Shown: one piece after another, positions 1 to 64,000 of the stretch
Layout: each line of letters opens with the position of its first letter
Position numbering within the stretch: position 1 is the stretch's first letter
Assembly (NCBI RefSeq): GCF_900104625.1
Contig: NZ_FNVZ01000004.1
Coordinates: forward strand, 124,001 to 188,000
Source of the DNA: Leptotrichia massiliensis
GTDB lineage: Bacteria; Fusobacteriota; Fusobacteriia; Fusobacteriales; Leptotrichiaceae
Direction: 5' to 3'
DNA: 64,000 nucleotides
Notes under the pieces: model-generated
Database searches by the model: none
What the model was told of the DNA's origin: nothing
What the model saw: only the letters and a program-made list of their open reading frames with translations
Program-made: the position numbers and the translations under genes

Positions 1-257
1 GCATGACCTGGACAGTCAACGTGAGCATAGTGTCTGTTTTCTGTTTCGTACTCAATGTGAGCTGTGTTGATTGTAATCCCTCTTTCTCTTTCTTCAGGAG
101 CTTGGTCGATATTTTCAAAATCAACTTTTTCTGCTAGTCCTTTTTCAGCCAATACTTTTGATATTGCTGCTGTTGTTGTTGTTTTCCCGTGGTCAACGTG
201 ACCTATTGTCCCTACGTTTACGTGTGGTTTGCTTCTCTCGAATTTAGCTTTTGCCAT
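1..257 (-). CDS. tuf: Elongation factor Tu, N-terminal part (runs off the window edge)
   Basis: The visible 85 residues are the start of EF-Tu, the GTPase that delivers aminoacyl-tRNA to the ribosome in the cytosol. The P-loop GHVDHGKTT, the switch I stretch [12 protein letters not shown] and the G3 motif DCPGHA are all present. Translation starts at the ATG at 255-257, preceded by a GGAGG site. The gene is cut by the window edge, so most of domain 1 and all of domains 2 and 3 lie outside. It has its own promoter (319-347), so it need not depend on an upstream str operon. Confidence 0.98.
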
Positions 258-318
258 TTTAATTTTTCCTCCATTATTTTTATTTTTTTATTTTTTTATA
301 TAAATTTTTATCATTTTG

Positions 319-347
319 ATTATAGCATATTTTAATAATAATTGCAA
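319..347 (-). promoter_or_regulatory. tuf promoter
   Basis: Read on the minus strand, TTGCAA (342-347) and a perfect TATAAT (319-324) are separated by 17 bp. They lie about 60 bp upstream of the tuf start codon, with no other gene in between. Confidence 0.75.
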
Positions 348-450
348 GTACAGAAAATTATGTAAACAGATAAAAATTTAATTCATATTCTTTATTAAAT
401 CCAAATACTTTATTTATATTTTCCAAGATTTTGTTTTTTAATAACTAAAG

Positions 451-483
451 AAATAAACAAGAGACAAAACGTCCCTTGTTTTT
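451..483 (-). terminator. Hairpin terminator after the 153-aa secreted protein gene
   Basis: Inverted arms at 455-465 and 471-481 (AAACAAGAGAC / GTCCCTTGTTT, one mismatch) surround a 5-nt loop. The hairpin follows the stop codon of the 509-970 gene. The T-run on the minus side is weak, so it may work in both directions or only poorly. Confidence 0.5.
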
Positions 484-508
484 AAAATTATTTGTAATTC
501 TTGAGAAA

Positions 509-970
509 TTAATTTCCAGTTTCTTGATTAAAGAAAGAACCAGGGGTATTTAAATTTGAAGAATCATTAGTTATTCCTGAATCTTCTTGAGACGTGTTTG
601 TACTTGATGGTGTAATACCAAAATCTGCTGCATGTAATTTATATTCAGGGATTTGATAATTAACTATTTTTTTTATTGTCAAAACACCATCTTTAGACAC
701 TGTGCCTTTAACATCTAAAGTAACAAGATCTGAATCATCTACACCGTAATTTTTCATCATAAACTCGTAAATTTTATCCAATAACCCAGAGTTATCTTTT
801 ACTGTGAAAGTAAGAACTTTATTGGGAAAAACCAGATTATCTTTTATATACGTAAATGTATTTGTTCCTCTTGTATATTCGCCTTTAAGAGTTTTGTCTG
901 TAATTTTAGTTTTAGACAATCCAATAACAGACGTTATCAACATTATTACTACTAATAATATTTTTTTCAT
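509..970 (-). CDS. Small secreted protein of unknown function (153 aa)
   Basis: I do not recognise this family. The first 19 or so residues are a typical signal peptide (MKK, then a hydrophobic core, then GLSK), so the product is probably exported. The mature part of about 130 residues looks like alternating beta strands, followed by a Ser/Thr/Asn-rich, probably disordered tail of about 35 residues. There is no lipobox cysteine. A GGAGG-like site precedes the ATG. It lies 24 bp downstream of the RNase H gene in the same direction and could be co-transcribed with it. Confidence 0.7.
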   Translation of the reverse strand: MKKILLVVIMLITSVIGLSKTKITDKTLKGEYTRGTNTFTYIKDNLVFPNKVLTFTVKDNSGLLDKIYEFMMKNYGVDDSDLVTLDVKGTVSKDGVLTIKKIVNYQIPEYKLHAADFGITPSSTNTSQEDSGITNDSSNLNTPGSFFNQETGN

Positions 971-994
971 AAAAATCCTCCTTCTATTTTAGTA

Positions 995-1627
995 TTATTT
1001 GTGAAAACCTAAATCAGCAGGATTAACATCTCCAGAGATTTTTTTTACAGTTCCACCTTTTTTTTCAAATTCATTTCTCATTAAAGTTACTTTTTTTATA
1101 AGTTCAATTGTGTCATTTTCCAAATTAGAACTATTATATCGTCCCTTTGACCAATATTCAATAATTAGTGAACTATCCCCACAAATTACCTTTATATCGT
1201 ATTTCTTAGCATAGACAAAAGCAGTATAAATTCCAACTAATTCACCAAAGTTATTTGTTCTGGTATTAGCAACATAATAATTTCCAAATTCATTAATATT
1301 TTTTTCATTCATAATTTTGTAAAGCAGTGAATTACCATCAAAATCAGTTAATCTAACTTCCACACCGTTACCACGCCCTGTTCCTGCATCAAAATAAATT
1401 GCGTCACGCTCTAGCTCAGAATACAGTTTCGTCAAATTACTTTTCTCTTTTTTTTCATAATTTGCTCCGGAATTTAGCCATTCTTGTGCTTCAGAAAAAT
1501 TTTTAAATGATTTATAACGAACTTTTTTACCGCTTACTTTTTTTTGACAATCTGCCCAGTTTTCAAGTATTCCATTTTCATTTGTATCTATAATGAAATA
1601 AGCATAGAATTTTTTATTTTTTGTCAT
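995..1627 (-). CDS. Ribonuclease H with N-terminal viroplasmin-type domain
   Basis: The first 50 or so residues (KKFYAYFIIDTNENGI, then W, a short gap and a YKSFKNFSEAQEWL stretch) form the small RNA/DNA-hybrid-binding domain found in eukaryote-type RNase H1. The rest is an RNase H fold: the catalytic acidic residues appear in YFDAGTGRGNG, FGELVGIYTA, CGDSSLIIEY and the final DVNPADLG. The enzyme should degrade RNA in RNA-DNA hybrids in the cytosol. At 210 aa it is near the usual length for this two-domain form. The exact subtype is inferred. Confidence 0.85.
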   Translation of the reverse strand: MTKNKKFYAYFIIDTNENGILENWADCQKKVSGKKVRYKSFKNFSEAQEWLNSGANYEKKEKSNLTKLYSELERDAIYFDAGTGRGNGVEVRLTDFDGNSLLYKIMNEKNINEFGNYYVANTRTNNFGELVGIYTAFVYAKKYDIKVICGDSSLIIEYWSKGRYNSSNLENDTIELIKKVTLMRNEFEKKGGTVKKISGDVNPADLGFHK

Positions 1628-1648
1628 TTTTAAATAAATTTATTTGAA

Positions 1649-2371
1649 TTATAAATTTAATCCTCCATCAACTCTCAAAACTTGTCCTGTAACAAATTTA
1701 GACATATCACTTGCTAAATACAATGCAGCATTTGCAACATCTTCAGCATCTCCCATCTTTCTAAGCGGAGTATTTGCAAGTACAGTTTCTACAACTTTTT
1801 CAGGTAATACGTGAGTCATATTTGTTTCGATAAATCCTGGTGCAATTGCGTTTGATCTAAGATTTTTTCTACCAAATTCTTTTGCCCAAGTTTTTGCCAT
1901 AGCGATTACTCCACCTTTTGTAGCTGCATAGTTAGTTTGTCCTGCATTTCCATCTACTCCTACTACAGAAGCCATATTAATTACACTTGAAGCTTTGCTC
2001 TTTAATAATAAAGAAACAAAACCTTGCATCACATTGTAGACACCTTTTAAGTTAATATCAATTACTAAATCCCAGTCTGCTTCCTTCATTCTTTGAAGTA
2101 GTGAATCTCTTGTAATTCCTGCATTATTTACAAGAATATCCAATCTTCCATATTTTTCTTTGATTTCATTTGCAATTTCTTTTATATTTTCTCTATCAGT
2201 AACATTTAATTTAACGTGTGAAACATTTTCATGGCTGTAATCAGGATCAATTAAATCTCCAGAAATAACAGTTGCTCCATTTTCAGCAAATTTTAGTGCG
2301 ATTTCCTTTCCAATTCCTCTTGAACCACCTGTAATTAATGCAATTTTACCGCTTAACACTGTATTTTCCAC
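1649..2371 (-). CDS. fabG: 3-oxoacyl-[acyl-carrier-protein] reductase
   Basis: This is a classical short-chain dehydrogenase that reduces 3-oxoacyl-ACP with NADPH in fatty-acid synthesis. Visible motifs are the cofactor loop TGGSRGIGKEIA, the NNAG motif, the catalytic Ser in INMASVVG and the YxxxK pair in YAATKGG; the C-terminus VLRVDGGLNL is typical. There is no ATG start. The open frame begins with GTG at 2369-2371, but a second GTG at 2357-2359 is better spaced from an AGGTGG site and matches the usual FabG N-terminus, so the true start may be four codons later. Other fab genes are absent, so it sits apart from a fatty-acid operon. Confidence 0.93.
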   Translation of the reverse strand: MENTVLSGKIALITGGSRGIGKEIALKFAENGATVISGDLIDPDYSHENVSHVKLNVTDRENIKEIANEIKEKYGRLDILVNNAGITRDSLLQRMKEADWDLVIDINLKGVYNVMQGFVSLLLKSKASSVINMASVVGVDGNAGQTNYAATKGGVIAMAKTWAKEFGRKNLRSNAIAPGFIETNMTHVLPEKVVETVLANTPLRKMGDAEDVANAALYLASDMSKFVTGQVLRVDGGLNL

Positions 2372-2428
2372 CTTTCCTTCTTTTCTTTTTAATTTAGAAT
2401 TTTATAAAAAACTTTAAATAATAAGTAA

Positions 2429-2905
2429 TTATTTTAAAACATCAAGTTTTACTTTTGTAATCCCTTTTCCAGGATTTTCTATTTTTGAAAAAGCTCCATA
2501 ACTCAAATCAATCACACGTCCCTTAATAAAAGGACCTCTATCATTAATTCTTACAACAACTTCTTTTCCATTACTCAAATTTGTAACTTTTACCTTTGTA
2601 CCAAATGGAAGAGATCTGTGTGCCGCTACCATTTCATTTCTATTATGTCTTTCTCCATTTGCTGTTTTACTTCCGTGCAGCCCTTTACCATAATATGAAG
2701 CTATTCCACTTTGTGAGCTTCCTGAATTAGATGTTTTTTCTTTCGTAGAAGTTGTCTTTGCTTTTGCAACATATAAGTCCGTTCCACTATCAACAGCTTT
2801 TATCATTTCATTTTTTATGTAAATTATATTACTATTTGTATTTGTTTCTGCCATTAGTGATAGTGATATTGCCATACCTGCAATTATAGTAACTATTTTT
2901 TTCAT
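2429..2905 (-). CDS. rlpA: RlpA-like double-psi beta-barrel secreted protein
   Basis: A signal peptide (ending near residue 19) is followed by a low-complexity linker and an RlpA-type double-psi beta-barrel domain from about residue 65 to the end. [19 protein letters not shown], the FGTKVKVTN strand and RINDRGPF are hallmark stretches. RlpA proteins act on or bind peptidoglycan in the periplasm, in some species as lytic transglycosylases. There is no lipobox and no SPOR domain, so this is the short secreted form. The catalytic Asp-Arg region (NDRGP) is intact, but enzymatic activity cannot be told from sequence alone. AAGGAG precedes the ATG. Confidence 0.88.
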
Positions 2906-3035
2906 TAATTTTTCTCCTTTAATACAATAAAATTTTTTTATGATGTCTAATATTTAAAAAATTAATTTTCCCAAATTTAAACAACTTCTACATTATATCA
3001 TATTTTTAATGTTTAATTACTTATTTTTTACTTAG

Positions 3036-3890
3036 TTATTTCAGTTCAGGCTGTTTCATATGCTGAATTTTTGGACTATTTACATCTAAAGTTTCAAATG
3101 TATATCCTGCTTTTCTATATCCATCAATAATTTGCTGTAATGCTTGAACAGTAGTTTTCTTAGCATTTGTATCATGCATTAGGACATTTATATCAGGATG
3201 AGTTGTACAAACACCATATTTAACCAATTTTTCTACAGGAACATTATTTCCAGAAGCATCTGTTGAATCACAGTTCCAATCAAAATATACATATCCTTCT
3301 TTTGTCATTCTATTAATTATCGCTGTTTTTAAAGCTTTTGATGCTTTTGCATTACTTGAACCACCAGGAAATCTTGTAATTTTTACATCTAGCCCAGTCG
3401 TTGATTTTACAGCATCTCTTATTTTATAAAGATCTTTAAAGAAACTTTCTTCGTTTGCATAAACTTCTTTATATTCGTGCGAATAAGTATGCAATCCAAG
3501 TACATGCCCGTGGTCAATTATTTTTTTGTAATCATTGTAATTTTTTCCAATTCCAATTATAAAGAATGTTGCCTTTATATTATTTTTTTTCAAAATTTCA
3601 AGTATTTGATCAGTATGTGCTGAAGGCCCATCATCAAATGTTAAATAAACTGTTTTTATTTTTTTATCAGCCTTAAGTTTTTCATATTGAGCTTTCATAT
3701 CTGTATTTTTTTTCGTAAGCTCAGCAAGTTGTTCTGTTTTTTTATTTTTTTCTTCAGTTAATTTTTTTATATTTGATTGTAAACCATTATGTTCCATAAA
3801 TTTTCCAGTTGTTCCAAAAATTTGTATTCCTGAGTATAAAAATCCTGCCGTAGCAAGTAATATACCAATAATTGATAATACTTTTTTCAT
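3036..3890 (-). CDS. Membrane-anchored polysaccharide deacetylase (NodB homology)
   Basis: Residues 1-25 form a membrane anchor, about 35-75 a Lys/Glu-rich coiled coil, and 80-275 a NodB carbohydrate esterase 4 domain. The metal and catalytic motifs are visible: TFDDGPSAHTDQIL, ATFFIIG, LHTYSHEY and RFPGG, with NVLMHDT near the C-terminus. Enzymes of this family remove acetyl groups from peptidoglycan or other surface polysaccharide outside the inner membrane. The gene lies 19 bp downstream of a small gene encoding another membrane segment plus coiled coil (3910-4200), so the two products may work together. The exact substrate is not visible. Confidence 0.9.
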   Translation of the reverse strand: MKKVLSIIGILLATAGFLYSGIQIFGTTGKFMEHNGLQSNIKKLTEEKNKKTEQLAELTKKNTDMKAQYEKLKADKKIKTVYLTFDDGPSAHTDQILEILKKNNIKATFFIIGIGKNYNDYKKIIDHGHVLGLHTYSHEYKEVYANEESFFKDLYKIRDAVKSTTGLDVKITRFPGGSSNAKASKALKTAIINRMTKEGYVYFDWNCDSTDASGNNVPVEKLVKYGVCTTHPDINVLMHDTNAKKTTVQALQQIIDGYRKAGYTFETLDVNSPKIQHMKQPELK

Positions 3891-3909
3891 TTTTTTTACC
3901 TCTCATTTA

Positions 3910-4200
3910 TTATTTTTTGTATTTATTTACTAATGCTTCCGTTTTTTTGTAAGTGTCTTCACTATGTTTGATACTATTATTAATAGCTTCCACTTCCTTT
4001 TCCAGTTTTTGTTTATTTTCCTTAAGTACAGGGATATCTTTTTCAAATTTTGCTTTTTTTCCAATTAAAATAAAATGTGAAAATGCCACCAGCAATGCTG
4101 AAATAATAAACAAAATAAATGCAATTTTTACTAATTTACTACTACTTTCCCCACTATGATCATTTCTATAATCATAAAGAAATTGTTGTTGTTTTGCCAT
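3910..4200 (-). CDS. Small single-span membrane protein with coiled coil (96 aa)
   Basis: The protein has a short hydrophilic N-terminus, one membrane span (about residues 24-48) and a Lys/Glu-rich coiled coil to the end. That topology resembles FtsB/DivIC-like division proteins, but no family-specific motif is visible, so I do not assign a function. It is translated just upstream of the deacetylase gene, whose N-terminus has the same layout (span, then coiled coil). A complex between the two through their coiled coils is an inference. Confidence 0.7.
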   Translation of the reverse strand: MAKQQQFLYDYRNDHSGESSSKLVKIAFILFIISALLVAFSHFILIGKKAKFEKDIPVLKENKQKLEKEVEAINNSIKHSEDTYKKTEALVNKYKK

Positions 4201-4283
4201 TGTTCTCCTCTTTTCTATATTTAATTTTTTTATTTAATTAATCAGTTGATTCTTATGCTAAAATCATCAGATGTATAAAAAGT

Positions 4284-4308
4284 AAAAAGCCCTCTTAAAA
4301 AAGAGGGC
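4284..4308 (-). terminator. Strong intrinsic terminator between argS and the 96-aa gene
   Basis: A perfect 8-bp stem (GCCCTCTT, 4289-4296; AAGAGGGC, 4301-4308) with a 4-nt loop is followed on the minus strand by five T (4284-4288). It ends transcription coming from argS, or from the closer promoter-like site at 4361-4397. Confidence 0.8.
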
Positions 4309-4360
4309 CATAAAAGGGGGGGTTAATTGAGGTTTCAGATCTTTTAATCGATCTAAATAT

Positions 4361-4397
4361 AGTATACACTATAACTATTAAATCCCGATTAAATCAA
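4361..4397 (-). promoter_or_regulatory. Promoter-like element about 60 bp before the 4284-4308 terminator
   Basis: On the minus strand TTGATT (4392-4397) lies 18 bp from TATAGT (4368-4373), and a second -10-like TATACT lies at 4361-4366. Transcription from here would reach the terminator after about 70-75 nt, with no room for a normal gene. It could produce a small RNA, or be a read-through leader for the 3910-4200 gene. Confidence 0.35.
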
Positions 4398-4476
4398 AAT
4401 TGTTTTTTGATTAATTTATTTCTCTTTTTTAGTAAAATTTATATTATTTCTTTTTTTAACTAAAATTTTTATGAAT

Positions 4477-6201
4477 TTACATTCTATCTACCGTCTTAAT
4501 TCCAAGAAGACTAAGACCTTCCTTTAAAACAAATGCAGTTTTTTCTGATAATAAAATTCGTGCGTCCATAACTTTTTTATTTTTTTCCTTCAAAATAGAA
4601 CTTGAATTATAGAAATTATTAAATAATTTTGCCATATCAAATAAGTAGTCAGCTATTATGTTTGGACGATAACTTTCATAGGATTTTACTACTGCCTGTG
4701 GGAATCTTAAAAGCTCTGTAGCTAATTCTCGTTCAATACCAGTCATGTCCTCTAAAATAATGTTTTCATTTTCTACATTAATATTTTCTTCCTTCAATTT
4801 TCTAAAAATCGACATAATCCGAACATAAGTATATTGCAGGTAAGGACCTGTATTTCCTTCAAAACTAAGAACCTTGTCCCAAGTAAATGTTATATCAGAA
4901 GTTCTATTTTGGCTTAAATCAAAATATTTTATAGCTCCACTTCCAACAATTTCAGCAATATTTTCTTTCTCATCTTTAGGAATATTCGGATTTTTTTCAT
5001 CAATTACCTTTTTAACTTGAGTTTTTGCTTCATCCAGCAAATCAACAAGCCTTATTATATTTCCACTTCTAGAAGAAAAAATCATTCCATCTCCAAATCT
5101 CATAATTCCAAATACAACGTGAGTCTTTTTATAATTATAAGGTTTTCCTAGCATTTCTCCAATCTCAAAAACCTGTTTAAAGTGATTTTGCTGTCTATCA
5201 TCTGTCAAGTAAACTGCCTCATCCACATTTAGTTCATCTTTTCTAAATTTCATTGTAGCCAAATCAGAAGTTGTGTACAAGAAACTACCATCTTTTTTCT
5301 GCACAATTGCAGGTGGCAACTTATCATTTTCAAAAAATACAACCAATGCTCCCTGATCTTCACGTGCAATGCCTTTTTCCTTTAATTTTTCTAATACAGA
5401 TGGCATCATATCATTGTAAAATGATTCACCATAGTAATAATCAAAGTTTACATCGAGTCTATCATAAATTTTATTGTATTCCTTTAGTGAAATATCTATA
5501 AATTCCTTCCACAGTTCCTGATTATCTTCATCTCCAAGCTGTAATTTTTTCAGTTCTTCACGAGCCTCATCTTCCAAAGCAGGATTTTTTTTAGCTTCAT
5601 CAGAAAACTGCACATAAATTCTTTCGAGTTCACCAATCGGATCTTCTTCATAAGCCTTTTTGTTCAGCCAATTTTTATAAGCTACAATAAGTTTTCCAAA
5701 CTGTGTTCCCCAATCACCTATATGATTGTCAGCAAGTGTATGAAATCCCAAAAATTGTAAAATTCTTTTTATAGAATCCCCAATAATCGTACTTCTCAAA
5801 TGTCCAATGTGCATTCTTTTAGCAATATTGGGAGAAGAATAATCAATAATAACAGTTTTATCTGTATTTAAGAAGGAAAAATCATATTTCTCATTTTCCA
5901 CTTTTTTAATCTCTTCATTTAAAAAGCTATTTTTCAAATAAATATTAATAAACCCTGGTCCTGCAATTTCCAACTTTTCAATAATATCATTTTCTTTAAA
6001 ATTATCTACAAGCATATTTGCAATTTCTCGTGGATTTTTACCAATTAATTTTGAACTAACCATCGCAAAATTTGTTTGAAAATCCCCAAATTCTTTTTTT
6101 GTAGAATTCTGAATATCGACTTTTTCTGCATAATCAGCACCAAAAATATTATTTATATTTTCTGAAAACAATTTTTTTAATTTTATTGTTAATAATTCCA
6201 T
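4477..6201 (-). CDS. argS: Arginyl-tRNA synthetase
   Basis: This class I synthetase charges tRNA-Arg in the cytosol. The N-terminal additional (Arg-S) domain spans about residues 1-90. The HIGH signature appears as MHIGHLRSTIIGD near residue 131, a KMSKS-loop equivalent as FSSRSGNIIRL, and the anticodon-binding DALR domain ends in GIKTVDRM, the typical ArgRS C-terminus. The length of 574 aa is normal. The start ATG has no well-spaced ribosome site of its own: a three-codon ORF preceded by AAGGA overlaps it (see 6201-6212). Confidence 0.97.
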   Translation of the reverse strand: MELLTIKLKKLFSENINNIFGADYAEKVDIQNSTKKEFGDFQTNFAMVSSKLIGKNPREIANMLVDNFKENDIIEKLEIAGPGFINIYLKNSFLNEEIKKVENEKYDFSFLNTDKTVIIDYSSPNIAKRMHIGHLRSTIIGDSIKRILQFLGFHTLADNHIGDWGTQFGKLIVAYKNWLNKKAYEEDPIGELERIYVQFSDEAKKNPALEDEAREELKKLQLGDEDNQELWKEFIDISLKEYNKIYDRLDVNFDYYYGESFYNDMMPSVLEKLKEKGIAREDQGALVVFFENDKLPPAIVQKKDGSFLYTTSDLATMKFRKDELNVDEAVYLTDDRQQNHFKQVFEIGEMLGKPYNYKKTHVVFGIMRFGDGMIFSSRSGNIIRLVDLLDEAKTQVKKVIDEKNPNIPKDEKENIAEIVGSGAIKYFDLSQNRTSDITFTWDKVLSFEGNTGPYLQYTYVRIMSIFRKLKEENINVENENIILEDMTGIERELATELLRFPQAVVKSYESYRPNIIADYLFDMAKLFNNFYNSSSILKEKNKKVMDARILLSEKTAFVLKEGLSLLGIKTVDRM

Positions 6202-6212
6202 TATTTAAACAT
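6201..6212 (-). promoter_or_regulatory. Three-codon mini-ORF (Met-Phe-Lys-stop) overlapping the argS start
   Basis: ATG TTT AAA TAA reads from 6212 to 6201. It is preceded by GGAAAGGAT with ideal spacing. Its stop codon shares one base with the argS ATG (TAATG), and the two frames differ. The argS frame has an in-frame stop just upstream, so argS cannot start earlier. Translation of argS may depend on re-initiation after this tiny ORF. Confidence 0.45.
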
Positions 6213-6237
6213 TTTATCCTTTCCTTTCACAAATTTA

Positions 6238-6249
6238 CGTTAATTAACG
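6238..6249. repeat. 12-bp perfect palindrome in the argS 5' region
   Basis: CGTTAATTAACG lies about 40 bp upstream of the argS start codon, next to an imperfect palindrome (GGATAACGCATAATCC on the plus strand). It could be an operator. The rest of the 295-bp gap between aroC and argS shows no gene and no T-box-like conserved element. Confidence 0.3.
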
Positions 6250-6496
6250 GATAACGCATAATCCTTTTTTTATAAAAAACATTTCCTTGCTTATTATATA
6301 ATAAATTTAATAAAATTTGAAGTGTTTATTTAATATTTATATATAAATTGTAACTACTATTTATTTTTCTTTTTTCGTATAGTAAAACTGCCTTAAAACT
6401 CAATTCAAAAGCTATTACCATTTTACTCAATACTAGATTTATATAATTTTTAGTAGCTCTATTTTAAAATGTTCTTTTGAAATCAAATAATTATTT

Positions 6497-7594
6497 TTAC
6501 AATACTCTTTTTTTACTTTCCAAAACCCTATCCAAAATCACAATTGCCGTAGCCGCTTCCAATACAGGAACTACTCTTGGCACTATTATTGGATCATGTC
6601 TTCCTCTCACTTCTAAAATATCATTTTGCTTTGTTTCAATATTTACAGTTTTTTGTGCTTTTTCAATTGAAGCCGTCGGTTTTATCGCCACTTTAAATGA
6701 TATTGGCATTCCAGTCGTTATTCCACCTATGATTCCACCGTTATTATTTGAAAATGATTTTATATTACCTTTTTCATCATAAAACATTTCATCATTTGCT
6801 TCATATCCTGTCATTTCTGTAATTCCAAAGCCTGCTCCAAATTCTATTCCCTTTGTGGCTGGCACTGAGAAAATCATTCTTGAAAGTTCACTTTCCATAG
6901 ATTCAAAATATGGGTCTCCTATTCCCGCAGGAAGTCCTGTAACCATAAGTTCTACAATTCCACCAAGTGAATTCTTTTCTTCCCTAGTTTTTTCCACAGC
7001 CTTCTCGATTTTTTCCACAATTTCCTCATTCAAGACAGGTAAAGTCATATTTCTGAGTTTATCAATATTTTCCTCTGTAATATCACTTTCCATAAAGTCC
7101 CTATCTTCAATATCCTTTACGAATTTGATATGAGCTGCAATTAAAATTCCCTGATTCTTTAAAACCTGCTTTGCAATTGCTCCAGCAAATACCAATGAAG
7201 CCGTTATTCTACCAGAAAAATGCCCGCTTCCACGAATATCATTAAATCCGTTATATCTGTTAAATCCGCTCCAGTCTGCATGTCCTGGTCTTGGCTTTCT
7301 TTTTAATTCGCTGTAATCCTTTGAACGCTGATTTGAATTTCTAATAATCATCGCAAGTGGCGTTCCAGTCGTCTTTCCTTCAAAAAATCCACTCAAAATC
7401 TCAAATTCATCCTTTTCCACTCTAGGTGTTGTCAATTTTGATCTTCCAGGTGCTCTTCTTCTCATTTCCTGCGAGATAAATTCTATATCCAGCTCCGTTC
7501 CTGCCGGAATTCCATCAATATTCACTCCCAATGCACTACCATGTGATTCACCAAAAATTGATATTTTATAATTTTTTCCAAAATTTGCTCCCAT
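6497..7594 (-). CDS. aroC: Chorismate synthase
   Basis: It converts 5-enolpyruvylshikimate-3-phosphate to chorismate with reduced FMN as cofactor, the last shikimate-pathway step. Signature stretches are FGESHGSALG near the N-terminus, RRRAPGRSKLTTPR, RPGHADWSG, RGSGHFSGRITA and the C-terminal GRHDPIIVPRVVPVLEA. The length of 365 aa is typical. aroC, aroA, aroB, tyrA and the DAHP synthase all lie on this strand between 6.5 and 19.8 kb, though not contiguously. An esterase gene separates aroC from aroA. Confidence 0.97.
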   Translation of the reverse strand: MGANFGKNYKISIFGESHGSALGVNIDGIPAGTELDIEFISQEMRRRAPGRSKLTTPRVEKDEFEILSGFFEGKTTGTPLAMIIRNSNQRSKDYSELKRKPRPGHADWSGFNRYNGFNDIRGSGHFSGRITASLVFAGAIAKQVLKNQGILIAAHIKFVKDIEDRDFMESDITEENIDKLRNMTLPVLNEEIVEKIEKAVEKTREEKNSLGGIVELMVTGLPAGIGDPYFESMESELSRMIFSVPATKGIEFGAGFGITEMTGYEANDEMFYDEKGNIKSFSNNNGGIIGGITTGMPISFKVAIKPTASIEKAQKTVNIETKQNDILEVRGRHDPIIVPRVVPVLEAATAIVILDRVLESKKRVL

Positions 7595-7643
7595 TTTTTC
7601 GCTCCTTCGATTTTATAAAAAACATCGTTTAAATAGAAGTATC

Positions 7644-9596
7644 CTATTTTTCAGCCTTTACTAACTCATTATAATTTTTAACCTTCTTTTTATCTTCTTT
7701 CAAAAGTAAATTATATAATTTACGAACCATTCCCACATATGATTTTTTAGTATATGTTTCACCTGTACGTTTATTCAGTACTATTTTTTCAGCATTTGGA
7801 ATATCGTTTATTAATTTGTTTACAACATCATATGGTTTCCAATTCTCTGTGTAAGTATCACTTTTTCCGGTAGGAGTATACTGAGCGGTATTCAATCCAG
7901 CAGTTCCTGACCCTTTTTTGATATTTCCATTTTTATCACGACCAAGCCATTTATTTTTTAACTGTTCCACTTTTCCACGTGCCTTTGCTGTTTCACGTCT
8001 TTGTTCAAATAGCCACTCAAAAGGGTAGTCCACTTGATAACCATATTTCCAAGTCGACATGTGCGACCCTTTGCTAAATTCTCCCCAATTTATTCCAGTA
8101 CCTGGTTTTGTATTATCATGGGCTGTCATTTTTCTATCAATTTTATTTTGCTCTTCAACAGAAAGATAAGGATCCCATTCATCATGAGCAATTTCAATTC
8201 CTGCAGCCTTGAAATATTCCTGAATTGCTTTCCATAAACTTGTTGCCATCAAATCATCTGCAGCCGTATGAACAAGGACATTATCATCTGAAATCATATA
8301 ATACCAGTTCTGATAGTTCTTTTTATCGAGTCCAAATCCATTAAAACTGATTGGGTCATTTTCTGGAGAACGTGCTGGTGCACCATTATTCTGAAATTCT
8401 TTATTATAGTTATTAGACCATTGAGAGCCTAAAATTGCTATACCTGCAAAAAAATTATCTCTTTGTGCCGCCATATCTAAAAGAAGCATTCCTCCCATAG
8501 ATTGACCTGTTCCGTAAATACGGCTTTCATTAATATATCCCCTGTATTCTGTTAAAACCGAATCTAATAACTCCCAAATTGCTGTATTCGCTTCACTTGA
8601 AGAAACAACATCATTTGTAGAACGTCGACTTTCCTCAACTTGTGGAACAATAATTATTGCAGGATTTTTCTCCTGTATCTCTTTACTTGCCGCTTTTACC
8701 GCCGCTTTTGAAGAAGTAAGTGAAGCCATTGGATCAGTATCATTTGCTCCTGCATGTTCCATATGCAGAACAACCGAAATATTTCCTTTATTTTTTTCTA
8801 AAACTTCTTTATTTGGAACATAAATTGCATAAGGCATTTCAAAATCCTCATATTTTCCAGTATATTCACTATATGCCTTAGTAGCTTTAAATCCTCCATT
8901 TCCAATATAATGTATTTTCCATCCGCTATTTTTGTCAAATTCCGGCAAGATAATTTTGTTTTTATCTGCTGTAATTATTGTTTTTGTAACAGTTTCTCCT
9001 GTTGGTCTTGTCTGTGTTTCTTCTGATAAAGTATAATTTGAAACTTCTTTTGTTCCTGCAGTAATTTTTCCATTTTTCCCAGTAATTTCCCCTATCTGTT
9101 TTACACCGGCCATCATTGTACTCGTATAGGATAAATTCTGTCCCATAAGCATATATGCTGTATTCACTTCAATAATAACATATTTTCCTTCTTTAATACC
9201 TCCATTTTTAGAGATTTCCGGCTTGTTATTGACATAAACTTTCATAATTTGTCCTTCATTTCCTTTTATACTGTCTTTATCAATTTCTATAGTTTTCTCA
9301 AAACCATCCTTTTTTTCATTATAAATTACATAGTCTATAATTTCATAGTCATTTTTGTCCACAGAACTCGCCTTAATATCTTGATTGTATTCAACAATAA
9401 TTGCTGAAGTTTTCGCACCTTCCAAATCAACAAACCCATAAGATTTTACATCCATAATAGCATTATCAGCTGAAATTGATTTTACTATTTTACTTTTACT
9501 TGTAGTTTTTGCAACAGAAATTGTACTAAATGCCATTCCTGCTAAAAATAAAGCCATCATTCCAAAATATAGTTTCTTTTTACAATTTAATTTCAT
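7644..9596 (-). CDS. Secreted alpha/beta-hydrolase, esterase / PHB-depolymerase-like, with N-terminal Ig-like domain
   Basis: A signal peptide (about residues 1-30, ending near SVAKT) leads a beta-rich N-terminal region resembling the Ig-like domain of EstA-type esterases. An alpha/beta-hydrolase domain begins near residue 240. The nucleophile elbow is GTGQSMGGMLLLD. Possible Asp and His partners are in ISDDNVLVH and the later GSHMSTW. Secreted esterases of this type cleave carboxylic esters; the natural substrate is unknown. I moved the start to ATG 9596: GGAGG with good spacing precedes it, and an upstream in-frame ATG overlaps that ribosome site. The gene sits between aroC and aroA with no obvious metabolic link. 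Confidence 0.8.
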   Translation of the reverse strand: MKLNCKKKLYFGMMALFLAGMAFSTISVAKTTSKSKIVKSISADNAIMDVKSYGFVDLEGAKTSAIIVEYNQDIKASSVDKNDYEIIDYVIYNEKKDGFEKTIEIDKDSIKGNEGQIMKVYVNNKPEISKNGGIKEGKYVIIEVNTAYMLMGQNLSYTSTMMAGVKQIGEITGKNGKITAGTKEVSNYTLSEETQTRPTGETVTKTIITADKNKIILPEFDKNSGWKIHYIGNGGFKATKAYSEYTGKYEDFEMPYAIYVPNKEVLEKNKGNISVVLHMEHAGANDTDPMASLTSSKAAVKAASKEIQEKNPAIIIVPQVEESRRSTNDVVSSSEANTAIWELLDSVLTEYRGYINESRIYGTGQSMGGMLLLDMAAQRDNFFAGIAILGSQWSNNYNKEFQNNGAPARSPENDPISFNGFGLDKKNYQNWYYMISDDNVLVHTAADDLMATSLWKAIQEYFKAAGIEIAHDEWDPYLSVEEQNKIDRKMTAHDNTKPGTGINWGEFSKGSHMSTWKYGYQVDYPFEWLFEQRRETAKARGKVEQLKNKWLGRDKNGNIKKGSGTAGLNTAQYTPTGKSDTYTENWKPYDVVNKLINDIPNAEKIVLNKRTGETYTKKSYVGMVRKLYNLLLKEDKKKVKNYNELVKAEK

Positions 9597-9634
9597 AAAG
9601 TTTTCCTCCATTTTTTATTTTTTTATTCCCAATT

Positions 9635-10930
9635 TTACTTCTCAATAATCTCAATTTCTCCACCCATTTTTACAAAATCATCCCAGAAATGCGGATAAGA
9701 TTTTCTGACACTTTCAGCCTCTTCCAGAATTATTTCCTTTTCACATCTTGTTGAAGCAATCGCAAGCGACATTGCAATTCTATGATCATTCCATGCATTT
9801 ACTGTAACTCCACCTTTAAATCCTTCTACACCTTGAATTATTAAACTGTCCCCTTCCTCAGCTACATTCGCTCCAAGTTTATTCAGTTCAGTCTTTATCG
9901 AAGTTATTCTATCCGACTCCTTTATTCTAAGTCTTTCTCCATTAATAATCCTAGTTTCCCCTTCACTCAAGGCTCCTAATACTGTCAAAATTGGCCCAAT
10001 ATCAGGACATTGCGAAATATCAATTACTGTTCCTTTAGTTTTAGAAGGTCTCACAAGTACATAATTATCGAAAATCTCGATATCTGCTCCCATTCTTTCA
10101 ACAATTTCTATTATTTCCCTGTCGCCTTGTAGCGAATTCTTATTCACATGCAGACATTTCACTTCATTATCCTTATTTGCAGAAATTATTCCAGCCACAA
10201 TCCAAAACGCCACTTGTGAATAATCCCCCTCAACAGTATAATCAAACGGCCTATAAATCTGATTTCCCTTTATATCAAAACTCTTATAGTCATTGTTCAC
10301 AATCTCAATTCCTGCCAGTTTCAATATTTCCAATGTCAAATCAATATATCCCTTTGACTCCAGATTCTTATTAATAGTCAGCTTTGAATCTCCGTCCAAG
10401 AGCGGCAGGGCATACAAAAGTCCCGTAATAAACTGTGAACTTATATTCCCGTCAATTTCATAATTTCCTGCCTTCAATTTTCCATTCACTGTAAGTGGCA
10501 ATTTACCATTCTCATTTTTATAAAAAATTCCCTGTTTATCAAAAATCCTATAATACGAGTCAAGCGGTCTGTCCACTAGCTTTCCCTTTCCATCGAAAAT
10601 CAGCTCATTTTCATCTGTAATCCCAATCGGTATCAAAAACCTGATTGTAGATCCCGATTCATTACATTGCACATGCTTATCCTTTGGAACGACTTTTCCG
10701 CCATTTCCAATAATTTCAAGAGAACTTTCCTCTCGATTGATTTTCGCTCCCCAGTTTTCCATAATATCCGTTGTTGTTGTAATATCCACCGAGAACTTCA
10801 AATTATCAATCTTTGACTTCTTCCCGCCTTCAGCTAATGCAGCCGCAATCACTGCTCTGTGTGAATAACTTTTAGATGGCGGAATTTCTATTGTACCGTT
10901 TAATATGCTTGGTTTTATCGCTATTTTCAT
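9635..10930 (-). CDS. aroA: 3-phosphoshikimate 1-carboxyvinyltransferase (EPSP synthase)
   Basis: The enzyme transfers enolpyruvyl from PEP to shikimate-3-phosphate in the cytosol. Recognisable stretches are PPSKSYSHRAVIAAALAEG, NESGSTIRFLIPIG, DGNISSQFITGLLYA, the EGDYSQVAFW segment and the C-terminal WNDHRIAMSLAIAS and SYPHFWDDF. I start at ATG 10930 (about 431 aa), which follows AGAGGAA at normal spacing; the open frame extends upstream to an ATG touching the stop of the previous gene. NESGST rather than NAGTA suggests a class II-like active site, but that is a loose inference. Confidence 0.95.
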   Translation of the reverse strand: MKIAIKPSILNGTIEIPPSKSYSHRAVIAAALAEGGKKSKIDNLKFSVDITTTTDIMENWGAKINREESSLEIIGNGGKVVPKDKHVQCNESGSTIRFLIPIGITDENELIFDGKGKLVDRPLDSYYRIFDKQGIFYKNENGKLPLTVNGKLKAGNYEIDGNISSQFITGLLYALPLLDGDSKLTINKNLESKGYIDLTLEILKLAGIEIVNNDYKSFDIKGNQIYRPFDYTVEGDYSQVAFWIVAGIISANKDNEVKCLHVNKNSLQGDREIIEIVERMGADIEIFDNYVLVRPSKTKGTVIDISQCPDIGPILTVLGALSEGETRIINGERLRIKESDRITSIKTELNKLGANVAEEGDSLIIQGVEGFKGGVTVNAWNDHRIAMSLAIASTRCEKEIILEEAESVRKSYPHFWDDFVKMGGEIEIIEK

Positions 10931-10954
10931 AAATTCCTCTTCTTCCTTTAGCAT

Positions 10955-11704
10955 TTATTTTGTCTTTTTCATATTTGGTCTGAATGAAGATTTCAAATCA
11001 AAACCTTTACTCAAAATTTTATTTTTATCTGAAACTTCTGGAATAATTTCTTTTTCACTTCTCTTATTTGATAAAAATTCAACCAGACTTTGCCATACAA
11101 AATCTTCATCAATATATATTCCTAATTTTGATAAATTTGGATTATATGTAAATCTATAAATTGAATCAGGATATCTTACTTTTTTCTTATTAAATTTACC
11201 TAGATATTCCAGTAAAAGCATTGGTTCATTAAAAAGAATATCATCTTTAGAAGCATCAATATGAGATAAAACTTTTTCCCTGTCATAAGAATTTAATTCA
11301 TTCCAGTCATATCTAAAAGGTGTATAAATCCTGTATCTTTTTCCATCATTAAAAGTAATTTCATAATAATGATACCATTGTCCATCCTTTTTCTTTAAAT
11401 CTTTAGAATCTTTTATATCCAAATGAGTGTATATTCCATTTTCAGTAAAAAATAAATGTATTAATTTTTTCCCGATAAAAAGTACTTTATGGCAATTATT
11501 ATCCGTAAAATACTCAGTGTATTCCTTAAAATATTTATTAAAATTTTCTTCTGAAAGTCTCTCAGTAAATTCTGTATTTATATTTATACTGAACCTTTTA
11601 CTGTATTCATAATAAGTTTTTCTAGTATAGACTAATTTTTCATCTACACCATATTTTGTCATTTTATAATCATAAAAATCTTTAAATTTGCTAATTATTT
11701 TCAT
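10955..11704 (-). CDS. Conserved protein of unknown function (249 aa)
   Basis: The N-terminus (MKIISKFKDFYDY, then VDEKLVYTR) resembles a soluble protein of unknown function that I have met in many bacterial and some phage genomes. No catalytic motif is visible. The protein is rich in aromatic residues (Tyr, Phe, Trp) and lacks a signal peptide or membrane span. GAAGGAG precedes the ATG. The gene abuts aroA: the aroA open frame begins at the base next to this gene's stop codon, so the two are probably co-transcribed. Confidence 0.75.
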   Translation of the reverse strand: MKIISKFKDFYDYKMTKYGVDEKLVYTRKTYYEYSKRFSININTEFTERLSEENFNKYFKEYTEYFTDNNCHKVLFIGKKLIHLFFTENGIYTHLDIKDSKDLKKKDGQWYHYYEITFNDGKRYRIYTPFRYDWNELNSYDREKVLSHIDASKDDILFNEPMLLLEYLGKFNKKKVRYPDSIYRFTYNPNLSKLGIYIDEDFVWQSLVEFLSNKRSEKEIIPEVSDKNKILSKGFDLKSSFRPNMKKTK

Positions 11705-11768
11705 ATTTCTCCTTCAATTTTTTAGGAGATTTCAGTATGAAATTTCTATTTTTAAAATATTTCAATTT

Positions 11769-11855
11769 TTATTTTACTTTATCTCCTAATTCCTTCTGTA
11801 ATTTTAAATTTTTTCTTTTTTTATTTTCTAATATTCCTGTATAATTCATTTTCAT
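11769..11855 (-). CDS. Possible 28-aa basic peptide
   Basis: An ATG preceded by GGGAGTG opens a 28-codon frame that is strongly basic (about 9 Lys/Arg) with the start MKMNYTGILENKKRK. It fills the 236-bp gap between the DUF1016 gene and the 249-aa gene. The good ribosome site is the only support; composition alone would give many such short frames in this genome. Confidence 0.3.
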   Translation of the reverse strand: MKMNYTGILENKKRKNLKLQKELGDKVK

Positions 11856-11940
11856 CACTCCCATTCTTTATTTTTTGTATATATAATTTTTTTACAAAAA
11901 TTTTACTAATTATATTTCATGATTTTCCTACATAAAAATA

Positions 11941-12942
11941 CTAATCTTCCTCAAGAATTTTGATAAATTCCTCTTTACTTGGCAAAACTGTTTTATATGT
12001 ACTTGCAAAAATTTGCTCATTATCTTCTGGCAACGTGTATTCCACCAAAGACTGATTTTTTTCCTGACACAGTACTATTCCAATTGTTTTATTTTCATCA
12101 TCTAATTTCATTTCTCTGTCATAATAATTTACATACATCTGCATTTGGCCTATATCCTGATGTTTTAATTTCCCAATTTTCAAGTCAATTAAGACAAAGC
12201 ATTTCAAAAGTCTGTTATAAAAAACTAAATCAATGTAAAAATGCTGTTCATCAAAAGATATTCGTTTCTGTCTACCTACAAATGTAAAGCCATTCCCAAG
12301 TTCCAATAAAAAATTTTCTAATTTGCTTATTAATTTTTCTTCCAGTTCACTTTCTGAATAGCTAGACTGTTCTGGCAATCCTATAAATTCAAGTATATAA
12401 GGATCCTTTATCAAATCCTGTGGCTTTTCTATAATCTGTCCTTTTTGCGAAAGTTCCAAAACTTTCTTCTTATCTCTACTTAAACTTAACCTCGTATACA
12501 ACGCACTATCAAACTGTCTTTCTAGTTCTCTTAAACTCCAATTATTTTTAACAGCCTCAATTTCATAAAATTTCCTTTCATCAGGATTTGAAATTCTACT
12601 TAATTTCACGTAATGCGACCAACTTAGTTTGAATTGGTCAGACACTGTCTGACCTTTTTCAGAATAAACTAAATAAAAACTTCTTATTTGCTTCAAATTT
12701 GTTAATGAAAATCCTTTTTTGTATTTTTCAGTCAACTTTTTAGATAATATTTTCAAAATTTTCTTTCCATATTCTGCTCTATTTTCACCTTTCTGTTCTT
12801 CCTCGACTATCATTCTTCCTATCTCAAAATACGTCAAAACCATCGTCTGATTAACAGTTGTAACAACTTTTTTTCTTGCATTTTCCAACAAATCAATTAC
12901 ATTTTTCACTATTTCCATATTTTCAATTTCTCTCTTTTTCAT
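11941..12942 (-). CDS. DUF1016 / YhcG-type PDDEXK nuclease-like protein
   Basis: The N-terminal half (about residues 10-180) is the DUF1016_N domain: FEIGRMIVEEEQ, GKKILKILSKKLT, SLTNLKQIRSFY and LSWSHYVKL are characteristic. The C-terminal half carries a PDDEXK-like nuclease core with YIDLVFYNR, then FVLIDLKIGKLKHQDIGQM, ending with TIGIVLC. Such proteins are often found near restriction or defence genes, but no such gene is next to it here. I start at ATG 12942 because GGGGGAG precedes it; an in-frame ATG 45 bp upstream lacks a good site. A 19-bp perfect palindrome (12636-12654) lies inside the coding region. Confidence 0.88.
   Translation of the reverse strand: MKKREIENMEIVKNVIDLLENARKKVVTTVNQTMVLTYFEIGRMIVEEEQKGENRAEYGKKILKILSKKLTEKYKKGFSLTNLKQIRSFYLVYSEKGQTVSDQFKLSWSHYVKLSRISNPDERKFYEIEAVKNNWSLRELERQFDSALYTRLSLSRDKKKVLELSQKGQIIEKPQDLIKDPYILEFIGLPEQSSYSESELEEKLISKLENFLLELGNGFTFVGRQKRISFDEQHFYIDLVFYNRLLKCFVLIDLKIGKLKHQDIGQMQMYVNYYDREMKLDDENKTIGIVLCQEKNQSLVEYTLPEDNEQIFASTYKTVLPSKEEFIKILEED
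12636..12654. repeat. 19-bp perfect palindrome inside the DUF1016 gene
   Basis: GGTCAGACACTGTCTGACC has two 9-bp arms around one central base. It encodes a GQTVSDQ stretch. Related sequences sharing the core AGAYACTRTCT occur at 12981-12993, 13004-13016 and (more diverged) 14396-14412. Confidence 0.6.
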
Positions 12943-12980
12943 TATTTCTCCCCCTTTTATAAATTCCTTTTTAAATTCAT

Positions 12981-13016
12981 CAGACACTATCTGCTAAATT
13001 TCCGAGATACTGTCTC
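12981..13016. repeat. Two tandem short palindromes related to the 12636 repeat
   Basis: CAGACACTATCTG (12981-12993) and GAGATACTGTCTC (13004-13016) are adjacent near-palindromes with the same core as the repeat at 12636-12654. They lie at the 5' side of the DUF1016 gene, between it and the gene ending at 13035, so they may be regulatory or part of a dispersed repeat. Confidence 0.5.
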
Positions 13017-13034
13017 AAAAATCTCGTTTTCTAG

Positions 13035-13571
13035 TTAATTCCCCTTACTCATCCGTTCCTTTTTCTCAGCTTTTATAAAAGCAACTACAGATACAATCGC
13101 AACTAAAATTATCCAAACCCAATCTTTATATATTTCACTACTTATTTTAAAAACTCCCATCCACGAATAAGATAAACCTTCTAAAAATGGTAATTTTTGC
13201 TCTTTTTTCAAATAATAAGCTACCAAAACTACATCAACAAAGTATACTGCAATCATAGAAAAAATTGTAATTACAGGAATTCCTTTTGTAATATCCCTCA
13301 TTGGCAAAGCCTCATATTTTGGATTTAGTAAATTTTCATTTTTAGCATTTGCTCCAAATTTACTTTGACGCATAGGTTTGACAATATTTTTTCTTTCTGT
13401 CTCTGTCTTTTTAATTTTTATTCCAAATATCCAGCCAAAAAAAACTATAAAAAATATAATTATAGAAATTATTTTATATCCTAAAAAAATCATCGAAAAC
13501 CCTAAATAAATCATAGCTGCAACAATAGAACTTAACCCTGCAAATAAAATTCCATTTAAATATCTCTTCAT
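13035..13571 (-). CDS. Integral membrane protein of unknown function (178 aa)
   Basis: Four membrane spans are visible (about residues 5-30, 32-52, 97-120 and 148-168) with a basic loop between the second and third (KIKKTETERKN) and a basic C-terminus. I do not recognise the family. It starts 16 bp after the stop of another membrane protein gene (13588-14364), so the two form a likely operon. ATG start; the ribosome site is GAAAGGG. Confidence 0.65.
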   Translation of the reverse strand: MKRYLNGILFAGLSSIVAAMIYLGFSMIFLGYKIISIIIFFIVFFGWIFGIKIKKTETERKNIVKPMRQSKFGANAKNENLLNPKYEALPMRDITKGIPVITIFSMIAVYFVDVVLVAYYLKKEQKLPFLEGLSYSWMGVFKISSEIYKDWVWIILVAIVSVVAFIKAEKKERMSKGN

Positions 13572-13587
13572 AAATAATCCCTTTCAT

Positions 13588-14364
13588 CTAATTTTTATTC
13601 AGTTTTTCTATTAAAAAGACTAACAGATTTTCACAGAAAATCTCCATTTCATTTCCAAAAGCTAAAATAATAACGTCTTTTAAATCTTTCACATAAATTA
13701 CGCCATCTGTCACTCCAACCTTATAATTTTCCCATTCATAAACTTCATCATCAAATGTAATATTTTCTTTTGAAACTTTTATTTTCTTTAAATTATCAAA
13801 ATTCTCAATTTGCTTCTTGTCTGAGAAAAGACTGAAACTTAATTTATGTGATTTTCTAAATGGAAACTCCTCACTTCCCCCATTTTCAATCTTTTCTAAT
13901 GCACTTGGATAATTCTGTTTTACAAAATCTTCCTGAAATAAATCAAAAGCATCTTTTTTATACCCCCCTGCATTAATTTTTTCCCACTTTCCTTCATTAG
14001 ATTTGAAAAAAATGGCTGTAAATGTATTTCCCACCACGTATACTTCCTTTGAAAGAAAATATTGCAAATTTTTATAATAATTTTTTTCATTTTTTCCTAT
14101 ACTGAAACCATCATCATAAAAATAAATGTTTGGATATTTCTTTTTATAATACGAAAACACAAAGAAATCTACTATACCCAATATAATTAATAAAACTATA
14201 AAAATCATAATAGTAGAAATATAAAAATTTCTGCTAATTTCAACTGTAAATAATAAAACTACTCCTATATTTAATACCAGCAAAGAAATTAAAAATTTTG
14301 CCGAATTAAAAATTATTTTTAACCAGTTCGCCTTTTCCACTTTTTTGAAATTTTCCTGCAACAT
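13588..14364 (-). CDS. Membrane protein of unknown function with C-terminal soluble domain (258 aa)
   Basis: Two membrane spans (about residues 18-42 and 48-75) are followed by a soluble region of about 180 residues with alternating beta strands. The C-terminal part (VSKENITFDDEVYEWENYK, then GVIYVKDL) looks like a PH-like barrel, as seen in many membrane-linked bacterial proteins of unknown role. No enzyme motif is visible. A GAGTG site precedes the ATG, and a 7-bp-arm palindrome lies 30 bp upstream (14396-14412). Confidence 0.65.
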   Translation of the reverse strand: MLQENFKKVEKANWLKIIFNSAKFLISLLVLNIGVVLLFTVEISRNFYISTIMIFIVLLIILGIVDFFVFSYYKKKYPNIYFYDDGFSIGKNEKNYYKNLQYFLSKEVYVVGNTFTAIFFKSNEGKWEKINAGGYKKDAFDLFQEDFVKQNYPSALEKIENGGSEEFPFRKSHKLSFSLFSDKKQIENFDNLKKIKVSKENITFDDEVYEWENYKVGVTDGVIYVKDLKDVIILAFGNEMEIFCENLLVFLIEKLNKN

Positions 14365-14395
14365 ATTTTTTCACTCCTTTAATATTTCAAATTAA

Positions 14396-14412
14396 GTCAG
14401 ACAGCGTCTGAC
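14396..14412. repeat. Palindrome GTCAGAC-AGC-GTCTGAC
   Basis: Seven-base arms surround a 3-base centre, in the 95-bp gap between aroB and the 13588-14364 gene. The arm sequence is identical to that in the 12636-12654 palindrome, including the following C and T-rich flank (GTCTGACCTTTT), which argues for a shared origin. Confidence 0.55.
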
Positions 14413-14459
14413 CTTTTCAGTTCCTTTGCTTAACTATTTTCATTTTTACAACCTAAAAT

Positions 14460-15551
14460 TTACTCAAAAATCTCCTTTTCCCCAATCTTCATAATTTCAA
14501 CTTCCCCAATTTCCTTCAGAATTACAAAATTAATTCCATCACTCGTACTTTTCTTATCCCTTTTCATAATATCCGAAATCTTATCTTTCGGATATTCGAT
14601 CTCAGTTGGTAAATTCAATGCCTTCAATAGTTTCTCAATTTTTACAGATTCATCCTTTTTTGTAAACCCTTTTTCCTCTCCAATTTTTGTAATGTTCACC
14701 ATTCCAGCAGAAATTGCTTCCCCATGTGAATATTTCTCATAATTTGTAAACTGCTCTATTGCATGTCCGATAGTATGTCCAAAATTCAATATCATTCTCA
14801 AATTACTTTCCTTCTCATCTTTTTCCACAACTTCCTTTTTTATCTCACATGAACGGTAAACAAACTCATTTACATATTTCATCAAATGTTCACGCAATTT
14901 CTGTTTATAATTTTCATCATCATAAGAAACTTCAACTGTTTCCACTATTTCCACAAGTCTATCAAAAAATTTCTTATCATAAATACATCCATATTTCACA
15001 ATTTCTGCAAATCCATCATAAAAATATCTGTCCGTCAATGTATTCAAAAAATAATTATCAATTAAGACAAGTTTCGGCTGATGAAATGCCCCAACAAGAT
15101 TTTTTCCCTCCGGCAAGTCAACTCCGACTTTTCCACCAACACTGCTGTCAACTTGTGAAACTATCGTCGTGGGTATCTGCATAAATCCAATCCCACGCAT
15201 ATAACTGGCAGCCGCAAATCCGGCAATATCTCCAACAACTCCACCACCAAATGCAACAACCATATCCTTTCTCGTAAGCCCTGAATTTACCATTGCAGAA
15301 TAAATTCCTGGCATTATACCAATATGCTTATTTTTCTCTCCAGCTTCCAGCACATAAATTGTATAATCAAAGCCTTTAAACATCTCCTCATACTGATTCC
15401 TGTAAATTTTATCCACATTAGAATCCGTAATCACAAATAATTTTTTTCCATTATAAATCTTTTTAATATACTTAGTAAATTTCTCAAAAAAATTCTTTCC
15501 AATTACAATATCATAAGAATTTTCCTCCAGTCCAACATTCAATATTTCCAT
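14460..15551 (-). CDS. aroB: 3-dehydroquinate synthase
   Basis: It cyclises DAHP to 3-dehydroquinate using NAD+ and a divalent metal in the cytosol. The NAD loop GGGVVGDIAGFAA, the PTTIVSQVDSSVGGK segment and the metal-binding residues in FAEIVKYG, NFGHTIGHAIE and YSHGEAIS are all visible. I start at ATG 15551 because GGAG with 6-nt spacing precedes it; an in-frame ATG four codons earlier sits directly on AAGAGGAA. The resulting 363 aa is a normal AroB length. Confidence 0.96.
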   Translation of the reverse strand: MEILNVGLEENSYDIVIGKNFFEKFTKYIKKIYNGKKLFVITDSNVDKIYRNQYEEMFKGFDYTIYVLEAGEKNKHIGIMPGIYSAMVNSGLTRKDMVVAFGGGVVGDIAGFAAASYMRGIGFMQIPTTIVSQVDSSVGGKVGVDLPEGKNLVGAFHQPKLVLIDNYFLNTLTDRYFYDGFAEIVKYGCIYDKKFFDRLVEIVETVEVSYDDENYKQKLREHLMKYVNEFVYRSCEIKKEVVEKDEKESNLRMILNFGHTIGHAIEQFTNYEKYSHGEAISAGMVNITKIGEEKGFTKKDESVKIEKLLKALNLPTEIEYPKDKISDIMKRDKKSTSDGINFVILKEIGEVEIMKIGEKEIFE

Positions 15552-15655
15552 AATTTTCTCCATTTCCTCTTCTTTATGTGTATATTAAAATATAGCAAAA
15601 CCATTAAATTCTGTCATTTAAAATGATTTTACTATAAATAAAATTTTATTTAAAA

Positions 15656-16207
15656 CTATCCCATTATATCCCCTTCAGAAAATTCCCCATTAATATTTGC
15701 AAGAACATTTATTATATGTCCTGAAAATATCATATCGTTATCTGAAAGATAAATACTGAAATTTCCATCCCCATAAATAGTCAGTCTTTCCACAGACATT
15801 ATTTTTTCCATTGTTTCTTGCGTTATTTCACTATCTCTCAATTTTTCAGCACTTTCTTCTGATAACACTTGTTTCATATCTTCAACAAATTCATCAATTT
15901 CATCGTCTTCATAATAATCTTCGACATCAAACCAGTCGTTTGCTAATTCCAGCATTACTTCTGCCGAATTTTTTATAATTTTTTCATTCCAGCCATTCAC
16001 ATCTGACAGAATTTCCTTTAAAGTTTTAATTCTGTCTTCCATCTTTTCCTTATCAGTCTTTTCCTCATCCTTCTCATTTAACAGCTGATAATCAGATATA
16101 TCAAAATACACATCTATTTTTTTATTATTTACCCAGTTAACCTCTGTTTCAAATCCATCGACACATTCAATTTCACCTAATAATTCATCTTTTATAACTT
16201 CTGCCAT
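15656..16207 (-). CDS. DUF2262-family protein (183 aa)
   Basis: The C-terminal part (RLTIYGDGNFSIYLSDNDM, then FSGHIINV) matches my memory of DUF2262, a soluble acidic family of unknown role that often appears in lone or immunity-like genes. The middle is very acidic (DDEIDEFVEDM). I start at ATG 16207, four bases after GGAGGG; the frame stays open for another 20 codons and overlaps the preceding acetyltransferase gene by about 20 bp. Confidence 0.7.
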   Translation of the reverse strand: MAEVIKDELLGEIECVDGFETEVNWVNNKKIDVYFDISDYQLLNEKDEEKTDKEKMEDRIKTLKEILSDVNGWNEKIIKNSAEVMLELANDWFDVEDYYEDDEIDEFVEDMKQVLSEESAEKLRDSEITQETMEKIMSVERLTIYGDGNFSIYLSDNDMIFSGHIINVLANINGEFSEGDIMG

Positions 16208-16244
16208 TTTACCCTCCATTAAGTTTTTGTTTGTCAAAAATGTT

Positions 16245-16841
16245 TTACAAATTATATCTTTTTTCAAGTTCCCTTTTTATATAAACTGACTGAAACTCTT
16301 CTTTTAACATATCCAATATAATTACATCATAAGTTTTTCCCATAATTTCTAAGGCTTTTCGCAATCGCCCAACTTCCTTAAAACCAACTTTTTTGTATAG
16401 ATTGTAAGCTGGTTCATTATACTCAAATACACTTAGCGATATATTTCTCAGATTTAAAAATGAAAAACCATAATCGAGTATTAACTTTAGAGCTTCAGTT
16501 CCGTAACCTTTTCTCTGATATTTGGGATTTCCGATGAGAACTCCCAACGCACCATTTCTGTTTATAATATCTAACGAATTAAATCCAATATTTCCCAGAA
16601 GCTCGTCATTTTCAAGTAGTCTAACAGCAAACATTTTTTCTTTTTTTACTGAAATTAAAAATTCCTTTTCACTTTCAAAATCTATAATATTTGTATAGGA
16701 AAGATAACCCAAACCAACCGAAACTTTTATATCATTAACCATTTCAGCATATTCCTCAACATCATCAACAGAAATTGGCGAAAGATAAATGTTATCTCCT
16801 ATCAATTTTTTCAAATACTTTTTCTCAGAATTATTCTCCAT
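16245..16841 (-). CDS. GNAT-family N-acetyltransferase (RimJ/RimL-like)
   Basis: The acetyl-CoA-binding motif A appears as IGNPKYQRKGYGTEALKLIL, followed by the usual NISLSVFEYNEPAYNLYKKVGF motif B. The whole 198 aa fits the RimJ/RimL branch, which acetylates protein N-termini or small molecules in the cytosol. The substrate cannot be deduced. AGGAGG-like sequence precedes the ATG. It sits between tyrA and the DUF2262 gene, all read in one direction. Confidence 0.85.
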   Translation of the reverse strand: MENNSEKKYLKKLIGDNIYLSPISVDDVEEYAEMVNDIKVSVGLGYLSYTNIIDFESEKEFLISVKKEKMFAVRLLENDELLGNIGFNSLDIINRNGALGVLIGNPKYQRKGYGTEALKLILDYGFSFLNLRNISLSVFEYNEPAYNLYKKVGFKEVGRLRKALEIMGKTYDVIILDMLKEEFQSVYIKRELEKRYNL

Positions 16842-16866
16842 TTTATTCCTCCCAAATTAATCTCTC

Positions 16867-17742
16867 TTAATCAATTTTTTCCCGCCGTTTTGTTGAAATT
16901 ATAAATTTTTCTTTTAAAGTTCCTAAATCATTGCTGTTTAAGGTTTCTTTTATTATATCTAGTTCTCTTTCAAACTGCTGTATCATTTTTAAAAGATTCT
17001 TTTTATTTCCCATAAAAAGTTCTGCCCACAAATCTTCATTTATTTTCGCAATTCTCGTCAAATCCCGATAAGAATCCCCAATAAATCGATTTGTATCGTA
17101 CTTTTCACTATCACTGTTTACAAGCGAAACTGCAATTGCGTGGGTAAGCTGGCTCGTAAACGCAATAATCTCATCATGTTCCTTTGCCGTAAGAAAACTG
17201 ACTTTCTTAAATCCCATCAGCTTCACAATTTCCGACAGCAATTCTAGATTTTCTTTTTTATTTTTTTCATCCTTAATAATTATATAATTTGCATCTTTAA
17301 ATACTCTATTGTCTGCAAAATCAATCCCGCGTTTCTCACGTCCCGCCATAGGATGTCCAAAAATAAAGTCAATATTTCTTCCACTCTTCTCAATAATTGG
17401 ATCAATATCCTTAATAATTTTCTCTTTAATTCCAACAACATCAGTAATTATAGAGTTTTCCTTAAAATAATTAATATTATTTACAAAAAACGACTTCATC
17501 AAATTCGGATAAAGAGTAATTATCACAAAATCCGACTTTTCCAAAGGCTCTCTTGTTTCCAAAAAACCTTTATTTATAATATTTTTTTCTTCTGCCTTCT
17601 TTATCGTTTCCTCATCAATATCAATCCCATAAACAGTCTTAATGCCCATTTCCTTAAAACTCTGTGCAAAAGCTGCTCCAATTACTCCGAGTCCAACTAT
17701 TGTTACTGTCAAATTTTCTATTTTTTTTAAAATTGTAAACAC
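16867..17742 (-). CDS. tyrA: Prephenate dehydrogenase
   Basis: It oxidatively decarboxylates prephenate to 4-hydroxyphenylpyruvate in tyrosine synthesis. The Rossmann motif VGLGVIGAAFAQSFKEMG, the acidic end of strand 2 in YGIDID and the substrate-region motif GHPMAGREKRGIDFAD are present. It is the monofunctional form (291 aa): no chorismate mutase or ACT domain. The start is unusual. The open frame begins with GTG at 17742, but AAGGGG lies only about one base before it; an ATT codon eight bases from that site (17731-17733) is better spaced. No ATG is available near the N-terminus. Confidence 0.93.
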   Translation of the reverse strand: MFTILKKIENLTVTIVGLGVIGAAFAQSFKEMGIKTVYGIDIDEETIKKAEEKNIINKGFLETREPLEKSDFVIITLYPNLMKSFFVNNINYFKENSIITDVVGIKEKIIKDIDPIIEKSGRNIDFIFGHPMAGREKRGIDFADNRVFKDANYIIIKDEKNKKENLELLSEIVKLMGFKKVSFLTAKEHDEIIAFTSQLTHAIAVSLVNSDSEKYDTNRFIGDSYRDLTRIAKINEDLWAELFMGNKKNLLKMIQQFERELDIIKETLNSNDLGTLKEKFIISTKRREKID

Positions 17743-17801
17743 CCCTTTTTACAAATTTTCTTATAAACAGCTATTTCAATCTAAATACCACTATCAAAAT
17801 T

Positions 17802-18803
17802 TTAATTATTCCACCAACTTTTATTTTGCTTTTCTAATTTTTTCATTTCCTCTGTTCTTCCTTGCGACTTATAAATTTCTATTAACATATTTCGCTCGTA
17901 TGTTTTACCATCATTTGGATGCTTAAACTCCATAGAATTTTTATACGCCTTTTCAGCTTCAATAAAATTACCTTATAAAAAATACATATCTCCTATTCTA
18001 ATCCAATAATCCCGTGCATCAAACTTTTGTTTTTTATTAGATATTTTTTGTATTGCCAATTTATAATACTTTATGGCATTTTCATAATTTTGAGTTTTAT
18101 AATCATACATTTGGGCTAATGAAGCATAATCAGGTTGATAGTCTTCTAATTCAATTAACTGTAAATAAGTTTTTTCTGCTAAATCATATTTTTTTAAACT
18201 TACATAAGAATACGCTAATATTCTTAAATCTCTAACATCACCTGTTTCCTTATAATTATTTTCATATTCTTGTAATTTTTGTTCACCAAAACTTTTATCC
18301 TTCTTCTGTCTTTCCAAAGTTTCTTGAGCTGGTTTATATTCTTTATCAGCAGCTTCTTTCAACAATTTATTTCCTTTTTCATCCTGTTTTATCCAAATAT
18401 AAAATTCTCCCAAATCATTTAACGCTTTTACATCACCAGATTTTATTAATTCATTATACCGTTCAATAATTTTTTCTTCTAATTCTTTAGTTTTCTCTAT
18501 ATTTACTTTTAAAACTGAACGCACTATTGAATCTCTCCAGTATCTATAGAATGAAATAATTTTTTCTTTTGTTTCTCTACTATTTCCTAAGTTATTATTT
18601 TCTTTTTCATATTTTAATAATAATTTCTCAGATTCTTCAAATTTTCTATTTCGAAAATAATAATCACTTAATTTTAATAGTGAATCCTTATCTCCTTTTT
18701 CAATTTGCTTTAAATACTGCTTTTCCTCTTTAGTATAAGTTTCTTTAGAAAAAGAATTAATTGAAGAAATTAAAATTAGTAATAATAGCCATTTTCTTTT
18801 CAT
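17802..18803 (-). pseudogene. Secreted TPR-repeat protein interrupted by one in-frame TAA
   Basis: The frame from ATG 18803 encodes a signal peptide (about 20 residues) and TPR/Sel1-like helical repeats (for example YDLAEKTYLQLIELEDYQPD and YENAIKYYKLAIQKI). It stops at TAA 17973-17975 after 276 codons. Reading continues in the same frame after that stop for 56 more codons of convincing TPR sequence (GNFIEAEKAYKNSMEF, then IEIYKSQGRTEEMKKLEKQ) to a TAA at 17802-17804. One base change could create the stop (CAA or another sense codon to TAA). It is either a recent nonsense mutation, a sequencing error, or read-through. The upstream 276 codons may still give a functional protein. Confidence 0.75.
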
Positions 18804-18825
18804 TTTTTACAACTTTCTAATAAAT

Positions 18826-19848
18826 TTATTTAAAACTTTTCCCCAACACATTCGCAATCTTCTCCACATCCTGCATCAAGTCATCAAACACTTCAAATTT
18901 CAATGATTGAGGCCCATCTGACAATGCCTTGTCTGGCTCAGGATGTACTTCTACCATTAATCCGTCTGCTCCAGCGGCAATCCCTGCCATTGCAAGAGGT
19001 TTTACCATCCAGTATTTTCCAGTTGCGTGAGCTGAATCTACGATTATCGGCAAGTGTGTTAATTTTTTAATCATCGGCACTGCATTCAAATCTAGTACAT
19101 TTCTGTATGCTGTTTCATAAGTTCTGATTCCTCTTTCACAAAGAACTACATTTTCATTTCCGCCAGCCAAAATGTATTCTGCCGACATTAACCATTCTTC
19201 AATTGTTGCACTCAATCCTCTTTTTAACAATACTGGAATATTTGTTTTCCCAACTTCTTTCAGCAAATCAAAATTTTGCATATTTCTCGCACCTAACTGA
19301 ATCATATCAAGATGTGGACCAAATTCATGCAATTGAGCAATTGACATAACTTCGCATATTATTGGAAGTCCTGTTTCTTCTTTTGCTTTTTTCATCAATT
19401 CAATACCTTCCATCCCTAATCCTTGAAAAGCATAAGGCGATGTTCTAGGTTTTACAACTCCACCTCTTAAGATATTTGCTCCAGCCATTTTTACAGCTTT
19501 TGCCGTATCAATTATCTGCTTCTCATTTTCGACAGAACAAGGTCCTGCCATCATTACAAGCTTATTTCCGCCAATTTCTACATTTCCCACTTTTACAATA
19601 GTATCTTCTGGCTTAAATTTTCGGCTTGCTCTCTTATAAGGCTCTTGCACTCTTTGTACATCCAGCACATAATCTAGCGCCTGAATATGCTTTATATCAA
19701 TTGTGCTAATATCCCCAACCAATCCTAAAATTGAATATTCTTTGCCAGCAATTAATTTAACGCTTACATTATTTTCCGTTTCCAATCTGTTTATCAATTT
19801 TTCCAAGATTTTTTCACTTATTCCGCCATCTACTTTAATAATCATCAT
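18826..19848 (-). CDS. aroF: 3-deoxy-7-phosphoheptulonate (DAHP) synthase, with N-terminal regulatory-type domain
   Basis: It condenses PEP and erythrose-4-phosphate, the first shikimate-pathway step. A ferredoxin-like domain of about 85 residues precedes the TIM barrel, the arrangement of the Thermotoga-type/AroA(G) branch. Barrel motifs are MMAGPCSVENE, GGVVKPRTSPYAFQGLG, LLKRGLSATIEEW, CERGIRTYE and VDSAHATGK. I start at the first of two ATGs at 19848, after ATAGGAG; the upstream in-frame extension has no good site. aroF is used as a generic symbol, because isozyme type is not determinable. Confidence 0.94.
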   Translation of the reverse strand: MMIIKVDGGISEKILEKLINRLETENNVSVKLIAGKEYSILGLVGDISTIDIKHIQALDYVLDVQRVQEPYKRASRKFKPEDTIVKVGNVEIGGNKLVMMAGPCSVENEKQIIDTAKAVKMAGANILRGGVVKPRTSPYAFQGLGMEGIELMKKAKEETGLPIICEVMSIAQLHEFGPHLDMIQLGARNMQNFDLLKEVGKTNIPVLLKRGLSATIEEWLMSAEYILAGGNENVVLCERGIRTYETAYRNVLDLNAVPMIKKLTHLPIIVDSAHATGKYWMVKPLAMAGIAAGADGLMVEVHPEPDKALSDGPQSLKFEVFDDLMQDVEKIANVLGKSFK

Positions 19849-19910
19849 TTTTTCTCCTATTCCATTTTCATTACGTAAATTATAAAACGATTTCACTGTA
19901 CAATATTAAA

Positions 19911-20231
19911 TTAACCTACAACTACAGCTGTTCCGCTGCAAGTTACCATAAGCATTCCATTGTCTGCTCCTAATACTTCGTAATCCATTTTTACACCAAT
20001 AATGGCATTTGCACCAAGATTTGCAGCCCTAGTTTTCATTTCCTCCAGAGCATTCTCTCTTGCCGTCAAAAGCTCGTCTTCATAGCCTTTAGATCTTCCT
20101 CCAAAAATATTTCTCAAGCTTGCCCCCATATCTTTAAACATATTAATTCCTGAAATAACCTCTCCAAAAACAATCCCTTTATATTCCATAACTTTTTTAT
20201 CCTGAATTTCATTTGTAGTTGTAATAATCAT
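19911..20231 (-). CDS. UPF0145 / YbjQ-family protein
   Basis: The 106-aa sequence has the family pattern: an ITTTNEI start, the [12 protein letters not shown] strand, helix [22 protein letters not shown] and the C-terminal GTAVVV strand. YbjQ-type proteins form pentamers and are annotated as putative metal-binding, but their function is not known. AGAGGT precedes the ATG. A hairpin with a long T-run (20259-20292) lies only about 30 bp upstream of its start, so expression may depend on read-through or on a promoter within that short stretch. Confidence 0.85.
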
Positions 20232-20258
20232 ATTTTTACCTCTTTTCTAAATTTTTGT

Positions 20259-20292
20259 AAAAAAAAACTCTCTTAAAATAACTTTAGGAGAG
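20259..20292 (-). terminator. Terminator immediately upstream of the UPF0145 gene
   Basis: Arms at 20268-20277 (CTCTCTTAAA) and 20283-20292 (TTTAGGAGAG) pair over about 10 bp with one G-T pair. Nine T follow on the minus strand. It ends transcripts coming from the ORF-free region 20293-20650. Confidence 0.75.
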
Positions 20293-20645
20293 GATAAATA
20301 TAAATATTTATACATAACATTTATTTCTATATTTTACGATACTTTAATAGTTTATTTACTTAAGCCAAAATTTATAAAATTTGCCTAAACGAATCAAAGA
20401 TACTTTTAATCATTATAAGCAACTATTATACTTCAAACCTCTACATCCAGTAATTACACTTAATTAACCTCAAATCTCTCATTTTTCCAAAATTATTCAA
20501 AATTAATTAACTATAAGTCTCTATTCTTTTGTAAATCCTGCAAATCTTCAACACTACTAATTTTCTAAACTGCTAAACTACCTTTTGTATCTTCATTTTT
20601 CAATAAATTTAATTTCCTACTATCCTGCTATCCTACTAATTATTT
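20259..20645 (-). ncRNA. Candidate ORF-free transcription unit of about 385 nt
   Basis: A near-consensus promoter on the minus strand (TTGACA 20674-20679, 17-bp spacer, TATGAT 20651-20656) would start RNA near 20644. The next intrinsic terminator is at 20259-20292. In between, all frames are full of stops, so no protein is likely. The minus-strand sequence is rich in G, A and T, and poor in C, with TAG-containing near-repeats (GGATAGCAGGATAGTAGGA near the 5' end). It does not resemble tmRNA or RNase P RNA. It may be a regulatory RNA, a long leader for the UPF0145 gene, or a decayed gene. Confidence 0.4.
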
Positions 20646-20650
20646 CATAT

Positions 20651-20679
20651 ATCATAACAAATATTAAATATATTGTCAA
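20651..20679 (-). promoter_or_regulatory. Near-consensus promoter with no gene directly downstream
   Basis: TTGACA, 17 bp, TATGAT on the minus strand: one mismatch from the full sigma-70 consensus. It lies just after the rpmE2 terminator (20717-20745), so it cannot serve rpmE2. Confidence 0.7.
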
Positions 20680-20716
20680 CCATTAAAATTATATTAACAG
20701 AAAAATTAAGCTAAAT

Positions 20717-20745
20717 AAAAAACAGAGAATAAACCATCCCTGTTT
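20717..20745 (-). terminator. rpmE2 terminator
   Basis: Arms AAACAGAGA (20720-20728) and TCCCTGTTT (20737-20745) form a 9-bp stem with one G-T pair; T-rich sequence follows on the minus strand. It starts about 15 bp after the rpmE2 stop codon. Confidence 0.75.
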
Positions 20746-20760
20746 CCAATATTTTCAAAA

Positions 20761-21000
20761 TTATAAGTTATATTTTTTCTTAAATTTGTCAACTCTTCCA
20801 GTTTCATCAACAAATTTAGATTTTCCAGTATAGAATGGGTGAGAAGTTGAACTTGTTGCAACTTTTATTACTGGATATTCTTGCCCTTCAAAAGTTGTTG
20901 TTTCTTTAGAAGTTTTAGTTGATTTTCCTAAGAATTTTTCTCCGTTACTTGTATCTTCAAATACTACAAATCCGTATGATGGATGTAAATCTTTTTTCAT
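20761..21000 (-). CDS. rpmE2: 50S ribosomal protein L31, type B (zinc-free)
   Basis: The 79-aa sequence has the B-type L31 pattern: [38 protein letters not shown] and the [16 protein letters not shown] tail. The CxxC zinc ligands of the A type are absent. L31 sits on the central protuberance of the ribosome. In other bacteria the zinc-free form is used under zinc limitation, though it can also be the only copy. The start is ATG 21000 after AAGGAGC; the open frame upstream is not used. Confidence 0.95.
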
Positions 21001-21147
21001 GTATCTATGCTCCTTTCTATTTATAACTATGATTATTTTCAATATTTCATATAATAATACCATATTTTTCTTTAATTTTCAAGTCTCGATATTGTAAAAA
21101 TTTAGAGGAAATATATAAGATTCTATTTTTTTGTATTTTGAAAATAT

Positions 21148-21453
21148 TTAAATACATTTCTTCAAAATTTTCTTTGCAATATCAAACTCTATATTTTCAT
21201 CAGAATAATATACATCTTCTCCAAAAGCATTTTTAAATACAGTCTGTATCACAAGAGCCAATTCGTCAGTTTTAATATCTTTATTTATAAGCATTTTATT
21301 CCTAATTTGCTTAATTTCAAAATCGTATTCATCCTGTGGAGCAAAAGACAATAACTTGATTGGATCCCAAAAATCAATAATCTCTTTTATATTATTTTCA
21401 AGTTTTTTTATTTTATATATTTCCTCTTTTTTATTATACTTTTTGAATTTCAC
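21148..21453 (-). CDS. DUF1871-like protein (101 aa)
   Basis: The segment IIDFWDPIKLLSFAPQDEYDFE, followed by FGEDVYYSDEN, resembles the DUF1871/YugE family of small soluble proteins, whose function is unknown; this is from memory and needs a profile search. The start is GTG, two bases after the stop codon of the upstream gene (21456-22037), so the two are translationally coupled. Such pairs of unique small genes often behave as immunity or accessory cassettes, but nothing here proves that. Confidence 0.6.
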   Translation of the reverse strand: MKFKKYNKKEEIYKIKKLENNIKEIIDFWDPIKLLSFAPQDEYDFEIKQIRNKMLINKDIKTDELALVIQTVFKNAFGEDVYYSDENIEFDIAKKILKKCI

Positions 21454-21455
21454 AA

Positions 21456-22037
21456 TTAATCAACTCTCTTGTATTTTTCCCAAAATAACTCATCTATTTT
21501 AGTCTTTATCTCCATTATTTTACTAATTTCTGCCAAAACTTCCTTATTTTCTGGCAATATATCTTCATAAGGCAAACTTATCATTATACCATCCTTTACT
21601 TTTTTACTCCCAAATTTTTCAAAAAATATATCAATCTCTCCATTATCAAATAAATATCTCCCTGTATACTTATCTTCCTCATATTCAAATTTAACATTTT
21701 TATTGTTTCTCTTAAGATATTTTCTTATTTTAGGAAGAACTGTCTTTATTTCATCTCCTACTTTTATACTTTCTCTATTGTTTAAATACAACTTTTCCAT
21801 ACAAAAAGTTAAAAATTGAGTTTCTGGTTTTGTAAGATTTTCAACAAAGTAATTTAATGAATAGTATATTTTCAAACCTTTGTATATTAAATCTATTGAT
21901 ATTGTTATTTTATCATCACTCAATTTCATTTCTATTTCTTCAGGAACAGAAAAAATCTTCATTATCTCCTTTAAAGATATTTTTTCTATCCCATTAATTC
22001 CATAAGTATTATTTAAAATATACTTTTGTTTTCCCAT
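21456..22037 (-). CDS. Protein of unknown function (193 aa)
   Basis: I do not recognise it. It is soluble, with a basic middle part (KIRKYLKRNNKNVKFEYEEDKY) and an aromatic C-terminus (IDELFWEKYKRVD). No signal peptide or enzyme motif is visible. GGAAGGAAATTA precedes the ATG. It is coupled to the DUF1871-like gene. The 214-bp gap upstream holds no gene, but contains an ACTGTCTC motif at 22100-22107 similar to the palindromes at 12.6-14.4 kb and an unexplained 40-odd-codon open frame without a start codon. Confidence 0.6.
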   Translation of the reverse strand: MGKQKYILNNTYGINGIEKISLKEIMKIFSVPEEIEMKLSDDKITISIDLIYKGLKIYYSLNYFVENLTKPETQFLTFCMEKLYLNNRESIKVGDEIKTVLPKIRKYLKRNNKNVKFEYEEDKYTGRYLFDNGEIDIFFEKFGSKKVKDGIMISLPYEDILPENKEVLAEISKIMEIKTKIDELFWEKYKRVD

Positions 22038-22251
22038 TTAATTTCCTTCCCATAAAATATTTCTTTAACTATTTTCAAAAATCTAAAAATCCGATAAATA
22101 CTGTCTCTTTTATGCTTGAGTTTTTTGTTTTGCTTCACTCACTAACAAGCAGTCTTGACTCTTTGTGACTATAAATACTGCTGTTACTCGATCTTTATCA
22201 CTTTTACAATCACCTAAATATTTTTTATGAATAAGAAAATTCCAAATCTTA

Positions 22252-22950
22252 CTATTTCGACATCTCCGCCAATATTATCCCTCCAGCCACAGATACATTC
22301 AGCGAGTTTATTTCCCCTTTTAAGTGTATTTTTACAATTTTGTCGCAATGCTCCTTCACTTTTTTTCGCATTCCGTTTCCTTCACTTCCAAGCACAAGAC
22401 ATGCTTTTTCTGGATAATTTTCTTCATAATAATAATTCTGCCCATCAGCTTCTGCACCGTAAACTGTATATCCATATTTTTTTAATTTGTCAATCGTATC
22501 AGAAATATTGGTAACTTTTACAATATCCACATGCTCAATTGCTCCTGTCGATGATTTTACAACTGTTTCCGTAACTTTCACACTATTTCTATCCTGAATA
22601 ATAATCCCATCTACTCCAAAGCACTCCGCACTTCTTATAATCGCTCCAAAGTTTCTTGGATCCTGAACCTGATCCAGCACAACTACTCTTGACTTTTCTT
22701 TTCTCAAAAGCTTTTCTAAAAATGCAGTAAAATCAACATAATAATCAAATTCCGAAACAAGTGCCACTACCCCCTGTGAATTTTCAGTCCGTCTATCTGT
22801 ATAAAAAATCTTTATATTTCTTCTACTTGCCAAATTCAATATTTCCTTAATTGTTTCCTTCTTTATCTTCTTATAAACCTCCAGCTTCTCAATATTTTTA
22901 TCCGATTTCAATACTTCAATCACTGGATTTATTCCTATTATTTTCTCCAT
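22252..22950 (-). CDS. rlmB: 23S rRNA 2'-O-ribose methyltransferase (SpoU/TrmH family)
   Basis: A short N-terminal substrate-binding domain (GINPVIEVLKS) precedes a SPOUT knot domain. Its three motifs are visible: DPRNFGAIIRSAECFG, LVLGSEGNGMR and SLNVSVAGGIILAEMS. RlmB methylates G2251 (E. coli numbering) in 23S rRNA; a TrmH-type tRNA target is a less likely alternative. The length of 232 aa fits. The start is ATG 22950 with an A/G-rich but weak ribosome site. Confidence 0.92.
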   Translation of the reverse strand: MEKIIGINPVIEVLKSDKNIEKLEVYKKIKKETIKEILNLASRRNIKIFYTDRRTENSQGVVALVSEFDYYVDFTAFLEKLLRKEKSRVVVLDQVQDPRNFGAIIRSAECFGVDGIIIQDRNSVKVTETVVKSSTGAIEHVDIVKVTNISDTIDKLKKYGYTVYGAEADGQNYYYEENYPEKACLVLGSEGNGMRKKVKEHCDKIVKIHLKGEINSLNVSVAGGIILAEMSK

Positions 22951-23201
22951 TCTTTTTTCTCTCTCTTTCTATTATTATCTATTAAAAATTTTTCTAATAT
23001 TGATTTTTATTTATTACTTTTTTTATTTCAAAATTATTTTGATTAACAATTATTTTTCTTAATTTGTATTTATATGTTTTTTCTTTAACGAAATTTTACT
23101 TGATTTTTTGTACTTTTTAAAATACATTCTAATTTCATAAAACTGCTGTAAATTATAAAACTTAAAAAATTTGTCGTGATTTTTTTGGAATGAAAACGAC
23201 T

Positions 23202-23434
23202 AAACACATTTATGTGTTTCTTTCGCTAGAACCTTCATAGCAAATAAATTTTGTAAAGTTTTTCTAATCTTCGTTTGCGAAAGTGAGCGTCAGCGAGTTT
23301 CGTTTTCGTAGTAATTCAGGTTTATCCAAATAATAAATGTTTTGACTACTTTCCCAAATAAAATTTGGGAATATTTCAAAAAAATGCTTAGACGAGCCGG
23401 GATTGTAAAGGGGATGGTAACTGATCCCCTTTAC
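23202..23434. repeat. Multi-hairpin intergenic element
   Basis: In the 726-bp gap between rlmB and the GH57 gene I see three perfect inverted repeats: AAACACAT/ATGTGTTT (23202-23219), TTCCCAAAT/ATTTGGGAA (23351-23371) and GTAAAGGGGAT/ATCCCCTTTAC (23405-23434, 11-bp stem, 8-nt loop). Between the first two is a mirror-symmetric stretch, GAGCGTCAGCGAG. The block is less A+T-rich than its surroundings. None has a T-run in the right place for a terminator. A 63-codon open frame (23264-23455, minus) crosses it but is probably a by-product. The rest of the gap shows no gene. Confidence 0.5.
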
Positions 23435-23605
23435 GTTAAAAAAAAGAAAAAACATTTAAAATAAATAAAAAACAATTATTAACTAAAATAACCCAAGTAA
23501 ATTTAAATAAAATAATTTAGATAAATATTTAAACTTTTGAATATATTTTATAATAATTTTCATTTAAAAGCAACAAACAAAAAATATTTATCAATTTAAT
23601 TAATA

Positions 23606-23649
23606 TTAAAAAGGAATGTTCTTATAAAAAATTATAAAAAACACTCCTT
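23606..23649 (-). terminator. Terminator after the GH57 gene
   Basis: Arms AAGGAATGTT (23611-23620) and AACACTCCTT (23640-23649) pair over 10 bp with one mismatch, with an A+T-rich loop and a T-run on the minus side. It starts about 28 bp after the stop codon. Confidence 0.65.
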
Positions 23650-23676
23650 AAATTATATTAATTTTTATTATTTAAA

Positions 23677-25266
23677 TTATAGCCAGTCACTTCTATACAT
23701 TCTGTATTCAATTTCAGGGAAGATATTATCTCTGCTTTCAATTTCATTTATCCAGCCTTCATCCAATCTTCCGTTTTTGAAGTCTTCATAAATTTTAAAT
23801 AATCTGTGAACGTGATCGCTTATTTTTTTGTGAGCATAACCAACCATTGTTCCAGTATACATTATAAATTCCCAGCAGGAAGTCTGTGCCATTAATAATT
23901 CTCTTGCGGCCTGATTTAATGCTCTGTATTCTAATTCGTTGTACGGTTCTCTTCCGTTTGCCAGTTCTATCATTTTTTGTGCGGCTTTATGTAAATGTCT
24001 GTAGGCATAATCATTTGAGCCGTCTATCCAAACATCATAATAACCGTTTGCTCCCCAGCTTGACATGCTTACATCAACTATTTGATTTGTCGGATATTGC
24101 TCTAAATATTTGTATGGTGTTATTGTAGAAAAATTAGATTCTGCTGTGGCTCTGAATACCCATTCTAGGAATATTGGCCCTTCATACCACCAGTGTCCGT
24201 ATAATTCGGCATCATAAGGCGATACTACAATTGGTTTTCTATATTTCATTTTTGAAGCCAGAAACTCAATTTGTTTTGAACGGTTGAATACAAAGTTGTA
24301 GGCGTGCTCTTTGGCTCTGGCCGCTGCCGCTTCTGGATTGTAAACTGCTTTATAAGTTCCTTTTTTATCAGTTATTGCATGGTATTTTACTCCAATATTT
24401 CTTCGTACTCCGTCACTGTGTAAATATGGCTCTACAAGTTCATAGTCAAGTTCATACCCGGCATCCTTGTGAAATTCTCTATAAACTCCATCTCCTGGAT
24501 AACCAGACTCAGAACTCCAAACTTGCTCAGATGATTCCAAATCTCTAGCAAACGCAGCTACATAGTTTTTTGTATAAACTGGCGAGTAGATACCGTAAAC
24601 TGGACGTGGGTCACTGTGCATAATCCCATGTGCATCAACTAGGAAATATCTTATTCCATGTTTTTCCAAAAATTTATCCTGTCCTGGATAATAAGCGCAC
24701 TCTGCTAGCCAGATTCCTTTTGGCTCTCTTCCAAAATTTTTGATGTAATCTTTTTTAGCCATAAAAACTTGAGCATTAACTGCTTCTGGATAATCTTTCA
24801 TAACTGGTAAAAATCCGTGTGTCGCAGTAACTGGGATGATTTCCAAATTACCTTGATCTTGGAATTTTCTGAAGGCCCCAACCAAATCTCTATTGTATTT
24901 TTCTTCAAATACTCGTTTTGCCCTTGTATTAAACCATAAATTATGTTTTGCAACATTTAGCATATCAGGATATGGACTAAGTCTTTCCACTTCTTTCTCG
25001 CAAAATTCAATCAATTTGTCTATGTGACGAACGTATCTTTCCCTTAATAAACTGTCGTTCATCATATTAACAAGTGTCCCAGACATTGTAATGGTCATAT
25101 TCCAAGGAATATTATCCCTTGTCAAATTTTCAAACATTTCTAGTAGAGGAACATATGTTTCTGTAATTGCTTCGTATAACCAATCTTCTTCTAAAAATTC
25201 TTTATATTCCGGGTGTCTTACATAAGGTAAATGTGCATGCAAAACAAGACTCAAATATCCATTCAT
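23677..25266 (-). CDS. Glycoside hydrolase family 57 protein, 1,4-alpha-glucan branching enzyme-like
   Basis: The N-terminus YLSLVLHAHLPYVRHPE is the conserved GH57 region 1. The nucleophile Glu is in GIWLAECAYYPG and the general acid Asp in VVSPYDAELYGHWWYEGP. The C-terminal helical region with DVWIDGSNDYAYRHL matches the DUF1957 branching-enzyme branch. Enzymes of this type transfer glucan chains to make alpha-1,6 branches in glycogen. The length of 529 aa is typical. No other glycogen gene is near. A GGAGG site precedes the ATG, and the gene has its own promoter (25306-25333). Confidence 0.92.
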   Translation of the reverse strand: MNGYLSLVLHAHLPYVRHPEYKEFLEEDWLYEAITETYVPLLEMFENLTRDNIPWNMTITMSGTLVNMMNDSLLRERYVRHIDKLIEFCEKEVERLSPYPDMLNVAKHNLWFNTRAKRVFEEKYNRDLVGAFRKFQDQGNLEIIPVTATHGFLPVMKDYPEAVNAQVFMAKKDYIKNFGREPKGIWLAECAYYPGQDKFLEKHGIRYFLVDAHGIMHSDPRPVYGIYSPVYTKNYVAAFARDLESSEQVWSSESGYPGDGVYREFHKDAGYELDYELVEPYLHSDGVRRNIGVKYHAITDKKGTYKAVYNPEAAAARAKEHAYNFVFNRSKQIEFLASKMKYRKPIVVSPYDAELYGHWWYEGPIFLEWVFRATAESNFSTITPYKYLEQYPTNQIVDVSMSSWGANGYYDVWIDGSNDYAYRHLHKAAQKMIELANGREPYNELEYRALNQAARELLMAQTSCWEFIMYTGTMVGYAHKKISDHVHRLFKIYEDFKNGRLDEGWINEIESRDNIFPEIEYRMYRSDWL

Positions 25267-25305
25267 AATTTTTCCTCCATACTTTATAAATTTTTATATA
25301 TTATA

Positions 25306-25333
25306 TTTATACCATATTTTCGCAGAAATTCAA
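25306..25333 (-). promoter_or_regulatory. Promoter of the GH57 gene
   Basis: On the minus strand TTGAAT (25328-25333), 16 bp, then TGG-TATAAA (-10 at 25306-25311) with an extended -10 TG. It lies about 40 bp upstream of the start codon. Confidence 0.6.
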
Positions 25334-25478
25334 AATTTTTTTATAGAAAGTTTACTGAAATTTTAAACTTTCTTTTTTTATTATAACCTGACATTTCACA
25401 TTTTAATTTTTAACCTTGTAACAGAATTTTCTCATATCAATCTATTTTATTTCATTAGCAACATAATTTTAAAATTAC

Positions 25479-25509
25479 AAAAAAACTGCCAGCTAAATTC
25501 AACTGGCAG
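25479..25509 (-). terminator. Terminator of the candidate toxin mRNA
   Basis: Arms CTGCCAG (25486-25492) and CTGGCAG (25503-25509) form a perfect 7-bp stem; seven T follow on the minus strand (25479-25485). It starts 37 bp after the stop codon of the 23-aa peptide. Confidence 0.8.
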
Positions 25510-25545
25510 GCAAAAGGTGAGGACAATAAGACAAGAATTCAACTG

Positions 25546-25617
25546 CTATTTTTGACTGCTAAAAATCAAAAACAATATGATTATAACTGTCAAAACAGTC
25601 AAATCCCAATTTGCCAT
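25546..25617 (-). CDS. Candidate type I toxin: 23-aa hydrophobic peptide
   Basis: ATG 25617 opens a 23-codon frame: MANWD, then about 15 almost entirely hydrophobic residues (Leu, Val, Ile, Phe, with two Thr), then a polar end (SSQK). This is one membrane span, as in Ibs, Fst and other type I toxins, but I see no clear sequence family. The mRNA has its own extended -10 promoter (25673-25702), a leader with a 6-bp stem-loop (TCAAGG/CCTTGA), a very strong AGGGGGTGG site 5 nt before the ATG and a perfect terminator. An opposing promoter starts inside the coding region. Toxicity is an inference. Confidence 0.65.
   Translation of the reverse strand: MANWDLTVLTVIIILFLIFSSQK
25552..25581 (+). promoter_or_regulatory. 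Promoter of the candidate antitoxin RNA
   Basis: TTGACT (25552-25557), 18-bp spacer, TATGAT (25576-25581) on the plus strand, inside the toxin coding region and pointing toward the toxin start codon and leader. Confidence 0.5.
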
Positions 25618-25721
25618 TATTACCACCCCCTGTTCAAGAAAGTGTAATCAAGGTTGCGTTCCTTGACAGACAATTATATCACAAAAAAAAAGACCTATTC
25701 AACAAAGAATAAAGCCTTTTT
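25588..25721 (+). ncRNA. Candidate antisense antitoxin RNA
   Basis: An RNA starting near 25588 would begin with a small hairpin (ACTGT CAAA ACAGT) and run antisense across the first third of the toxin coding region, its ribosome site and the whole leader. It could end at the hairpin 25686-25721 (AAAAAG arm, CTTTTT arm, five T) or at 25744-25761. Complementarity to the toxin mRNA would be about 80 nt. The 3' end and the existence of the RNA are inferred from sequence only. Confidence 0.45.
25673..25702 (-). promoter_or_regulatory. Promoter of the candidate toxin mRNA
   Basis: On the minus strand TTGAAT (25697-25702), 18 bp, TATAAT (25673-25678) with a TGA extension just before it, a consensus extended -10. 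The transcript would have a leader of about 50 nt. Confidence 0.7.
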
Positions 25722-25743
25722 CTCGCATTTTTAATTTTACACT

Positions 25744-25761
25744 AACCTAAACAGGTTTTTT
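25744..25761 (+). terminator. Plus-strand terminator beyond the toxin module
   Basis: AACCT AAAC AGGTT followed by TTTTTT in total, on the plus strand. No plus-strand gene exists here, so it supports an antisense transcript from the 25552-25581 promoter. Confidence 0.5.
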
Positions 25762-25863
25762 ATTTAAGATTATTATATCATTTTTTTCCAAAAAACTCAA
25801 TCCCTAAATTTCTGAAAAACAAAAAACTTCTTTAATTAAAGTTTTCTTATATTATAAATTTTT

Positions 25864-26763
25864 TTAACAAAAAACTTTTAATTTCCCACTTATAAACTCA
25901 ATTGTTACATCTATATTTTCCCCTTCTTCTCCATCAATGCTCACGTCAATTTCTTCTGTAACTTTTTTTATTTCACATTTTTTAGCTTGTAAAGTTCGGA
26001 TGTAATCGTTATTTGTCAGGTTGCTGTTCATTAAGTCAATTAGGATTTTTGGAATATCCAGCGGGTTGTCAATGTTTTTTACGATTAGAATATCCATAAA
26101 TCCGTCATTCATACTTGCTTCATCAATTACATTTTCAAATCCTCCAACACTTTTCCCATTCAAAATTGCATATAAAATAGCCTTTTCCTTAATAGTCTCA
26201 TTCCCATCCAGCACAATATCCAAGTCAAAAGTCTTTATATTTGTAAGTTCTCCAAGTCCATTTATGTAATAGGCAATTTTTCCAAATGTTTTTTTCAACG
26301 TTTTGTCTGTATTGTAGGAAATTTTGGTAAATAGTCCGCCAGCATACGAAGATAAGAATACCGTTTTTCCATTAATTAACCCAAAATCAATATCTTTAAC
26401 AGTTTTATGTGTAATTTTCTCTATCCAGTTTTCAATATTTTCTTCAATTTTCAATGCTTTTGCAAAGTCGTTTGATGTTCCTGTCGGAAATATTGCAACT
26501 TCTGGAAATTCAATATTTTTAGAATAAAGTTCACTCAAGCAACGGCTCAAAGTTCCATCTCCGCCAGATAAAATTAAAATGTCATATTTTTCATTTTTTA
26601 AAATTTCTGTAAACAGGTCATAATCCTTATTTATACTATAAAGTGTCAATGTAATCCCTTTTTCCAGCAGTTTTGTAGTGATTAAATCAAAATTGCTTAA
26701 AATTATATTGGCATTTCCAGATTTTGGATTGTAAACCAAAATAGCCTTTTTTAGTTTTTCCAT
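25864..26763 (-). CDS. Diacylglycerol / lipid kinase family protein (YegS/DgkB-like)
   Basis: Residues 1-130 form the DAGK catalytic domain: VYNPKSGNANI, then the nucleotide-binding LSGGDGTLSRCLSEL and the FPTGTSNDFAKAL motif. The C-terminal half is the beta-rich domain typical of this group (INGKTVFLSSYAGG, EASMNDGFMDILIVKN). It should phosphorylate diacylglycerol or a related lipid at the inner membrane face. The 299-aa length is standard. GGAGGAAAT precedes the ATG. Confidence 0.93.
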   Translation of the reverse strand: MEKLKKAILVYNPKSGNANIILSNFDLITTKLLEKGITLTLYSINKDYDLFTEILKNEKYDILILSGGDGTLSRCLSELYSKNIEFPEVAIFPTGTSNDFAKALKIEENIENWIEKITHKTVKDIDFGLINGKTVFLSSYAGGLFTKISYNTDKTLKKTFGKIAYYINGLGELTNIKTFDLDIVLDGNETIKEKAILYAILNGKSVGGFENVIDEASMNDGFMDILIVKNIDNPLDIPKILIDLMNSNLTNNDYIRTLQAKKCEIKKVTEEIDVSIDGEEGENIDVTIEFISGKLKVFC

Positions 26764-26883
26764 ATTTCCTCCTATTTTTTATATTCTTGTCACATAGATA
26801 TATTATTTCACATCACTTTTTTTATAATTTTTTACAACAAATTAAGATTTCTGCTACTCAAATATTTGTATCATCATTTACTT

Positions 26884-29877
26884 TTACAAAATCTCATTAA
26901 CCGAATAATCAGAATAAATCTTTTCTCCATCAGTAAGCAACTTTTTCAATTTTATTTTTTCTTCAATTGGTAAATATTCTACAAAAATATTTTTTGCATT
27001 TTTTCTCTCCTTCTTGGTTGAGTTTTCTAAAAATGCTATATTTTCTGGCACTTCAATTTTCGTATTTATCTCTTCAATATTATTTTTGTCCAAATCATCT
27101 ATTTTTACCATAAAATCTTCAGAATTTATTATTATGCAAAATCTTTTCTCCACTTCCTGTTTTCCAGCTTCACTTAACTTTTCAGTATTTTCCTGCTGTT
27201 TTTCCACAATATTTTCAGAATTTTCCACATTCACATTATTTTTAAACTCTATTTTTTCAACTTTTTTATACTCCAGTTGTTTTGGCTCTTCGTTAATTTC
27301 ACTTTTCACAGCGTTTTTATCTTCTGTCTTATAAAAAATTTCATTTTGCATTGAAAAATCTGTTTTTATAATATTTTCAAGCTTTTCTGTATCCTTGTAG
27401 TTATAAAATAATGTAAATGGATAACTGTTTTCCGAATATTCTTCATTTATATCAAAATACGATTTTATAAAATTGTTAAAAGCTGGATTTTTATCTGAAC
27501 TTATCACAATCTGACTTTTTTTATCAGTCATTTTTTTATAATAAATTCCAACTGTTAGTAAAAAGTTTTCAAAATTTGACATCTTGTATTTATATTTTTC
27601 ATTTTCATCAAAAATATTTTTTATAATCAAGTTTTTATTTTGCTTAAAAAACTGTGCCAGCAATTCCTTAGTCTGTGAATTATACTCCATTTTTCCAATC
27701 AAAAATTCTTTTATCTTCTTAAAAATGCCAATTTGCGTGTGATCATAACACTTGAAATTATAATCTCTTTTTATCAGTATATTTACAATATTATGATTTG
27801 AAGCCTGCTTTACATCCTCCATTTTCACAGTAAAATTCCAGTTATAATACCTATTTAAAAGTATTAACAAGTTGGAAATGCTGTAATCAAGCCGTCCAAT
27901 GAACTTTCTTCCTTGAAAAAGCGAAACCTGGTCAAATTCCATTTTCATTGTAATTTTCTTTTCCATTTCCAGCTCAATATTTGTATAAAATACCGACTTC
28001 ATTGGAAAAGATGTGTTAAAAAGTGAATGATAATAAGATAAAGTATCGTCCTTCAACTGCGACACCTTCACATCCTCAACATACACTTTCGTATAATATC
28101 TATCTTGAAACATTTCCGTCTTTAATTTATAAACAATGTCGTAAAATAAATTTTCGTTCAGCTCTTTAAAATACTCGCCAGAATTAAACCAGACAGCATT
28201 TTTATTAAAAAATCCCTTTTGCTTTATATCAAACATTATATGATTTTTATTTTCTCCAATGAACTTTATATTTTCAAAAAGTACGTTATTTGTCCTGAAC
28301 GTTGGCATTGGATTTCCAAATCCAAATGGCTTTAACAGTTCTATTATTTGGAAAAATTCGTAAGAAACCTTTTGAATCGGGATTTGCTTATCAATTTCTA
28401 TTATTTTTACAAAATCCTCTTCCTTTAGTTTTGTTTTTGCAAATTTATTTATTTTTTTCCTAAATAATTCCAAATTTTTTATTCCAATCGTAAATCCAGC
28501 CGCTCCAGAATGCCCCCCAAACTTTACAAAAAGCTCAGGCATCGACTGTAACGCCTCCAAAATATTAAAGTTCCCAATGCTTCGGCACGATCCAACCGCT
28601 ATTCCTTCATCTTCCTTCACTTCAATGATAATCGCAGGCTTGTAATATTTATCCACAATCTTGGAAGCCGCTATTCCAATTACACCGTGATGATATTCAG
28701 GCGAATAGTCTACAATCACATAATCTTCCTTTAAATCGCTTTCTTCAATGTGTTTTTCCACTTTTTCTACGATTTCATTCTGTAATTCTTTACGTTCAAA
28801 ATTTTTATTAATCAATTCCTTTACAATTATCTCAATTTCCCTTTCATTATCCGAAATTAGCAATTTTACCACCATTTTTGCATCTTTAAGCCTTCCAGCC
28901 GCATTAAAGACAGGTGCTATGATAAAGCCCACATCATACGAATTATATTCCATTTTCTCATTAAAATCTGAATTTTGCGTACTAAATAATTTATACAGTA
29001 AAAATCTAAGCCCCTTATTTTTAGAACGGCTAAGCTGCTCCAGCCCAAACTTAGTCAAAATCCTGTTTTCTTCCACCAGCGGCACAATATCCGCAACTGT
29101 ACCAATTGCTACTAAATCTAGATATTTATATGCTTTTGCCTTTTTCCCAATTCTTTCATAAAGACAAAGAATTACCATAAAAATAGTCCCAACTCCCGCT
29201 AGAAATTCAAAGGAAAATTCATTTTCAGGACGTTTTGGATTCACAACTGTAATAGCGTCTGGAACTTTATCCCCATGTAAATTATGGTGATCCGTAATAA
29301 TTATCGGCAAATTTATAGAATTTGCAAACTCCACTTCAGGAAACGCTGTAATTCCACAATCCACAGTAATTACCAAATCTGCCCCAGATTCTTTTATTTT
29401 TTTCAATGCTTCATTATTCAATCCATACCCTTCATCCCGAATTGGAATATAATAATTCACATTTTCTGCCCCAAGCTCTTTTAACGCCATATACAAAATA
29501 GATGTCGAAGTAATTCCATCCACATCATAATCCCCATATATCCAAATATTCTTCTGTTCCTTTATCGCCTTTTCAATTTCCAAAACCGTCTTTTCCATAT
29601 CCTGCAGTCCATAAGGATTCTGGATATTTTCAAGTTTTGGATTTAAAAATTCTCTTATTTCCTTCTCTGTAGTTATCCCACGTGAATAAAGTATTTTCAA
29701 AATATCATTATCAATTACTGAACTCAAATTTATATTTTCAAAATTCTGTTTTTCAGTCTTACTTTTTTTCAATTTTTTTGTTTTTTCATCATTTTTCTGC
29801 TTGTTGTCTCTTTCAATATATTCCCTCTCCTGTCGTGGATTAGGAATTATTTTTACAGCCCATTTCGTATTTCTCAT
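26884..29877 (-). CDS. recJ: Single-stranded-DNA-specific exonuclease RecJ, long form
   Basis: The DHH phosphoesterase core has YGDYDVDGITSTS (residues 114-126), TVDCGIT and ITDHHNL (around residue 195). The DHHA1 part carries FGGHSGAAGFT, and an OB-type region follows. RecJ degrades single-stranded DNA 5' to 3' in repair and recombination. At 997 aa it is far longer than the roughly 570 aa of E. coli RecJ. The extra 400 or so C-terminal residues are partly predicted-globular and partly low-complexity, with a Glu/Lys/Asn-rich linker and an acidic C-terminus. A basic extension (about residues 20-45) also precedes the core. Confidence 0.93.
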   Translation of the reverse strand: MRNTKWAVKIIPNPRQEREYIERDNKQKNDEKTKKLKKSKTEKQNFENINLSSVIDNDILKILYSRGITTEKEIREFLNPKLENIQNPYGLQDMEKTVLEIEKAIKEQKNIWIYGDYDVDGITSTSILYMALKELGAENVNYYIPIRDEGYGLNNEALKKIKESGADLVITVDCGITAFPEVEFANSINLPIIITDHHNLHGDKVPDAITVVNPKRPENEFSFEFLAGVGTIFMVILCLYERIGKKAKAYKYLDLVAIGTVADIVPLVEENRILTKFGLEQLSRSKNKGLRFLLYKLFSTQNSDFNEKMEYNSYDVGFIIAPVFNAAGRLKDAKMVVKLLISDNEREIEIIVKELINKNFERKELQNEIVEKVEKHIEESDLKEDYVIVDYSPEYHHGVIGIAASKIVDKYYKPAIIIEVKEDEGIAVGSCRSIGNFNILEALQSMPELFVKFGGHSGAAGFTIGIKNLELFRKKINKFAKTKLKEEDFVKIIEIDKQIPIQKVSYEFFQIIELLKPFGFGNPMPTFRTNNVLFENIKFIGENKNHIMFDIKQKGFFNKNAVWFNSGEYFKELNENLFYDIVYKLKTEMFQDRYYTKVYVEDVKVSQLKDDTLSYYHSLFNTSFPMKSVFYTNIELEMEKKITMKMEFDQVSLFQGRKFIGRLDYSISNLLILLNRYYNWNFTVKMEDVKQASNHNIVNILIKRDYNFKCYDHTQIGIFKKIKEFLIGKMEYNSQTKELLAQFFKQNKNLIIKNIFDENEKYKYKMSNFENFLLTVGIYYKKMTDKKSQIVISSDKNPAFNNFIKSYFDINEEYSENSYPFTLFYNYKDTEKLENIIKTDFSMQNEIFYKTEDKNAVKSEINEEPKQLEYKKVEKIEFKNNVNVENSENIVEKQQENTEKLSEAGKQEVEKRFCIIINSEDFMVKIDDLDKNNIEEINTKIEVPENIAFLENSTKKERKNAKNIFVEYLPIEEKIKLKKLLTDGEKIYSDYSVNEIL

Positions 29878-29988
29878 ATTTTATCTCCTCTTTTATATTT
29901 TCCCCTTTTATTTTTATACTTAATAATTTTACCACATTTTCTCATCAAAATAAATGCCAGCTATTCTAATTTTTTTCTAAAAAATAAG

Positions 29989-30012
29989 AAAAACCCCTAA
30001 AATAAAGGGGAA
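29989..30012 (-). terminator. nifJ terminator
   Basis: CCCCT (29994-29998) and AGGGG (30006-30010) form the stem, with TTTTTC following on the minus strand. It starts about 40 bp after the nifJ stop codon. Confidence 0.7.
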
Positions 30013-30051
30013 TTTCTTTTTATAAAAAATAAATTTTATTTTAATTTAATT

Positions 30052-33000
30052 TTATTCTTCTGTTGAATAATCCATTGCTGCCATTCGTTTATAGTAGTTC
30101 CAGTTGTCTTTGGCATTTTTTAAGTTTGCTTCAAGCAATTCTTTGGCTTTTTCAGGAAATTCTGAGGCTAGGGTTGCATATCTTCGTTCTCCTAATAGGA
30201 AATCTTCATATTTATCCCAAGCGGGATTTCGTGTATCTAACTGCAGTGGATTTTTCCCTTTTTCAGCAAGTCTTGGATCATATCTGAAAATTGGCCAGTA
30301 TCCTACTTCTGTTGCAAGTTTTTCTTCTGTCTGGAATTTACCCATTCCTGCCTTTATACCATGCTCAATACAAGGTGAATAGGCAATGATTATTGATGGT
30401 CCTGGATATTCTTCGGCTTCTCGTATTGCTTTTAATGTCTGATTTTGATTTGCTCCCATTGACACTTTCGCTACATAAATATTCCCATAAGTCATAAGTA
30501 TTGCTGCCAAGTCCTTTTTCTTAGTTGGCTTTCCAGAAGCAGAAAATTTTGCCACTGCTCCTGCTTTTGAAGCTTTTGAAGCCTGTCCTCCTGTATTTGA
30601 GTAAACTTCAGTGTCAAGCACAAGCATATTTACATCGTCTCCAGAAGCCAAAACGTGATCAAGCCCACCAAACCCAATATCGTAAGCCCATCCATCTCCA
30701 CCAAACATCCAGATGGATTTTTTGATTAAATACTGTTTCAATTCCAATATTTCATCTATATTGCTCTTTACTATTTCATTTGTATTTTCCAATTTTTCCT
30801 TTTCCATTAAAGCTACCAGTTCATCACGCATTTCTGCAGTTTTATCTCCACTATTAAAGTTTTCTGCAAATGAAGTAAACAAATCAGAAAGTTCTGTTGA
30901 AACATCGTCTTTTATTTCATTTATTCTTTTTAAAATTCTGTGCCGAATTGTGTTTACAGCCTGAAACATTCCGTATCCATATTCAGCATTGTCCTCAAAC
31001 AGCGAAGAGGCCCATGCAGGTCCACAGCCGCTTTCTGCCGTTGTATAAGGCGTTGACGGTGCAGACGCTCCATAAATTGAAGAGCATCCTGTCGCATTTG
31101 CTACAATCATACGTTCTCCGAATAACTGTGTTACCAATTTAATATAAGGTGTTTCTCCACAGCCTGCACACGCTCCCGAAAATTCAAACAGCGGTTTTGC
31201 AAATTGTGAGCCTTTTACAGTATTTTTTCCTAAAATTTTGTCCTTGTATGAAACATTGTTAAATAAGTAATCTGTATATTCAACTTCATTTCTTTCAATT
31301 TGGGATTGAATTGGTTTCATAACAATGGCTTTTCCACGAGGAGCAGGACACACGTCTACACACGCACTGCATCCTGTACAGTCCAGCGGCGATACTTGAA
31401 TTTTATAGTTCAAGTCGTTCATTCCACGTCCCAGTGCCTTTATTGTCGGCATTCCTTCTGGAGCTTTTGCCATTTCTTCCTCATCAATCAGGAAAGGACG
31501 AATTACAGCATGTGGACACACATAAGCACATTGGTTACACTGAATACACATATCAGGCTGCCATTCTGGCACTTCATCTGCTATTCCCCTTTTTTCATAA
31601 TTTGCCGTTCCATGCTCAAATGTTCCGTCTTCACGTCCTAAAAATGCAGAAACTGGCAATTCTTCACCTTTCAGATTGTTAATCGGATCAGCCACCTTTT
31701 TTACAAATTCAGGTTTTGCATCGTCAATGATTTTTTCATCGACTTCAAGATCTGCCCATTCAGGCAATACTTCAACTTCATCCAGCCCATCAATCCCTCT
31801 GTCAATGGCATCCCAGTTTTTTTGAACAATATCCTGTCCTTTTCTTCCATAACTTTTTTCAGCATATTCCTTCATGTATTGCTTCGCCTCATCGTGAGGA
31901 ATTACTTCCGAAAGATAGAAAAATGCCGACTGCATAATAGTATTCGTCCTATTTCCAAGCCCAATTTCCTTTGCGATTTCCGTTGCATTTATCAAGTAAA
32001 ATTTAGCCTTTTTACGTGCAAGTTCCCTTTTTATCTCATTTGGAACATATTTTAACAGTTTTTCCTTATCCCAAATTGTATTTAATAAAAATATTCCACC
32101 TTCACGTAGCCCTGAAATCATGTCGTATTTTCCCAGATAGGCAGGTGCAGAGCAGGCAACAAAGCTGGGCTTTGTAACTAAGTAAGTAGAACGGATTGGA
32201 TATTTACTAAATCGTAAGTGCGAACGTGTTACTCCACCAGATTTTTTTGAATCATAAGCAAAATAACCCTGTGCATATAAGTCTGTCTTATCTCCAATAA
32301 TTTTTATCGAATTTTTATTTGCCCCAACTGTTCCATCTGAACCAAGACCATAAAATAGACAGCCTTTCACATCCTCATTTCCAGTAAACACTTCATCTTC
32401 CAGTGCTAGGGATGTAAATGTAACATCGTCAATAATTCCGATTGTAAAGTTGTTTTTAGGTTCCTTTTGTGCAAGATTCTTGAATACTGCCACAATTTGT
32501 TCAGGCGTTGTATCCTTTGATGAAAGTCCGTATCTTCCGCCAACAATTTCCGGTGCATTTTCACGTCCATAGTAAAGTGCCTTTACATCCATATACAATG
32601 GCTCTCCCAATGCTCCAGGCTCTTTTGTCCTGTCAAGCACAGCTATTTTTTTCACGCTTTTCGGCATCACATCAAAAAAATACTTGCTAGAAAATGGACG
32701 ATATAAATGAACATTCAATGCTCCCACATTTTCGCCATTTTTATTAAGATAATCTACAACTTCCTTGATTGTTTCATTTACAGATCCCATTGCAATAATA
32801 ACTCTTTCAGCATTTTCTGAACCGTAGTAAACAAAAGGTGCATAGTTCCGTCCTGTTTTTTCGCTAATTTTTTTCATATAGTCATTTACAATATCAGGCA
32901 CAGCTTCATAAAATCTATTTTGAGCCTCCCTTGCCTGAAAATAAATATCATCATTTTGAGCTGTTCCTCTTGTTACAGGATTTTCTGGATTTAATGCTCT

Positions 33001-33615
33001 TTCTCTAAATTCCTGCACAGCTTTTTTATCAAGCAGACTCTCCAAAAATTCATAATCCATAACTTCTATCTTATTTATCTCATGCGAAGTCCTAAATCCA
33101 TCAAAAAAGTGCATAAAAGGCACTCTCGACTTAATTGCCGCCAAATGTGCAATTCCAGCCAGATCCATAACTTCCTGAACCGAACTTGTCGCAAGCATAG
33201 CCCAGCCTGTCATTCTAGCCGCATAAATATCCTGATGATCTCCAAATATTGACAACGCCTGTGTAGAAATTGCCCTTGCCGCAACATGCATTACCCCTGG
33301 CAGCAATTCCCCAGATATTTTATACATATTAGGTATTTTTAATAACAATCCTTGAGAAGCAGTAAATGTCGTAGTCAAAGCCCCAGTCTGAAGCGATCCG
33401 TGTACAATCCCCGCAGCTCCAGCCTCTGATTGCATTTCCACAACCTTTACCGGCATTCCAAATAAATTTTCCTTTCCGTATGATGCCCATTGATCTACAA
33501 GCTCTGACATAGTTGACGACGGAGTAATTGGATAAATTCCAGCAACTTCCGTAAATGCGTATGCTATATGAGCTGCAGCTTGGTTACCATCCATTGTTTT
33601 CATATTTTTTGTCAT
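30052..33615 (-). CDS. nifJ: Pyruvate:ferredoxin (flavodoxin) oxidoreductase
   Basis: This large single-chain enzyme oxidises pyruvate to acetyl-CoA and CO2 and reduces ferredoxin in the cytosol of anaerobes. The start GIYPITPSSTMSE is domain I. The gamma-type domain and two 4Fe-4S motifs (CIQCNQCAYVCPHA, CTGCSACVDVCP) follow. The C-terminal thiamine-diphosphate region has CAGCGETPY, MFGGDGWAYDIGFGGLDH and DTEVYSNTGGQ. Length (about 1187 aa) is normal. I start at ATG 33615 after GGAGGG, not at the upstream TTG. It is the source of reduced ferredoxin that an Rnf complex could use. Confidence 0.98.
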   Translation of the reverse strand: MTKNMKTMDGNQAAAHIAYAFTEVAGIYPITPSSTMSELVDQWASYGKENLFGMPVKVVEMQSEAGAAGIVHGSLQTGALTTTFTASQGLLLKIPNMYKISGELLPGVMHVAARAISTQALSIFGDHQDIYAARMTGWAMLATSSVQEVMDLAGIAHLAAIKSRVPFMHFFDGFRTSHEINKIEVMDYEFLESLLDKKAVQEFRERALNPENPVTRGTAQNDDIYFQAREAQNRFYEAVPDIVNDYMKKISEKTGRNYAPFVYYGSENAERVIIAMGSVNETIKEVVDYLNKNGENVGALNVHLYRPFSSKYFFDVMPKSVKKIAVLDRTKEPGALGEPLYMDVKALYYGRENAPEIVGGRYGLSSKDTTPEQIVAVFKNLAQKEPKNNFTIGIIDDVTFTSLALEDEVFTGNEDVKGCLFYGLGSDGTVGANKNSIKIIGDKTDLYAQGYFAYDSKKSGGVTRSHLRFSKYPIRSTYLVTKPSFVACSAPAYLGKYDMISGLREGGIFLLNTIWDKEKLLKYVPNEIKRELARKKAKFYLINATEIAKEIGLGNRTNTIMQSAFFYLSEVIPHDEAKQYMKEYAEKSYGRKGQDIVQKNWDAIDRGIDGLDEVEVLPEWADLEVDEKIIDDAKPEFVKKVADPINNLKGEELPVSAFLGREDGTFEHGTANYEKRGIADEVPEWQPDMCIQCNQCAYVCPHAVIRPFLIDEEEMAKAPEGMPTIKALGRGMNDLNYKIQVSPLDCTGCSACVDVCPAPRGKAIVMKPIQSQIERNEVEYTDYLFNNVSYKDKILGKNTVKGSQFAKPLFEFSGACAGCGETPYIKLVTQLFGERMIVANATGCSSIYGASAPSTPYTTAESGCGPAWASSLFEDNAEYGYGMFQAVNTIRHRILKRINEIKDDVSTELSDLFTSFAENFNSGDKTAEMRDELVALMEKEKLENTNEIVKSNIDEILELKQYLIKKSIWMFGGDGWAYDIGFGGLDHVLASGDDVNMLVLDTEVYSNTGGQASKASKAGAVAKFSASGKPTKKKDLAAILMTYGNIYVAKVSMGANQNQTLKAIREAEEYPGPSIIIAYSPCIEHGIKAGMGKFQTEEKLATEVGYWPIFRYDPRLAEKGKNPLQLDTRNPAWDKYEDFLLGERRYATLASEFPEKAKELLEANLKNAKDNWNYYKRMAAMDYSTEE

Positions 33616-33687
33616 TTTTCCCTCCAAATTAAAGAATTTTATAATTTCTTTACTTAACTTACATTTATAAAATTCTAGCTATATATA

Positions 33688-33716
33688 ATTATATATTTTC
33701 TAGTCCAAATTTGCAA
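33688..33716 (-). promoter_or_regulatory. nifJ promoter
   Basis: On the minus strand TTGCAA (33711-33716), 17 bp, TATAAT (33688-33693), about 70 bp upstream of the start codon. Confidence 0.7.
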
Positions 33717-33922
33717 TTACTTTTTAACTTTTCTTTCTATTCTTTTTTATTTTTATAAAATAAACCGTTGTTCCAAAATATTGTTTTTATATTTTTTGTA
33801 ATTTTTTAAGTAAATTACAGAGTAACTAAACTAAAAAATGAAATGGGTTTAAAATTTGGAAAAAATTATGTATAATATTAAATAAAAAACACTAAAAAAA
33901 TGAATTAAGGAGACTAAAAAAT

Positions 33923-34330
33923 ATGACTTTAGAAATTACTACACCTGCCGTTCTTTTTCCTACTGTATCTCTACTTTTACTTGCATATACTAACAGATTT
34001 TTGGCACTTACAGCGATTGTTAGACAGATGGATTCGAGCGGGGAAATAGAACATGAATTTTATCAGGTTAAAAACCTGAGGAAAAGATTGAAGTACATTA
34101 AAAGAATGCAATATTTTGGGGTTTTTAGTTTGTTAATGTGTGCGGTTTCGATGTTATTCCTGTTTTTTCAGATAGATTTTATTGGAAAAATCAGTTTTGC
34201 AATAAGTTTGGTATCGCTCATAATTTCGTTAATATTTTCATTGTTAGAAATTCAGATTTCACTCGAAGCTTTAAGAATTCATTTGAATTATAATGAAAAT
34301 GATACTGAAATTGAGGAAAAAAATAAATAA
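33923..34330 (+). CDS. DUF2721-family membrane protein
   Basis: Three membrane spans (about residues 8-30, 64-86 and 90-115) flank a basic cytoplasmic loop (KNLRKRLKYIKRM). The N-terminal TPAVLFPTVSLLLLAYTNRFLALTA pattern and the RQMD motif are typical of DUF2721, whose role is unknown. AAGGAG precedes the ATG, and a TATAAT lies about 50 bp upstream, although I could not fit a good -35. It begins the plus-strand block after the divergent nifJ. Confidence 0.8.
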   Translation: MTLEITTPAVLFPTVSLLLLAYTNRFLALTAIVRQMDSSGEIEHEFYQVKNLRKRLKYIKRMQYFGVFSLLMCAVSMLFLFFQIDFIGKISFAISLVSLIISLIFSLLEIQISLEALRIHLNYNENDTEIEEKNK

Positions 34331-34375
34331 AAACTAGAATCATTGTACATACATAAATTATTTGATGGAGAAAAA

Positions 34376-35323
34376 ATGAAAAAATTTTTATTAAATTTAA
34401 AAAATAAAGATAAAATTGGAATTTACAGATTTGATACTGATGGATTTTCTGTTGGAAATATTCTAAAAATTTGGGACAATTACTTGCTTTTAAAGTCTTA
34501 TGATACTCAAAATAATGAAGATGGAATGAAAATTTATCAAATTGATAAAATTCAAAGAATTATTTTGGATTCAGATTATATAAAAAATTTAGGAAACAAC
34601 TTATTAGATAAAACGGAAAGCAGTTACGAATGGCTGTATACAAAAAACTTAAATTCCATTGATGATATTTTAGAAAATATTATAAAGACTAGAACTTTAG
34701 TTTTTTTACATTTAAAGGACGAAACAACAGAAATTTGCTATATTACCAAAAAAATTGGAGAAAACTATTTTTTGGAAATACTGGATTATAATCTAAATAT
34801 AACTTCTACAGAAATTATTTCTAAAAATTATATCCGTTTAATAAAATTTTTTGACAGGAAAAAAATAAATAAAGATTTTGAGATTCATAAAATTAAATTA
34901 TTTGTTGGAAAAACCTATATTGGAAATATTGTTATGGAAAATGAAAAGTTTTTAGTTTTAAAAGAAATTTTCGATTTTGCAACTGAAAAATTTGTAACAG
35001 TTATCCGAAAAGAATTTATTGAAGAAATATCTAAACCATTTACTGAAGTTAAATATATTGACAAAATAAACTTAAATAAATATTTTGAAAACATTAACAG
35101 TCTAGATTATCTTTCAATTTTAAAAATTTGTCAGGAAAATAATTTATTTGTTTTTATTGACAATGAAGATTTTGAAGATAGTAAAGTTGGGATAGTAACA
35201 AAATTGGAAAATAAAAGATTACAATTAAAAATATTGGATAAAAATTTTCAATTTATTGAAATTTTGAATATAAATTATTTAGATATTCATATTTTTTATA
35301 TAACAAATTATTGCTATATATAA
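34376..35323 (+). CDS. Protein of unknown function with four degenerate beta-rich repeats (315 aa)
   Basis: No known family. I see the same pattern four times, at roughly residues 10-60, 100-155, 160-215 and 255-310: a strand, then a Gly/Ile turn, then a strand rich in L/K ending in (L)K..D, then a stretch ending in I..I. Examples are SVGNILKIWDNYLLLKSYD, YIGNIVMENEKFLVLKEIFD and KVGIVTKLENKRLQLKILD. This looks like tandem small beta-barrels such as Sm-like folds, but that is an inference. The protein is soluble and Lys/Ile/Asn-rich. I start at ATG 34376 after GGAGAAAAA; the frame extends upstream only through a TTG. Confidence 0.65.
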   Translation: MKKFLLNLKNKDKIGIYRFDTDGFSVGNILKIWDNYLLLKSYDTQNNEDGMKIYQIDKIQRIILDSDYIKNLGNNLLDKTESSYEWLYTKNLNSIDDILENIIKTRTLVFLHLKDETTEICYITKKIGENYFLEILDYNLNITSTEIISKNYIRLIKFFDRKKINKDFEIHKIKLFVGKTYIGNIVMENEKFLVLKEIFDFATEKFVTVIRKEFIEEISKPFTEVKYIDKINLNKYFENINSLDYLSILKICQENNLFVFIDNEDFEDSKVGIVTKLENKRLQLKILDKNFQFIEILNINYLDIHIFYITNYCYI

Positions 35324-35392
35324 GGTTACATCTCATTAAAGTTAAAGTTTTTTGCAATATATTTTAACAAATAAAAAACTTTTTCATAACAT

Positions 35393-35421
35393 TTGAATAA
35401 ATCGGAAAAAATTGATATAAT
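35393..35421 (+). promoter_or_regulatory. Promoter upstream of glmU
   Basis: TTGAAT (35393-35398), 17 bp, TATAAT (35416-35421) with TGA before it (extended -10). A terminator-like hairpin (35444-35467) lies directly downstream of the expected start. Confidence 0.6.
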
Positions 35422-35443
35422 TAGAAAGTAAAGTAATTTTGTT

Positions 35444-35467
35444 AAACTCAAAAATTTGAGTTTTTTT
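35444..35467 (+). terminator. Terminator hairpin between the glmU promoter and glmU
   Basis: AAACTCAAA and TTTGAGTTT pair over 8-9 bp, and a run of T follows to 35467. It may simply end transcripts from the 34376-35323 gene, but it also lies in the path from the 35393-35421 promoter to glmU. Confidence 0.6.
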
Positions 35468-35541
35468 AAACACTAGATTTTTTATAGCTTGAGTAAAATG
35501 AAAACAAATATTTTATTGTTAATAATTAAATTGAAGGAGGA

Positions 35542-36879
35542 ATGATGATTTCGTTAATTTTGGCGGCAGGGAAAGGGACTCGTATGAAGTCCGATCAATC
35601 GAAGGTTTTACACAAGGTGAATGGTGTTCCTATGATTAGAAGAGTTGTCAATGTGCTGGAAAATATCGGGAATGAAAAAAATATTTTTATTCTAGGACAC
35701 AAAAAGGAAGATGTTTTAGCTGAAATGGGAAATGTCGTTTATGTCACACAAAAAGAACAGCTTGGAACAGGACACGCTATTCTAATTGCAAAGGATAAAA
35801 TCAAGGAATACGGTGAAAATGTTCTTATCACTTATGGAGATACACCGTTGTTAAAAGAAAAAACATTGGAAGAATTAAAAAGAGTGTTTAAAGAGAAAAA
35901 TCTTGATTGTATCGTGCTTTCATGTAAAGTTAAAAATCCATTTGGATATGGACGGATTGTTAAGGAAAATGGTAAAATTTCAAACATTATTGAAGAAAAG
36001 GAAGCAAATGAAAATGAGAAAAAAATAGATGAAATTAATACAGGAGTCTATATTTTCAAAAATCAAAGTCTGCTTTATGCGATAGAAAAAATTGACAACA
36101 ACAATTCAAAAGGTGAATATTATTTAACCGATGCTATAAAAATTTTATCGACAGAAGGCTATAAAGTTGACAGCTTTCAAATTGAAGATGAAGATGAAAT
36201 CTTAGGAGTAAACTCAAAATCTCAGTTAGCACAGGCAAGTAAAATTTCAAGAAACAGAAAAAATACTGAACTTATGGATAACGGAGTAATTCTGATTGAC
36301 CCAGATACAACTTATATTGAAGATAATGTTGAAATTGGACAAGATACTGTAATTTATCCAAATGTTACAATTCAAGGTAATACGACAATTGGAAAAAACT
36401 GCGAAATCTTGGGAAATACAAGAATTGAAAATTCTGTGATTGCTGATAACGTGAAAATAGAGGCTTCTGTTGTTGAGCAATCTACTCTTGAGGAAGGGGT
36501 AACTGTGGGACCTTTTGCACATTTACGTCCAAAGGCACATTTGAAAGAAACTGTACATGTTGGAAACTTTGTGGAAATAAAAAATGCTACGCTTCAAAAA
36601 GGTGTGAAAACAGGGCATTTGACTTATATTGGAGATGCTGAAGTTGGGGAAAATACGAATATCGGTGCAGGTACAATCACTTGCAATTATGACGGGAAAA
36701 ATAAACATAAGACAAAAATTGGAAAAAATGCCTTTATTGGAAGCAATTCAATAATTGTAGCTCCAGTTGAAATAGGAAGCAAAGTTCTAACAGCGGCTGG
36801 ATCGGTTATTACAAAAGATATTCCAGATGAAGCATTGGCATTTGGAAGAGCAAAACAGGTTAACAAAGAAAAAAAATAA
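35542..36879 (+). CDS. glmU: Bifunctional UDP-N-acetylglucosamine pyrophosphorylase / glucosamine-1-phosphate acetyltransferase
   Basis: The enzyme makes UDP-GlcNAc for peptidoglycan and other envelope polymers. The N-terminal uridyltransferase domain has [27 protein letters not shown] and TYGDTPLL. The C-terminal left-handed beta-helix acetyltransferase carries hexapeptide repeats and the active-site stretches [39 protein letters not shown] and [10 protein letters not shown]. Length (445 aa) is normal. Two adjacent ATGs (35542, 35545) follow GGAGG; the second has better spacing. Confidence 0.97.
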
Positions 36880-37001
36880 ACAAATATTTTAAAAAATAAA
36901 AATGTCAAAAAATCAAAAATTATAATGTATATTTTAATGTTAATTAATAATAAAAACATTTTAATAAAAATTCAAAATATAAAGAGAGAAAGGGAAATAA
37001 A

Positions 37002-37994
37002 ATGATAACATTAACCAAAGAGGACAAAAGCAGAATAAAAATTTTTGCAGGATCATCTAGTGAAGTTCTAGCACAAAAAATTGTAAAATATTTGGATATG
37101 GATTTATCATCTGCTGAAATTGTAAGATTTGCCGATGGAGAAACTTTTGCAAAGTCAAATGAAAGTGTACGTGGGTGCAAGGTGTTTATCATCCAATCTA
37201 CTTCAAAACCTGTAAATGAAAGTATTATGGAGCTTTTAGTTTTTATTGATGCGATTAAAAGGTCATCAGCCAGAGAAATTATTGCGATAATTCCTTATTA
37301 CGGATATGCAAGGCAGGACAGAAAAGCAAGTCCACGTGAGCCAATCACATCAAAACTTGTTGCAAACCTACTTACTGTCGCAGGAGCTACAAGAGTAATC
37401 ACAATGGATTTACATGCAAGACAAATTCAAGGATTTTTTGACATTCCAGTGGATCACATGGAAGCATTGCCAATTTTGGCTAAACACTTTATAAAATATG
37501 GATTTCACCCAGAAGACACTGTTGTTGTTTCACCTGATGTTGGTGGTGTAAAAAGAGCGAGAGGACTTGCAAATTGGCTACATACGCCACTTGCGATAAT
37601 TGATAAAAGACGTGCCAAAGCAAATGTTTCGGAAGTTATGCACATTATTGGAGATATAAAAGGGAAAAAAGCTATTTTAATTGATGACATGATTGATACA
37701 GCTGGAACAATATGTAATGCGGCACAGGCTCTAATTGACAAAGGAGCAACAGAAGTTTACGCATGTGCTACACACGCTGTATTCTCAGACCCTGCGATTG
37801 AAAGGTTAAAAAACTCAGCTTTTACAGAAGTTGTAGTAACTGACACAATCCAATTACCTGAAGACAGAAAATTTGATAAATTAAAAATTTTATCAACAAG
37901 TAAAATGTTTGCAGAAATAATAAAAAGAATTTCGAAAAATAGTCCAATAAGTGACTTATTTGAAATGCCAGTTGACGATGATAATGATGAATAA
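37002..37994 (+). CDS. prs: Ribose-phosphate pyrophosphokinase (PRPP synthetase)
   Basis: It makes PRPP from ribose-5-phosphate and ATP for nucleotide, His and Trp synthesis. Motifs are KIFAGSSSEVLAQKI, RFADGE, PYYGYARQDRKASPREPI, DLHARQIQGFFDIPVDH, VSPDVGGVKRARG and the PRPP loop LIDDMIDTAGTI. Length is standard for the family plus a short acidic tail. It follows glmU by 122 bp, a common gene order in bacteria. GAAAGGGAAATAAA precedes the ATG. Confidence 0.97.
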   Translation: MITLTKEDKSRIKIFAGSSSEVLAQKIVKYLDMDLSSAEIVRFADGETFAKSNESVRGCKVFIIQSTSKPVNESIMELLVFIDAIKRSSAREIIAIIPYYGYARQDRKASPREPITSKLVANLLTVAGATRVITMDLHARQIQGFFDIPVDHMEALPILAKHFIKYGFHPEDTVVVSPDVGGVKRARGLANWLHTPLAIIDKRRAKANVSEVMHIIGDIKGKKAILIDDMIDTAGTICNAAQALIDKGATEVYACATHAVFSDPAIERLKNSAFTEVVVTDTIQLPEDRKFDKLKILSTSKMFAEIIKRISKNSPISDLFEMPVDDDNDE

Positions 37995-38589
37995 AATTGA
38001 AAATGCAGTACGTATTTTGAAAAATGGGGGGGTTGCCATATTTCCAACAGACACTGTTTATGGAATAGGCACTCTTCCCAAAAAAGAATACATGGAAAAA
38101 ATTTATAAAATAAAAAAAAGGGATTTCTCAAAAAAAATAATCGCTTTAATCAGTGATAAAAATAAATTAGCAGAATTAATAAACGAAACTGATGAAAATA
38201 TAAAAAAAATTGAAAATATCCTCAAAAAATATTGGCCGGGAGAGTTGACTGTTATCTTTCGCGCAAATCAGAATTTTACAAAACATTTTGATAAAAATAT
38301 GGAAACAATTGGAATTCGTATTCCAAAAAATGAAACTACCCTTGAAATAATAAAAAAATCTGGAGGCGTTTTATTAACCACAAGTGCAAATATTTCAGGT
38401 GAAAATGCTGTCACTAAAGTAGAAAATCTAAGTCAAGAACTAATAAAAAATGTAGATATAATTATTTCAAATGAAAAAGTGAAACTAACAGGAAAACCTT
38501 CCACAATTGTGAAATATGAAGATGGAAAATTGACATTATTAAGAGAAGGAAATATTGCATTTGACGAAATAATCAATAATTTTAGATGA
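37984..38589 (+). CDS. L-threonylcarbamoyladenylate synthase (Sua5/YrdC/YwlC family)
   Basis: The YrdC-like fold is shown by IFPTDTVYGIGTLP, YKIKKRDFSKKI, WPGELTVIFRAN, TIGIRIPKN, LLTTSANISGENAV and the GKPSTIVKYE motif before LREGNI. It activates threonine for the t6A tRNA modification. No C-terminal Sua5 domain is present, so it is the short TsaC form (about 200 aa). Two ATGs at 37984 and 37987 overlap the prs stop codon, which implies translational coupling; an upstream ATG at 37951 in the same frame lacks a ribosome site. Confidence 0.92.
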   Translation: MMNKIENAVRILKNGGVAIFPTDTVYGIGTLPKKEYMEKIYKIKKRDFSKKIIALISDKNKLAELINETDENIKKIENILKKYWPGELTVIFRANQNFTKHFDKNMETIGIRIPKNETTLEIIKKSGGVLLTTSANISGENAVTKVENLSQELIKNVDIIISNEKVKLTGKPSTIVKYEDGKLTLLREGNIAFDEIINNFR

Positions 38590-38694
38590 TAATATTTAAG
38601 ATTAAATTGACAAAAGTTAAATATTTGAGTAGAATAATTATAATTTTAATAAATTTTTATAAATATAAAAATAATAAATGGAAAGGAGTCTTTT

Positions 38695-39168
38695 ATGGCA
38701 AAAATGGTAAATCCAAATACTGTTAGCAATATGGATTTAATAAATGCAAAATCACAAGCGAAAATGCAGCAGATTGTGCAGAAAGTTGGAAAAGGAAAAA
38801 GAAAAGTTAATGTTACGTTTTCTAAAATGTCAAGAAGTTATCTGACAAGAATGATCGAGGAAATGAGAAAAATGATGGGGCAATACGAAAAACAGCTTCC
38901 AAATGTATTTGCTTTTTTCAAATATTTAGAAAATGAAGTAAAAATAACAAAGGCAAATAAAAAAGAAAAAACTAAAAATGTAAAACTTTCTTACGAAGAA
39001 GTTGACTTTTTTAAATTGCAGCTAAAAGAAACATTAAAGGGGATTGACGCTCAACGTGCTACTTTAAAATGGTACAATTTGATAAAAAAAGCATTATTTA
39101 AAACATTGACAAAACAAACAGAAGTAGTGCTGGAAGAATTTAATTCTGGAAGTGTTAAAAAGAAATAA
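38695..39168 (+). CDS. Soluble basic protein of unknown function (157 aa)
   Basis: I do not recognise it. It is Lys-rich, largely helical, has no signal peptide, and contains MSRSYLTRMIEEMRKMMGQY and a C-terminal LIKKALFKTLTKQTEVVLEEF. AAAGGAG precedes the ATG. It ends 43 bp before the PilB/GspE-type ATPase gene and may be co-transcribed with it, but its sequence gives no hint of a pilus role. Confidence 0.65.
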   Translation: MAKMVNPNTVSNMDLINAKSQAKMQQIVQKVGKGKRKVNVTFSKMSRSYLTRMIEEMRKMMGQYEKQLPNVFAFFKYLENEVKITKANKKEKTKNVKLSYEEVDFFKLQLKETLKGIDAQRATLKWYNLIKKALFKTLTKQTEVVLEEFNSGSVKKK

Positions 39169-39211
39169 ATAAAAGGTAAAAATATAAAAGCGGGAAGGAA
39201 AATTGAGGACA

Positions 39212-40417
39212 ATGAATAAAAAAATAAACGAAAAAGTAAAACTTAAAGACTTTGCAGATAATAAAAACAGTATATTATCAAATGATACGGTTTCTTATCT
39301 AAATGAAATTGTAAAAGCTGGATTTAAGGAACGTGCCAGTGATATTCACATAAAATTTGATTTGCTTGAAGGAATGGAAATAAAGTATCGAGTTGATGGA
39401 TACCTTATGGAAAGCCAAAACTTATATGAAACTGTGAATAAAAAAGTGCTGGAAAAAAATATCACCGAAATTATTGCCAGAATAAAAATTTTGGCAGGAA
39501 TGAATGTTGCAGAGAAAAGAAAGCCACAAGATGGCAGCTTTTCTTTTTTATTTAATATAAAAAATCTTAATAAACGCTACGACATAAGAGCTGCCTACAT
39601 GCCAACAATCGGTGGAGAAACTATGGTTTTACGTATTCTTGAAAATTATCTAGAAGATATAAATCTTGAAACACTTGGTTTTTCAAATCAAAGCATAGTA
39701 ATGTTAAAAGAAATTTTAACTAGAAAATATGGAATGATTTTGGTGAGTGGTCCGACAGGATCTGGAAAATCCACAACTTTAAAATCTCTAATAACTATGT
39801 TAAATGACGGAAGAAAAAAAATCATAACTGTAGAAGATCCTGTTGAAAGTAAAATTGAAGGAATTGTTCAGATACAGGTAAATCAGAATATTGGAGTAAC
39901 ATTTGCTGAAGTTTTAAAAGCCACGTTAAGAAACGATCCTGATATTATAGTGATTTCAGAAATTCGTGATGAAGTTACTGCAGAAATTGCTGTAAGAGCT
40001 GCATTAACAGGACATCTTGTTATATCCACAATTCACACAAATGACGCTGTTTCCACATTAATCAGGCTAGTGGATATGGGTATTCCAAAATATTTGATAT
40101 TAGATTCGTTAATTGGCGTGATTGGACAACGACTGGTTGGAAAAAAATGCCAGAAATGTATGGGAGAAGGTTGTAGTGAATGCTCCAATGGATACAGCGG
40201 CAGAATTTCGATAAATGAAGTACTTGTGCTGAATCAGGATGTGCGAAATATTTTAAAAGAAGACAACCATCTCGGTTCTGAAACTAAAAATAAACTGAAA
40301 ATGCTGAATCAAAAATCTAAAAATCAAAAGCACTTTATTGATTTTATGGAAGATGCGAATGAAAAAATTGATAAAAATTTAATTTTTGAAAGGGAAAAAG
40401 CAAGTATTATTTTTTAA
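39212..40417 (+). CDS. Type II secretion / type IV pilus-type ATPase (PilB/GspE family)
   Basis: An N2-like domain (ERASDIHIKFD, then YRVDGYLMES) precedes a RecA-like ATPase. Walker A is SGPTGSGKSTTLK, the Asp box TVEDPVESKIEG, Walker B LRNDPDIIVISEIRD, the His box LVISTIHTND. A four-Cys zinc motif (CQKCMGEGCSEC) follows. Such hexameric ATPases drive pilus or pseudopilus assembly at the inner membrane. It lacks the N1 domain of classical PilB (401 aa here). No other pilus gene is in the window. ATG 39212 follows GAGGACA; an upstream TTG is also in frame. Confidence 0.9.
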   Translation: MNKKINEKVKLKDFADNKNSILSNDTVSYLNEIVKAGFKERASDIHIKFDLLEGMEIKYRVDGYLMESQNLYETVNKKVLEKNITEIIARIKILAGMNVAEKRKPQDGSFSFLFNIKNLNKRYDIRAAYMPTIGGETMVLRILENYLEDINLETLGFSNQSIVMLKEILTRKYGMILVSGPTGSGKSTTLKSLITMLNDGRKKIITVEDPVESKIEGIVQIQVNQNIGVTFAEVLKATLRNDPDIIVISEIRDEVTAEIAVRAALTGHLVISTIHTNDAVSTLIRLVDMGIPKYLILDSLIGVIGQRLVGKKCQKCMGEGCSECSNGYSGRISINEVLVLNQDVRNILKEDNHLGSETKNKLKMLNQKSKNQKHFIDFMEDANEKIDKNLIFEREKASIIF

Positions 40418-40470
40418 CAAAAAATGCAAGGATTTTTATTTCCATTATCCTTGCACAAATTTGTTTTTTA
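40417..40470. terminator. Bidirectional terminator between the PilB-like gene and rnfD
   Basis: TGCAAGGAT (40425-40433) and ATCCTTGCA (40447-40455) form a perfect 9-bp stem. An A-run lies on the left and a T-rich run (TTTTTT) on the right, so it can end both converging operons. Confidence 0.85.
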
Positions 40471-40509
40471 GGAAATTAAGTTAATTATTTAGCTAATTTC
40501 CTTTTTTAT

Positions 40510-41994
40510 TTACTTAAATTTTTTATTTCTATCACTTCTTATTAATTGCAATGTTAACACTAAAATATATAAATAAACTAAATATGGAATAGCCCCTATC
40601 TTATGTAACCCTATAAAAATTAATGCAAAAACAATAATTACAAGTGTCAGTAATATTCCTTTTCCAACTTGTTTTACCACTTCTTCCTTCACCTCGTAAC
40701 CGAATACAACAGGACGGAACACTTTATTTATATATCTCGTAAACGGATTCAAAATTAACAATACATACGATAATGTTTCATTTTTTACTCCAAGCATTGA
40801 CAGAAGCACAATCACAACACCCAGTATTATTCCATAATAAATCTTCCCGGCTGCAAATGATGGACTTGTCGGCATATCAGTTGCCATAAATATTCCTGTT
40901 AATAAAAGTCCTCCCATTGAAACAGAAATTCCATCTTTTAAAATCATTGTGGCTATAAATGATGTAGCAAATAAAGTTACAGGGATATGCCATGAAATAC
41001 GGTTTTTTAATAATAAATACAGCCCTCCCAGAATTAATGCAAATGCAGAATATGACCCCAATGAACCTGAAGAAGTTAACAATAGTTCGTCTAAATAGCT
41101 CATAATAGGTGTTTTCTGAAAATTTACAAAGAAATTTATTTTTGATAATCTTAGTGCTTCTTGACTAAACCAAATAGTTCCAGAAGACATTGTTGCTGGA
41201 AAGAAAACTGTCATAAATTCACGTCCTACTACCGCTGGATTAAGTACATTTTTCCCAATCCCTCCATACATCAGTTTTCCAAAAATTATAGCCATGCTGG
41301 CTCCAAAAGCAACAACTGGTAATGAAGTTAACGGTGCCAAAGTCAAAGCCATCAAAATCCCTGTGATTACTGCTGATAAATCATGTGCAGAATCCTTGTC
41401 ATTCAAAAATATTCTTGAAAACAATTTTTCAGTTATTACTGCTGAAAAAATAGAAGTTACTATTACTAATAAAGCTGTTAACCCATAAACAAGTCCAGCT
41501 GCAATTAAAGCAGGGAATAAAGATATAATAACATCTTTCATAACATCTCTCACTTCAACATCTGTTCGTACAAATGGATTAAATGACATTTTTTTCATTT
41601 CTCTTTTTTTAAAAAAGGTTCTTATTATTTTTCTTCGTTTAATTTTTTCATCTTGTTTCCCTAAATTTTTTTCATTTAAAATATTTGATTTTTCATATAC
41701 TTTTGGTTTACTTAAATTTGTATTTTTTATTTTTTTTATATTTTTCTTTTCCTCATTTTCTGCTTTTTCATTTACTTCTTTTTTAATTGTTTCTCTTTTA
41801 GTTTTTTCATTTCGTGTTTTTTCCAGCTTTATTATTTTACCATTATTATGCAAATTTTGCTGATTAATATTCCTTTTTTTAGGCAAATTTTCGGTTTCTG
41901 AATGGTGAACTGTATCATCATTATCCAAAAGTCCATTTTTAATTTTTTTTCTTACATCTAGTATTTCTTCTAACAGCGTTTTTTCATCTGTCAT
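40510..41994 (-). CDS. rnfD: RnfD-type electron transport complex subunit with charged N-terminal extension
   Basis: Residues 1-145 are highly charged (Lys/Glu/Asn-rich), without membrane spans; residues 146-494 contain about nine to ten spans of the NQR2/RnfD/RnfE fold. Signature stretches are SFNPFVRTDVEVRDVM, VTGILMALTLAP, MYGGIGKNVLNPAVVGREFM and GSYSAFALILGGLYLL. The family carries covalent FMN on a Thr; the expected S-G-A-T context is not present here (FQKTPIM occupies that place), so flavinylation is uncertain. The ATG overlaps the rnfC stop codon (TAATG). rnfG, E, A and B do not follow; a terminator does. Confidence 0.88.
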   Translation of the reverse strand: MTDEKTLLEEILDVRKKIKNGLLDNDDTVHHSETENLPKKRNINQQNLHNNGKIIKLEKTRNEKTKRETIKKEVNEKAENEEKKNIKKIKNTNLSKPKVYEKSNILNEKNLGKQDEKIKRRKIIRTFFKKREMKKMSFNPFVRTDVEVRDVMKDVIISLFPALIAAGLVYGLTALLVIVTSIFSAVITEKLFSRIFLNDKDSAHDLSAVITGILMALTLAPLTSLPVVAFGASMAIIFGKLMYGGIGKNVLNPAVVGREFMTVFFPATMSSGTIWFSQEALRLSKINFFVNFQKTPIMSYLDELLLTSSGSLGSYSAFALILGGLYLLLKNRISWHIPVTLFATSFIATMILKDGISVSMGGLLLTGIFMATDMPTSPSFAAGKIYYGIILGVVIVLLSMLGVKNETLSYVLLILNPFTRYINKVFRPVVFGYEVKEEVVKQVGKGILLTLVIIVFALIFIGLHKIGAIPYLVYLYILVLTLQLIRSDRNKKFK

Positions 41995-43367
41995 TATTTA
42001 TTCGCCTCCATTTCCGACAAAATTGCTTTTCCTGTTTTTATGCTTTCTATTAATGGAACTCTTGATGGACATACAAACTCACATGCTCCACATTCTATGC
42101 AATTTTGAATATTCGCTGTAACCATCTGTTCGTATTTCCCTTTTTCATAATAATCAGCAAATTCAAAAGGCATAAGATTCATAGGACAGGCTTCTACACA
42201 ATATCCACACGAAATACAATTTTTCCTTTCAATTTCTTCTGGACTTAAAAATAGTATCCCAGAAGTCCCTTTAATCACAGGCACTCGAGAATCAAAAATT
42301 TCCATTCCCATCATAGGACCACCAAAAATAACCTTTTCTTCATTCCGAATATCCAATTCTTTTACAATATGATAAAGTGGAGTTCCAAATTTTATTTTAT
42401 AATTTCCTATATTTCTTGCTTCTTCACCAGATACTGTAACAACTCTTTCTATAAGTGGTTTCCCTTCAAAAAATGCATCATAAATTGCCTTTACTGTACT
42501 TACATTACTTACAACTACACCTTGTTCTAATGGTAATTCACCTTTTCGTACTTTTTTACCTGTAACAGTATTTATTAGCTGCAATTCACTTCCTTGTGGA
42601 TAAATCGTTGGCAACAACTGAATTTTTAAATCAAATTCTTCTTCTTTTCCTATTTTTTCAAAAATTTCAATCAGTTCGCTATTTTCCTCTTCTATTCCAA
42701 TTATCATTTCTTTTGGATTTAGTAATTTTTGAATAACTTTCAATCCACGGAAAAGTTCACTTGTGTAATTTTTCATAACAGAATAATCAGAAGTCAAATA
42801 TGGCTCGCATTCAGCTCCATTTATTATAAATGTTTCTACTTTTCTAAATTTTATATCATATTTTATATGAGTCGGAAACTGTGCTCCTCCAAGCCCCACT
42901 ATTCCTGCCTCTTTTATTATCTTAAAAATTTCATCTTTTTTTATTAATTTTAAATCTCGAAGTTCCCTTTTTACAAGATTTTCTTCCTTATTTTTAAAAT
43001 CATTTGCAATAATAATAGTTTTCACTTTATTTCCATTAGCAATAAAATGCTCAACAACGTCAACAACATCGCCTGAAACTGGTGAATGTATATTAGCAGA
43101 TATATTACCTGAAATTTCACCTATTTTCTCATATTTTTTTACATAATCTCCAATTTCTACTACTGGAATGGAAGGGCTTCCTATATGTTGCGAAAGTGGC
43201 ACATATAAAAGAGCAGCATCTTTAAGTTCCTTTAATTCGGTGTTTTTTGTCATTGGTTTCATCGGATGATGTTTTTTTATAGTTTTTTTCTTTTTTTCTT
43301 CTGTTTCTTCAACATTTTTGTTTAAAAGAATATTGATTATCCTCTTTATACTTCTATTTCTAGCCAT
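41994..43367 (-). CDS. rnfC: RnfC-type electron transport complex subunit
   Basis: The N-terminal barrel-sandwich region (LYVPLSQHIGSPSIPVVE, GDYVKKYEKIGE, IHSPVSGDVVDV) is followed by an FMN/NADH-binding domain (GLGGAQFPTHIK, NGAECEPYLTSDY) and two 4Fe-4S motifs near the C-terminus (CISCGYCVEACPMNLMP, CIECGACEFVCPSRVP). RnfC passes electrons between NADH and the membrane part of the ferredoxin:NAD+ oxidoreductase. Length (457 aa) is normal. I start at ATG 43367 after GGAGAGAGAA. It is the first gene of a two-gene unit with rnfD. Confidence 0.93.
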   Translation of the reverse strand: MARNRSIKRIINILLNKNVEETEEKKKKTIKKHHPMKPMTKNTELKELKDAALLYVPLSQHIGSPSIPVVEIGDYVKKYEKIGEISGNISANIHSPVSGDVVDVVEHFIANGNKVKTIIIANDFKNKEENLVKRELRDLKLIKKDEIFKIIKEAGIVGLGGAQFPTHIKYDIKFRKVETFIINGAECEPYLTSDYSVMKNYTSELFRGLKVIQKLLNPKEMIIGIEEENSELIEIFEKIGKEEEFDLKIQLLPTIYPQGSELQLINTVTGKKVRKGELPLEQGVVVSNVSTVKAIYDAFFEGKPLIERVVTVSGEEARNIGNYKIKFGTPLYHIVKELDIRNEEKVIFGGPMMGMEIFDSRVPVIKGTSGILFLSPEEIERKNCISCGYCVEACPMNLMPFEFADYYEKGKYEQMVTANIQNCIECGACEFVCPSRVPLIESIKTGKAILSEMEANK

Positions 43368-43514
43368 TTCTCTCTCCAATTTATTTTTTAACTTTTTAAA
43401 TTATATTTCAATTCTTTAATAAAAGACATACTCTAAATTTAACAATCCTTGACTTTTACTAAAAAATTCAAATTTTAATTATTTTTTTACCTAAATTAAT
43501 CAACATAAATACTA

Positions 43515-43554
43515 AGCGGAAAACAAGGGGATTCGATTATTTCATCCCCCTTGT
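43515..43554 (-). terminator. Terminator after the nitronate-monooxygenase-like gene
   Basis: ACAAGGGGAT (43523-43532) and ATCCCCCTTGT (43544-43554) pair over 10 bp with one bulge; TTTTCC follows on the minus strand. It separates this gene from rnfC. Confidence 0.7.
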
Positions 43555-43575
43555 TCTTGATTATTTACTATAATC

Positions 43576-44739
43576 CTAATTACTTTCTATCATAAGTTCG
43601 TCTATTAAATCCTTCACATGGACAATTTCCTTTAATCTCCATCCGTTAGCTCCCGAGAAGAACAATCCACTTTGAAGCCTACCTAAATAGGCATCTCCTA
43701 AGCTATCTGCAATACAGTATCCCACTCTATTTGCACCTTTTCCACGTTCACATGGGAATACACAGTTGCTTATACATTTTATTTTTTTTGTATTAGGCTC
43801 TAATGTTTGAACTAAGTTCGTTTTTACAGCACGTCCTGGATAGCCAACTGGCGAACTTACAATTACTATGTCCTCTTCTTTTGCATCGAGCAAAACCTGT
43901 TTTAGAACATCGCTTGCATCACATTCGTAAGTACCGATAAATCTTGTACCCATTTGAACGGCATCAGCTCCAAGTGCCATAATATTTTTTATATCATTAT
44001 TGTCCCATATTCCACCTGCCGCTATAATAGGAAAATCTCCCCATTTATCACGTTCCTCCTTAATCGGCGGCAAAATCGCTTCCAGCTGATGTTCAGGAGC
44101 AAATAATTCTTCATATTTTGCACCTTGATGTCCTCCACTTTTCGGTCCTTCCACAATTACTGCTCCCGGCATTCTCCCAGCAGCTTTCCATTTTTTGCAG
44201 ATTATTTTCAAAGCTCTGGCTGATGAAACTATCGGCACGATTTCCACATCCGGATAATCCTTTACAAGCCTTGGAAGTTCCAATGGAAGCCCTGCTCCTG
44301 TAACAATAATATTTGCCCCAGCCTCAAGAGCATCCTTTACCACTCTCTCATAATCATTTATTGCATGAAGAATATTGCACGCAAGCGGTTTATCTCCACA
44401 AATTTTTCTTGCATTTTTAAATATTTCAAAAAGTGCTTCACGATTATATGCATTTTCTGTCCCAAGAGGACGACCATTTACGGCTTTTTTCACAAATCTC
44501 ATATTTTGGTAGTATCCAGTACAAATAGCACTTATTGTTCCAAGGCATCCATTTTTAGCTACATTTCCAGCAAGCTGATCCCAGCTGATCCCAACACCCA
44601 TTCCACCTTGAACTATCGGCTTTTCAATAAAATATTTCCCAATTTTTATTCCTTTTAATTCGATTTTTTTATTTTCATTTAAAATTTCAGAATTTTCTTC
44701 TTTAATTTCCGTTACTTCGTTCACTTTGATTTCCTCCAA
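43576..44739 (-). CDS. NAD(P)H-dependent flavin oxidoreductase / nitronate monooxygenase-like
   Basis: A TIM-barrel FMN enzyme: KPIVQGGMGVGIS at the start of the barrel, ITGAGLPLELP-like VTGAGLPLELPRLV, EGPKSGGHQGAK and the FMN-phosphate loop PIIAAGGIWDNNDIKNIMALGADAVQMGTRF. The C-terminal part has several Cys (CISNCVFPCERG). The group includes nitronate monooxygenase and the enoyl-ACP reductase FabK; the sequence here does not decide between them. A 28-residue Glu-rich N-terminal stretch precedes the barrel. It is read in the same direction as rnfC but separated by a terminator. Confidence 0.88.
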   Translation of the reverse strand: MEEIKVNEVTEIKEENSEILNENKKIELKGIKIGKYFIEKPIVQGGMGVGISWDQLAGNVAKNGCLGTISAICTGYYQNMRFVKKAVNGRPLGTENAYNREALFEIFKNARKICGDKPLACNILHAINDYERVVKDALEAGANIIVTGAGLPLELPRLVKDYPDVEIVPIVSSARALKIICKKWKAAGRMPGAVIVEGPKSGGHQGAKYEELFAPEHQLEAILPPIKEERDKWGDFPIIAAGGIWDNNDIKNIMALGADAVQMGTRFIGTYECDASDVLKQVLLDAKEEDIVIVSSPVGYPGRAVKTNLVQTLEPNTKKIKCISNCVFPCERGKGANRVGYCIADSLGDAYLGRLQSGLFFSGANGWRLKEIVHVKDLIDELMIESN

Positions 44740-44775
44740 TTTTATAATTTTCTAAATTATTAACATTGATTATTT

Positions 44776-45237
44776 TTAAAAATTATATGGTGGAGCCCTA
44801 CTAATCTTCTTTTTTTCACTTACTGAAGTGTAATTTAAAATTACATTACAAAAATGCAGTTTAGGCAAAATATATATTAATTTCGTTATTTTTTCAATTA
44901 TTTTTTTTCTAATATCATTTTCAATAAAATTTATATACCCATTGGCACAAAGCCGTTCAAAATTTTCTACCAGCCTTTTTAAATCAACATTTTCCAAAAA
45001 CGATAAATCAATCCCTGAATTTGAAATATGTTTATCCAGCATTTTCAAAAATTCATCACTTTTATTTATCACAATTTTTTTATTTTTCTCATATAATAAT
45101 GCAACGTTTTCAATATTTAAAAAATTTATTTTAGAAAAAGTTGCCAAATAATCTTTTTTTGTAACCTGTTCAAAAAACTGTGTAACAACTGTTTGCACAA
45201 CTTTAGATAACTTTTTCAACCGAAATTTTTCAAACAT
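44776..45237 (-). CDS. Protein of unknown function (153 aa)
   Basis: I do not recognise it. It is helical and basic, with no signal peptide. Stretches such as RLKKLSKVVQTVVTQFFEQ and NDIRKKIIEKITKLIYILPK look amphipathic. A GGAGG site precedes the ATG. The gap between its stop and the start of the nitronate-monooxygenase gene is 36 bp, so they may be co-transcribed. The 490-bp region upstream holds no gene apart from the trxA promoter on the other strand. Confidence 0.6.
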   Translation of the reverse strand: MFEKFRLKKLSKVVQTVVTQFFEQVTKKDYLATFSKINFLNIENVALLYEKNKKIVINKSDEFLKMLDKHISNSGIDLSFLENVDLKRLVENFERLCANGYINFIENDIRKKIIEKITKLIYILPKLHFCNVILNYTSVSEKKKISRAPPYNF

Positions 45238-45730
45238 AAAACCTCCTTTATTGCTTGTGATAAATCCTGTAAAACCAAACCCAAAAATTGTATCTATTTA
45301 ATTTAAACTAGCTTGATTTTTTTATATTTTAATATGTATTCAAAAAACTTATAACACACGTTATTTTTTAATTATATAATGTTTTTGGACTTTTTACAAT
45401 TAAATATTTTTATTTTGATAATCAAAATATTTTTTGAAAAATTTTTTCCTAATTTTTATTTCTTCCCCTCTCTTCTTCTTTTTTTCTTAGTTAATCCAAT
45501 TCTTCTTGTTAAATTTTTTATATATCTTATATAAGTCTCCGATTTTTAACCAAATTAACTGTTAAAATAAAAAATATGAAATTTTTTTGAAATAAAAAAG
45601 GATTAAAACAAATATTTATTAGTGATAACTCACTTTACAACTCTAAATTGAAAAAAATAAAATTGCAGAAATTAACTAAAATTGATATAATAATAGAAAA
45701 TATAAATTTAAAATATAGAGGTGAAGTTAT
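45238..45730. other. Intergenic region between divergent genes
   Basis: About 490 bp, strongly A+T-rich. It contains the trxA promoter (45663-45691) at its right end and the ribosome site of the 44776-45237 gene at its left end. A short frame on the minus strand (45635-45838) overlaps trxA and is not credible. I see nothing else. Confidence 0.5.
45663..45691 (+). promoter_or_regulatory. trxA promoter
   Basis: TTGCAG (45663-45668), 17 bp, TATAAT (45686-45691) with TGA directly before it (extended -10). The trxA start is 40 bp downstream. Confidence 0.75.
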
Positions 45731-46048
45731 ATGAATAATATCATCAATTATGCTGGAGAAGACTTTGAAAATGAAATAATTTCGCATACTGGACTTACAC
45801 TTGTCGATTTTTATGCTATCTGGTGTGGACCTTGCCAAATGCTTGAAAAGGTTCTCTCTGAAGTGGCTAATAATTCCGAGTGCAGGATTGCCAGAGTTGA
45901 TGTTGATGATTATCCTGAGTTTGGAACTAAATTTAAGATAAGAGGACTTCCTATGCTTATTCTTTTTAAGGATGGAGAAATTGTAGAAACATTAAATGGG
46001 TTTCAAACTTTTGATGAAATCATGAAAAAAATTAATTTGCATAGTTAA
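45731..46048 (+). CDS. trxA: Thioredoxin
   Basis: This 105-aa protein reduces disulfides in cytosolic proteins. The active site is FYAIWCGPCQMLEKVL, followed by the cis-Pro region RGLPMLILFKDGEIV. The catalytic WCGPC motif is intact. AGAGGTGAAG precedes the ATG. No thioredoxin reductase is next to it. galE follows 63 bp downstream in the same direction. Confidence 0.96.
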   Translation: MNNIINYAGEDFENEIISHTGLTLVDFYAIWCGPCQMLEKVLSEVANNSECRIARVDVDDYPEFGTKFKIRGLPMLILFKDGEIVETLNGFQTFDEIMKKINLHS

Positions 46049-46111
46049 TTTAATAATTTTAAAATTTTCTTACATACAAAAATAGAAATTTTAGAAAGAA
46101 AGGATGTTTTT

Positions 46112-47137
46112 ATGAAAACAATTTTGGTTCCAGGAGGAGCAGGATATATCGGCTCTCACACGGTTTTAGACTTGATAAAGAAAGGATTTCATCCTATTAT
46201 AGTTGATGATTTTAGCAATTCAAGCAAAAAGGTTATTTCAATTTTAGAAGAACTTTCTGGAACAAAAATATCTTTTTATGAACTTGATATAAAAAATAAG
46301 GAAGGCTTGAGAAAAATATTTAATGAAAACAAAATTGATGCTGTAATTAATTTTGCTGGATTTAAGGCTGTTGGAGAATCTGTGGAAAAACCACTTATGT
46401 ACTATGAAAATAATTTATTTGGTATGGTTACTTTACTTGAAGTAATGAAAGAATTTGATGTAAAAAATATTGTATTCAGTTCTTCGGCTACGGTTTACGG
46501 AACTTCTGATAAAGTCCCTTTCGTAGAAACTGATCCAATGGGAGAAGCTACAAATCCTTATGGACGTACAAAAGTAATTATCGAGAATATTTTAATGGAT
46601 TTAGCAAAATCTGACAAGACTTGGAACATTATTGCACTTAGATACTTTAATCCATTAGGTGCCCATGAAAGTGGAAGAATTGGAGAAGATCCAAATGGAA
46701 TTCCAAATAATCTTTCCCCTTACATAACTCAAGTTGCAGTAGGAAAACTCGATAAATTACATATTTTTGGAAACGATTATGACACTCTAGACGGAACTTG
46801 TATAAGAGATTTCATTCATGTAAATGATTTGGCGGCAGGACATTCAGCAGCATTAAATTATTTATTTAATAATGAAAATCTTGGTTTTGATGCAATAAAT
46901 TTAGGAAGTGAAAAAGGGTACAGCGTTCTTGAAATCCTACATAATTTTGAAAAAGCTGTTGGAAAAGAAATTCCTTATGTAATTGATGGACGAAGAGCAG
47001 GAGATATTGCTGTTTGTTATGCTGATGCCTCAAAAGCCAAAAAATTATTAAACTGGGAAGCAAAATACACTATCGAGGATATGTGCAGAGATTCTTGGAA
47101 CTGGCAGAAAAAAAATCCAAATGGATTTGAAGATTAA
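46112..47137 (+). CDS. galE: UDP-glucose 4-epimerase
   Basis: It interconverts UDP-glucose and UDP-galactose. The NAD-binding loop is PGGAGYIGSHTVLDL, the catalytic Ser/Tyr/Lys are in FSSSATVYG and NPYGRTKVI, and the substrate region has RYFNPLGAHESG and GTCIRDFIHVNDLA. Length (341 aa) is typical for GalE. AAAGGATG precedes the ATG. No galK or galT gene is nearby, so it more likely supplies UDP-galactose for surface polysaccharide, which is an inference. Confidence 0.96.
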   Translation: MKTILVPGGAGYIGSHTVLDLIKKGFHPIIVDDFSNSSKKVISILEELSGTKISFYELDIKNKEGLRKIFNENKIDAVINFAGFKAVGESVEKPLMYYENNLFGMVTLLEVMKEFDVKNIVFSSSATVYGTSDKVPFVETDPMGEATNPYGRTKVIIENILMDLAKSDKTWNIIALRYFNPLGAHESGRIGEDPNGIPNNLSPYITQVAVGKLDKLHIFGNDYDTLDGTCIRDFIHVNDLAAGHSAALNYLFNNENLGFDAINLGSEKGYSVLEILHNFEKAVGKEIPYVIDGRRAGDIAVCYADASKAKKLLNWEAKYTIEDMCRDSWNWQKKNPNGFED

Positions 47138-47155
47138 TTTTTTTACGGAGGTGTT

Positions 47156-48184
47156 ATGAAAAAATTTTTTTTGTTAATTTTTACATTTATTTTTATTTTT
47201 AGCTGTAATAATGGTTCTAATTTAAAAGAAACGCAATCTGATAAAATGACTGAAGAAGAAAAAATAAAATTTGAAAAATTTCAAAATATGCCGTTAAATG
47301 AATTAAGAACTTTAAGTTCATTAAAAGATGTTAGGCAATTTGAAGATCTATTTTTTGAATATGAATTAAGATATGACATGTATTTTAGGATAAAAAAAGG
47401 GAAAAAAGAAGAATTTTTTATTCCTTCAGAAATAAACATACGGGAATTTGTAGCAAAATATCCAGTAAATCCAATAGAAAAAGAATATTTAAAAACAAAA
47501 AAATATTTCAAAAATATGATTCAAAATAATAGTGTTTTAAAAGATTTTGAAAAACCATTAAATGAATATTTTGAATATGCTGAAAAGAAAATTTCAAAAA
47601 TGAAAGAAATTGAGAATTATTATAAAAATAACGAATATAAGAAAGATAATTTTCAAAAAGGCAGAATTTTAGATAAAGAATACGAAGAAATCCGTATATC
47701 ATACGATTCTTATGACATTGAATCAAAATTTCAAAATTTAGAGTCCTTATCAGCAAAATATTTACTAAATAATTTAAAAAATAACGGACAAACTGCCGCA
47801 TATAATATTTTCCGAATAAAATTCATTATTTCTCTAATTAATAAAAAACTTTATGATGATGAGTTTGCAGATGAAAAAAATGATAACTTAATAAATCAAC
47901 TGGAAATACTAGGAAAAGATTTTAAATTAGCAGTATCTCAAGCCGAGAAAATAAAAGATTCAGAAATTAAAGATGAAAATATGGATATTGATAAATATAA
48001 AAGTTATGTAAAAGAAGCAAAAAAATCCATAAAAAATTTTTATAAAGGATTAAAAAACTTAAAAAATAGCAATCCAAATTCAGAGGAGGATGAATTTATT
48101 ATTTTTGAAGATGAAAAATATAATAATTTACAGTTTTATAAAGATAATGAGGAAAATGAGAAAATGAAAATATTTTATCAATAG
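47156..48184 (+). CDS. Lipoprotein, DUF3829/YiiG-like
   Basis: The N-terminus is a lipoprotein signal peptide with a lipobox ending IFSC at residue 17. The mature part is Lys/Glu/Asn-rich and helical; the stretch YYKNNEYKKDNFQKGRIL resembles the DUF3829 (YiiG) pattern. It should be anchored in the envelope. The function of the family is unknown. GGAGG precedes the ATG, 18 bp after galE. Confidence 0.75.
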   Translation: MKKFFLLIFTFIFIFSCNNGSNLKETQSDKMTEEEKIKFEKFQNMPLNELRTLSSLKDVRQFEDLFFEYELRYDMYFRIKKGKKEEFFIPSEINIREFVAKYPVNPIEKEYLKTKKYFKNMIQNNSVLKDFEKPLNEYFEYAEKKISKMKEIENYYKNNEYKKDNFQKGRILDKEYEEIRISYDSYDIESKFQNLESLSAKYLLNNLKNNGQTAAYNIFRIKFIISLINKKLYDDEFADEKNDNLINQLEILGKDFKLAVSQAEKIKDSEIKDENMDIDKYKSYVKEAKKSIKNFYKGLKNLKNSNPNSEEDEFIIFEDEKYNNLQFYKDNEENEKMKIFYQ

Positions 48185-48243
48185 TAAATTAAAAAATATT
48201 ATACTCTTTACCATTTTTTTTAATACATTTTTGTAACAAATGT

Positions 48244-48366
48244 TTGACATCTATACAAAAAGCAAAAAGAACATATTCCAGTCCTACTAGACATTATAGA
48301 GATAACATTATGTTAAGTGGCACAACAGTATCGTTAGATTTTGGGTATGCTCTTAAACATGAATAA
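48244..48366 (+). pseudogene. Orphan 3' gene fragment before the aminopeptidase gene
   Basis: An open frame of 40 codons without a start codon ends at TAA TAA and reads RTYSSPTRHYRDN, then LSGTTVSLDFGYALKHE. Its alternating hydrophobic/polar end resembles the last strands of an outer-membrane barrel. Nothing upstream continues it: the preceding lipoprotein ends at 48184. It may be the remnant of a deleted gene. Confidence 0.35.
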
Positions 48367-48395
48367 TAACAAATTTTGAAAGGAAAAAAATAAAA

Positions 48396-49631
48396 ATGAA
48401 CAACTTTGAAGAAAAATTAAATAAATATGCAGAAGTAATTGTAAAAATTGGAGCAAATGTACAAAAAGGACAAAAAGTTTGGGTAAACTGTACAACTGAT
48501 GCTTTGCCATTAGTTTACAAGGTTACAGAATTAGCTTATCAAGCGGGAGCAAGTGATGTTCACGTAAAATTGACAGATGATAAATTATCAAGACTTCATG
48601 CTGAATATCAATCGAAAGAAGTCTATTCACACATCCCACAATGGGCAATTGACGAAAGAAATGATTATCTTGACAATAATGTCGTATTTATCCACATTTT
48701 AAGCAGTTCTCCAAATTTATTTGCTGGAATTGATGCTGAAAAACTGGGAGCATTGACAAAAAATGCAGGAGAAGCCTATAAACATTACCGAACTTGCATT
48801 ATGACAGATGTAAATTCTTGGACAATTGCAAGCTATCCTTCGGCAGATTGGGCAAGACTTGTATTCCCAGATGAAGCAAATACTGACATTGCACAGGAAA
48901 AACTGCTTGATGCAATATTAAAGACTGTAAGAGTTGATAAAACTGATCCAGTTAAGGCTTGGGAAGAACATAGACAAAATTTGACTGAAAAAGCTGAATT
49001 TTTAAACAATAAAAACTTTGTAGCACTTCATTATACTTCAAAAGGTACTGACTTGACAGTAGGACTTCCTAAAAATCACATTTGGGTAGCGGCTGGAAGT
49101 AAAAATGCGAAAGGGGCGGATTTCTTGCCAAATATGCCGACAGAAGAAGTATTTACAGCTGGAGATAGAGACCGTGTAGATGGTTATGTTTCAAATAAAA
49201 AACCGCTTTCTTATCAAGGAAATATCATCGATAACTTTAAATTGACTTTTAAGGATGGAAAAGTTGTGGATTTTGAAGCGGAGCAAGGATATGAGATTTT
49301 GAAGCAGCTGCTTGATACTGATGAAGGTTCGAGAAGAATTGGAGAAGTTGCCCTTGTGCCAAATGATTCCCCTATTTCTAACTCTGGGCTTCTTTATTAC
49401 CAGACATTGTTTGATGAAAACGCCTCAAACCATCTGGCATTGGGTGCTGCATATCCAACTACCCTAAAAGATGGTACAAAAATGACTGAAGAGGAACTAG
49501 AAAAAGCTCACATTAATCAGTCTATTTCCCACGTTGACTTTATGATTGGTGATGCGGAAATGGATATTGATGGAATTTTGGAAGATGGGACAAGAGTTCC
49601 TGTATTTAGAAAAGGAAATTGGGCATTTTAG
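48396..49631 (+). CDS. Aminopeptidase, M29 family (AmpS/PepS-type)
   Basis: This 411-aa metallopeptidase family removes N-terminal residues from peptides in the cytosol. Characteristic stretches are the N-terminal LNKYAEVIVKIGANVQKGQ, LHYTSKGTDLTVGLP, FLPNMPTEEVFTAGDRD (metal-ligand Glu), LGAAYPTTLKDG and HVDFMIGDAEMDIDG (His and Asp ligands). The full length and metal-site residues indicate an intact enzyme. GAAAGGAAA precedes the ATG. A terminator follows (49656-49683). Confidence 0.95.
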   Translation: MNNFEEKLNKYAEVIVKIGANVQKGQKVWVNCTTDALPLVYKVTELAYQAGASDVHVKLTDDKLSRLHAEYQSKEVYSHIPQWAIDERNDYLDNNVVFIHILSSSPNLFAGIDAEKLGALTKNAGEAYKHYRTCIMTDVNSWTIASYPSADWARLVFPDEANTDIAQEKLLDAILKTVRVDKTDPVKAWEEHRQNLTEKAEFLNNKNFVALHYTSKGTDLTVGLPKNHIWVAAGSKNAKGADFLPNMPTEEVFTAGDRDRVDGYVSNKKPLSYQGNIIDNFKLTFKDGKVVDFEAEQGYEILKQLLDTDEGSRRIGEVALVPNDSPISNSGLLYYQTLFDENASNHLALGAAYPTTLKDGTKMTEEELEKAHINQSISHVDFMIGDAEMDIDGILEDGTRVPVFRKGNWAF

Positions 49632-49655
49632 AAATAATTTAAAATTAATGAAATT

Positions 49656-49683
49656 AACTGTCTTAAATTAAGGCAGTTTTTTA
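49656..49683 (+). terminator. Terminator after the aminopeptidase gene
   Basis: AACTGTCTTAA and TTAAGGCAGTT pair with a G-T pair, and six T follow. Confidence 0.75.
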
Positions 49684-49700
49684 ATTAAAAAAATAAGTAA

Positions 49701-49736
49701 AAAAGAAAAACAGTAAAACTTTTTGATTTACTGTTT
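49701..49736 (-). terminator. Terminator of the rel transcription unit
   Basis: AACAGTAAA (49709-49717) and TTTACTGTT (49727-49735) form a 9-bp stem, with TTTTTCTTTTTT-like sequence on the minus side. It lies downstream of the 45-aa ORF and of rel. Confidence 0.65.
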
Positions 49737-49774
49737 AACAAATTTCTATCGCATTCTTTTCATGTTAAGCTACT

Positions 49775-49912
49775 TTACAATTTTAAATAATTTATAACAA
49801 TCATAAAAATAATAATTATAAAAAAGAAAAACAATACTTTTTTAGTAATATTTATAAAAAACTTCAATAAAAAAAACAATATAATTATTCCTATTATTAT
49901 TTTCAATTCCAT
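49775..49912 (-). CDS. Possible small membrane protein (45 aa)
   Basis: ATG 49912, 6 nt after GGGGAG, opens a 45-codon frame that is almost wholly hydrophobic: two possible spans (about residues 4-21 and 27-43) separated by a short NITKK loop. It starts 32 bp after the rel stop codon and ends before the shared terminator, so it would be the second gene of that unit. Extreme A+T content makes such Ile/Phe-rich frames common by chance, so the ribosome site is the main support. Confidence 0.45.
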   Translation of the reverse strand: MELKIIIGIIILFFLLKFFINITKKVLFFFFIIIIFMIVINYLKL

Positions 49913-49944
49913 TTTCGACTCCCCTTTTTATAAAATTAATCTTT

Positions 49945-52218
49945 TTATTTCTTTATTACATCTATTATTTCTGGCATTGATTTTAAGTTATTTGCCAATC
50001 TATCAAAATCATCTCGGCTTCTAATGGTTATTCTTAGATGTATAAAAATTCGTTTGTTCCCATTTTCTTTAAAGTTATTCGTATTTACAGTTATTAGATT
50101 CATTTTGTATTCATTTAAAATTCGGATAATATCCAACAATAATCCATTTCTATCTGAGGCTTTTATCGTGAAATTAAATTCGTATGTACTGTTGGATGAA
50201 ATTGCAGATTCATCCCAATAAACATCAACTTCTCTTTCTGGCTCTTTTTTCATAAGAGAAATAAAATTATCGCAGTCAACACGATGGATCGCGATTCCAC
50301 GTCCACGTGTCACATAACCACGTATTTCATCGCCAGGAAGAGGACTGCAGCATTTTGCAAAACGGTACATTGTATTTTCTGTCCCAGAAATTTTTACTCC
50401 GCCTTGATTTCGTTCCTTCTGACGATGCCCTTTTTCAGTTTCCTCCTCAAGCACCTTTTCTAATGCTTTTTCCTCTTTTACCTCAAATTTATTCATAAAG
50501 CCATCAAGTGATAAATCTCCAGTTCCAAATCTGTAAAATAAAGTTTTATTATCTCCAATGTTATATTTTTTCATATAAAGAAAAACACGCTCGTCTTCCA
50601 GCATATCCTTTAATTTAAGTCCAAGTCGATCAAATTCTTTTTCTAAAATCTGTTCCCCTTCCTTTGATTTTTCTTCAAATTCCTTGTCCTTGAACCATTT
50701 TCGGATTTTCACACGGGAACTGTGGTTGTTTACCATTTCAATCCAGTCTTTTCCGGGTCCTTTCATATTTTTAGAAGTTATAACTTCAACTTTATCTCCA
50801 GTTTTTAATACGTGATTAAGCTGAACAATCTTTCCATCCAATTTTGCTCCAATCGTTCTGTATCCAATTTGCGTATGTACTTGAAATGCAAAATCAAGTG
50901 CAGTGGAATTTCGTGGCATTTCCACAATATCGTCCTTTGGTGTAAATACAAATATCGTTTGTTTTAAAACATCTCCTGTAACTTCCTGTGCAAATTCGAT
51001 TTTTTTTTCATTTTCCTTTTTATTTTGAACAGAATCTTTCAATTTTTTTACATCTGCATAAAATTTTTCATTTTTGGATTTCGATTTTTTTTCTTTATAT
51101 TTCCAGTGTGCTGCAACCCCTTCTTCTGCTATTTCGTGCATTTCTTGAGTTCTAATTTGAATTTCCACATTCTGTTTATTAGGCCCTTTCACTGTTGTGT
51201 GAATTGACTGATAGCCATTTGGCTTTGGCTGTGCAACATAATCTTTGAATCTATCAAAAACAGGTATAAATAAATCGTGAATTATTCCCAGCACATTGTA
51301 ACATTCATTCTTTTTCTCAACAATAATTCTTATTGCGATTAAATCATACAAATCCATAAATCTTTTTTGCTTCTCATTCATTTTCCGATAAATGCTGTAC
51401 AAATGCTTTGGACGCCCTGTAACTTCACCCTTTATATTATTTTTTTTGAGTTCTATTTTTATTTTTTCAATAAATTTTGCTGTATATTCTTCCCTCTCGC
51501 GTCTTTTTGTATTTACAAGTTCCTTAATTTCGTAATAATCATTTGGATATAAAAACCTAAAACTTATGTCCTCCAATTCCCATTTTATCCTAGCCATCCC
51601 TATTCTATGAGCAATTGGTGCATAAATTTCGATTGTTTCCTTTGATTTTTCCTGCTGCTTTTCAGGTTTCATGTACTTTAACGTTCGCATATTGTGAAGC
51701 CTGTCTGCCAGTTTTATAATTACAACCCGAATGTCCTCTGACATTGCAATTACCATTTTTCTTTTATTTTCCAATTTTTTGCTGTCAGTTCTCGGTAAAT
51801 TCCTAAGTTTTGTAACCCCATCCACCAACTTTTTCACATCTTTTCCAAAATTATCCTCAATATCCTCCAAAACTATAAGAGTATCCTCAACCACATCGTG
51901 CAAAAGCCCAGCTACAATAGTATCTGTATCCATTTTCATATCAGCCAGTATTTCCGCAACTTCGACAGGATGTAAAATATAATCCTCCCCGCTTTTTCTC
52001 CTTTGTCCTATATGTGACTCATACGCAAGTATATAAGCATTTTCAATTTTATTCATGTCCACATCCAGCCTATTCTCTTTAATCCTGTCAGTCAGCTGTT
52101 TAAGCAATTCGTCATAGCTCTTATTCACAATTGCAGGTACTTTGGTATCCACTATATCATCATCCGTCATCTTCCATTCATTTTTCGGCACTTTCTTTTC
52201 ATCCATCTCGTATCCCAT
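49945..52218 (-). CDS. Bifunctional (p)ppGpp synthetase/hydrolase (Rel/SpoT)
   Basis: The order is HD hydrolase (residues 50-200, with AGLLHDVVEDT and KLADRLHNMRTL), synthetase (about 240-370, with FDRFKDYVAQPKPNGYQSIHTT), TGS (about 405-465, with VFTPKDDIVEMP), a helical/zinc-finger-like region (FAKCCSPLPGDEIRGYV) and a C-terminal ACT domain. An intact HD motif and the RFKD form of the synthetase motif indicate a bifunctional enzyme controlling the stringent response. Its length of about 757 aa is normal. Start is ambiguous: ATG 52218 has AGAGG directly next to it, ATG 52206 is a better-spaced alternative. Confidence 0.95.
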   Translation of the reverse strand: MGYEMDEKKVPKNEWKMTDDDIVDTKVPAIVNKSYDELLKQLTDRIKENRLDVDMNKIENAYILAYESHIGQRRKSGEDYILHPVEVAEILADMKMDTDTIVAGLLHDVVEDTLIVLEDIEDNFGKDVKKLVDGVTKLRNLPRTDSKKLENKRKMVIAMSEDIRVVIIKLADRLHNMRTLKYMKPEKQQEKSKETIEIYAPIAHRIGMARIKWELEDISFRFLYPNDYYEIKELVNTKRREREEYTAKFIEKIKIELKKNNIKGEVTGRPKHLYSIYRKMNEKQKRFMDLYDLIAIRIIVEKKNECYNVLGIIHDLFIPVFDRFKDYVAQPKPNGYQSIHTTVKGPNKQNVEIQIRTQEMHEIAEEGVAAHWKYKEKKSKSKNEKFYADVKKLKDSVQNKKENEKKIEFAQEVTGDVLKQTIFVFTPKDDIVEMPRNSTALDFAFQVHTQIGYRTIGAKLDGKIVQLNHVLKTGDKVEVITSKNMKGPGKDWIEMVNNHSSRVKIRKWFKDKEFEEKSKEGEQILEKEFDRLGLKLKDMLEDERVFLYMKKYNIGDNKTLFYRFGTGDLSLDGFMNKFEVKEEKALEKVLEEETEKGHRQKERNQGGVKISGTENTMYRFAKCCSPLPGDEIRGYVTRGRGIAIHRVDCDNFISLMKKEPEREVDVYWDESAISSNSTYEFNFTIKASDRNGLLLDIIRILNEYKMNLITVNTNNFKENGNKRIFIHLRITIRSRDDFDRLANNLKSMPEIIDVIKK

Positions 52219-52407
52219 CCTCTCAGTATCAAATAAAAAACTCTTTTAAATTGTTTTATTCAATCACTTTTTCTTAAAATTATTTTACTATACATTTTAA
52301 AAAAAATCTATTATAAAGTGTGAATATTGTTAATTATTTTTGTTTTGGGATTCTAAATTATTTAAAACAAATTATTTCAAAAAGATTATTCTAAGTTTTA
52401 TCTAATC

Positions 52408-52430
52408 AAAAAAAAAAAAAAAAAAAAAAA
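52408..52430. repeat. Homopolymer of 23 A
   Basis: An uninterrupted run of 23 A lies 40 bp upstream of the ribosome site of the decayed gene at 52473, followed by TGATAAAAT. Runs this long slip during replication and often switch genes on and off, but they are also hard to sequence, so the length may be inexact. Confidence 0.8.
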
Positions 52431-52472
52431 TGATAAAATAAAAAAAAAATTAATTTTAAGGAGGAAAAAATA

Positions 52473-52640
52473 ATGAAAAAATTATTAGTATTGCTATAGC
52501 TGTTTCTGGTATTGTTTCTACTAAATAGGATTAGGAGCAAAATTAACAATTCAATAATATCTAACAACGACTATTTATTTTAACAATGAAAGAAATGTTC
52601 CATTTATAAATAAATTTATAAAAAATCTACTATTTAAACA
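52473..52640 (+). pseudogene. Decayed gene for a small exported protein
   Basis: A strong AAGGAGG site precedes ATG 52473 and the start of a signal peptide (MKKLLV), then a TAG after eight codons. A different frame continues the signal peptide (IAIAVSGIVST), meets a TAG, and resumes with GLGAKLTIQ, another stop, then LTTTIYFNNERNVPFINKF. So at least one frameshift and two stops separate the pieces. The 487-bp gap 52219-52705 otherwise holds only the A23 tract and the rel 5' region. Confidence 0.6.
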
Positions 52641-52705
52641 GGAACAAAAGAGTGTGTCTAAAAGTTATAAATCAATATCTATACTCACAATAGGAGGAAA
52701 ATTAA

Positions 52706-53029
52706 ATGGAAATAAAAAACCTAATTGATATGCCAAATGAAAAACTTAAAAGCTCTATTTATTGTATTTTTCAATTTGATTCTGAAGAAAAAATTTGTTA
52801 TGTAAAGAAATTAAAAGCAAATACAAATGAAGGTGACTATAAAGAAATTGTCGATAAAATTGAAAAACTAGATGAAAACAAAGAGTCAGATTATCTATTT
52901 AGCCAACTAAACATAATTTTTAGAAAATATAACTACAACAATGAAAGACTATATAAAAAAGTAGATTCTAAATACTATTACTATTTACATGAAAAAGTAA
53001 ATATTCGAGAACCTTTTAGTAGATCTTAA
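52706..53029 (+). CDS. Protein of unknown function (107 aa)
   Basis: I do not recognise it. It is soluble, acidic to neutral and Tyr-rich toward the end (KYYYYLHEKV). No signal peptide. AGGAGGAAAATTAA precedes the ATG, so it is very probably translated. It stands between a decayed exported gene and two small exported proteins, a stretch of lineage-specific genes. Confidence 0.6.
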   Translation: MEIKNLIDMPNEKLKSSIYCIFQFDSEEKICYVKKLKANTNEGDYKEIVDKIEKLDENKESDYLFSQLNIIFRKYNYNNERLYKKVDSKYYYYLHEKVNIREPFSRS

Positions 53030-53157
53030 TAACAATTTACTTAAAATCTTGGTAAAATTAACATTTTTGTAATTTCAGCTTTTTAAATTTTATTGATTTA
53101 TAGCTTTCAAACACACTCTTTTATAAAATAAAAATTATAATTTTAGGAGGTATCAAC

Positions 53158-53520
53158 GTGAAAAAACTTATTTTTGTAAGTCTTCTATTAATTTCAAGTT
53201 TTGTATTTGCATCCGGAAATTTTACAACCAATAATACCTATTGTGTTAAGCCTAACGGATTCAATGATGAATTAGTCTCAGATGATGGCGGGAGGCTAAT
53301 TGCCTATGCTCAATGTTATCATAGAGGGCAAGCACTTGGCCCAAGGGTAATATTTTTTGAATATCTTGATCCAGCAACTTATTATGCAGTACAGTATATG
53401 GAAAGCCAGTATCTTTATTTTAAAGATAATAATACCATTTATATTAATGATGAATTGACTAAAGCAGCTGGAATAGGTATAGAGTTTTGGCAATATAGTG
53501 GCGACCTTACATTCAAATAA
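53158..53520 (+). CDS. Small exported protein of unknown function (120 aa)
   Basis: A signal peptide (residues 1-19, cleavage after VFA) precedes a mature domain of about 100 residues with two Cys (NTYCVKP and YAQCYHR) that could form a disulfide in the periplasm. The start codon is GTG, ten bases after AGGAGG. The sequence matches no family I know. It ends 18 bp before a small lipoprotein gene, and the two are probably one operon ending in the terminator at 53851-53883. Confidence 0.65.
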   Translation: MKKLIFVSLLLISSFVFASGNFTTNNTYCVKPNGFNDELVSDDGGRLIAYAQCYHRGQALGPRVIFFEYLDPATYYAVQYMESQYLYFKDNNTIYINDELTKAAGIGIEFWQYSGDLTFK

Positions 53521-53538
53521 AAAAAGGAGTGATAAATT

Positions 53539-53790
53539 ATGAAAAAAATAATGATTATGTTAGGAATTTTAATTGGAGCAGTTTCTTGCACAAGCACTAA
53601 TGGAAGAGTATACAAAACAGCAAGCGGAAGTGTTTACAGAACTGTATGTGCAAGCAGATATGACTGCACTGAAGTACAAATTGAAGCACCCGATTTCTCT
53701 AAATGGTATGAAGGAGAAATGTCTGAAGAAGAATATGTAAGAAGACATCCAGAATATAGAATAACCGATGAAGAATGGGAAGGATTATAA
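53539..53790 (+). CDS. Small lipoprotein of unknown function (83 aa)
   Basis: The lipobox IGAVSC ends at residue 17, so the mature protein should be lipid-anchored. Two more Cys lie in the mature part (RTVCASRYDCTEV). The C-terminal half is acidic (GEMSEEEYVRRHPEYRITDEEWEGL, quoted in part). AAAAGGAG precedes the ATG. I do not recognise the family. Confidence 0.7.
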   Translation: MKKIMIMLGILIGAVSCTSTNGRVYKTASGSVYRTVCASRYDCTEVQIEAPDFSKWYEGEMSEEEYVRRHPEYRITDEEWEGL

Positions 53791-53850
53791 TTATTAGCGT
53801 TTTGTCAACTTTTTAGGCTGACTTATAATTGATAAATTTTATAACATAAC

Positions 53851-53883
53851 AAAAAGCCAAATTTTTACATCTGGCTTTTTTTC
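53851..53883. terminator. Bidirectional terminator between converging genes
   Basis: AAAAAGCCA (53851-53859) and TGGCTTTTT (53872-53880) form a 9-bp stem with A and T runs on either side, ending the small-lipoprotein operon and the DeoR gene. Confidence 0.85.
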
Positions 53884-53955
53884 AAATATATAAAAATTTA
53901 TGATTTATAAAAAACTACTTAAAACTAGATAATATGTTAAAAACTTTCTAATAAA

Positions 53956-54726
53956 TTAGAAAATTTCCACTTCAGATTTATCGAATATTTTTTTATAACT
54001 TTCCAAAAAATCTTTTTTATCTTTTTCACAAATAAATGTATCAAAATCAGATAAATTACTAAATTTATAATTTCCTAAAATCCCCAATTTTCTGTATTCA
54101 GTTGCTAAAAATATCTTTTTTGAAATATTCATTATTTCTTTTTTTGTATTTCCGTCGTTTGCTTCAAAATTCATCACTTTTCCAGCTTCTAAATCTATTC
54201 CTGCACTTCCAACAAAGGCTTTATCCACGTTGTATTTTTTTATGTAATTAATTGCTTCTATTCCAACATTTCCACCAATTTCCTTGTTGTATTCACCACC
54301 TATCATAATTATGCTGATTTTTGAATTTTTATTAAAATGTGTTGTTATGCTAGGCATATTTGTGATAAGGGTTATCTCTTTTTGAGAGTTTGCAAGATAT
54401 TCTGCTGCAATATAGTTTATGCTTGTAATATCAAAAAATACTGTTTCCCCGCTTTGAATATTTTCTATTATTTTTCTTGCTATAATTTCCTTTGGCTTTG
54501 TTCTATTTATAACTCTTTCTTCAAGAGTACTTGAATGTGCAAGTTCTTTTAGCAAGATTGCACCTCCATGGGTCCTTTTGAGTTTCCCTTCCTGCTCCAG
54601 CCTTTTTAAATTTTTTCTTATAATAACTTCCGAAACATCAAATTTTTCTGCCAAATCAGTAACTTTTACTTTTTTTTCATTTTTTAAAATTTCAAGTATT
54701 TTTTCTAGTCTTTCATCCAAAAACAT
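53956..54726 (-). CDS. DeoR/GlpR-family transcriptional regulator (first of two)
   Basis: A DeoR-type winged helix-turn-helix (VTDLAEKFDVSEVIIRKNLKRLEQEG) and the following RTHGGA motif precede a sugar-phosphate-sensing domain (DITSINYIAAEYL, TLITNMPSI, MIGGEYNKEIGG, KAFVGSAGID). These proteins repress sugar operons and respond to phosphorylated sugars. It sits next to a sugar-metabolism cluster but has its own promoter (54761-54789). Neither DeoR gene carries the GAAAC repeats of the metabolic units. Confidence 0.92.
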   Translation of the reverse strand: MFLDERLEKILEILKNEKKVKVTDLAEKFDVSEVIIRKNLKRLEQEGKLKRTHGGAILLKELAHSSTLEERVINRTKPKEIIARKIIENIQSGETVFFDITSINYIAAEYLANSQKEITLITNMPSITTHFNKNSKISIIMIGGEYNKEIGGNVGIEAINYIKKYNVDKAFVGSAGIDLEAGKVMNFEANDGNTKKEIMNISKKIFLATEYRKLGILGNYKFSNLSDFDTFICEKDKKDFLESYKKIFDKSEVEIF

Positions 54727-54760
54727 ATAAGTTCTCCAATACTTTTTTATAGTTACCTAA

Positions 54761-54789
54761 ATTATACCAAAATTCATTTAATATTTCAA
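54761..54789 (-). promoter_or_regulatory. Promoter of the first DeoR gene
   Basis: On the minus strand TTGAAA (54784-54789), 17 bp, TATAAT (54761-54766) with TGG before it. Confidence 0.6.
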
Positions 54790-54859
54790 AGTTTATAATT
54801 TTAATTTATAGAAAATATGAAAAATTAAAATTTATAACATATGTTATTTATAAGGAATA

Positions 54860-55144
54860 TTATTTTATATTATTAAACTGACTAAATAATCTTAACATAG
54901 CTTTTTCATTACCCCATGCCTGCCTTATATCATTTGAATCTAAAATTCTGTAATGTTGTGTAAATGAATTTCTTTGTAATTTCCACCCATTAAATTCTTT
55001 TAGAGTTAACCAAAAAACTTTTCCACCCATCGTTTGAAATGGAATATTTGGAAAAGACACATCTAACTCATTTAATTTATCAACCACATCTGGTGCATTT
55101 TTTATAAGTTCTACAAATCCTTTTATCAACAATTCTTCATTCAT
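54860..55144 (-). CDS. Protein of unknown function (94 aa)
   Basis: Soluble, with a conserved-looking end (WKLQRNSFTQHYRILDSN, then IRQAWGNEKAMLRLF). I do not know the family. GGAGG lies before the ATG. It lies between the first DeoR gene and the aldolase gene, in the same direction, but spacing of more than 130 bp on both sides leaves its operon unclear. Confidence 0.6.
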   Translation of the reverse strand: MNEELLIKGFVELIKNAPDVVDKLNELDVSFPNIPFQTMGGKVFWLTLKEFNGWKLQRNSFTQHYRILDSNDIRQAWGNEKAMLRLFSQFNNIK

Positions 55145-55315
55145 TAAAAAACCTCCAATTATATGCTATAAAATATCTTTTTAATAATTTATAACTTATA
55201 CATTTTATTTTGTCAAGTATTTGTATTTTTTTTTAATATTAAAATTTTAAATTCAATTTAAACTTTTATTCTCTTTTTTCTTTGCAATTTTTTAGAACTA
55301 AAGACTTCTAAATAT

Positions 55316-56044
55316 TTACTTCAACAAATCAAGCAATGTTTTTTCTCCATAAACTTTTTCCCAGTCTGAATTAAATGTATCCATACTCCAGTCTGTGTAA
55401 GGATGATAAATTAATTTTTCAAAAACGTCTGGAGCTACTGTTACAGATTTTGACCCAGCCAGAATAGTTTCGTGAACTTGTCTTACATTCTTAAACGAAG
55501 CTCCTAATATTTTAGGTTCAAAGATTCTTTTGTACCGTGCCAGTTTTTCCTCATCAGTCTTTTTAGTCATTTCAAGAATTTTATAGGCATCTTTTACAAT
55601 TTCAATTCCATTTTCACCAATGTTGTCAGAACGGTTAATATACGGTGCCATATATTCTGCCCCTGCTTCTGCTGCCATAATTATCTGCTGTGGTGATAAA
55701 ATACCTGTTGCAGTTATTTTATGACCATCTTTTGATAAAATCTTCATAGCTTTTATTCCTTCAGGCGTTACAGGAATTTTTGTATAAAAATTTTCTCCAA
55801 AAGTATCACGCAAAAGCTGTACTTCTTTTACTATTATTTCAGCTGTACTTCCCACAGCCTGTGCATGCACAATCTTATCTTTTCCAATAATATCAAAAAT
55901 ATCGTTTATAATCTCTTTAAAATCTCTTTTTTCCTTGGCAATAATAGTAGGATTTGTAGTTACACCTGCTATTGGAAAAATATCACTGATTTTTTTTATA
56001 CTCTCCAAATTTGCTGTATCAATAAAATATTGCACTCTCATCAT
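55316..56044 (-). CDS. Fructose-6-phosphate aldolase / transaldolase-like (FSA family)
   Basis: This is a small transaldolase-family TIM barrel of about 242 aa. Visible motifs are the start YFIDTANLESIKK, GVTTNPTIIAKE, the Schiff-base Lys in YTKIPVTPEGIKAM, PYINRSDN and ILGASFKNVRQVHE. Enzymes of the FSA group split fructose-6-phosphate or its 1-deoxy analogue into glyceraldehyde-3-phosphate and a C3 ketone. It lies divergent from the glycyl-radical genes and, like them, has GAAAC/GAAAT repeats at its promoter. Start: ATG-ATG at 56044/56041 after AGAGAGG; the frame is open further upstream without a ribosome site. Confidence 0.88.
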   Translation of the reverse strand: MMRVQYFIDTANLESIKKISDIFPIAGVTTNPTIIAKEKRDFKEIINDIFDIIGKDKIVHAQAVGSTAEIIVKEVQLLRDTFGENFYTKIPVTPEGIKAMKILSKDGHKITATGILSPQQIIMAAEAGAEYMAPYINRSDNIGENGIEIVKDAYKILEMTKKTDEEKLARYKRIFEPKILGASFKNVRQVHETILAGSKSVTVAPDVFEKLIYHPYTDWSMDTFNSDWEKVYGEKTLLDLLK

Positions 56045-56088
56045 CCTCTCTCTTTTTTTATTGAAATAACAATTTAACATTTTAATTA

Positions 56089-56104
56089 GTTTCGTTTTAT
56101 TTCG
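56089..56104 (-). promoter_or_regulatory. Candidate operator: two direct repeats CGAAAY
   Basis: On the minus strand CGAAAT and CGAAAC start 10 bp apart (plus-strand positions 56104 and 56094 downwards), directly after the -10 box. The same repeat occurs at the glycyl-radical operon and the PTS gene. Confidence 0.55.
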
Positions 56105-56109
56105 ATATT

Positions 56110-56138
56110 ATTTTAATACATAATTTAAGAAAAGTCAA
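56110..56138 (-). promoter_or_regulatory. Promoter of the aldolase gene
   Basis: On the minus strand TTGACT (56133-56138), 17 bp, TAAAAT (56110-56115), with the candidate operator right after it. Confidence 0.6.
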
Positions 56139-56243
56139 TGCTTTTTTTCAACTTTTCTAAAAATTTTGATTGAATAATTACTTTCTTTATGTTGTATTTA
56201 TTACGTAAAGAAACAATCATAATATGAAAAAAACAACGACAAG

Positions 56244-56270
56244 AGCTAGTTGAATTTGAACTGGCTTTTT
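56244..56270 (+). terminator. Plus-strand terminator without an upstream gene
   Basis: AGCTAGTT (56244-56251) and AACTGGCT (56259-56266) form an 8-bp stem with one G-T pair, followed by five T. The only frame before it is a nine-codon ORF (MKKTTTRAS, 56224-56253). The rest of the 537-bp region between the aldolase and activase genes holds only their promoters and operators. Confidence 0.45.
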
Positions 56271-56487
56271 CTATTTTTATTTACATATATTTTAGTTTAT
56301 TTTACTAAATTATTCTACACAATTAATACTATATCAAAATCGTATATAATATAATTTTTATCTTATTTCAATTTATATTCTCTTCTAAATATTTCAAATT
56401 AAAAACAACTTCAAAACTAACAAATCTATTTCTTATTTATAAATTAAATTAACTTTCACATTTTATATAAATTTTTTTATAAAACTA

Positions 56488-56516
56488 TTGACAAATTTTC
56501 AAAAATAGGGTAAAAT
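56488..56516 (+). promoter_or_regulatory. Promoter of the glycyl-radical operon
   Basis: A perfect TTGACA (56488-56493), 17 bp, TAAAAT (56511-56516). Confidence 0.75.
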
Positions 56517-56517
56517 C

Positions 56518-56551
56518 GAAATATAAAGAAACAAAATGAAACTTCAGAAAC
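56518..56551 (+). promoter_or_regulatory. Candidate operator: four direct repeats GAAAT/GAAAC
   Basis: GAAAT at 56518 and GAAAC at 56528, 56538 and 56547 (spacing 10, 10, 9 bp) lie on one face of the helix, immediately downstream of the -10 box. Shared with the aldolase and PTS promoters. Confidence 0.65.
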
Positions 56552-56581
56552 AATTTTTAAAAGAAAAGAGGTGTAGAGGAT

Positions 56582-57484
56582 GTGAAAGCTTTGGTCACAG
56601 ATATTGAAAGAGGAGCTACATTTGACGGACCAGGAATTAGAACTGTTGTTTATTTTAAAGGGTGTCCGCTTAGATGCCTGTGGTGTTCTAACCCTGAAAC
56701 CCAAAAAATTGAAAACCAATTTTACTGGGATTCAAGAAAATGTACAAAATGTGGAGATTGTACAAAGGTAGAAAACAGTTCCATCACTATAAATAAAGAT
56801 AACTTCTGGAATTATAACCGTTTTTTATGTGAAGATTTTGATACTCCCTGCCGTGTATGTCCAGTTGCTGGTGCATTAAAAAAAGTTGCACAGGATATGA
56901 CAGTTGAAGATGTATTTAAAATTGTGATGAAGGATGAAAAATTTTATAGAAACTCTGGAGGAGGAGTTACATTAAGTGGTGGAGAAATACTTGTAAATGC
57001 AGCATTTGCAACAAAATTATTTGAAAGATTAAAAGAAGAATATATAGATACTGCTATTGAAACAACTGGTTTTGGAAGTTACAGGGAACTTGAAACTCTT
57101 GCAAAATTAACTGATACAGTATTATTTGACATTAAACATATGGACAGTGAAAAGCATAAACAGTATACTTCTGTTACAAATGGGCTAATTTTGGAAAATC
57201 TTACAAAACTTTCAAAATGGCATAAAAAGATTATTATGAGATTTCCCTTTATAAAAGGAATAAACGATGATGAGAAGAATATTCACGAAACAGCAAAATT
57301 TTTGAAAAAATTAAATTTACTGGAAGTAAATATACTGCCTTATCATACAATGGGACTTGAAAAATATAGAAAATTGAGAATGCCATATCCGATGAAAACA
57401 CTTGAAAAACATACACAGGAAGAACTCGATAATGCTTTACAAATAATGAAAAGTTATGGATTAAAGGCAAAACTGAATGGATAA
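56582..57484 (+). CDS. Glycyl-radical enzyme activating enzyme (radical SAM, PflA/YbiY-like)
   Basis: The radical SAM cluster motif is CPLRCLWC, after FDGPGIRTVVYFKG. A ferredoxin-like insert has CTKCGDC and then CRVCPVAGAL, the extra Fe-S domain seen in activases of the glycerol-dehydratase-like branch but not in PflA proper. SAM-binding GGGVTLSGGEIL and DIKHMDSEKHKQYT follow. The enzyme installs the glycyl radical on its partner, encoded 38 bp downstream. The start is GTG 56582 after AGAGGAT. Oxygen-sensitive by nature. Confidence 0.95.
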   Translation: MKALVTDIERGATFDGPGIRTVVYFKGCPLRCLWCSNPETQKIENQFYWDSRKCTKCGDCTKVENSSITINKDNFWNYNRFLCEDFDTPCRVCPVAGALKKVAQDMTVEDVFKIVMKDEKFYRNSGGGVTLSGGEILVNAAFATKLFERLKEEYIDTAIETTGFGSYRELETLAKLTDTVLFDIKHMDSEKHKQYTSVTNGLILENLTKLSKWHKKIIMRFPFIKGINDDEKNIHETAKFLKKLNLLEVNILPYHTMGLEKYRKLRMPYPMKTLEKHTQEELDNALQIMKSYGLKAKLNG

Positions 57485-57522
57485 AAAATTTAAATAAATA
57501 ATAAAATTTGGAGGATAAGATA

Positions 57523-59925
57523 ATGAGAGAATTTGTTTTAAAAAGTGAAAGAGTAAAAAAATTAAGAGAATCGGCTTTATCAAAATTTCCTGGTGTCAGT
57601 GTCGAAAGAGGAAGACTTTTGACAAAAGCATACAAAGAACATGAAGGAAAATCAAAATACATTGTTCGTGCTTATGCAGTTAAAGAAATTTTAGAAAACA
57701 TGACAATATACATAAAAGATGGAGAACTTATTGTGGGAAATCAATCTGTTGATGAAAGAACGGCACCTCTTTTTCCAGAATATGCAGTGGATTGGATTGT
57801 TGATGAAATTAAGGAAAAAGGAAACTTTGACCATAGAGATGGAGATAAATTCAGAATTCCTGAAGAAGAAATTACTGAACTTTTGGAAATATGTGAATGG
57901 TGGCGTGGAAAAACATTAAAAGATAGAGCGCACGCTCAGATGCCACAGGAAATAAAAGAAGCTGGAATCGCAAAAATTATTCACGGTGAAGGAAATATGA
58001 CTTCTGGTGACGGACATATTGTACCTGATTTTAAAAAGGTTTTGACAAAAGGACTAAAAGGTGTAATTGAAGAAGCTAAGGCTTCTATGGAAAAAGTAGA
58101 CATTACAGTTTATGGAGGGTACAATAAAATTGATTTCTTAAAAGCTGTAGAAATTGTAGCACAGGCAACTATTGATTTTGCTCATAGATTTGCAAATTTG
58201 GCAAAGGAACTTGCTGAAAAGGAAACTGATCCACAAAGAAAAGAAGAATTACTTCAGATTCAGAAAAACTGTCTAAACGTACCTGAAAATCCTGCTCAGA
58301 CATTTTGGGAAGGAGTACAGGCAATCTGGTTTATTCATTTAGTAATTCAGATTGAAAGTAATGGACATTCAGCTTCTCTTGGAAGAGTGGATCAATATTT
58401 GTATCCACTTTACAAAAAAGATGTACTGGAAGGCGATTTAGACAGAGAATTTGCAAAAGAAATGCTGCAATGTCTATGGGTAAAACTTTACTCTGTAATA
58501 AAAGTCCGTTCAACTTCCCATTCTGGTTACGGTGCAGGTTATCCAACTTATCAAAATGTTACAATAGGAGGATCGACTCCAAGCGGAAAAGATTCTACAA
58601 ATGAATTAAGCTATTTAATACTGGAAAGTGTTGGAGAAAACAAGCTTACACAACCAAATCTATCTGCAAGATTTCATATAAATTCTCCAGAAAAATTCAT
58701 CAGAAAATGTGCAGAAGTGGCTGCAACAGGTTATGGAATGCCTGCAATGCATACAGATGAAATAATAGTTCCCGCATTGTTAAACAAAGGCGTAAAAATT
58801 GAAGATGCCTACAATTATTCAATGGTTGGATGTGTAGAAGTGGCTGTTCCTGGAAAATGGGGATATAGATGTACAGGAATGACTTTCTTAAACTTTGTAA
58901 AAGCAACTGAACTTGTATTAAATGACGGTTATGACGCTAGAACTGGACTTCAATTGCTAAAAGCTGGAAAATTGACTGACTATGAAACTTATGAGGATTT
59001 ATGGGAAGCATGGAAAAAATATATGAAACACTATACAAAACTATCTGTTGCACTTGATGCATTGTCTGATACACATTTAGAAGATTTTCCTGATATTTTA
59101 TTATCAAGCCTTGTTGATGACTGTATTGGAAGAGGACTTTCAGCAAAAGAGGGTGGAGCTGTTTACGACATTATTTCAGGACTTCAAGTTGGAATTGCAA
59201 ATGCCGCAAATTCTCTTTATGCACTAAAAACTACTGTTTTTGATAATCAAATCCTAACAAAAGAAGAAGTTTACAATGCTCTACAAACAAACTATGAAGG
59301 TGAAAATGGGGAAAGAATCAGAAAAATATTATTAGAAGTGCCTAAATACGGTAATGATATTGATGAAGTGGATGAATTTGCTACAAACATCTACTGGACA
59401 TACATTGATGAAATTCAAAAATACCATAATACAAGATACGGAAGAGGACCAATAAACGGTGGTTATGGAGTTTCAACATCTGGAATTTCTTCAAATGTGC
59501 CAATGGGAACAGTGAGCGGTGCCACTCCAGACGGAAGATACGCTTATACTCCTGCAGCAGAAGGAGGTTCTCCAACTCAGGGAACTGACACAAACGGTCC
59601 AACAGCAGTATTAAATTCTGTAAATAAATTGCCAACTCTGATGATTACAGGTGGACAGTTATTAAATCAAAAATATTCACCAGAATTGGTAAATACTGCA
59701 GAACAGTTTGAAAAATTTGTAAATGTAATAAAATCATTTATAAGTTCAAAAGGATGGCATATTCAATTTAACATTATTTCAGGAAAAACATTAAAGCAAG
59801 CACAAGTTGAACCTGAAAAACATAGAGATATAATAGTAAGAGTTGCTGGATACTGCGCTCAATTTGTTACACTTGACAGAACTACACAAAATGATATTAT
59901 TTCGAGAACTGAACAAAGAATATAA
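57523..59925 (+). CDS. Glycyl-radical enzyme of the glycerol-dehydratase-like / YbiW-PflD group
   Basis: An 800-aa glycyl-radical enzyme. The active-site Cys is in YSMVGCVEVAVPGKW (about residue 437), with a Glu two residues on as in dehydratase/lyase members. True pyruvate formate-lyase has two adjacent Cys there, so this is not PFL. The radical Gly is in RVAGYCAQFV (about residue 776), 25 residues before the end. Partners are its activase (just upstream), an FSA-type aldolase and a PTS permease, the set I know from E. coli ybiW-ybiY-fsaA. The likely reaction is C-O bond cleavage in a phosphorylated sugar or anhydrosugar. ATG 57523 follows GGAGG; an upstream TTG is in frame. Confidence 0.92.
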   Translation: MREFVLKSERVKKLRESALSKFPGVSVERGRLLTKAYKEHEGKSKYIVRAYAVKEILENMTIYIKDGELIVGNQSVDERTAPLFPEYAVDWIVDEIKEKGNFDHRDGDKFRIPEEEITELLEICEWWRGKTLKDRAHAQMPQEIKEAGIAKIIHGEGNMTSGDGHIVPDFKKVLTKGLKGVIEEAKASMEKVDITVYGGYNKIDFLKAVEIVAQATIDFAHRFANLAKELAEKETDPQRKEELLQIQKNCLNVPENPAQTFWEGVQAIWFIHLVIQIESNGHSASLGRVDQYLYPLYKKDVLEGDLDREFAKEMLQCLWVKLYSVIKVRSTSHSGYGAGYPTYQNVTIGGSTPSGKDSTNELSYLILESVGENKLTQPNLSARFHINSPEKFIRKCAEVAATGYGMPAMHTDEIIVPALLNKGVKIEDAYNYSMVGCVEVAVPGKWGYRCTGMTFLNFVKATELVLNDGYDARTGLQLLKAGKLTDYETYEDLWEAWKKYMKHYTKLSVALDALSDTHLEDFPDILLSSLVDDCIGRGLSAKEGGAVYDIISGLQVGIANAANSLYALKTTVFDNQILTKEEVYNALQTNYEGENGERIRKILLEVPKYGNDIDEVDEFATNIYWTYIDEIQKYHNTRYGRGPINGGYGVSTSGISSNVPMGTVSGATPDGRYAYTPAAEGGSPTQGTDTNGPTAVLNSVNKLPTLMITGGQLLNQKYSPELVNTAEQFEKFVNVIKSFISSKGWHIQFNIISGKTLKQAQVEPEKHRDIIVRVAGYCAQFVTLDRTTQNDIISRTEQRI

Positions 59926-59969
59926 ATATGTATCTTTTTAGATAATTTTTATAGATAAGTTTTCTCTTT

Positions 59970-60008
59970 ATACAAGAAGCTAGCAATTTTGGCTTCTTGT
60001 ATTTTTTT
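59970..60008 (+). terminator. Terminator of the glycyl-radical operon
   Basis: ATACAAGAAGC (59970-59980) and GCTTCTTGTAT (59992-60002) form a perfect 11-bp stem followed by T. Confidence 0.9.
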
Positions 60009-60070
60009 ATTTTTTATAAGGAAATTAAATTCATATTTTTTAGGTATTTACTGATATATTTGATAATTTT

Positions 60071-60089
60071 AAAAGAGGCATCAGCCTCT
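60071..60089 (-). terminator. Terminator of the second DeoR gene
   Basis: AGAGGC (60074-60079) and GCCTCT (60084-60089) with a 4-nt loop and TTTT on the minus strand. It begins 4 bp after the stop codon. Confidence 0.75.
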
Positions 60090-60092
60090 CAA

Positions 60093-60842
60093 TTAAATAC
60101 ATTCTATTCCTATTTTTTCATATTCTTTCAGAATCTCTTCTGATACGCTCTTATCTGTTATAATTGTCGTAACATCTTCCATATCACATACTTTATAAGG
60201 CATTATTACATTAAATTTATTTGGTATAATTAACGTCACAACTCTACTTGAAGACTTTATAAACTGACGTTTTACACTGACTTCCTTTTCATAAGGGCTT
60301 GTTATTCCCATAACTGGATGAATTGCATAGGCTCCCATAAAACAAATATCTGGATAATATTCCTTTATCTGCTCCACCGCCAAATCTCCCACATTGGTCA
60401 TAATTTTTTGAAACAAATTCCCTCCAACCATTATTATTTCTATATTTTTATGATTAGAAAGTTCACTTGCTATAGTAAGGCTGTTTGTAATTACCGTTAG
60501 TGACAAATTAACAGGAATTGCCCTTGCAAGCTGCAAATTTGTAGTACTTCCGTCTATTGCCACTAATTGGCCATCTTTTAGAAGTTTTACTCCTTTCAAT
60601 GCCAGTTCATATTTTAATTCGGGCTCAAAATTTTCCCTTTCTGTGTAGTTCAAAGCATATCTGTTTAAAGGCAATGCTCCTCCAAAAACTCTTTTTAACA
60701 GTCCCTTCGAATCCATTTCAGCGAGATCTCTTCTTATCGTATCTTCAGAAACTGACAAATCAATCGCAAGTTCTCCAACTACAACTTTACCTTTGTTATT
60801 AAGTTTCATTAAAATTATATCTTGTCTTTCATTTTTCAGCAT
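60093..60842 (-). CDS. DeoR/GlpR-family transcriptional regulator (second of two)
   Basis: The DeoR helix-turn-helix (VGELAIDLSVSEDTIRRDLAEMDSKG) and RVFGGALPL are followed by the sugar-phosphate domain (DGSTTNLQLARAI, TVITNSLTIASEL, IIMVGGNLF, CFMGAYAI). It lies between the glycyl-radical operon and the PTS gene, so it is the best candidate for the repressor that binds the GAAAC repeats at 56089, 56518 and 63379. I start at ATG 60842; the frame continues upstream to a TTG with no ribosome site. Confidence 0.92.
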   Translation of the reverse strand: MLKNERQDIILMKLNNKGKVVVGELAIDLSVSEDTIRRDLAEMDSKGLLKRVFGGALPLNRYALNYTERENFEPELKYELALKGVKLLKDGQLVAIDGSTTNLQLARAIPVNLSLTVITNSLTIASELSNHKNIEIIMVGGNLFQKIMTNVGDLAVEQIKEYYPDICFMGAYAIHPVMGITSPYEKEVSVKRQFIKSSSRVVTLIIPNKFNVIMPYKVCDMEDVTTIITDKSVSEEILKEYEKIGIECI

Positions 60843-60970
60843 TTTATCATATCCAATCTTTATGTTATTTTTTATTCTATCGAATATTAGAAAATTTTTC
60901 AAGAAAAACTTTTTATAAATTTTAATTAATATCCACTAAAATTATTACGGACTACAATTCAATAATGTAT

Positions 60971-60998
60971 AAAAAACCTCTATATTATTATAGAGGTT
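60971..60998 (-). terminator. Terminator of the PTS gene
   Basis: AACCTCTATA (60975-60984) and TATAGAGGTT (60989-60998) form a perfect 10-bp stem; the minus strand then runs into TTTT. It lies about 12 bp after the stop codon. Confidence 0.85.
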
Positions 60999-61009
60999 TA
61001 TTATACTGA

Positions 61010-63217
61010 TTATTTTTTAGTTATAAATATAACAGTTTCTTCTCCAGCTTCCACATTTCCAGCTTTTTCAACTTTTATACCATATTTTGCCTTGTCTACA
61101 TTTAAGAAAGTTACAGGTGAAATTAATGAAATTCCTGCTTTTATTATCGCATTTCTATCTAATGTACCAATTTTTTCGCCTTTTTTAACTGTATCTCCTA
61201 TTTTCTTAAATAATTTTATACCCTCGCCATTTAATCCAGATGTTCCAAGTCCAACATGTATCAAAATATTATGTCCAAATTTATCCTGTATAATAAAGGC
61301 ATGTTCTGTTGTATAAACATTTACTACTGTTCCGTCAGTTGGAGCGATTATTTCATCGCCTTCAATTTCTATCGCAAAACCATCTCCAAGAACTTTTGTA
61401 TTAAAAATTTTGTCACTAATGTTTTCAATATCATAGATTTTACCTTTATATGGAGCAATTATCTGATTTATTGCCTCTAACGATTCATAATTTTCATTCA
61501 CACTGTCTTCACTCAAGTTCAAAACATTCAAATCTATATTTCTTCCTGATTTTTCTTCTGCAAATGAAGCTTCCATACCGTGTTCTTTTATTTTTTCAAT
61601 ATATTCTGTCAAATTACTTTTAATAACTGACACAGTTGGTCCATATACAACTTGAATTCCACTGCCTTTTTTGATAACTCCCATTGCTCCTGTACGCTTT
61701 AATGCCGCTTCATTTACTAAATCCATATTATTTACACGCATTCTCAGTCTAGTTGCACAGCACGTAACATCACCAAAATTATCGAGTCCTCCAAGCCCAT
61801 CTATAATTGCCTGTGAAACTGTATCTTCTGCTACTGCCCCTTGTTTTCGGCTGTCTCTCATAGTATTGTAATCATCTTTTGTATATAATTTTGTATCTTC
61901 ATCATCGTCTTCTCTTCCTGGAGTTTTCAAGTTCCATTTTTGTATAACAAATTTAAAGAAAAAATAATAAAGTACAAAATATATTACAAATATCGGCAAT
62001 AATCTAACCCAGTGTGTTTTTGAACTTCCCGGCAAAATTCCATATAATGTGAAGTCTATTAATCCGCATGAAAAGGTTGTTCCTATCGCTATATCAAGTA
62101 TTCTCATAAGTGCAAATGAAATTCCCGCAAAAATACAATGAACAACAAATACAAAAGGTGCTACGAATAAAAATGTAAATTCAATAGGCTCCGTAATCCC
62201 TGTAAGAAAACTTGTTAAAGCTGCTGAAAGTAACAATCCTCCAACTATTTTCTTTTTATTTGGTTTTGCACAATGGTACATTGCAAGAGCTGCTCCTGGA
62301 AGTCCACCCATCATAAATGAATATTTTCCTGTCATAAATTTAGCCGCATCTATACTAAAACGTGTAGTATTTGGCGATACTAATTCTGCAAAGAATATGT
62401 TCTGTGCTCCTGAAACCATTGCTCCGTCTATCATTGCACTTCCACCCAGTCCTGTTTGCCAGAATGGAATGTACCAGATGTGATGAAGTCCAAAAGGTAT
62501 CAATATTCTTTCCATAAATCCAAAAATAAATATTCCAATGTCCCCCGAACCTGTTACAACTCTTCCAATTGAGAATATTCCCTGTTGAATAACTGGCCAA
62601 ATCGCAAAGGAAATAAATCCTACAACAATATAAGCAAACGTACATATAATCGGCACAAATCTAACTCCTGAAAAAAATGATATTGCCGCAGGAAGTTTTG
62701 TCTTATAAAATCTATTATGCAAAAATGCAACTCCAAGTCCTACTACAATTCCCCCAAATACTCCCATCTCAAGCGTTTGTATACCAAGCACGGAACTTAT
62801 CGCACCATCCAACACTTTTTCCGAAACAGTCCCATCAGGTAAAATTTTTCCGCTAAATACCAATAATGTTTTAATCGTTGTGTGCATTATTATAAACGAA
62901 AGTCCAGAAGAGAGGACTGCAACCCCTTTCTCCTTTTTCGCCATTCCCAATGCCACTGCCATCGCAAATATCAAAGGCAAATTAGCAAATACTGCAAGTC
63001 CAACGTTATTCATTACAGTAAGAACATAATTCATAGGTGTCCCTTGTGCAAGCAATCCATCTAAATGATAAAATGCTATTGTCTTAGGATTTGTAAATGA
63101 GGCACCTAAACCCAACAATAATCCAGCAACTGGTAAAATCGAAACTGGCAGGAAGAACGCTCTTCCTATTGTCTGCAACGTAAGAAAAATCTGATTTTCT
63201 TTCTTGTTCTTGTTCAT
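61010..63217 (-). CDS. PTS sugar transporter subunit EIICBA (glucose/glucoside family)
   Basis: One chain of 735 aa carries all three domains. EIIC (about residues 1-430) has about ten spans and the PTS glucose-family stretches FGLHHIWYIPFWQT and TGITEPIEFTFLF. EIIB has the phospho-Cys in CCATRLRMRV (about residue 487). EIIA has the phospho-His in HNILIHVGLGTSGLNGEGI (about residue 654). It takes up and phosphorylates a hexose-like sugar at the inner membrane; HPr and EI must be elsewhere. It shares operator repeats with the aldolase and glycyl-radical units. I start at ATG 63217 after GGAGG; an upstream TTG is also in frame. Confidence 0.95.
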   Translation of the reverse strand: MNKNKKENQIFLTLQTIGRAFFLPVSILPVAGLLLGLGASFTNPKTIAFYHLDGLLAQGTPMNYVLTVMNNVGLAVFANLPLIFAMAVALGMAKKEKGVAVLSSGLSFIIMHTTIKTLLVFSGKILPDGTVSEKVLDGAISSVLGIQTLEMGVFGGIVVGLGVAFLHNRFYKTKLPAAISFFSGVRFVPIICTFAYIVVGFISFAIWPVIQQGIFSIGRVVTGSGDIGIFIFGFMERILIPFGLHHIWYIPFWQTGLGGSAMIDGAMVSGAQNIFFAELVSPNTTRFSIDAAKFMTGKYSFMMGGLPGAALAMYHCAKPNKKKIVGGLLLSAALTSFLTGITEPIEFTFLFVAPFVFVVHCIFAGISFALMRILDIAIGTTFSCGLIDFTLYGILPGSSKTHWVRLLPIFVIYFVLYYFFFKFVIQKWNLKTPGREDDDEDTKLYTKDDYNTMRDSRKQGAVAEDTVSQAIIDGLGGLDNFGDVTCCATRLRMRVNNMDLVNEAALKRTGAMGVIKKGSGIQVVYGPTVSVIKSNLTEYIEKIKEHGMEASFAEEKSGRNIDLNVLNLSEDSVNENYESLEAINQIIAPYKGKIYDIENISDKIFNTKVLGDGFAIEIEGDEIIAPTDGTVVNVYTTEHAFIIQDKFGHNILIHVGLGTSGLNGEGIKLFKKIGDTVKKGEKIGTLDRNAIIKAGISLISPVTFLNVDKAKYGIKVEKAGNVEAGEETVIFITKK

Positions 63218-63378
63218 AACATCCTCCAAATAAAATTATAATATTAAATTTTTCAAACTGCTCTAAAATTTATATAACTTCTATATTTTGTGCCACACTA
63301 TTAAAATTTTTTATCTATTTTAAAGCAGTTATCTATTATTTTCAACTATTTTTATTTTCTAACTAAACATTATTTTTA

Positions 63379-63393
63379 GTTTCAATTAGTTTC
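63379..63393 (-). promoter_or_regulatory. Candidate operator: two direct repeats GAAAC
   Basis: On the minus strand GAAACTAATTGAAAC spans 63393 down to 63379, with the two GAAAC exactly 10 bp apart, about 20-30 bp downstream of the -10 box. Confidence 0.55.
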
Positions 63394-63411
63394 ACATAAT
63401 TCCTTTTTAAT

Positions 63412-63439
63412 ATTATAACTTTAATTTTCACAAAGTCAA
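63412..63439 (-). promoter_or_regulatory. Promoter of the PTS gene
   Basis: On the minus strand TTGACT (63434-63439), 16 bp, TATAAT (63412-63417). The 195-bp leader between it and the ATG holds the operator repeats but no gene. The rest of the 530-bp gap to the next gene at 63748 is A+T-rich without other features. Confidence 0.7.
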
Positions 63440-63747
63440 GCATTTTTTTGCATTTTTTCGCATATAATTTATGAAAATCTCAAAGTTTTTTTATTTTTTT
63501 ATTAATTTATGCTGTTTTTTGCCTTTTTTCTAATTGCCTAAAAAATAAACACCTTTATTTTAGGAATATATATTTTTAGTATATTTTTTTAAATTTCAAA
63601 AAATTTATGTGCATTTTTTTAAAATCAGGTTATAATATAATGATATCATTTTAAAACTAAATTCAAAAGTTATGAACACATCATACAAAATTCTATTTTA
63701 ATGAGTTGAATATAGTTTTTTGAATAAAAAAGAAAGGATGGTTATTT

Positions 63748-64000
63748 ATGAAAAAAGTGGCAGTGTATTTATTTTTAATGGTGAGTATAGTTTCGTTTGG
63801 AAATATAAAAGATCCGTTTACAGATAAGAAATTTGACTACACTTTTAAAAATGTTCCAGAAATATTTCCAGGAGACTTTCGGTGCAGGTTTATTATAAAA
63901 CAGGTATTACTTCGTTCATTTCACGAAGACAATAAACATACAAAAATGATAGATACATTTAATTCTTCATTAAGTACTTACGGAAGAATAATACAGGAAG
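63748..64000 (+). CDS. Start of an exported protein of unknown function (runs off the window edge)
   Basis: ATG 63748 after AAAGGATG opens a frame of 84 codons up to the end of the window. It begins with a signal peptide (MKKVAVYLFLMVSIVSFG). The visible mature part has one Cys (GDFRCRF) and no known motif. It is transcribed away from the PTS gene. Confidence 0.7.
   Translation, partial: MKKVAVYLFLMVSIVSFGNIKDPFTDKKFDYTFKNVPEIFPGDFRCRFIIKQVLLRSFHEDNKHTKMIDTFNSSLSTYGRIIQE

Follow-up and report, generated by a model that had tools for sequence, protein, structure and literature searches.

In the hut mRNA of Bacillus subtilis, the triplets bound by HutP are separated by 4-nt spacers, the site lies in the terminator region, and histidine and Mg2+ are the effectors of the protein. 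A second RNA-binding regulator of Bacillus, TRAP (MtrB), has a transporter target. According to the available part of PMC7430163, B. subtilis HutP keeps the terminator from forming and recognizes two clusters, each of three NAG triplets, and according to that of PMC4347634, TRAP of Bacillus uses a UAG-rich site near the 5' end of a terminator-ended leader and blocks a ribosome-binding site with the same protein. Here we describe a region of Leptotrichia massiliensis, within a window of 64,000 nt (the whole stretch of DNA that was analysed), which is likely the 5' leader of an aromatic-amino-acid operon and a protein-controlled transcription attenuator, its UAG clusters being read by a HutP-family protein with an aromatic effector. 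We base this reading on the anatomy and conservation of the leader, the spacing of its UAG triplets, their specificity for two loci and the gene neighbourhood of hutP, all of which are taken from the genome sequences. As in the HutP/hut system of B. subtilis (PMC7430163, available part), a PF09021 protein, UAG/NAG triplet clusters and an intrinsic terminator are present. Unlike in that system, the Leptotrichia targets are shikimate and TrpX-type uptake genes, the triplets follow distances of 3, 5 and 8 with a period of 8 and lie near the 5' end rather than at the terminator, and binding is expected to turn the operon off in response to an effector that is not expected to be histidine. With TRAP the leader shares a UAG-rich 5' site, a terminator and a reader that would also block a ribosome-binding site; it differs in that no TRAP match was found in the 40 relatives searched, the operon serves the common shikimate pathway, and the triplets are not the 9-11 (G/U)AG repeats at even 2-nt (2-3 nt) spacers of TRAP sites.

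The elements that delimit the leader are as follows.

20651-20679, minus strand: promoter with -35 TTGACA at 20679-20674 and TG-extended -10 TATGAT at 20656-20651, conserved in 10 of 10 aligned genomes
20259-20643, minus strand: whole leader, approximately 385 nt, running from the predicted transcript start through the U-tract
20259-20292, minus strand: intrinsic terminator, a weak stem CTCTC-C-TAAA/..TTTA-A-GAGAG followed by nine U
19911-20231, minus strand: UPF0145/YbjQ gene, the first ORF behind the leader and not a constant partner

A preliminary description of this region had proposed an ORF-free transcription unit of approximately 385 nt with a near-consensus promoter, and both features held up. 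The TTGACA-17-TATGAT promoter has 11 of 12 matches, carries a TG before the -10 element and ranks at the top of 26 promoter-like sites in a 3-kb scan, and the ORF list contains no minus-strand ORF of at least 30 aa between this promoter and the terminator. A hidden small protein of at least 30 aa was rejected on the same ground and because of the many indels in the alignment. The terminator, which had been called good, does form a stem with nine U in the minimum-energy fold, but at about -6.7 kcal/mol it is weak, and it is unlisted in a simple scan because its loop and mismatch exceed the limits of that scan. The flanks are as first described: 27 nt (given as 30 bp) separate the terminator from the UPF0145 ATG at 20231, too few to accommodate a full promoter of the next gene, and on the other side the leader is bounded by the rpmE2 terminator at 20747-20718. 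The unit had also been considered unlike tmRNA, RNase P RNA or a known riboswitch, in agreement with our finding of no Rfam family at gathering score in the 64-kb window and just three matches, with E 8-10, in a permissive search of the leader region. The overall stability of the leader RNA is not unusual compared to shuffled sequence (z -0.67), and a single fold of the whole leader is uninformative.

In each of the 13 Leptotrichia genomes, we found the leader upstream of the aroF operon. The aromatic genes of this operon in the window are listed here.

18826-19848, minus strand: aroF, DAHP synthase, the constant partner of the leader
16867-17742, minus strand: prephenate dehydrogenase (tyrA)
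14460-15563, minus strand: 3-dehydroquinate synthase (aroB)
9635-10954, minus strand: EPSP synthase (aroA)

Behind aroF, the gene order is a TPR protein, prephenate dehydrogenase, an acetyltransferase, a DUF2262 protein, 3-dehydroquinate synthase and, further on, EPSP synthase, and the genes UPF0145-aroF-...-tyrA-...-aroB-...-aroA would constitute one co-transcribed operon. The preliminary description mentioned neither the aromatic genes behind UPF0145 nor the UAG clusters. It had suggested aligning sister genomes and scoring them for covariation; the conservation was borne out, since a DNA search recovered the promoter, several body blocks and the terminator in 10 of the 13 Leptotrichia genomes, but covariation was not found. 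The remaining three genomes (G005, G007 and G012) carry a diverged leader, consisting of promoter, GUAGGAUAGUAGG and terminator, directly before the first aroF; it was missed by the DNA search and found by reading the sequence before aroF. Most prominent in the alignment are the promoter, a 5' block, a UAAACUAUUAAA block and the terminator, and in half of the aligned genomes (5/10) there are 83-108 extra nt between the promoter and the 5' block. In one genome, G006 (L003), this 5' insert and the upstream flank resemble those of G011 (L010) by eye while the body is 93% identical to that of G000, and a recombination point just behind the promoter is possible.

Upstream of the leader, rpmE2 was present at 7 of 10 loci and was not found within the available stretch at the other three. 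Downstream, UPF0145 follows at 9 of 10 loci, and at the tenth, in L. hongkongensis (G008), a decayed remnant of UPF0145 lies between the intact leader and aroF (L092, approximately 6722-6952, plus strand). UPF0145 is located after aroF in G005 and G012, and no UPF0145 match at E 1e-10 was found in G007 or G008. Because the leader persists where UPF0145 has moved, is absent or has decayed, we regard the DAHP synthase gene as its constant partner, and UPF0145 was rejected as the gene proper under control. Two tandem DAHP synthase genes occur in G005, G007, G012, G021 and G022 (L090, L091, L089, L107 and L106, respectively); the other 10 Leptotrichia have one operon DAHP synthase, and the three Leptotrichia with two are those with a diverged leader. 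Across Leptotrichiaceae, aroF was matched in 23 of 33 genomes, 19 of which carry the core motif GUAGGRUAGNAGG upstream of it; in G019, G040, G017 and G041, HutP and aroF are both present and the core motif was not found before aroF.

The preliminary description had left two options, a stand-alone ncRNA or a leader with its terminator as a switch. As a trans-acting ncRNA, the unit could act as a protein sponge through its UAG clusters, as CsrB does for CsrA, and its own promoter and terminator, its varying upstream neighbours and its survival of UPF0145 decay would all suit such a role. We nevertheless consider this reading very improbable, given that all 13 Leptotrichia have the RNA upstream of the aroF operon, irrespective of the gene in between, and that there is no room for another promoter behind its terminator. 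The constant aroF partner thus disfavors the first option, although a short terminated RNA is still expected whenever the switch is off, and the leader might have a side role as a sponge. The second option appears to be the better one from the sequence, since the unit pairs with aroF and not with UPF0145 or rpmE2, leaves no space for another promoter and has UAG clusters that recur before trpX. The Leptotrichia passage in the available part of PMC8040213 concerns ToxN and not the leader RNA.

The UAG triplets of the leader form two clusters.

20617-20638, minus strand: UAG cluster 1, with UAG at 20638, 20635, 20630, 20622 and 20619 and CAG at 20627, starting at about +6
20554-20580, minus strand: UAG cluster 2, with UAG at 20580, 20575, 20567, 20559 and 20556 and CAG at 20572

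In the leader of G000, the clusters span positions +6 to +27 and +64 to +90 counted from the predicted start, and the terminator begins near +352. We calculated UAG spacing for 28 leaders, of which 19 precede the aroF operon and 9 precede trpX; those of the same genus are related and not independent. UAG pairs at a distance of 3, 5 or 8 number 4-14 per leader compared to 0.2-1.4 expected, and in each of the 28 leaders at most 1 of 300 dinucleotide shuffles attains the observed count. The distances 3, 5 and 8 were picked after inspecting the Leptotrichia leaders. An all-distance scan took 20 of the 28 leaders, divided into three groups and free of near-duplicates; the six Fusobacteriaceae trpX leaders, which were unused in choosing the distances, gave the same peaks at 3, 5, 8, 13 and 16 (z 12, 14, 23, 10 and 12, respectively). 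Distance 7, which 4-nt spacers as in hut mRNA would produce, is not enriched in the three groups (observed 4, 3 and 0 versus expected 2.7, 2.2 and 1.0); a period-7 triple occurs in just 1 of the 28 leaders, and 25 of them contain period-8 triples that include two or more UAG. Distances of 3, 5 and 8 are mixed within clusters, which hold 3-6 UAG, and 20 of the 28 leaders have at least two clusters of at least three UAG, the other 8 having one cluster. The total UAG count is above that of shuffles in only part of the leaders. Arrays with a score of at least 4 occur in the 64-kb window only at 20638 and 20580, both inside the leader. In 18 other loci, scanned on both strands (375,036 bases), such arrays occur at 5 places, all of them target sites, and only 5 of the 10 target sites in those loci reach a score of 4. 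The leaders of other genera (G013, G020, G021, G022, G042 and G044) share only short elements with that of the window, namely GAGUAGGAUAGUAGGAUAGUAGG-like stretches close to the 5' end and, upstream of aroF, a terminator.

The core motif GUAGGRUAGNAGG has 31 matches at 26 loci in the 13 Leptotrichia genomes, and in every genome these are the aro leader and a trpX site and nowhere else: 18 matches fall in the aro leader and 13 lie no more than approximately 150 nt from a PF04392 gene. The 20 remaining genomes of Leptotrichiaceae contain 20 core matches, spread over 9 genomes, and 19 of these matches are on the two targets; the last one is antisense inside a gene in G019. The second-target gene is TrpX-like (PF04392, E 1.3e-70; NCBIfam TrpX, E 2e-75, yet below the model cut-off), and downstream of it in G000 come another copy, a permease and an ATPase. 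In Streptococcus suis, TrpX belongs to a putative tryptophan uptake system (PMC9382623, available part). All 16 trpX sites read have 8-18 nt between the end of the motif and the start codon, and at the trpX sites of non-Leptotrichia genera it runs into the Shine-Dalgarno sequence. Since the motif lies just before or over the ribosome-binding site, any binder should hinder translation. Of the 11 core matches in Fusobacteriaceae, two are trpX sites and two precede a symporter gene; one more lies upstream of aroA, and the remaining six are within or next to unrelated genes. Two HutP-bearing genomes, G028 (L285) and G065 (L286), have no PF04392 match; in each, a UAG array and a terminator stand upstream of a gene for a transporter, identified as a sodium:alanine symporter through Pfam in G028 and through likeness in G065. 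A symporter-type gene of this kind is possibly a substitute target in both. In G092 (L188), a HutP-bearing member of Fusobacteriaceae, GUAGGGUAGGAGG lies just before aroA and behind aroB (motif at 1501, reverse strand), which may be chance.

A candidate reader of the clusters is a HutP-family protein. HutP (PF09021) is found in 23 of 33 Leptotrichiaceae genomes, including all 13 Leptotrichia, and in 52 of 98 genomes across the phylum. Matches to the profile reach E 7e-39 (G000) and 1.9e-45 (G032) over profile positions 1-128, and the protein is distant from the solved Bacillus-type HutP, with no match in a single-sequence search and a profile E of 0.0069. In 8 of 8 Leptotrichiaceae loci read, hutP lies behind aroE, two to three other ORFs, aroK and aroQ; the genes of this cluster were named by family search in G000 (the shikimate kinase being below the models' cut-offs) and by likeness in the others. 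In four Sebaldella-like g9 genomes, the motif is placed between hutP and a PF04392 gene, approximately 100 nt downstream of the HutP domain. Nine of 21 further hutP loci, all nine in Fusobacteriaceae, show hutP followed by a promoter, UAG clusters, a terminator and a PF04392 gene, an arrangement that is absent from the other 12.

HutP is present in 31 of 33 genomes with the core motif compared to 21 of 65 genomes without it (Fisher 1.7e-9, in a test that ignores phylogeny). Within Leptotrichiaceae, HutP tracks the presence of aroF almost exactly, the two differing in G013 and G043 only, and therefore retention of the pathway alone could explain part of this co-occurrence. G013 has the leader and no HutP match, in a genome that is 88% complete. 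We also scored 60 regions upstream of PF04392 genes, drawn from among the matches listed and leaving out known motif carriers. Among the matches listed, UAG arrays with a score of at least 4 occur in 0 of 26 regions from 19 HutP-lacking genomes, one of which (G081) scores 3, equal to the shortest Leptotrichia trpX sites. They occur in 3 of 34 regions from HutP-bearing genomes (G029, G039 and G082, with trpX not next to hutP), leaving 31 of the 34 regions among these listed matches with no score-4 array. In three g18 genomes (L169, L171 and L172), hutP is directly followed by one gene, presumably for a PLP-dependent aldolase or lyase, which it resembles, and there is no score-4 UAG array at the PF04392 genes read; this arrangement is possibly a third use of HutP. 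UAG-based autoregulation of the aroE-hutP cluster was rejected, as no array was found in 5 of 5 stretches (2.5-2.7 kb) around the aroE start.

Some other RNA-binding protein might instead read the UAG clusters, the HutP homologue being a neighbour with a related but separate job. Such a protein would account for the HutP-bearing genomes that lack a UAG array at the PF04392 genes read, for the hutP genes that adjoin unrelated genes, and for a leader period of 8 where the B. subtilis hut mRNA has 4-nt spacers. We consider it unlikely, given that hutP is physically linked to UAG sites in two families and that two other candidate readers have no match in the 24 genomes of the family among 40 relatives searched: TRAP (PF02081) was rejected with matches in 0 of the 40, in a search that detected the B. 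subtilis control, and CsrA (PF02599) with matches in 2 of the 40, both outside the family. HutP itself binds NAG clusters, according to the available part of PMC7430163, which also argues for the HutP homologue as the reader.

Two further segments of the leader are complementary to the clusters.

20343-20354, minus strand: conserved block UAAACUAUUAAA, complementary to 20577-20566 of cluster 2 bar one C-A mismatch unique to the window's sequence
20285-20297, minus strand: UUAUCCUCUCCUA, covering the terminator's 5' arm and its 5' flank, complementary to UAG cluster 1 apart from two bulges and invariant in the alignment

In the consensus fold of the Leptotrichia alignment, cluster 1 pairs with UUAUCCUCUCCUA and cluster 2 with UAAACUAUUAAA. 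This alignment comprised 9 of the 10 genomes, G002 being left out as a near copy of G003. The fold contains 25 long-range pairs, for which 220 of 221 cells are standard pairs (99.5%) compared to 45-57% when the partners are slid, a control that favors a structure taken from the same alignment. None of the 25 pairs has changed on both sides, in columns that hardly vary; five vary on one side with pairing kept, and the sole broken cell is in the window's own cluster 2. For the RNA of the window, the minimum-energy fold includes the terminator, and the centroid pairs cluster 1 with the terminator arm instead. The duplex of cluster and terminator beats 88-98% of the other windows compared in ten type I leaders and 82-100% in three g9 leaders. 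It beats shuffled clusters at the 5% level in just 1 of 28 leaders (G012), and the Fusobacteriaceae leaders give no sign of a favored cluster-terminator duplex in this energy comparison.

A 5' leader with a terminator before an amino-acid operon could also be built as a protein-free riboswitch or a T-box, and a putative T-box controls trpX in Streptococcus suis (PMC9382623, available part). The streptococcal trpXYZ leader resembles our system in controlling a TrpX-type transporter and differs from it in that the Leptotrichia-type sites have UAG clusters and no Rfam T-box match. The chance that the aromatic operon is controlled in this way seems slim, since neither the window nor 13 additional loci bearing such sites gave an Rfam match for a leader, the structure is weak with two long-range helices lacking covariation, and the constant part is a short repeated triplet code that is common to trpX sites without a long leader.

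For the attenuator with a HutP-family reader, we infer the binding of the HutP-like protein, its effector, the direction of control and the competing structure as follows. The protein, encoded in a separate shikimate cluster (aroE-...-aroK-aroQ-hutP), would bind both UAG clusters, with tryptophan or another aromatic amino acid as its most likely effector. With the effector-loaded protein on the clusters, the terminator at 20292-20259 would form and the operon would be off. Under scarcity of the amino acid, the unbound clusters would be available for pairing, cluster 1 to the 5' arm of the terminator and cluster 2 to the block at 20354-20343; this would weaken the terminator and let RNA polymerase continue into UPF0145-aroF and the genes behind. 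At the TrpX-type transporter gene, repression would come from this protein occupying the ribosome-binding site, and the position of the trpX sites agrees with the same sign of control, where bound means off. Alternatively, the bound protein might act on RNA polymerase directly. TRAP and the HutP-like reader are unrelated, and the proposed logic is the same, in that the bound protein frees the terminator and the unbound leader reads through. Because the protein falls within the Pfam family of HutP and the RNA site differs in spacing and place, we regard the system as a variant of HutP-type control that would work like TRAP attenuation. We give even odds to the broader proposal that the Fusobacteriota HutP proteins are a second, independently arisen counterpart of TRAP, responding to aromatic amino acids, reading a UAGUAGNN code of period 8, attenuating shikimate operons over approximately 300 nt and stopping translation of a transporter gene by covering its ribosome-binding site.

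In the available parts of the open-access literature examined, HutP appears only as the histidine switch of Bacillus, and among titles and the beginnings of abstracts we found no link of HutP with aromatic amino acids, shikimate genes or Fusobacteriota. Likewise, no report on the control of shikimate genes and tryptophan-type uptake in the Leptotrichia/Fusobacterium group was found in the open-access literature. If HutP relatives of Fusobacteriota control the supply of aromatic amino acids, the PF09021 family gains a new function, a new effector and a new RNA code. The proposed regulon, with one protein, two leaders and a defined triplet code, is testable at once and, if true, would explain how shikimate genes and tryptophan-type uptake are controlled in Leptotrichia and in species of the Fusobacterium group.
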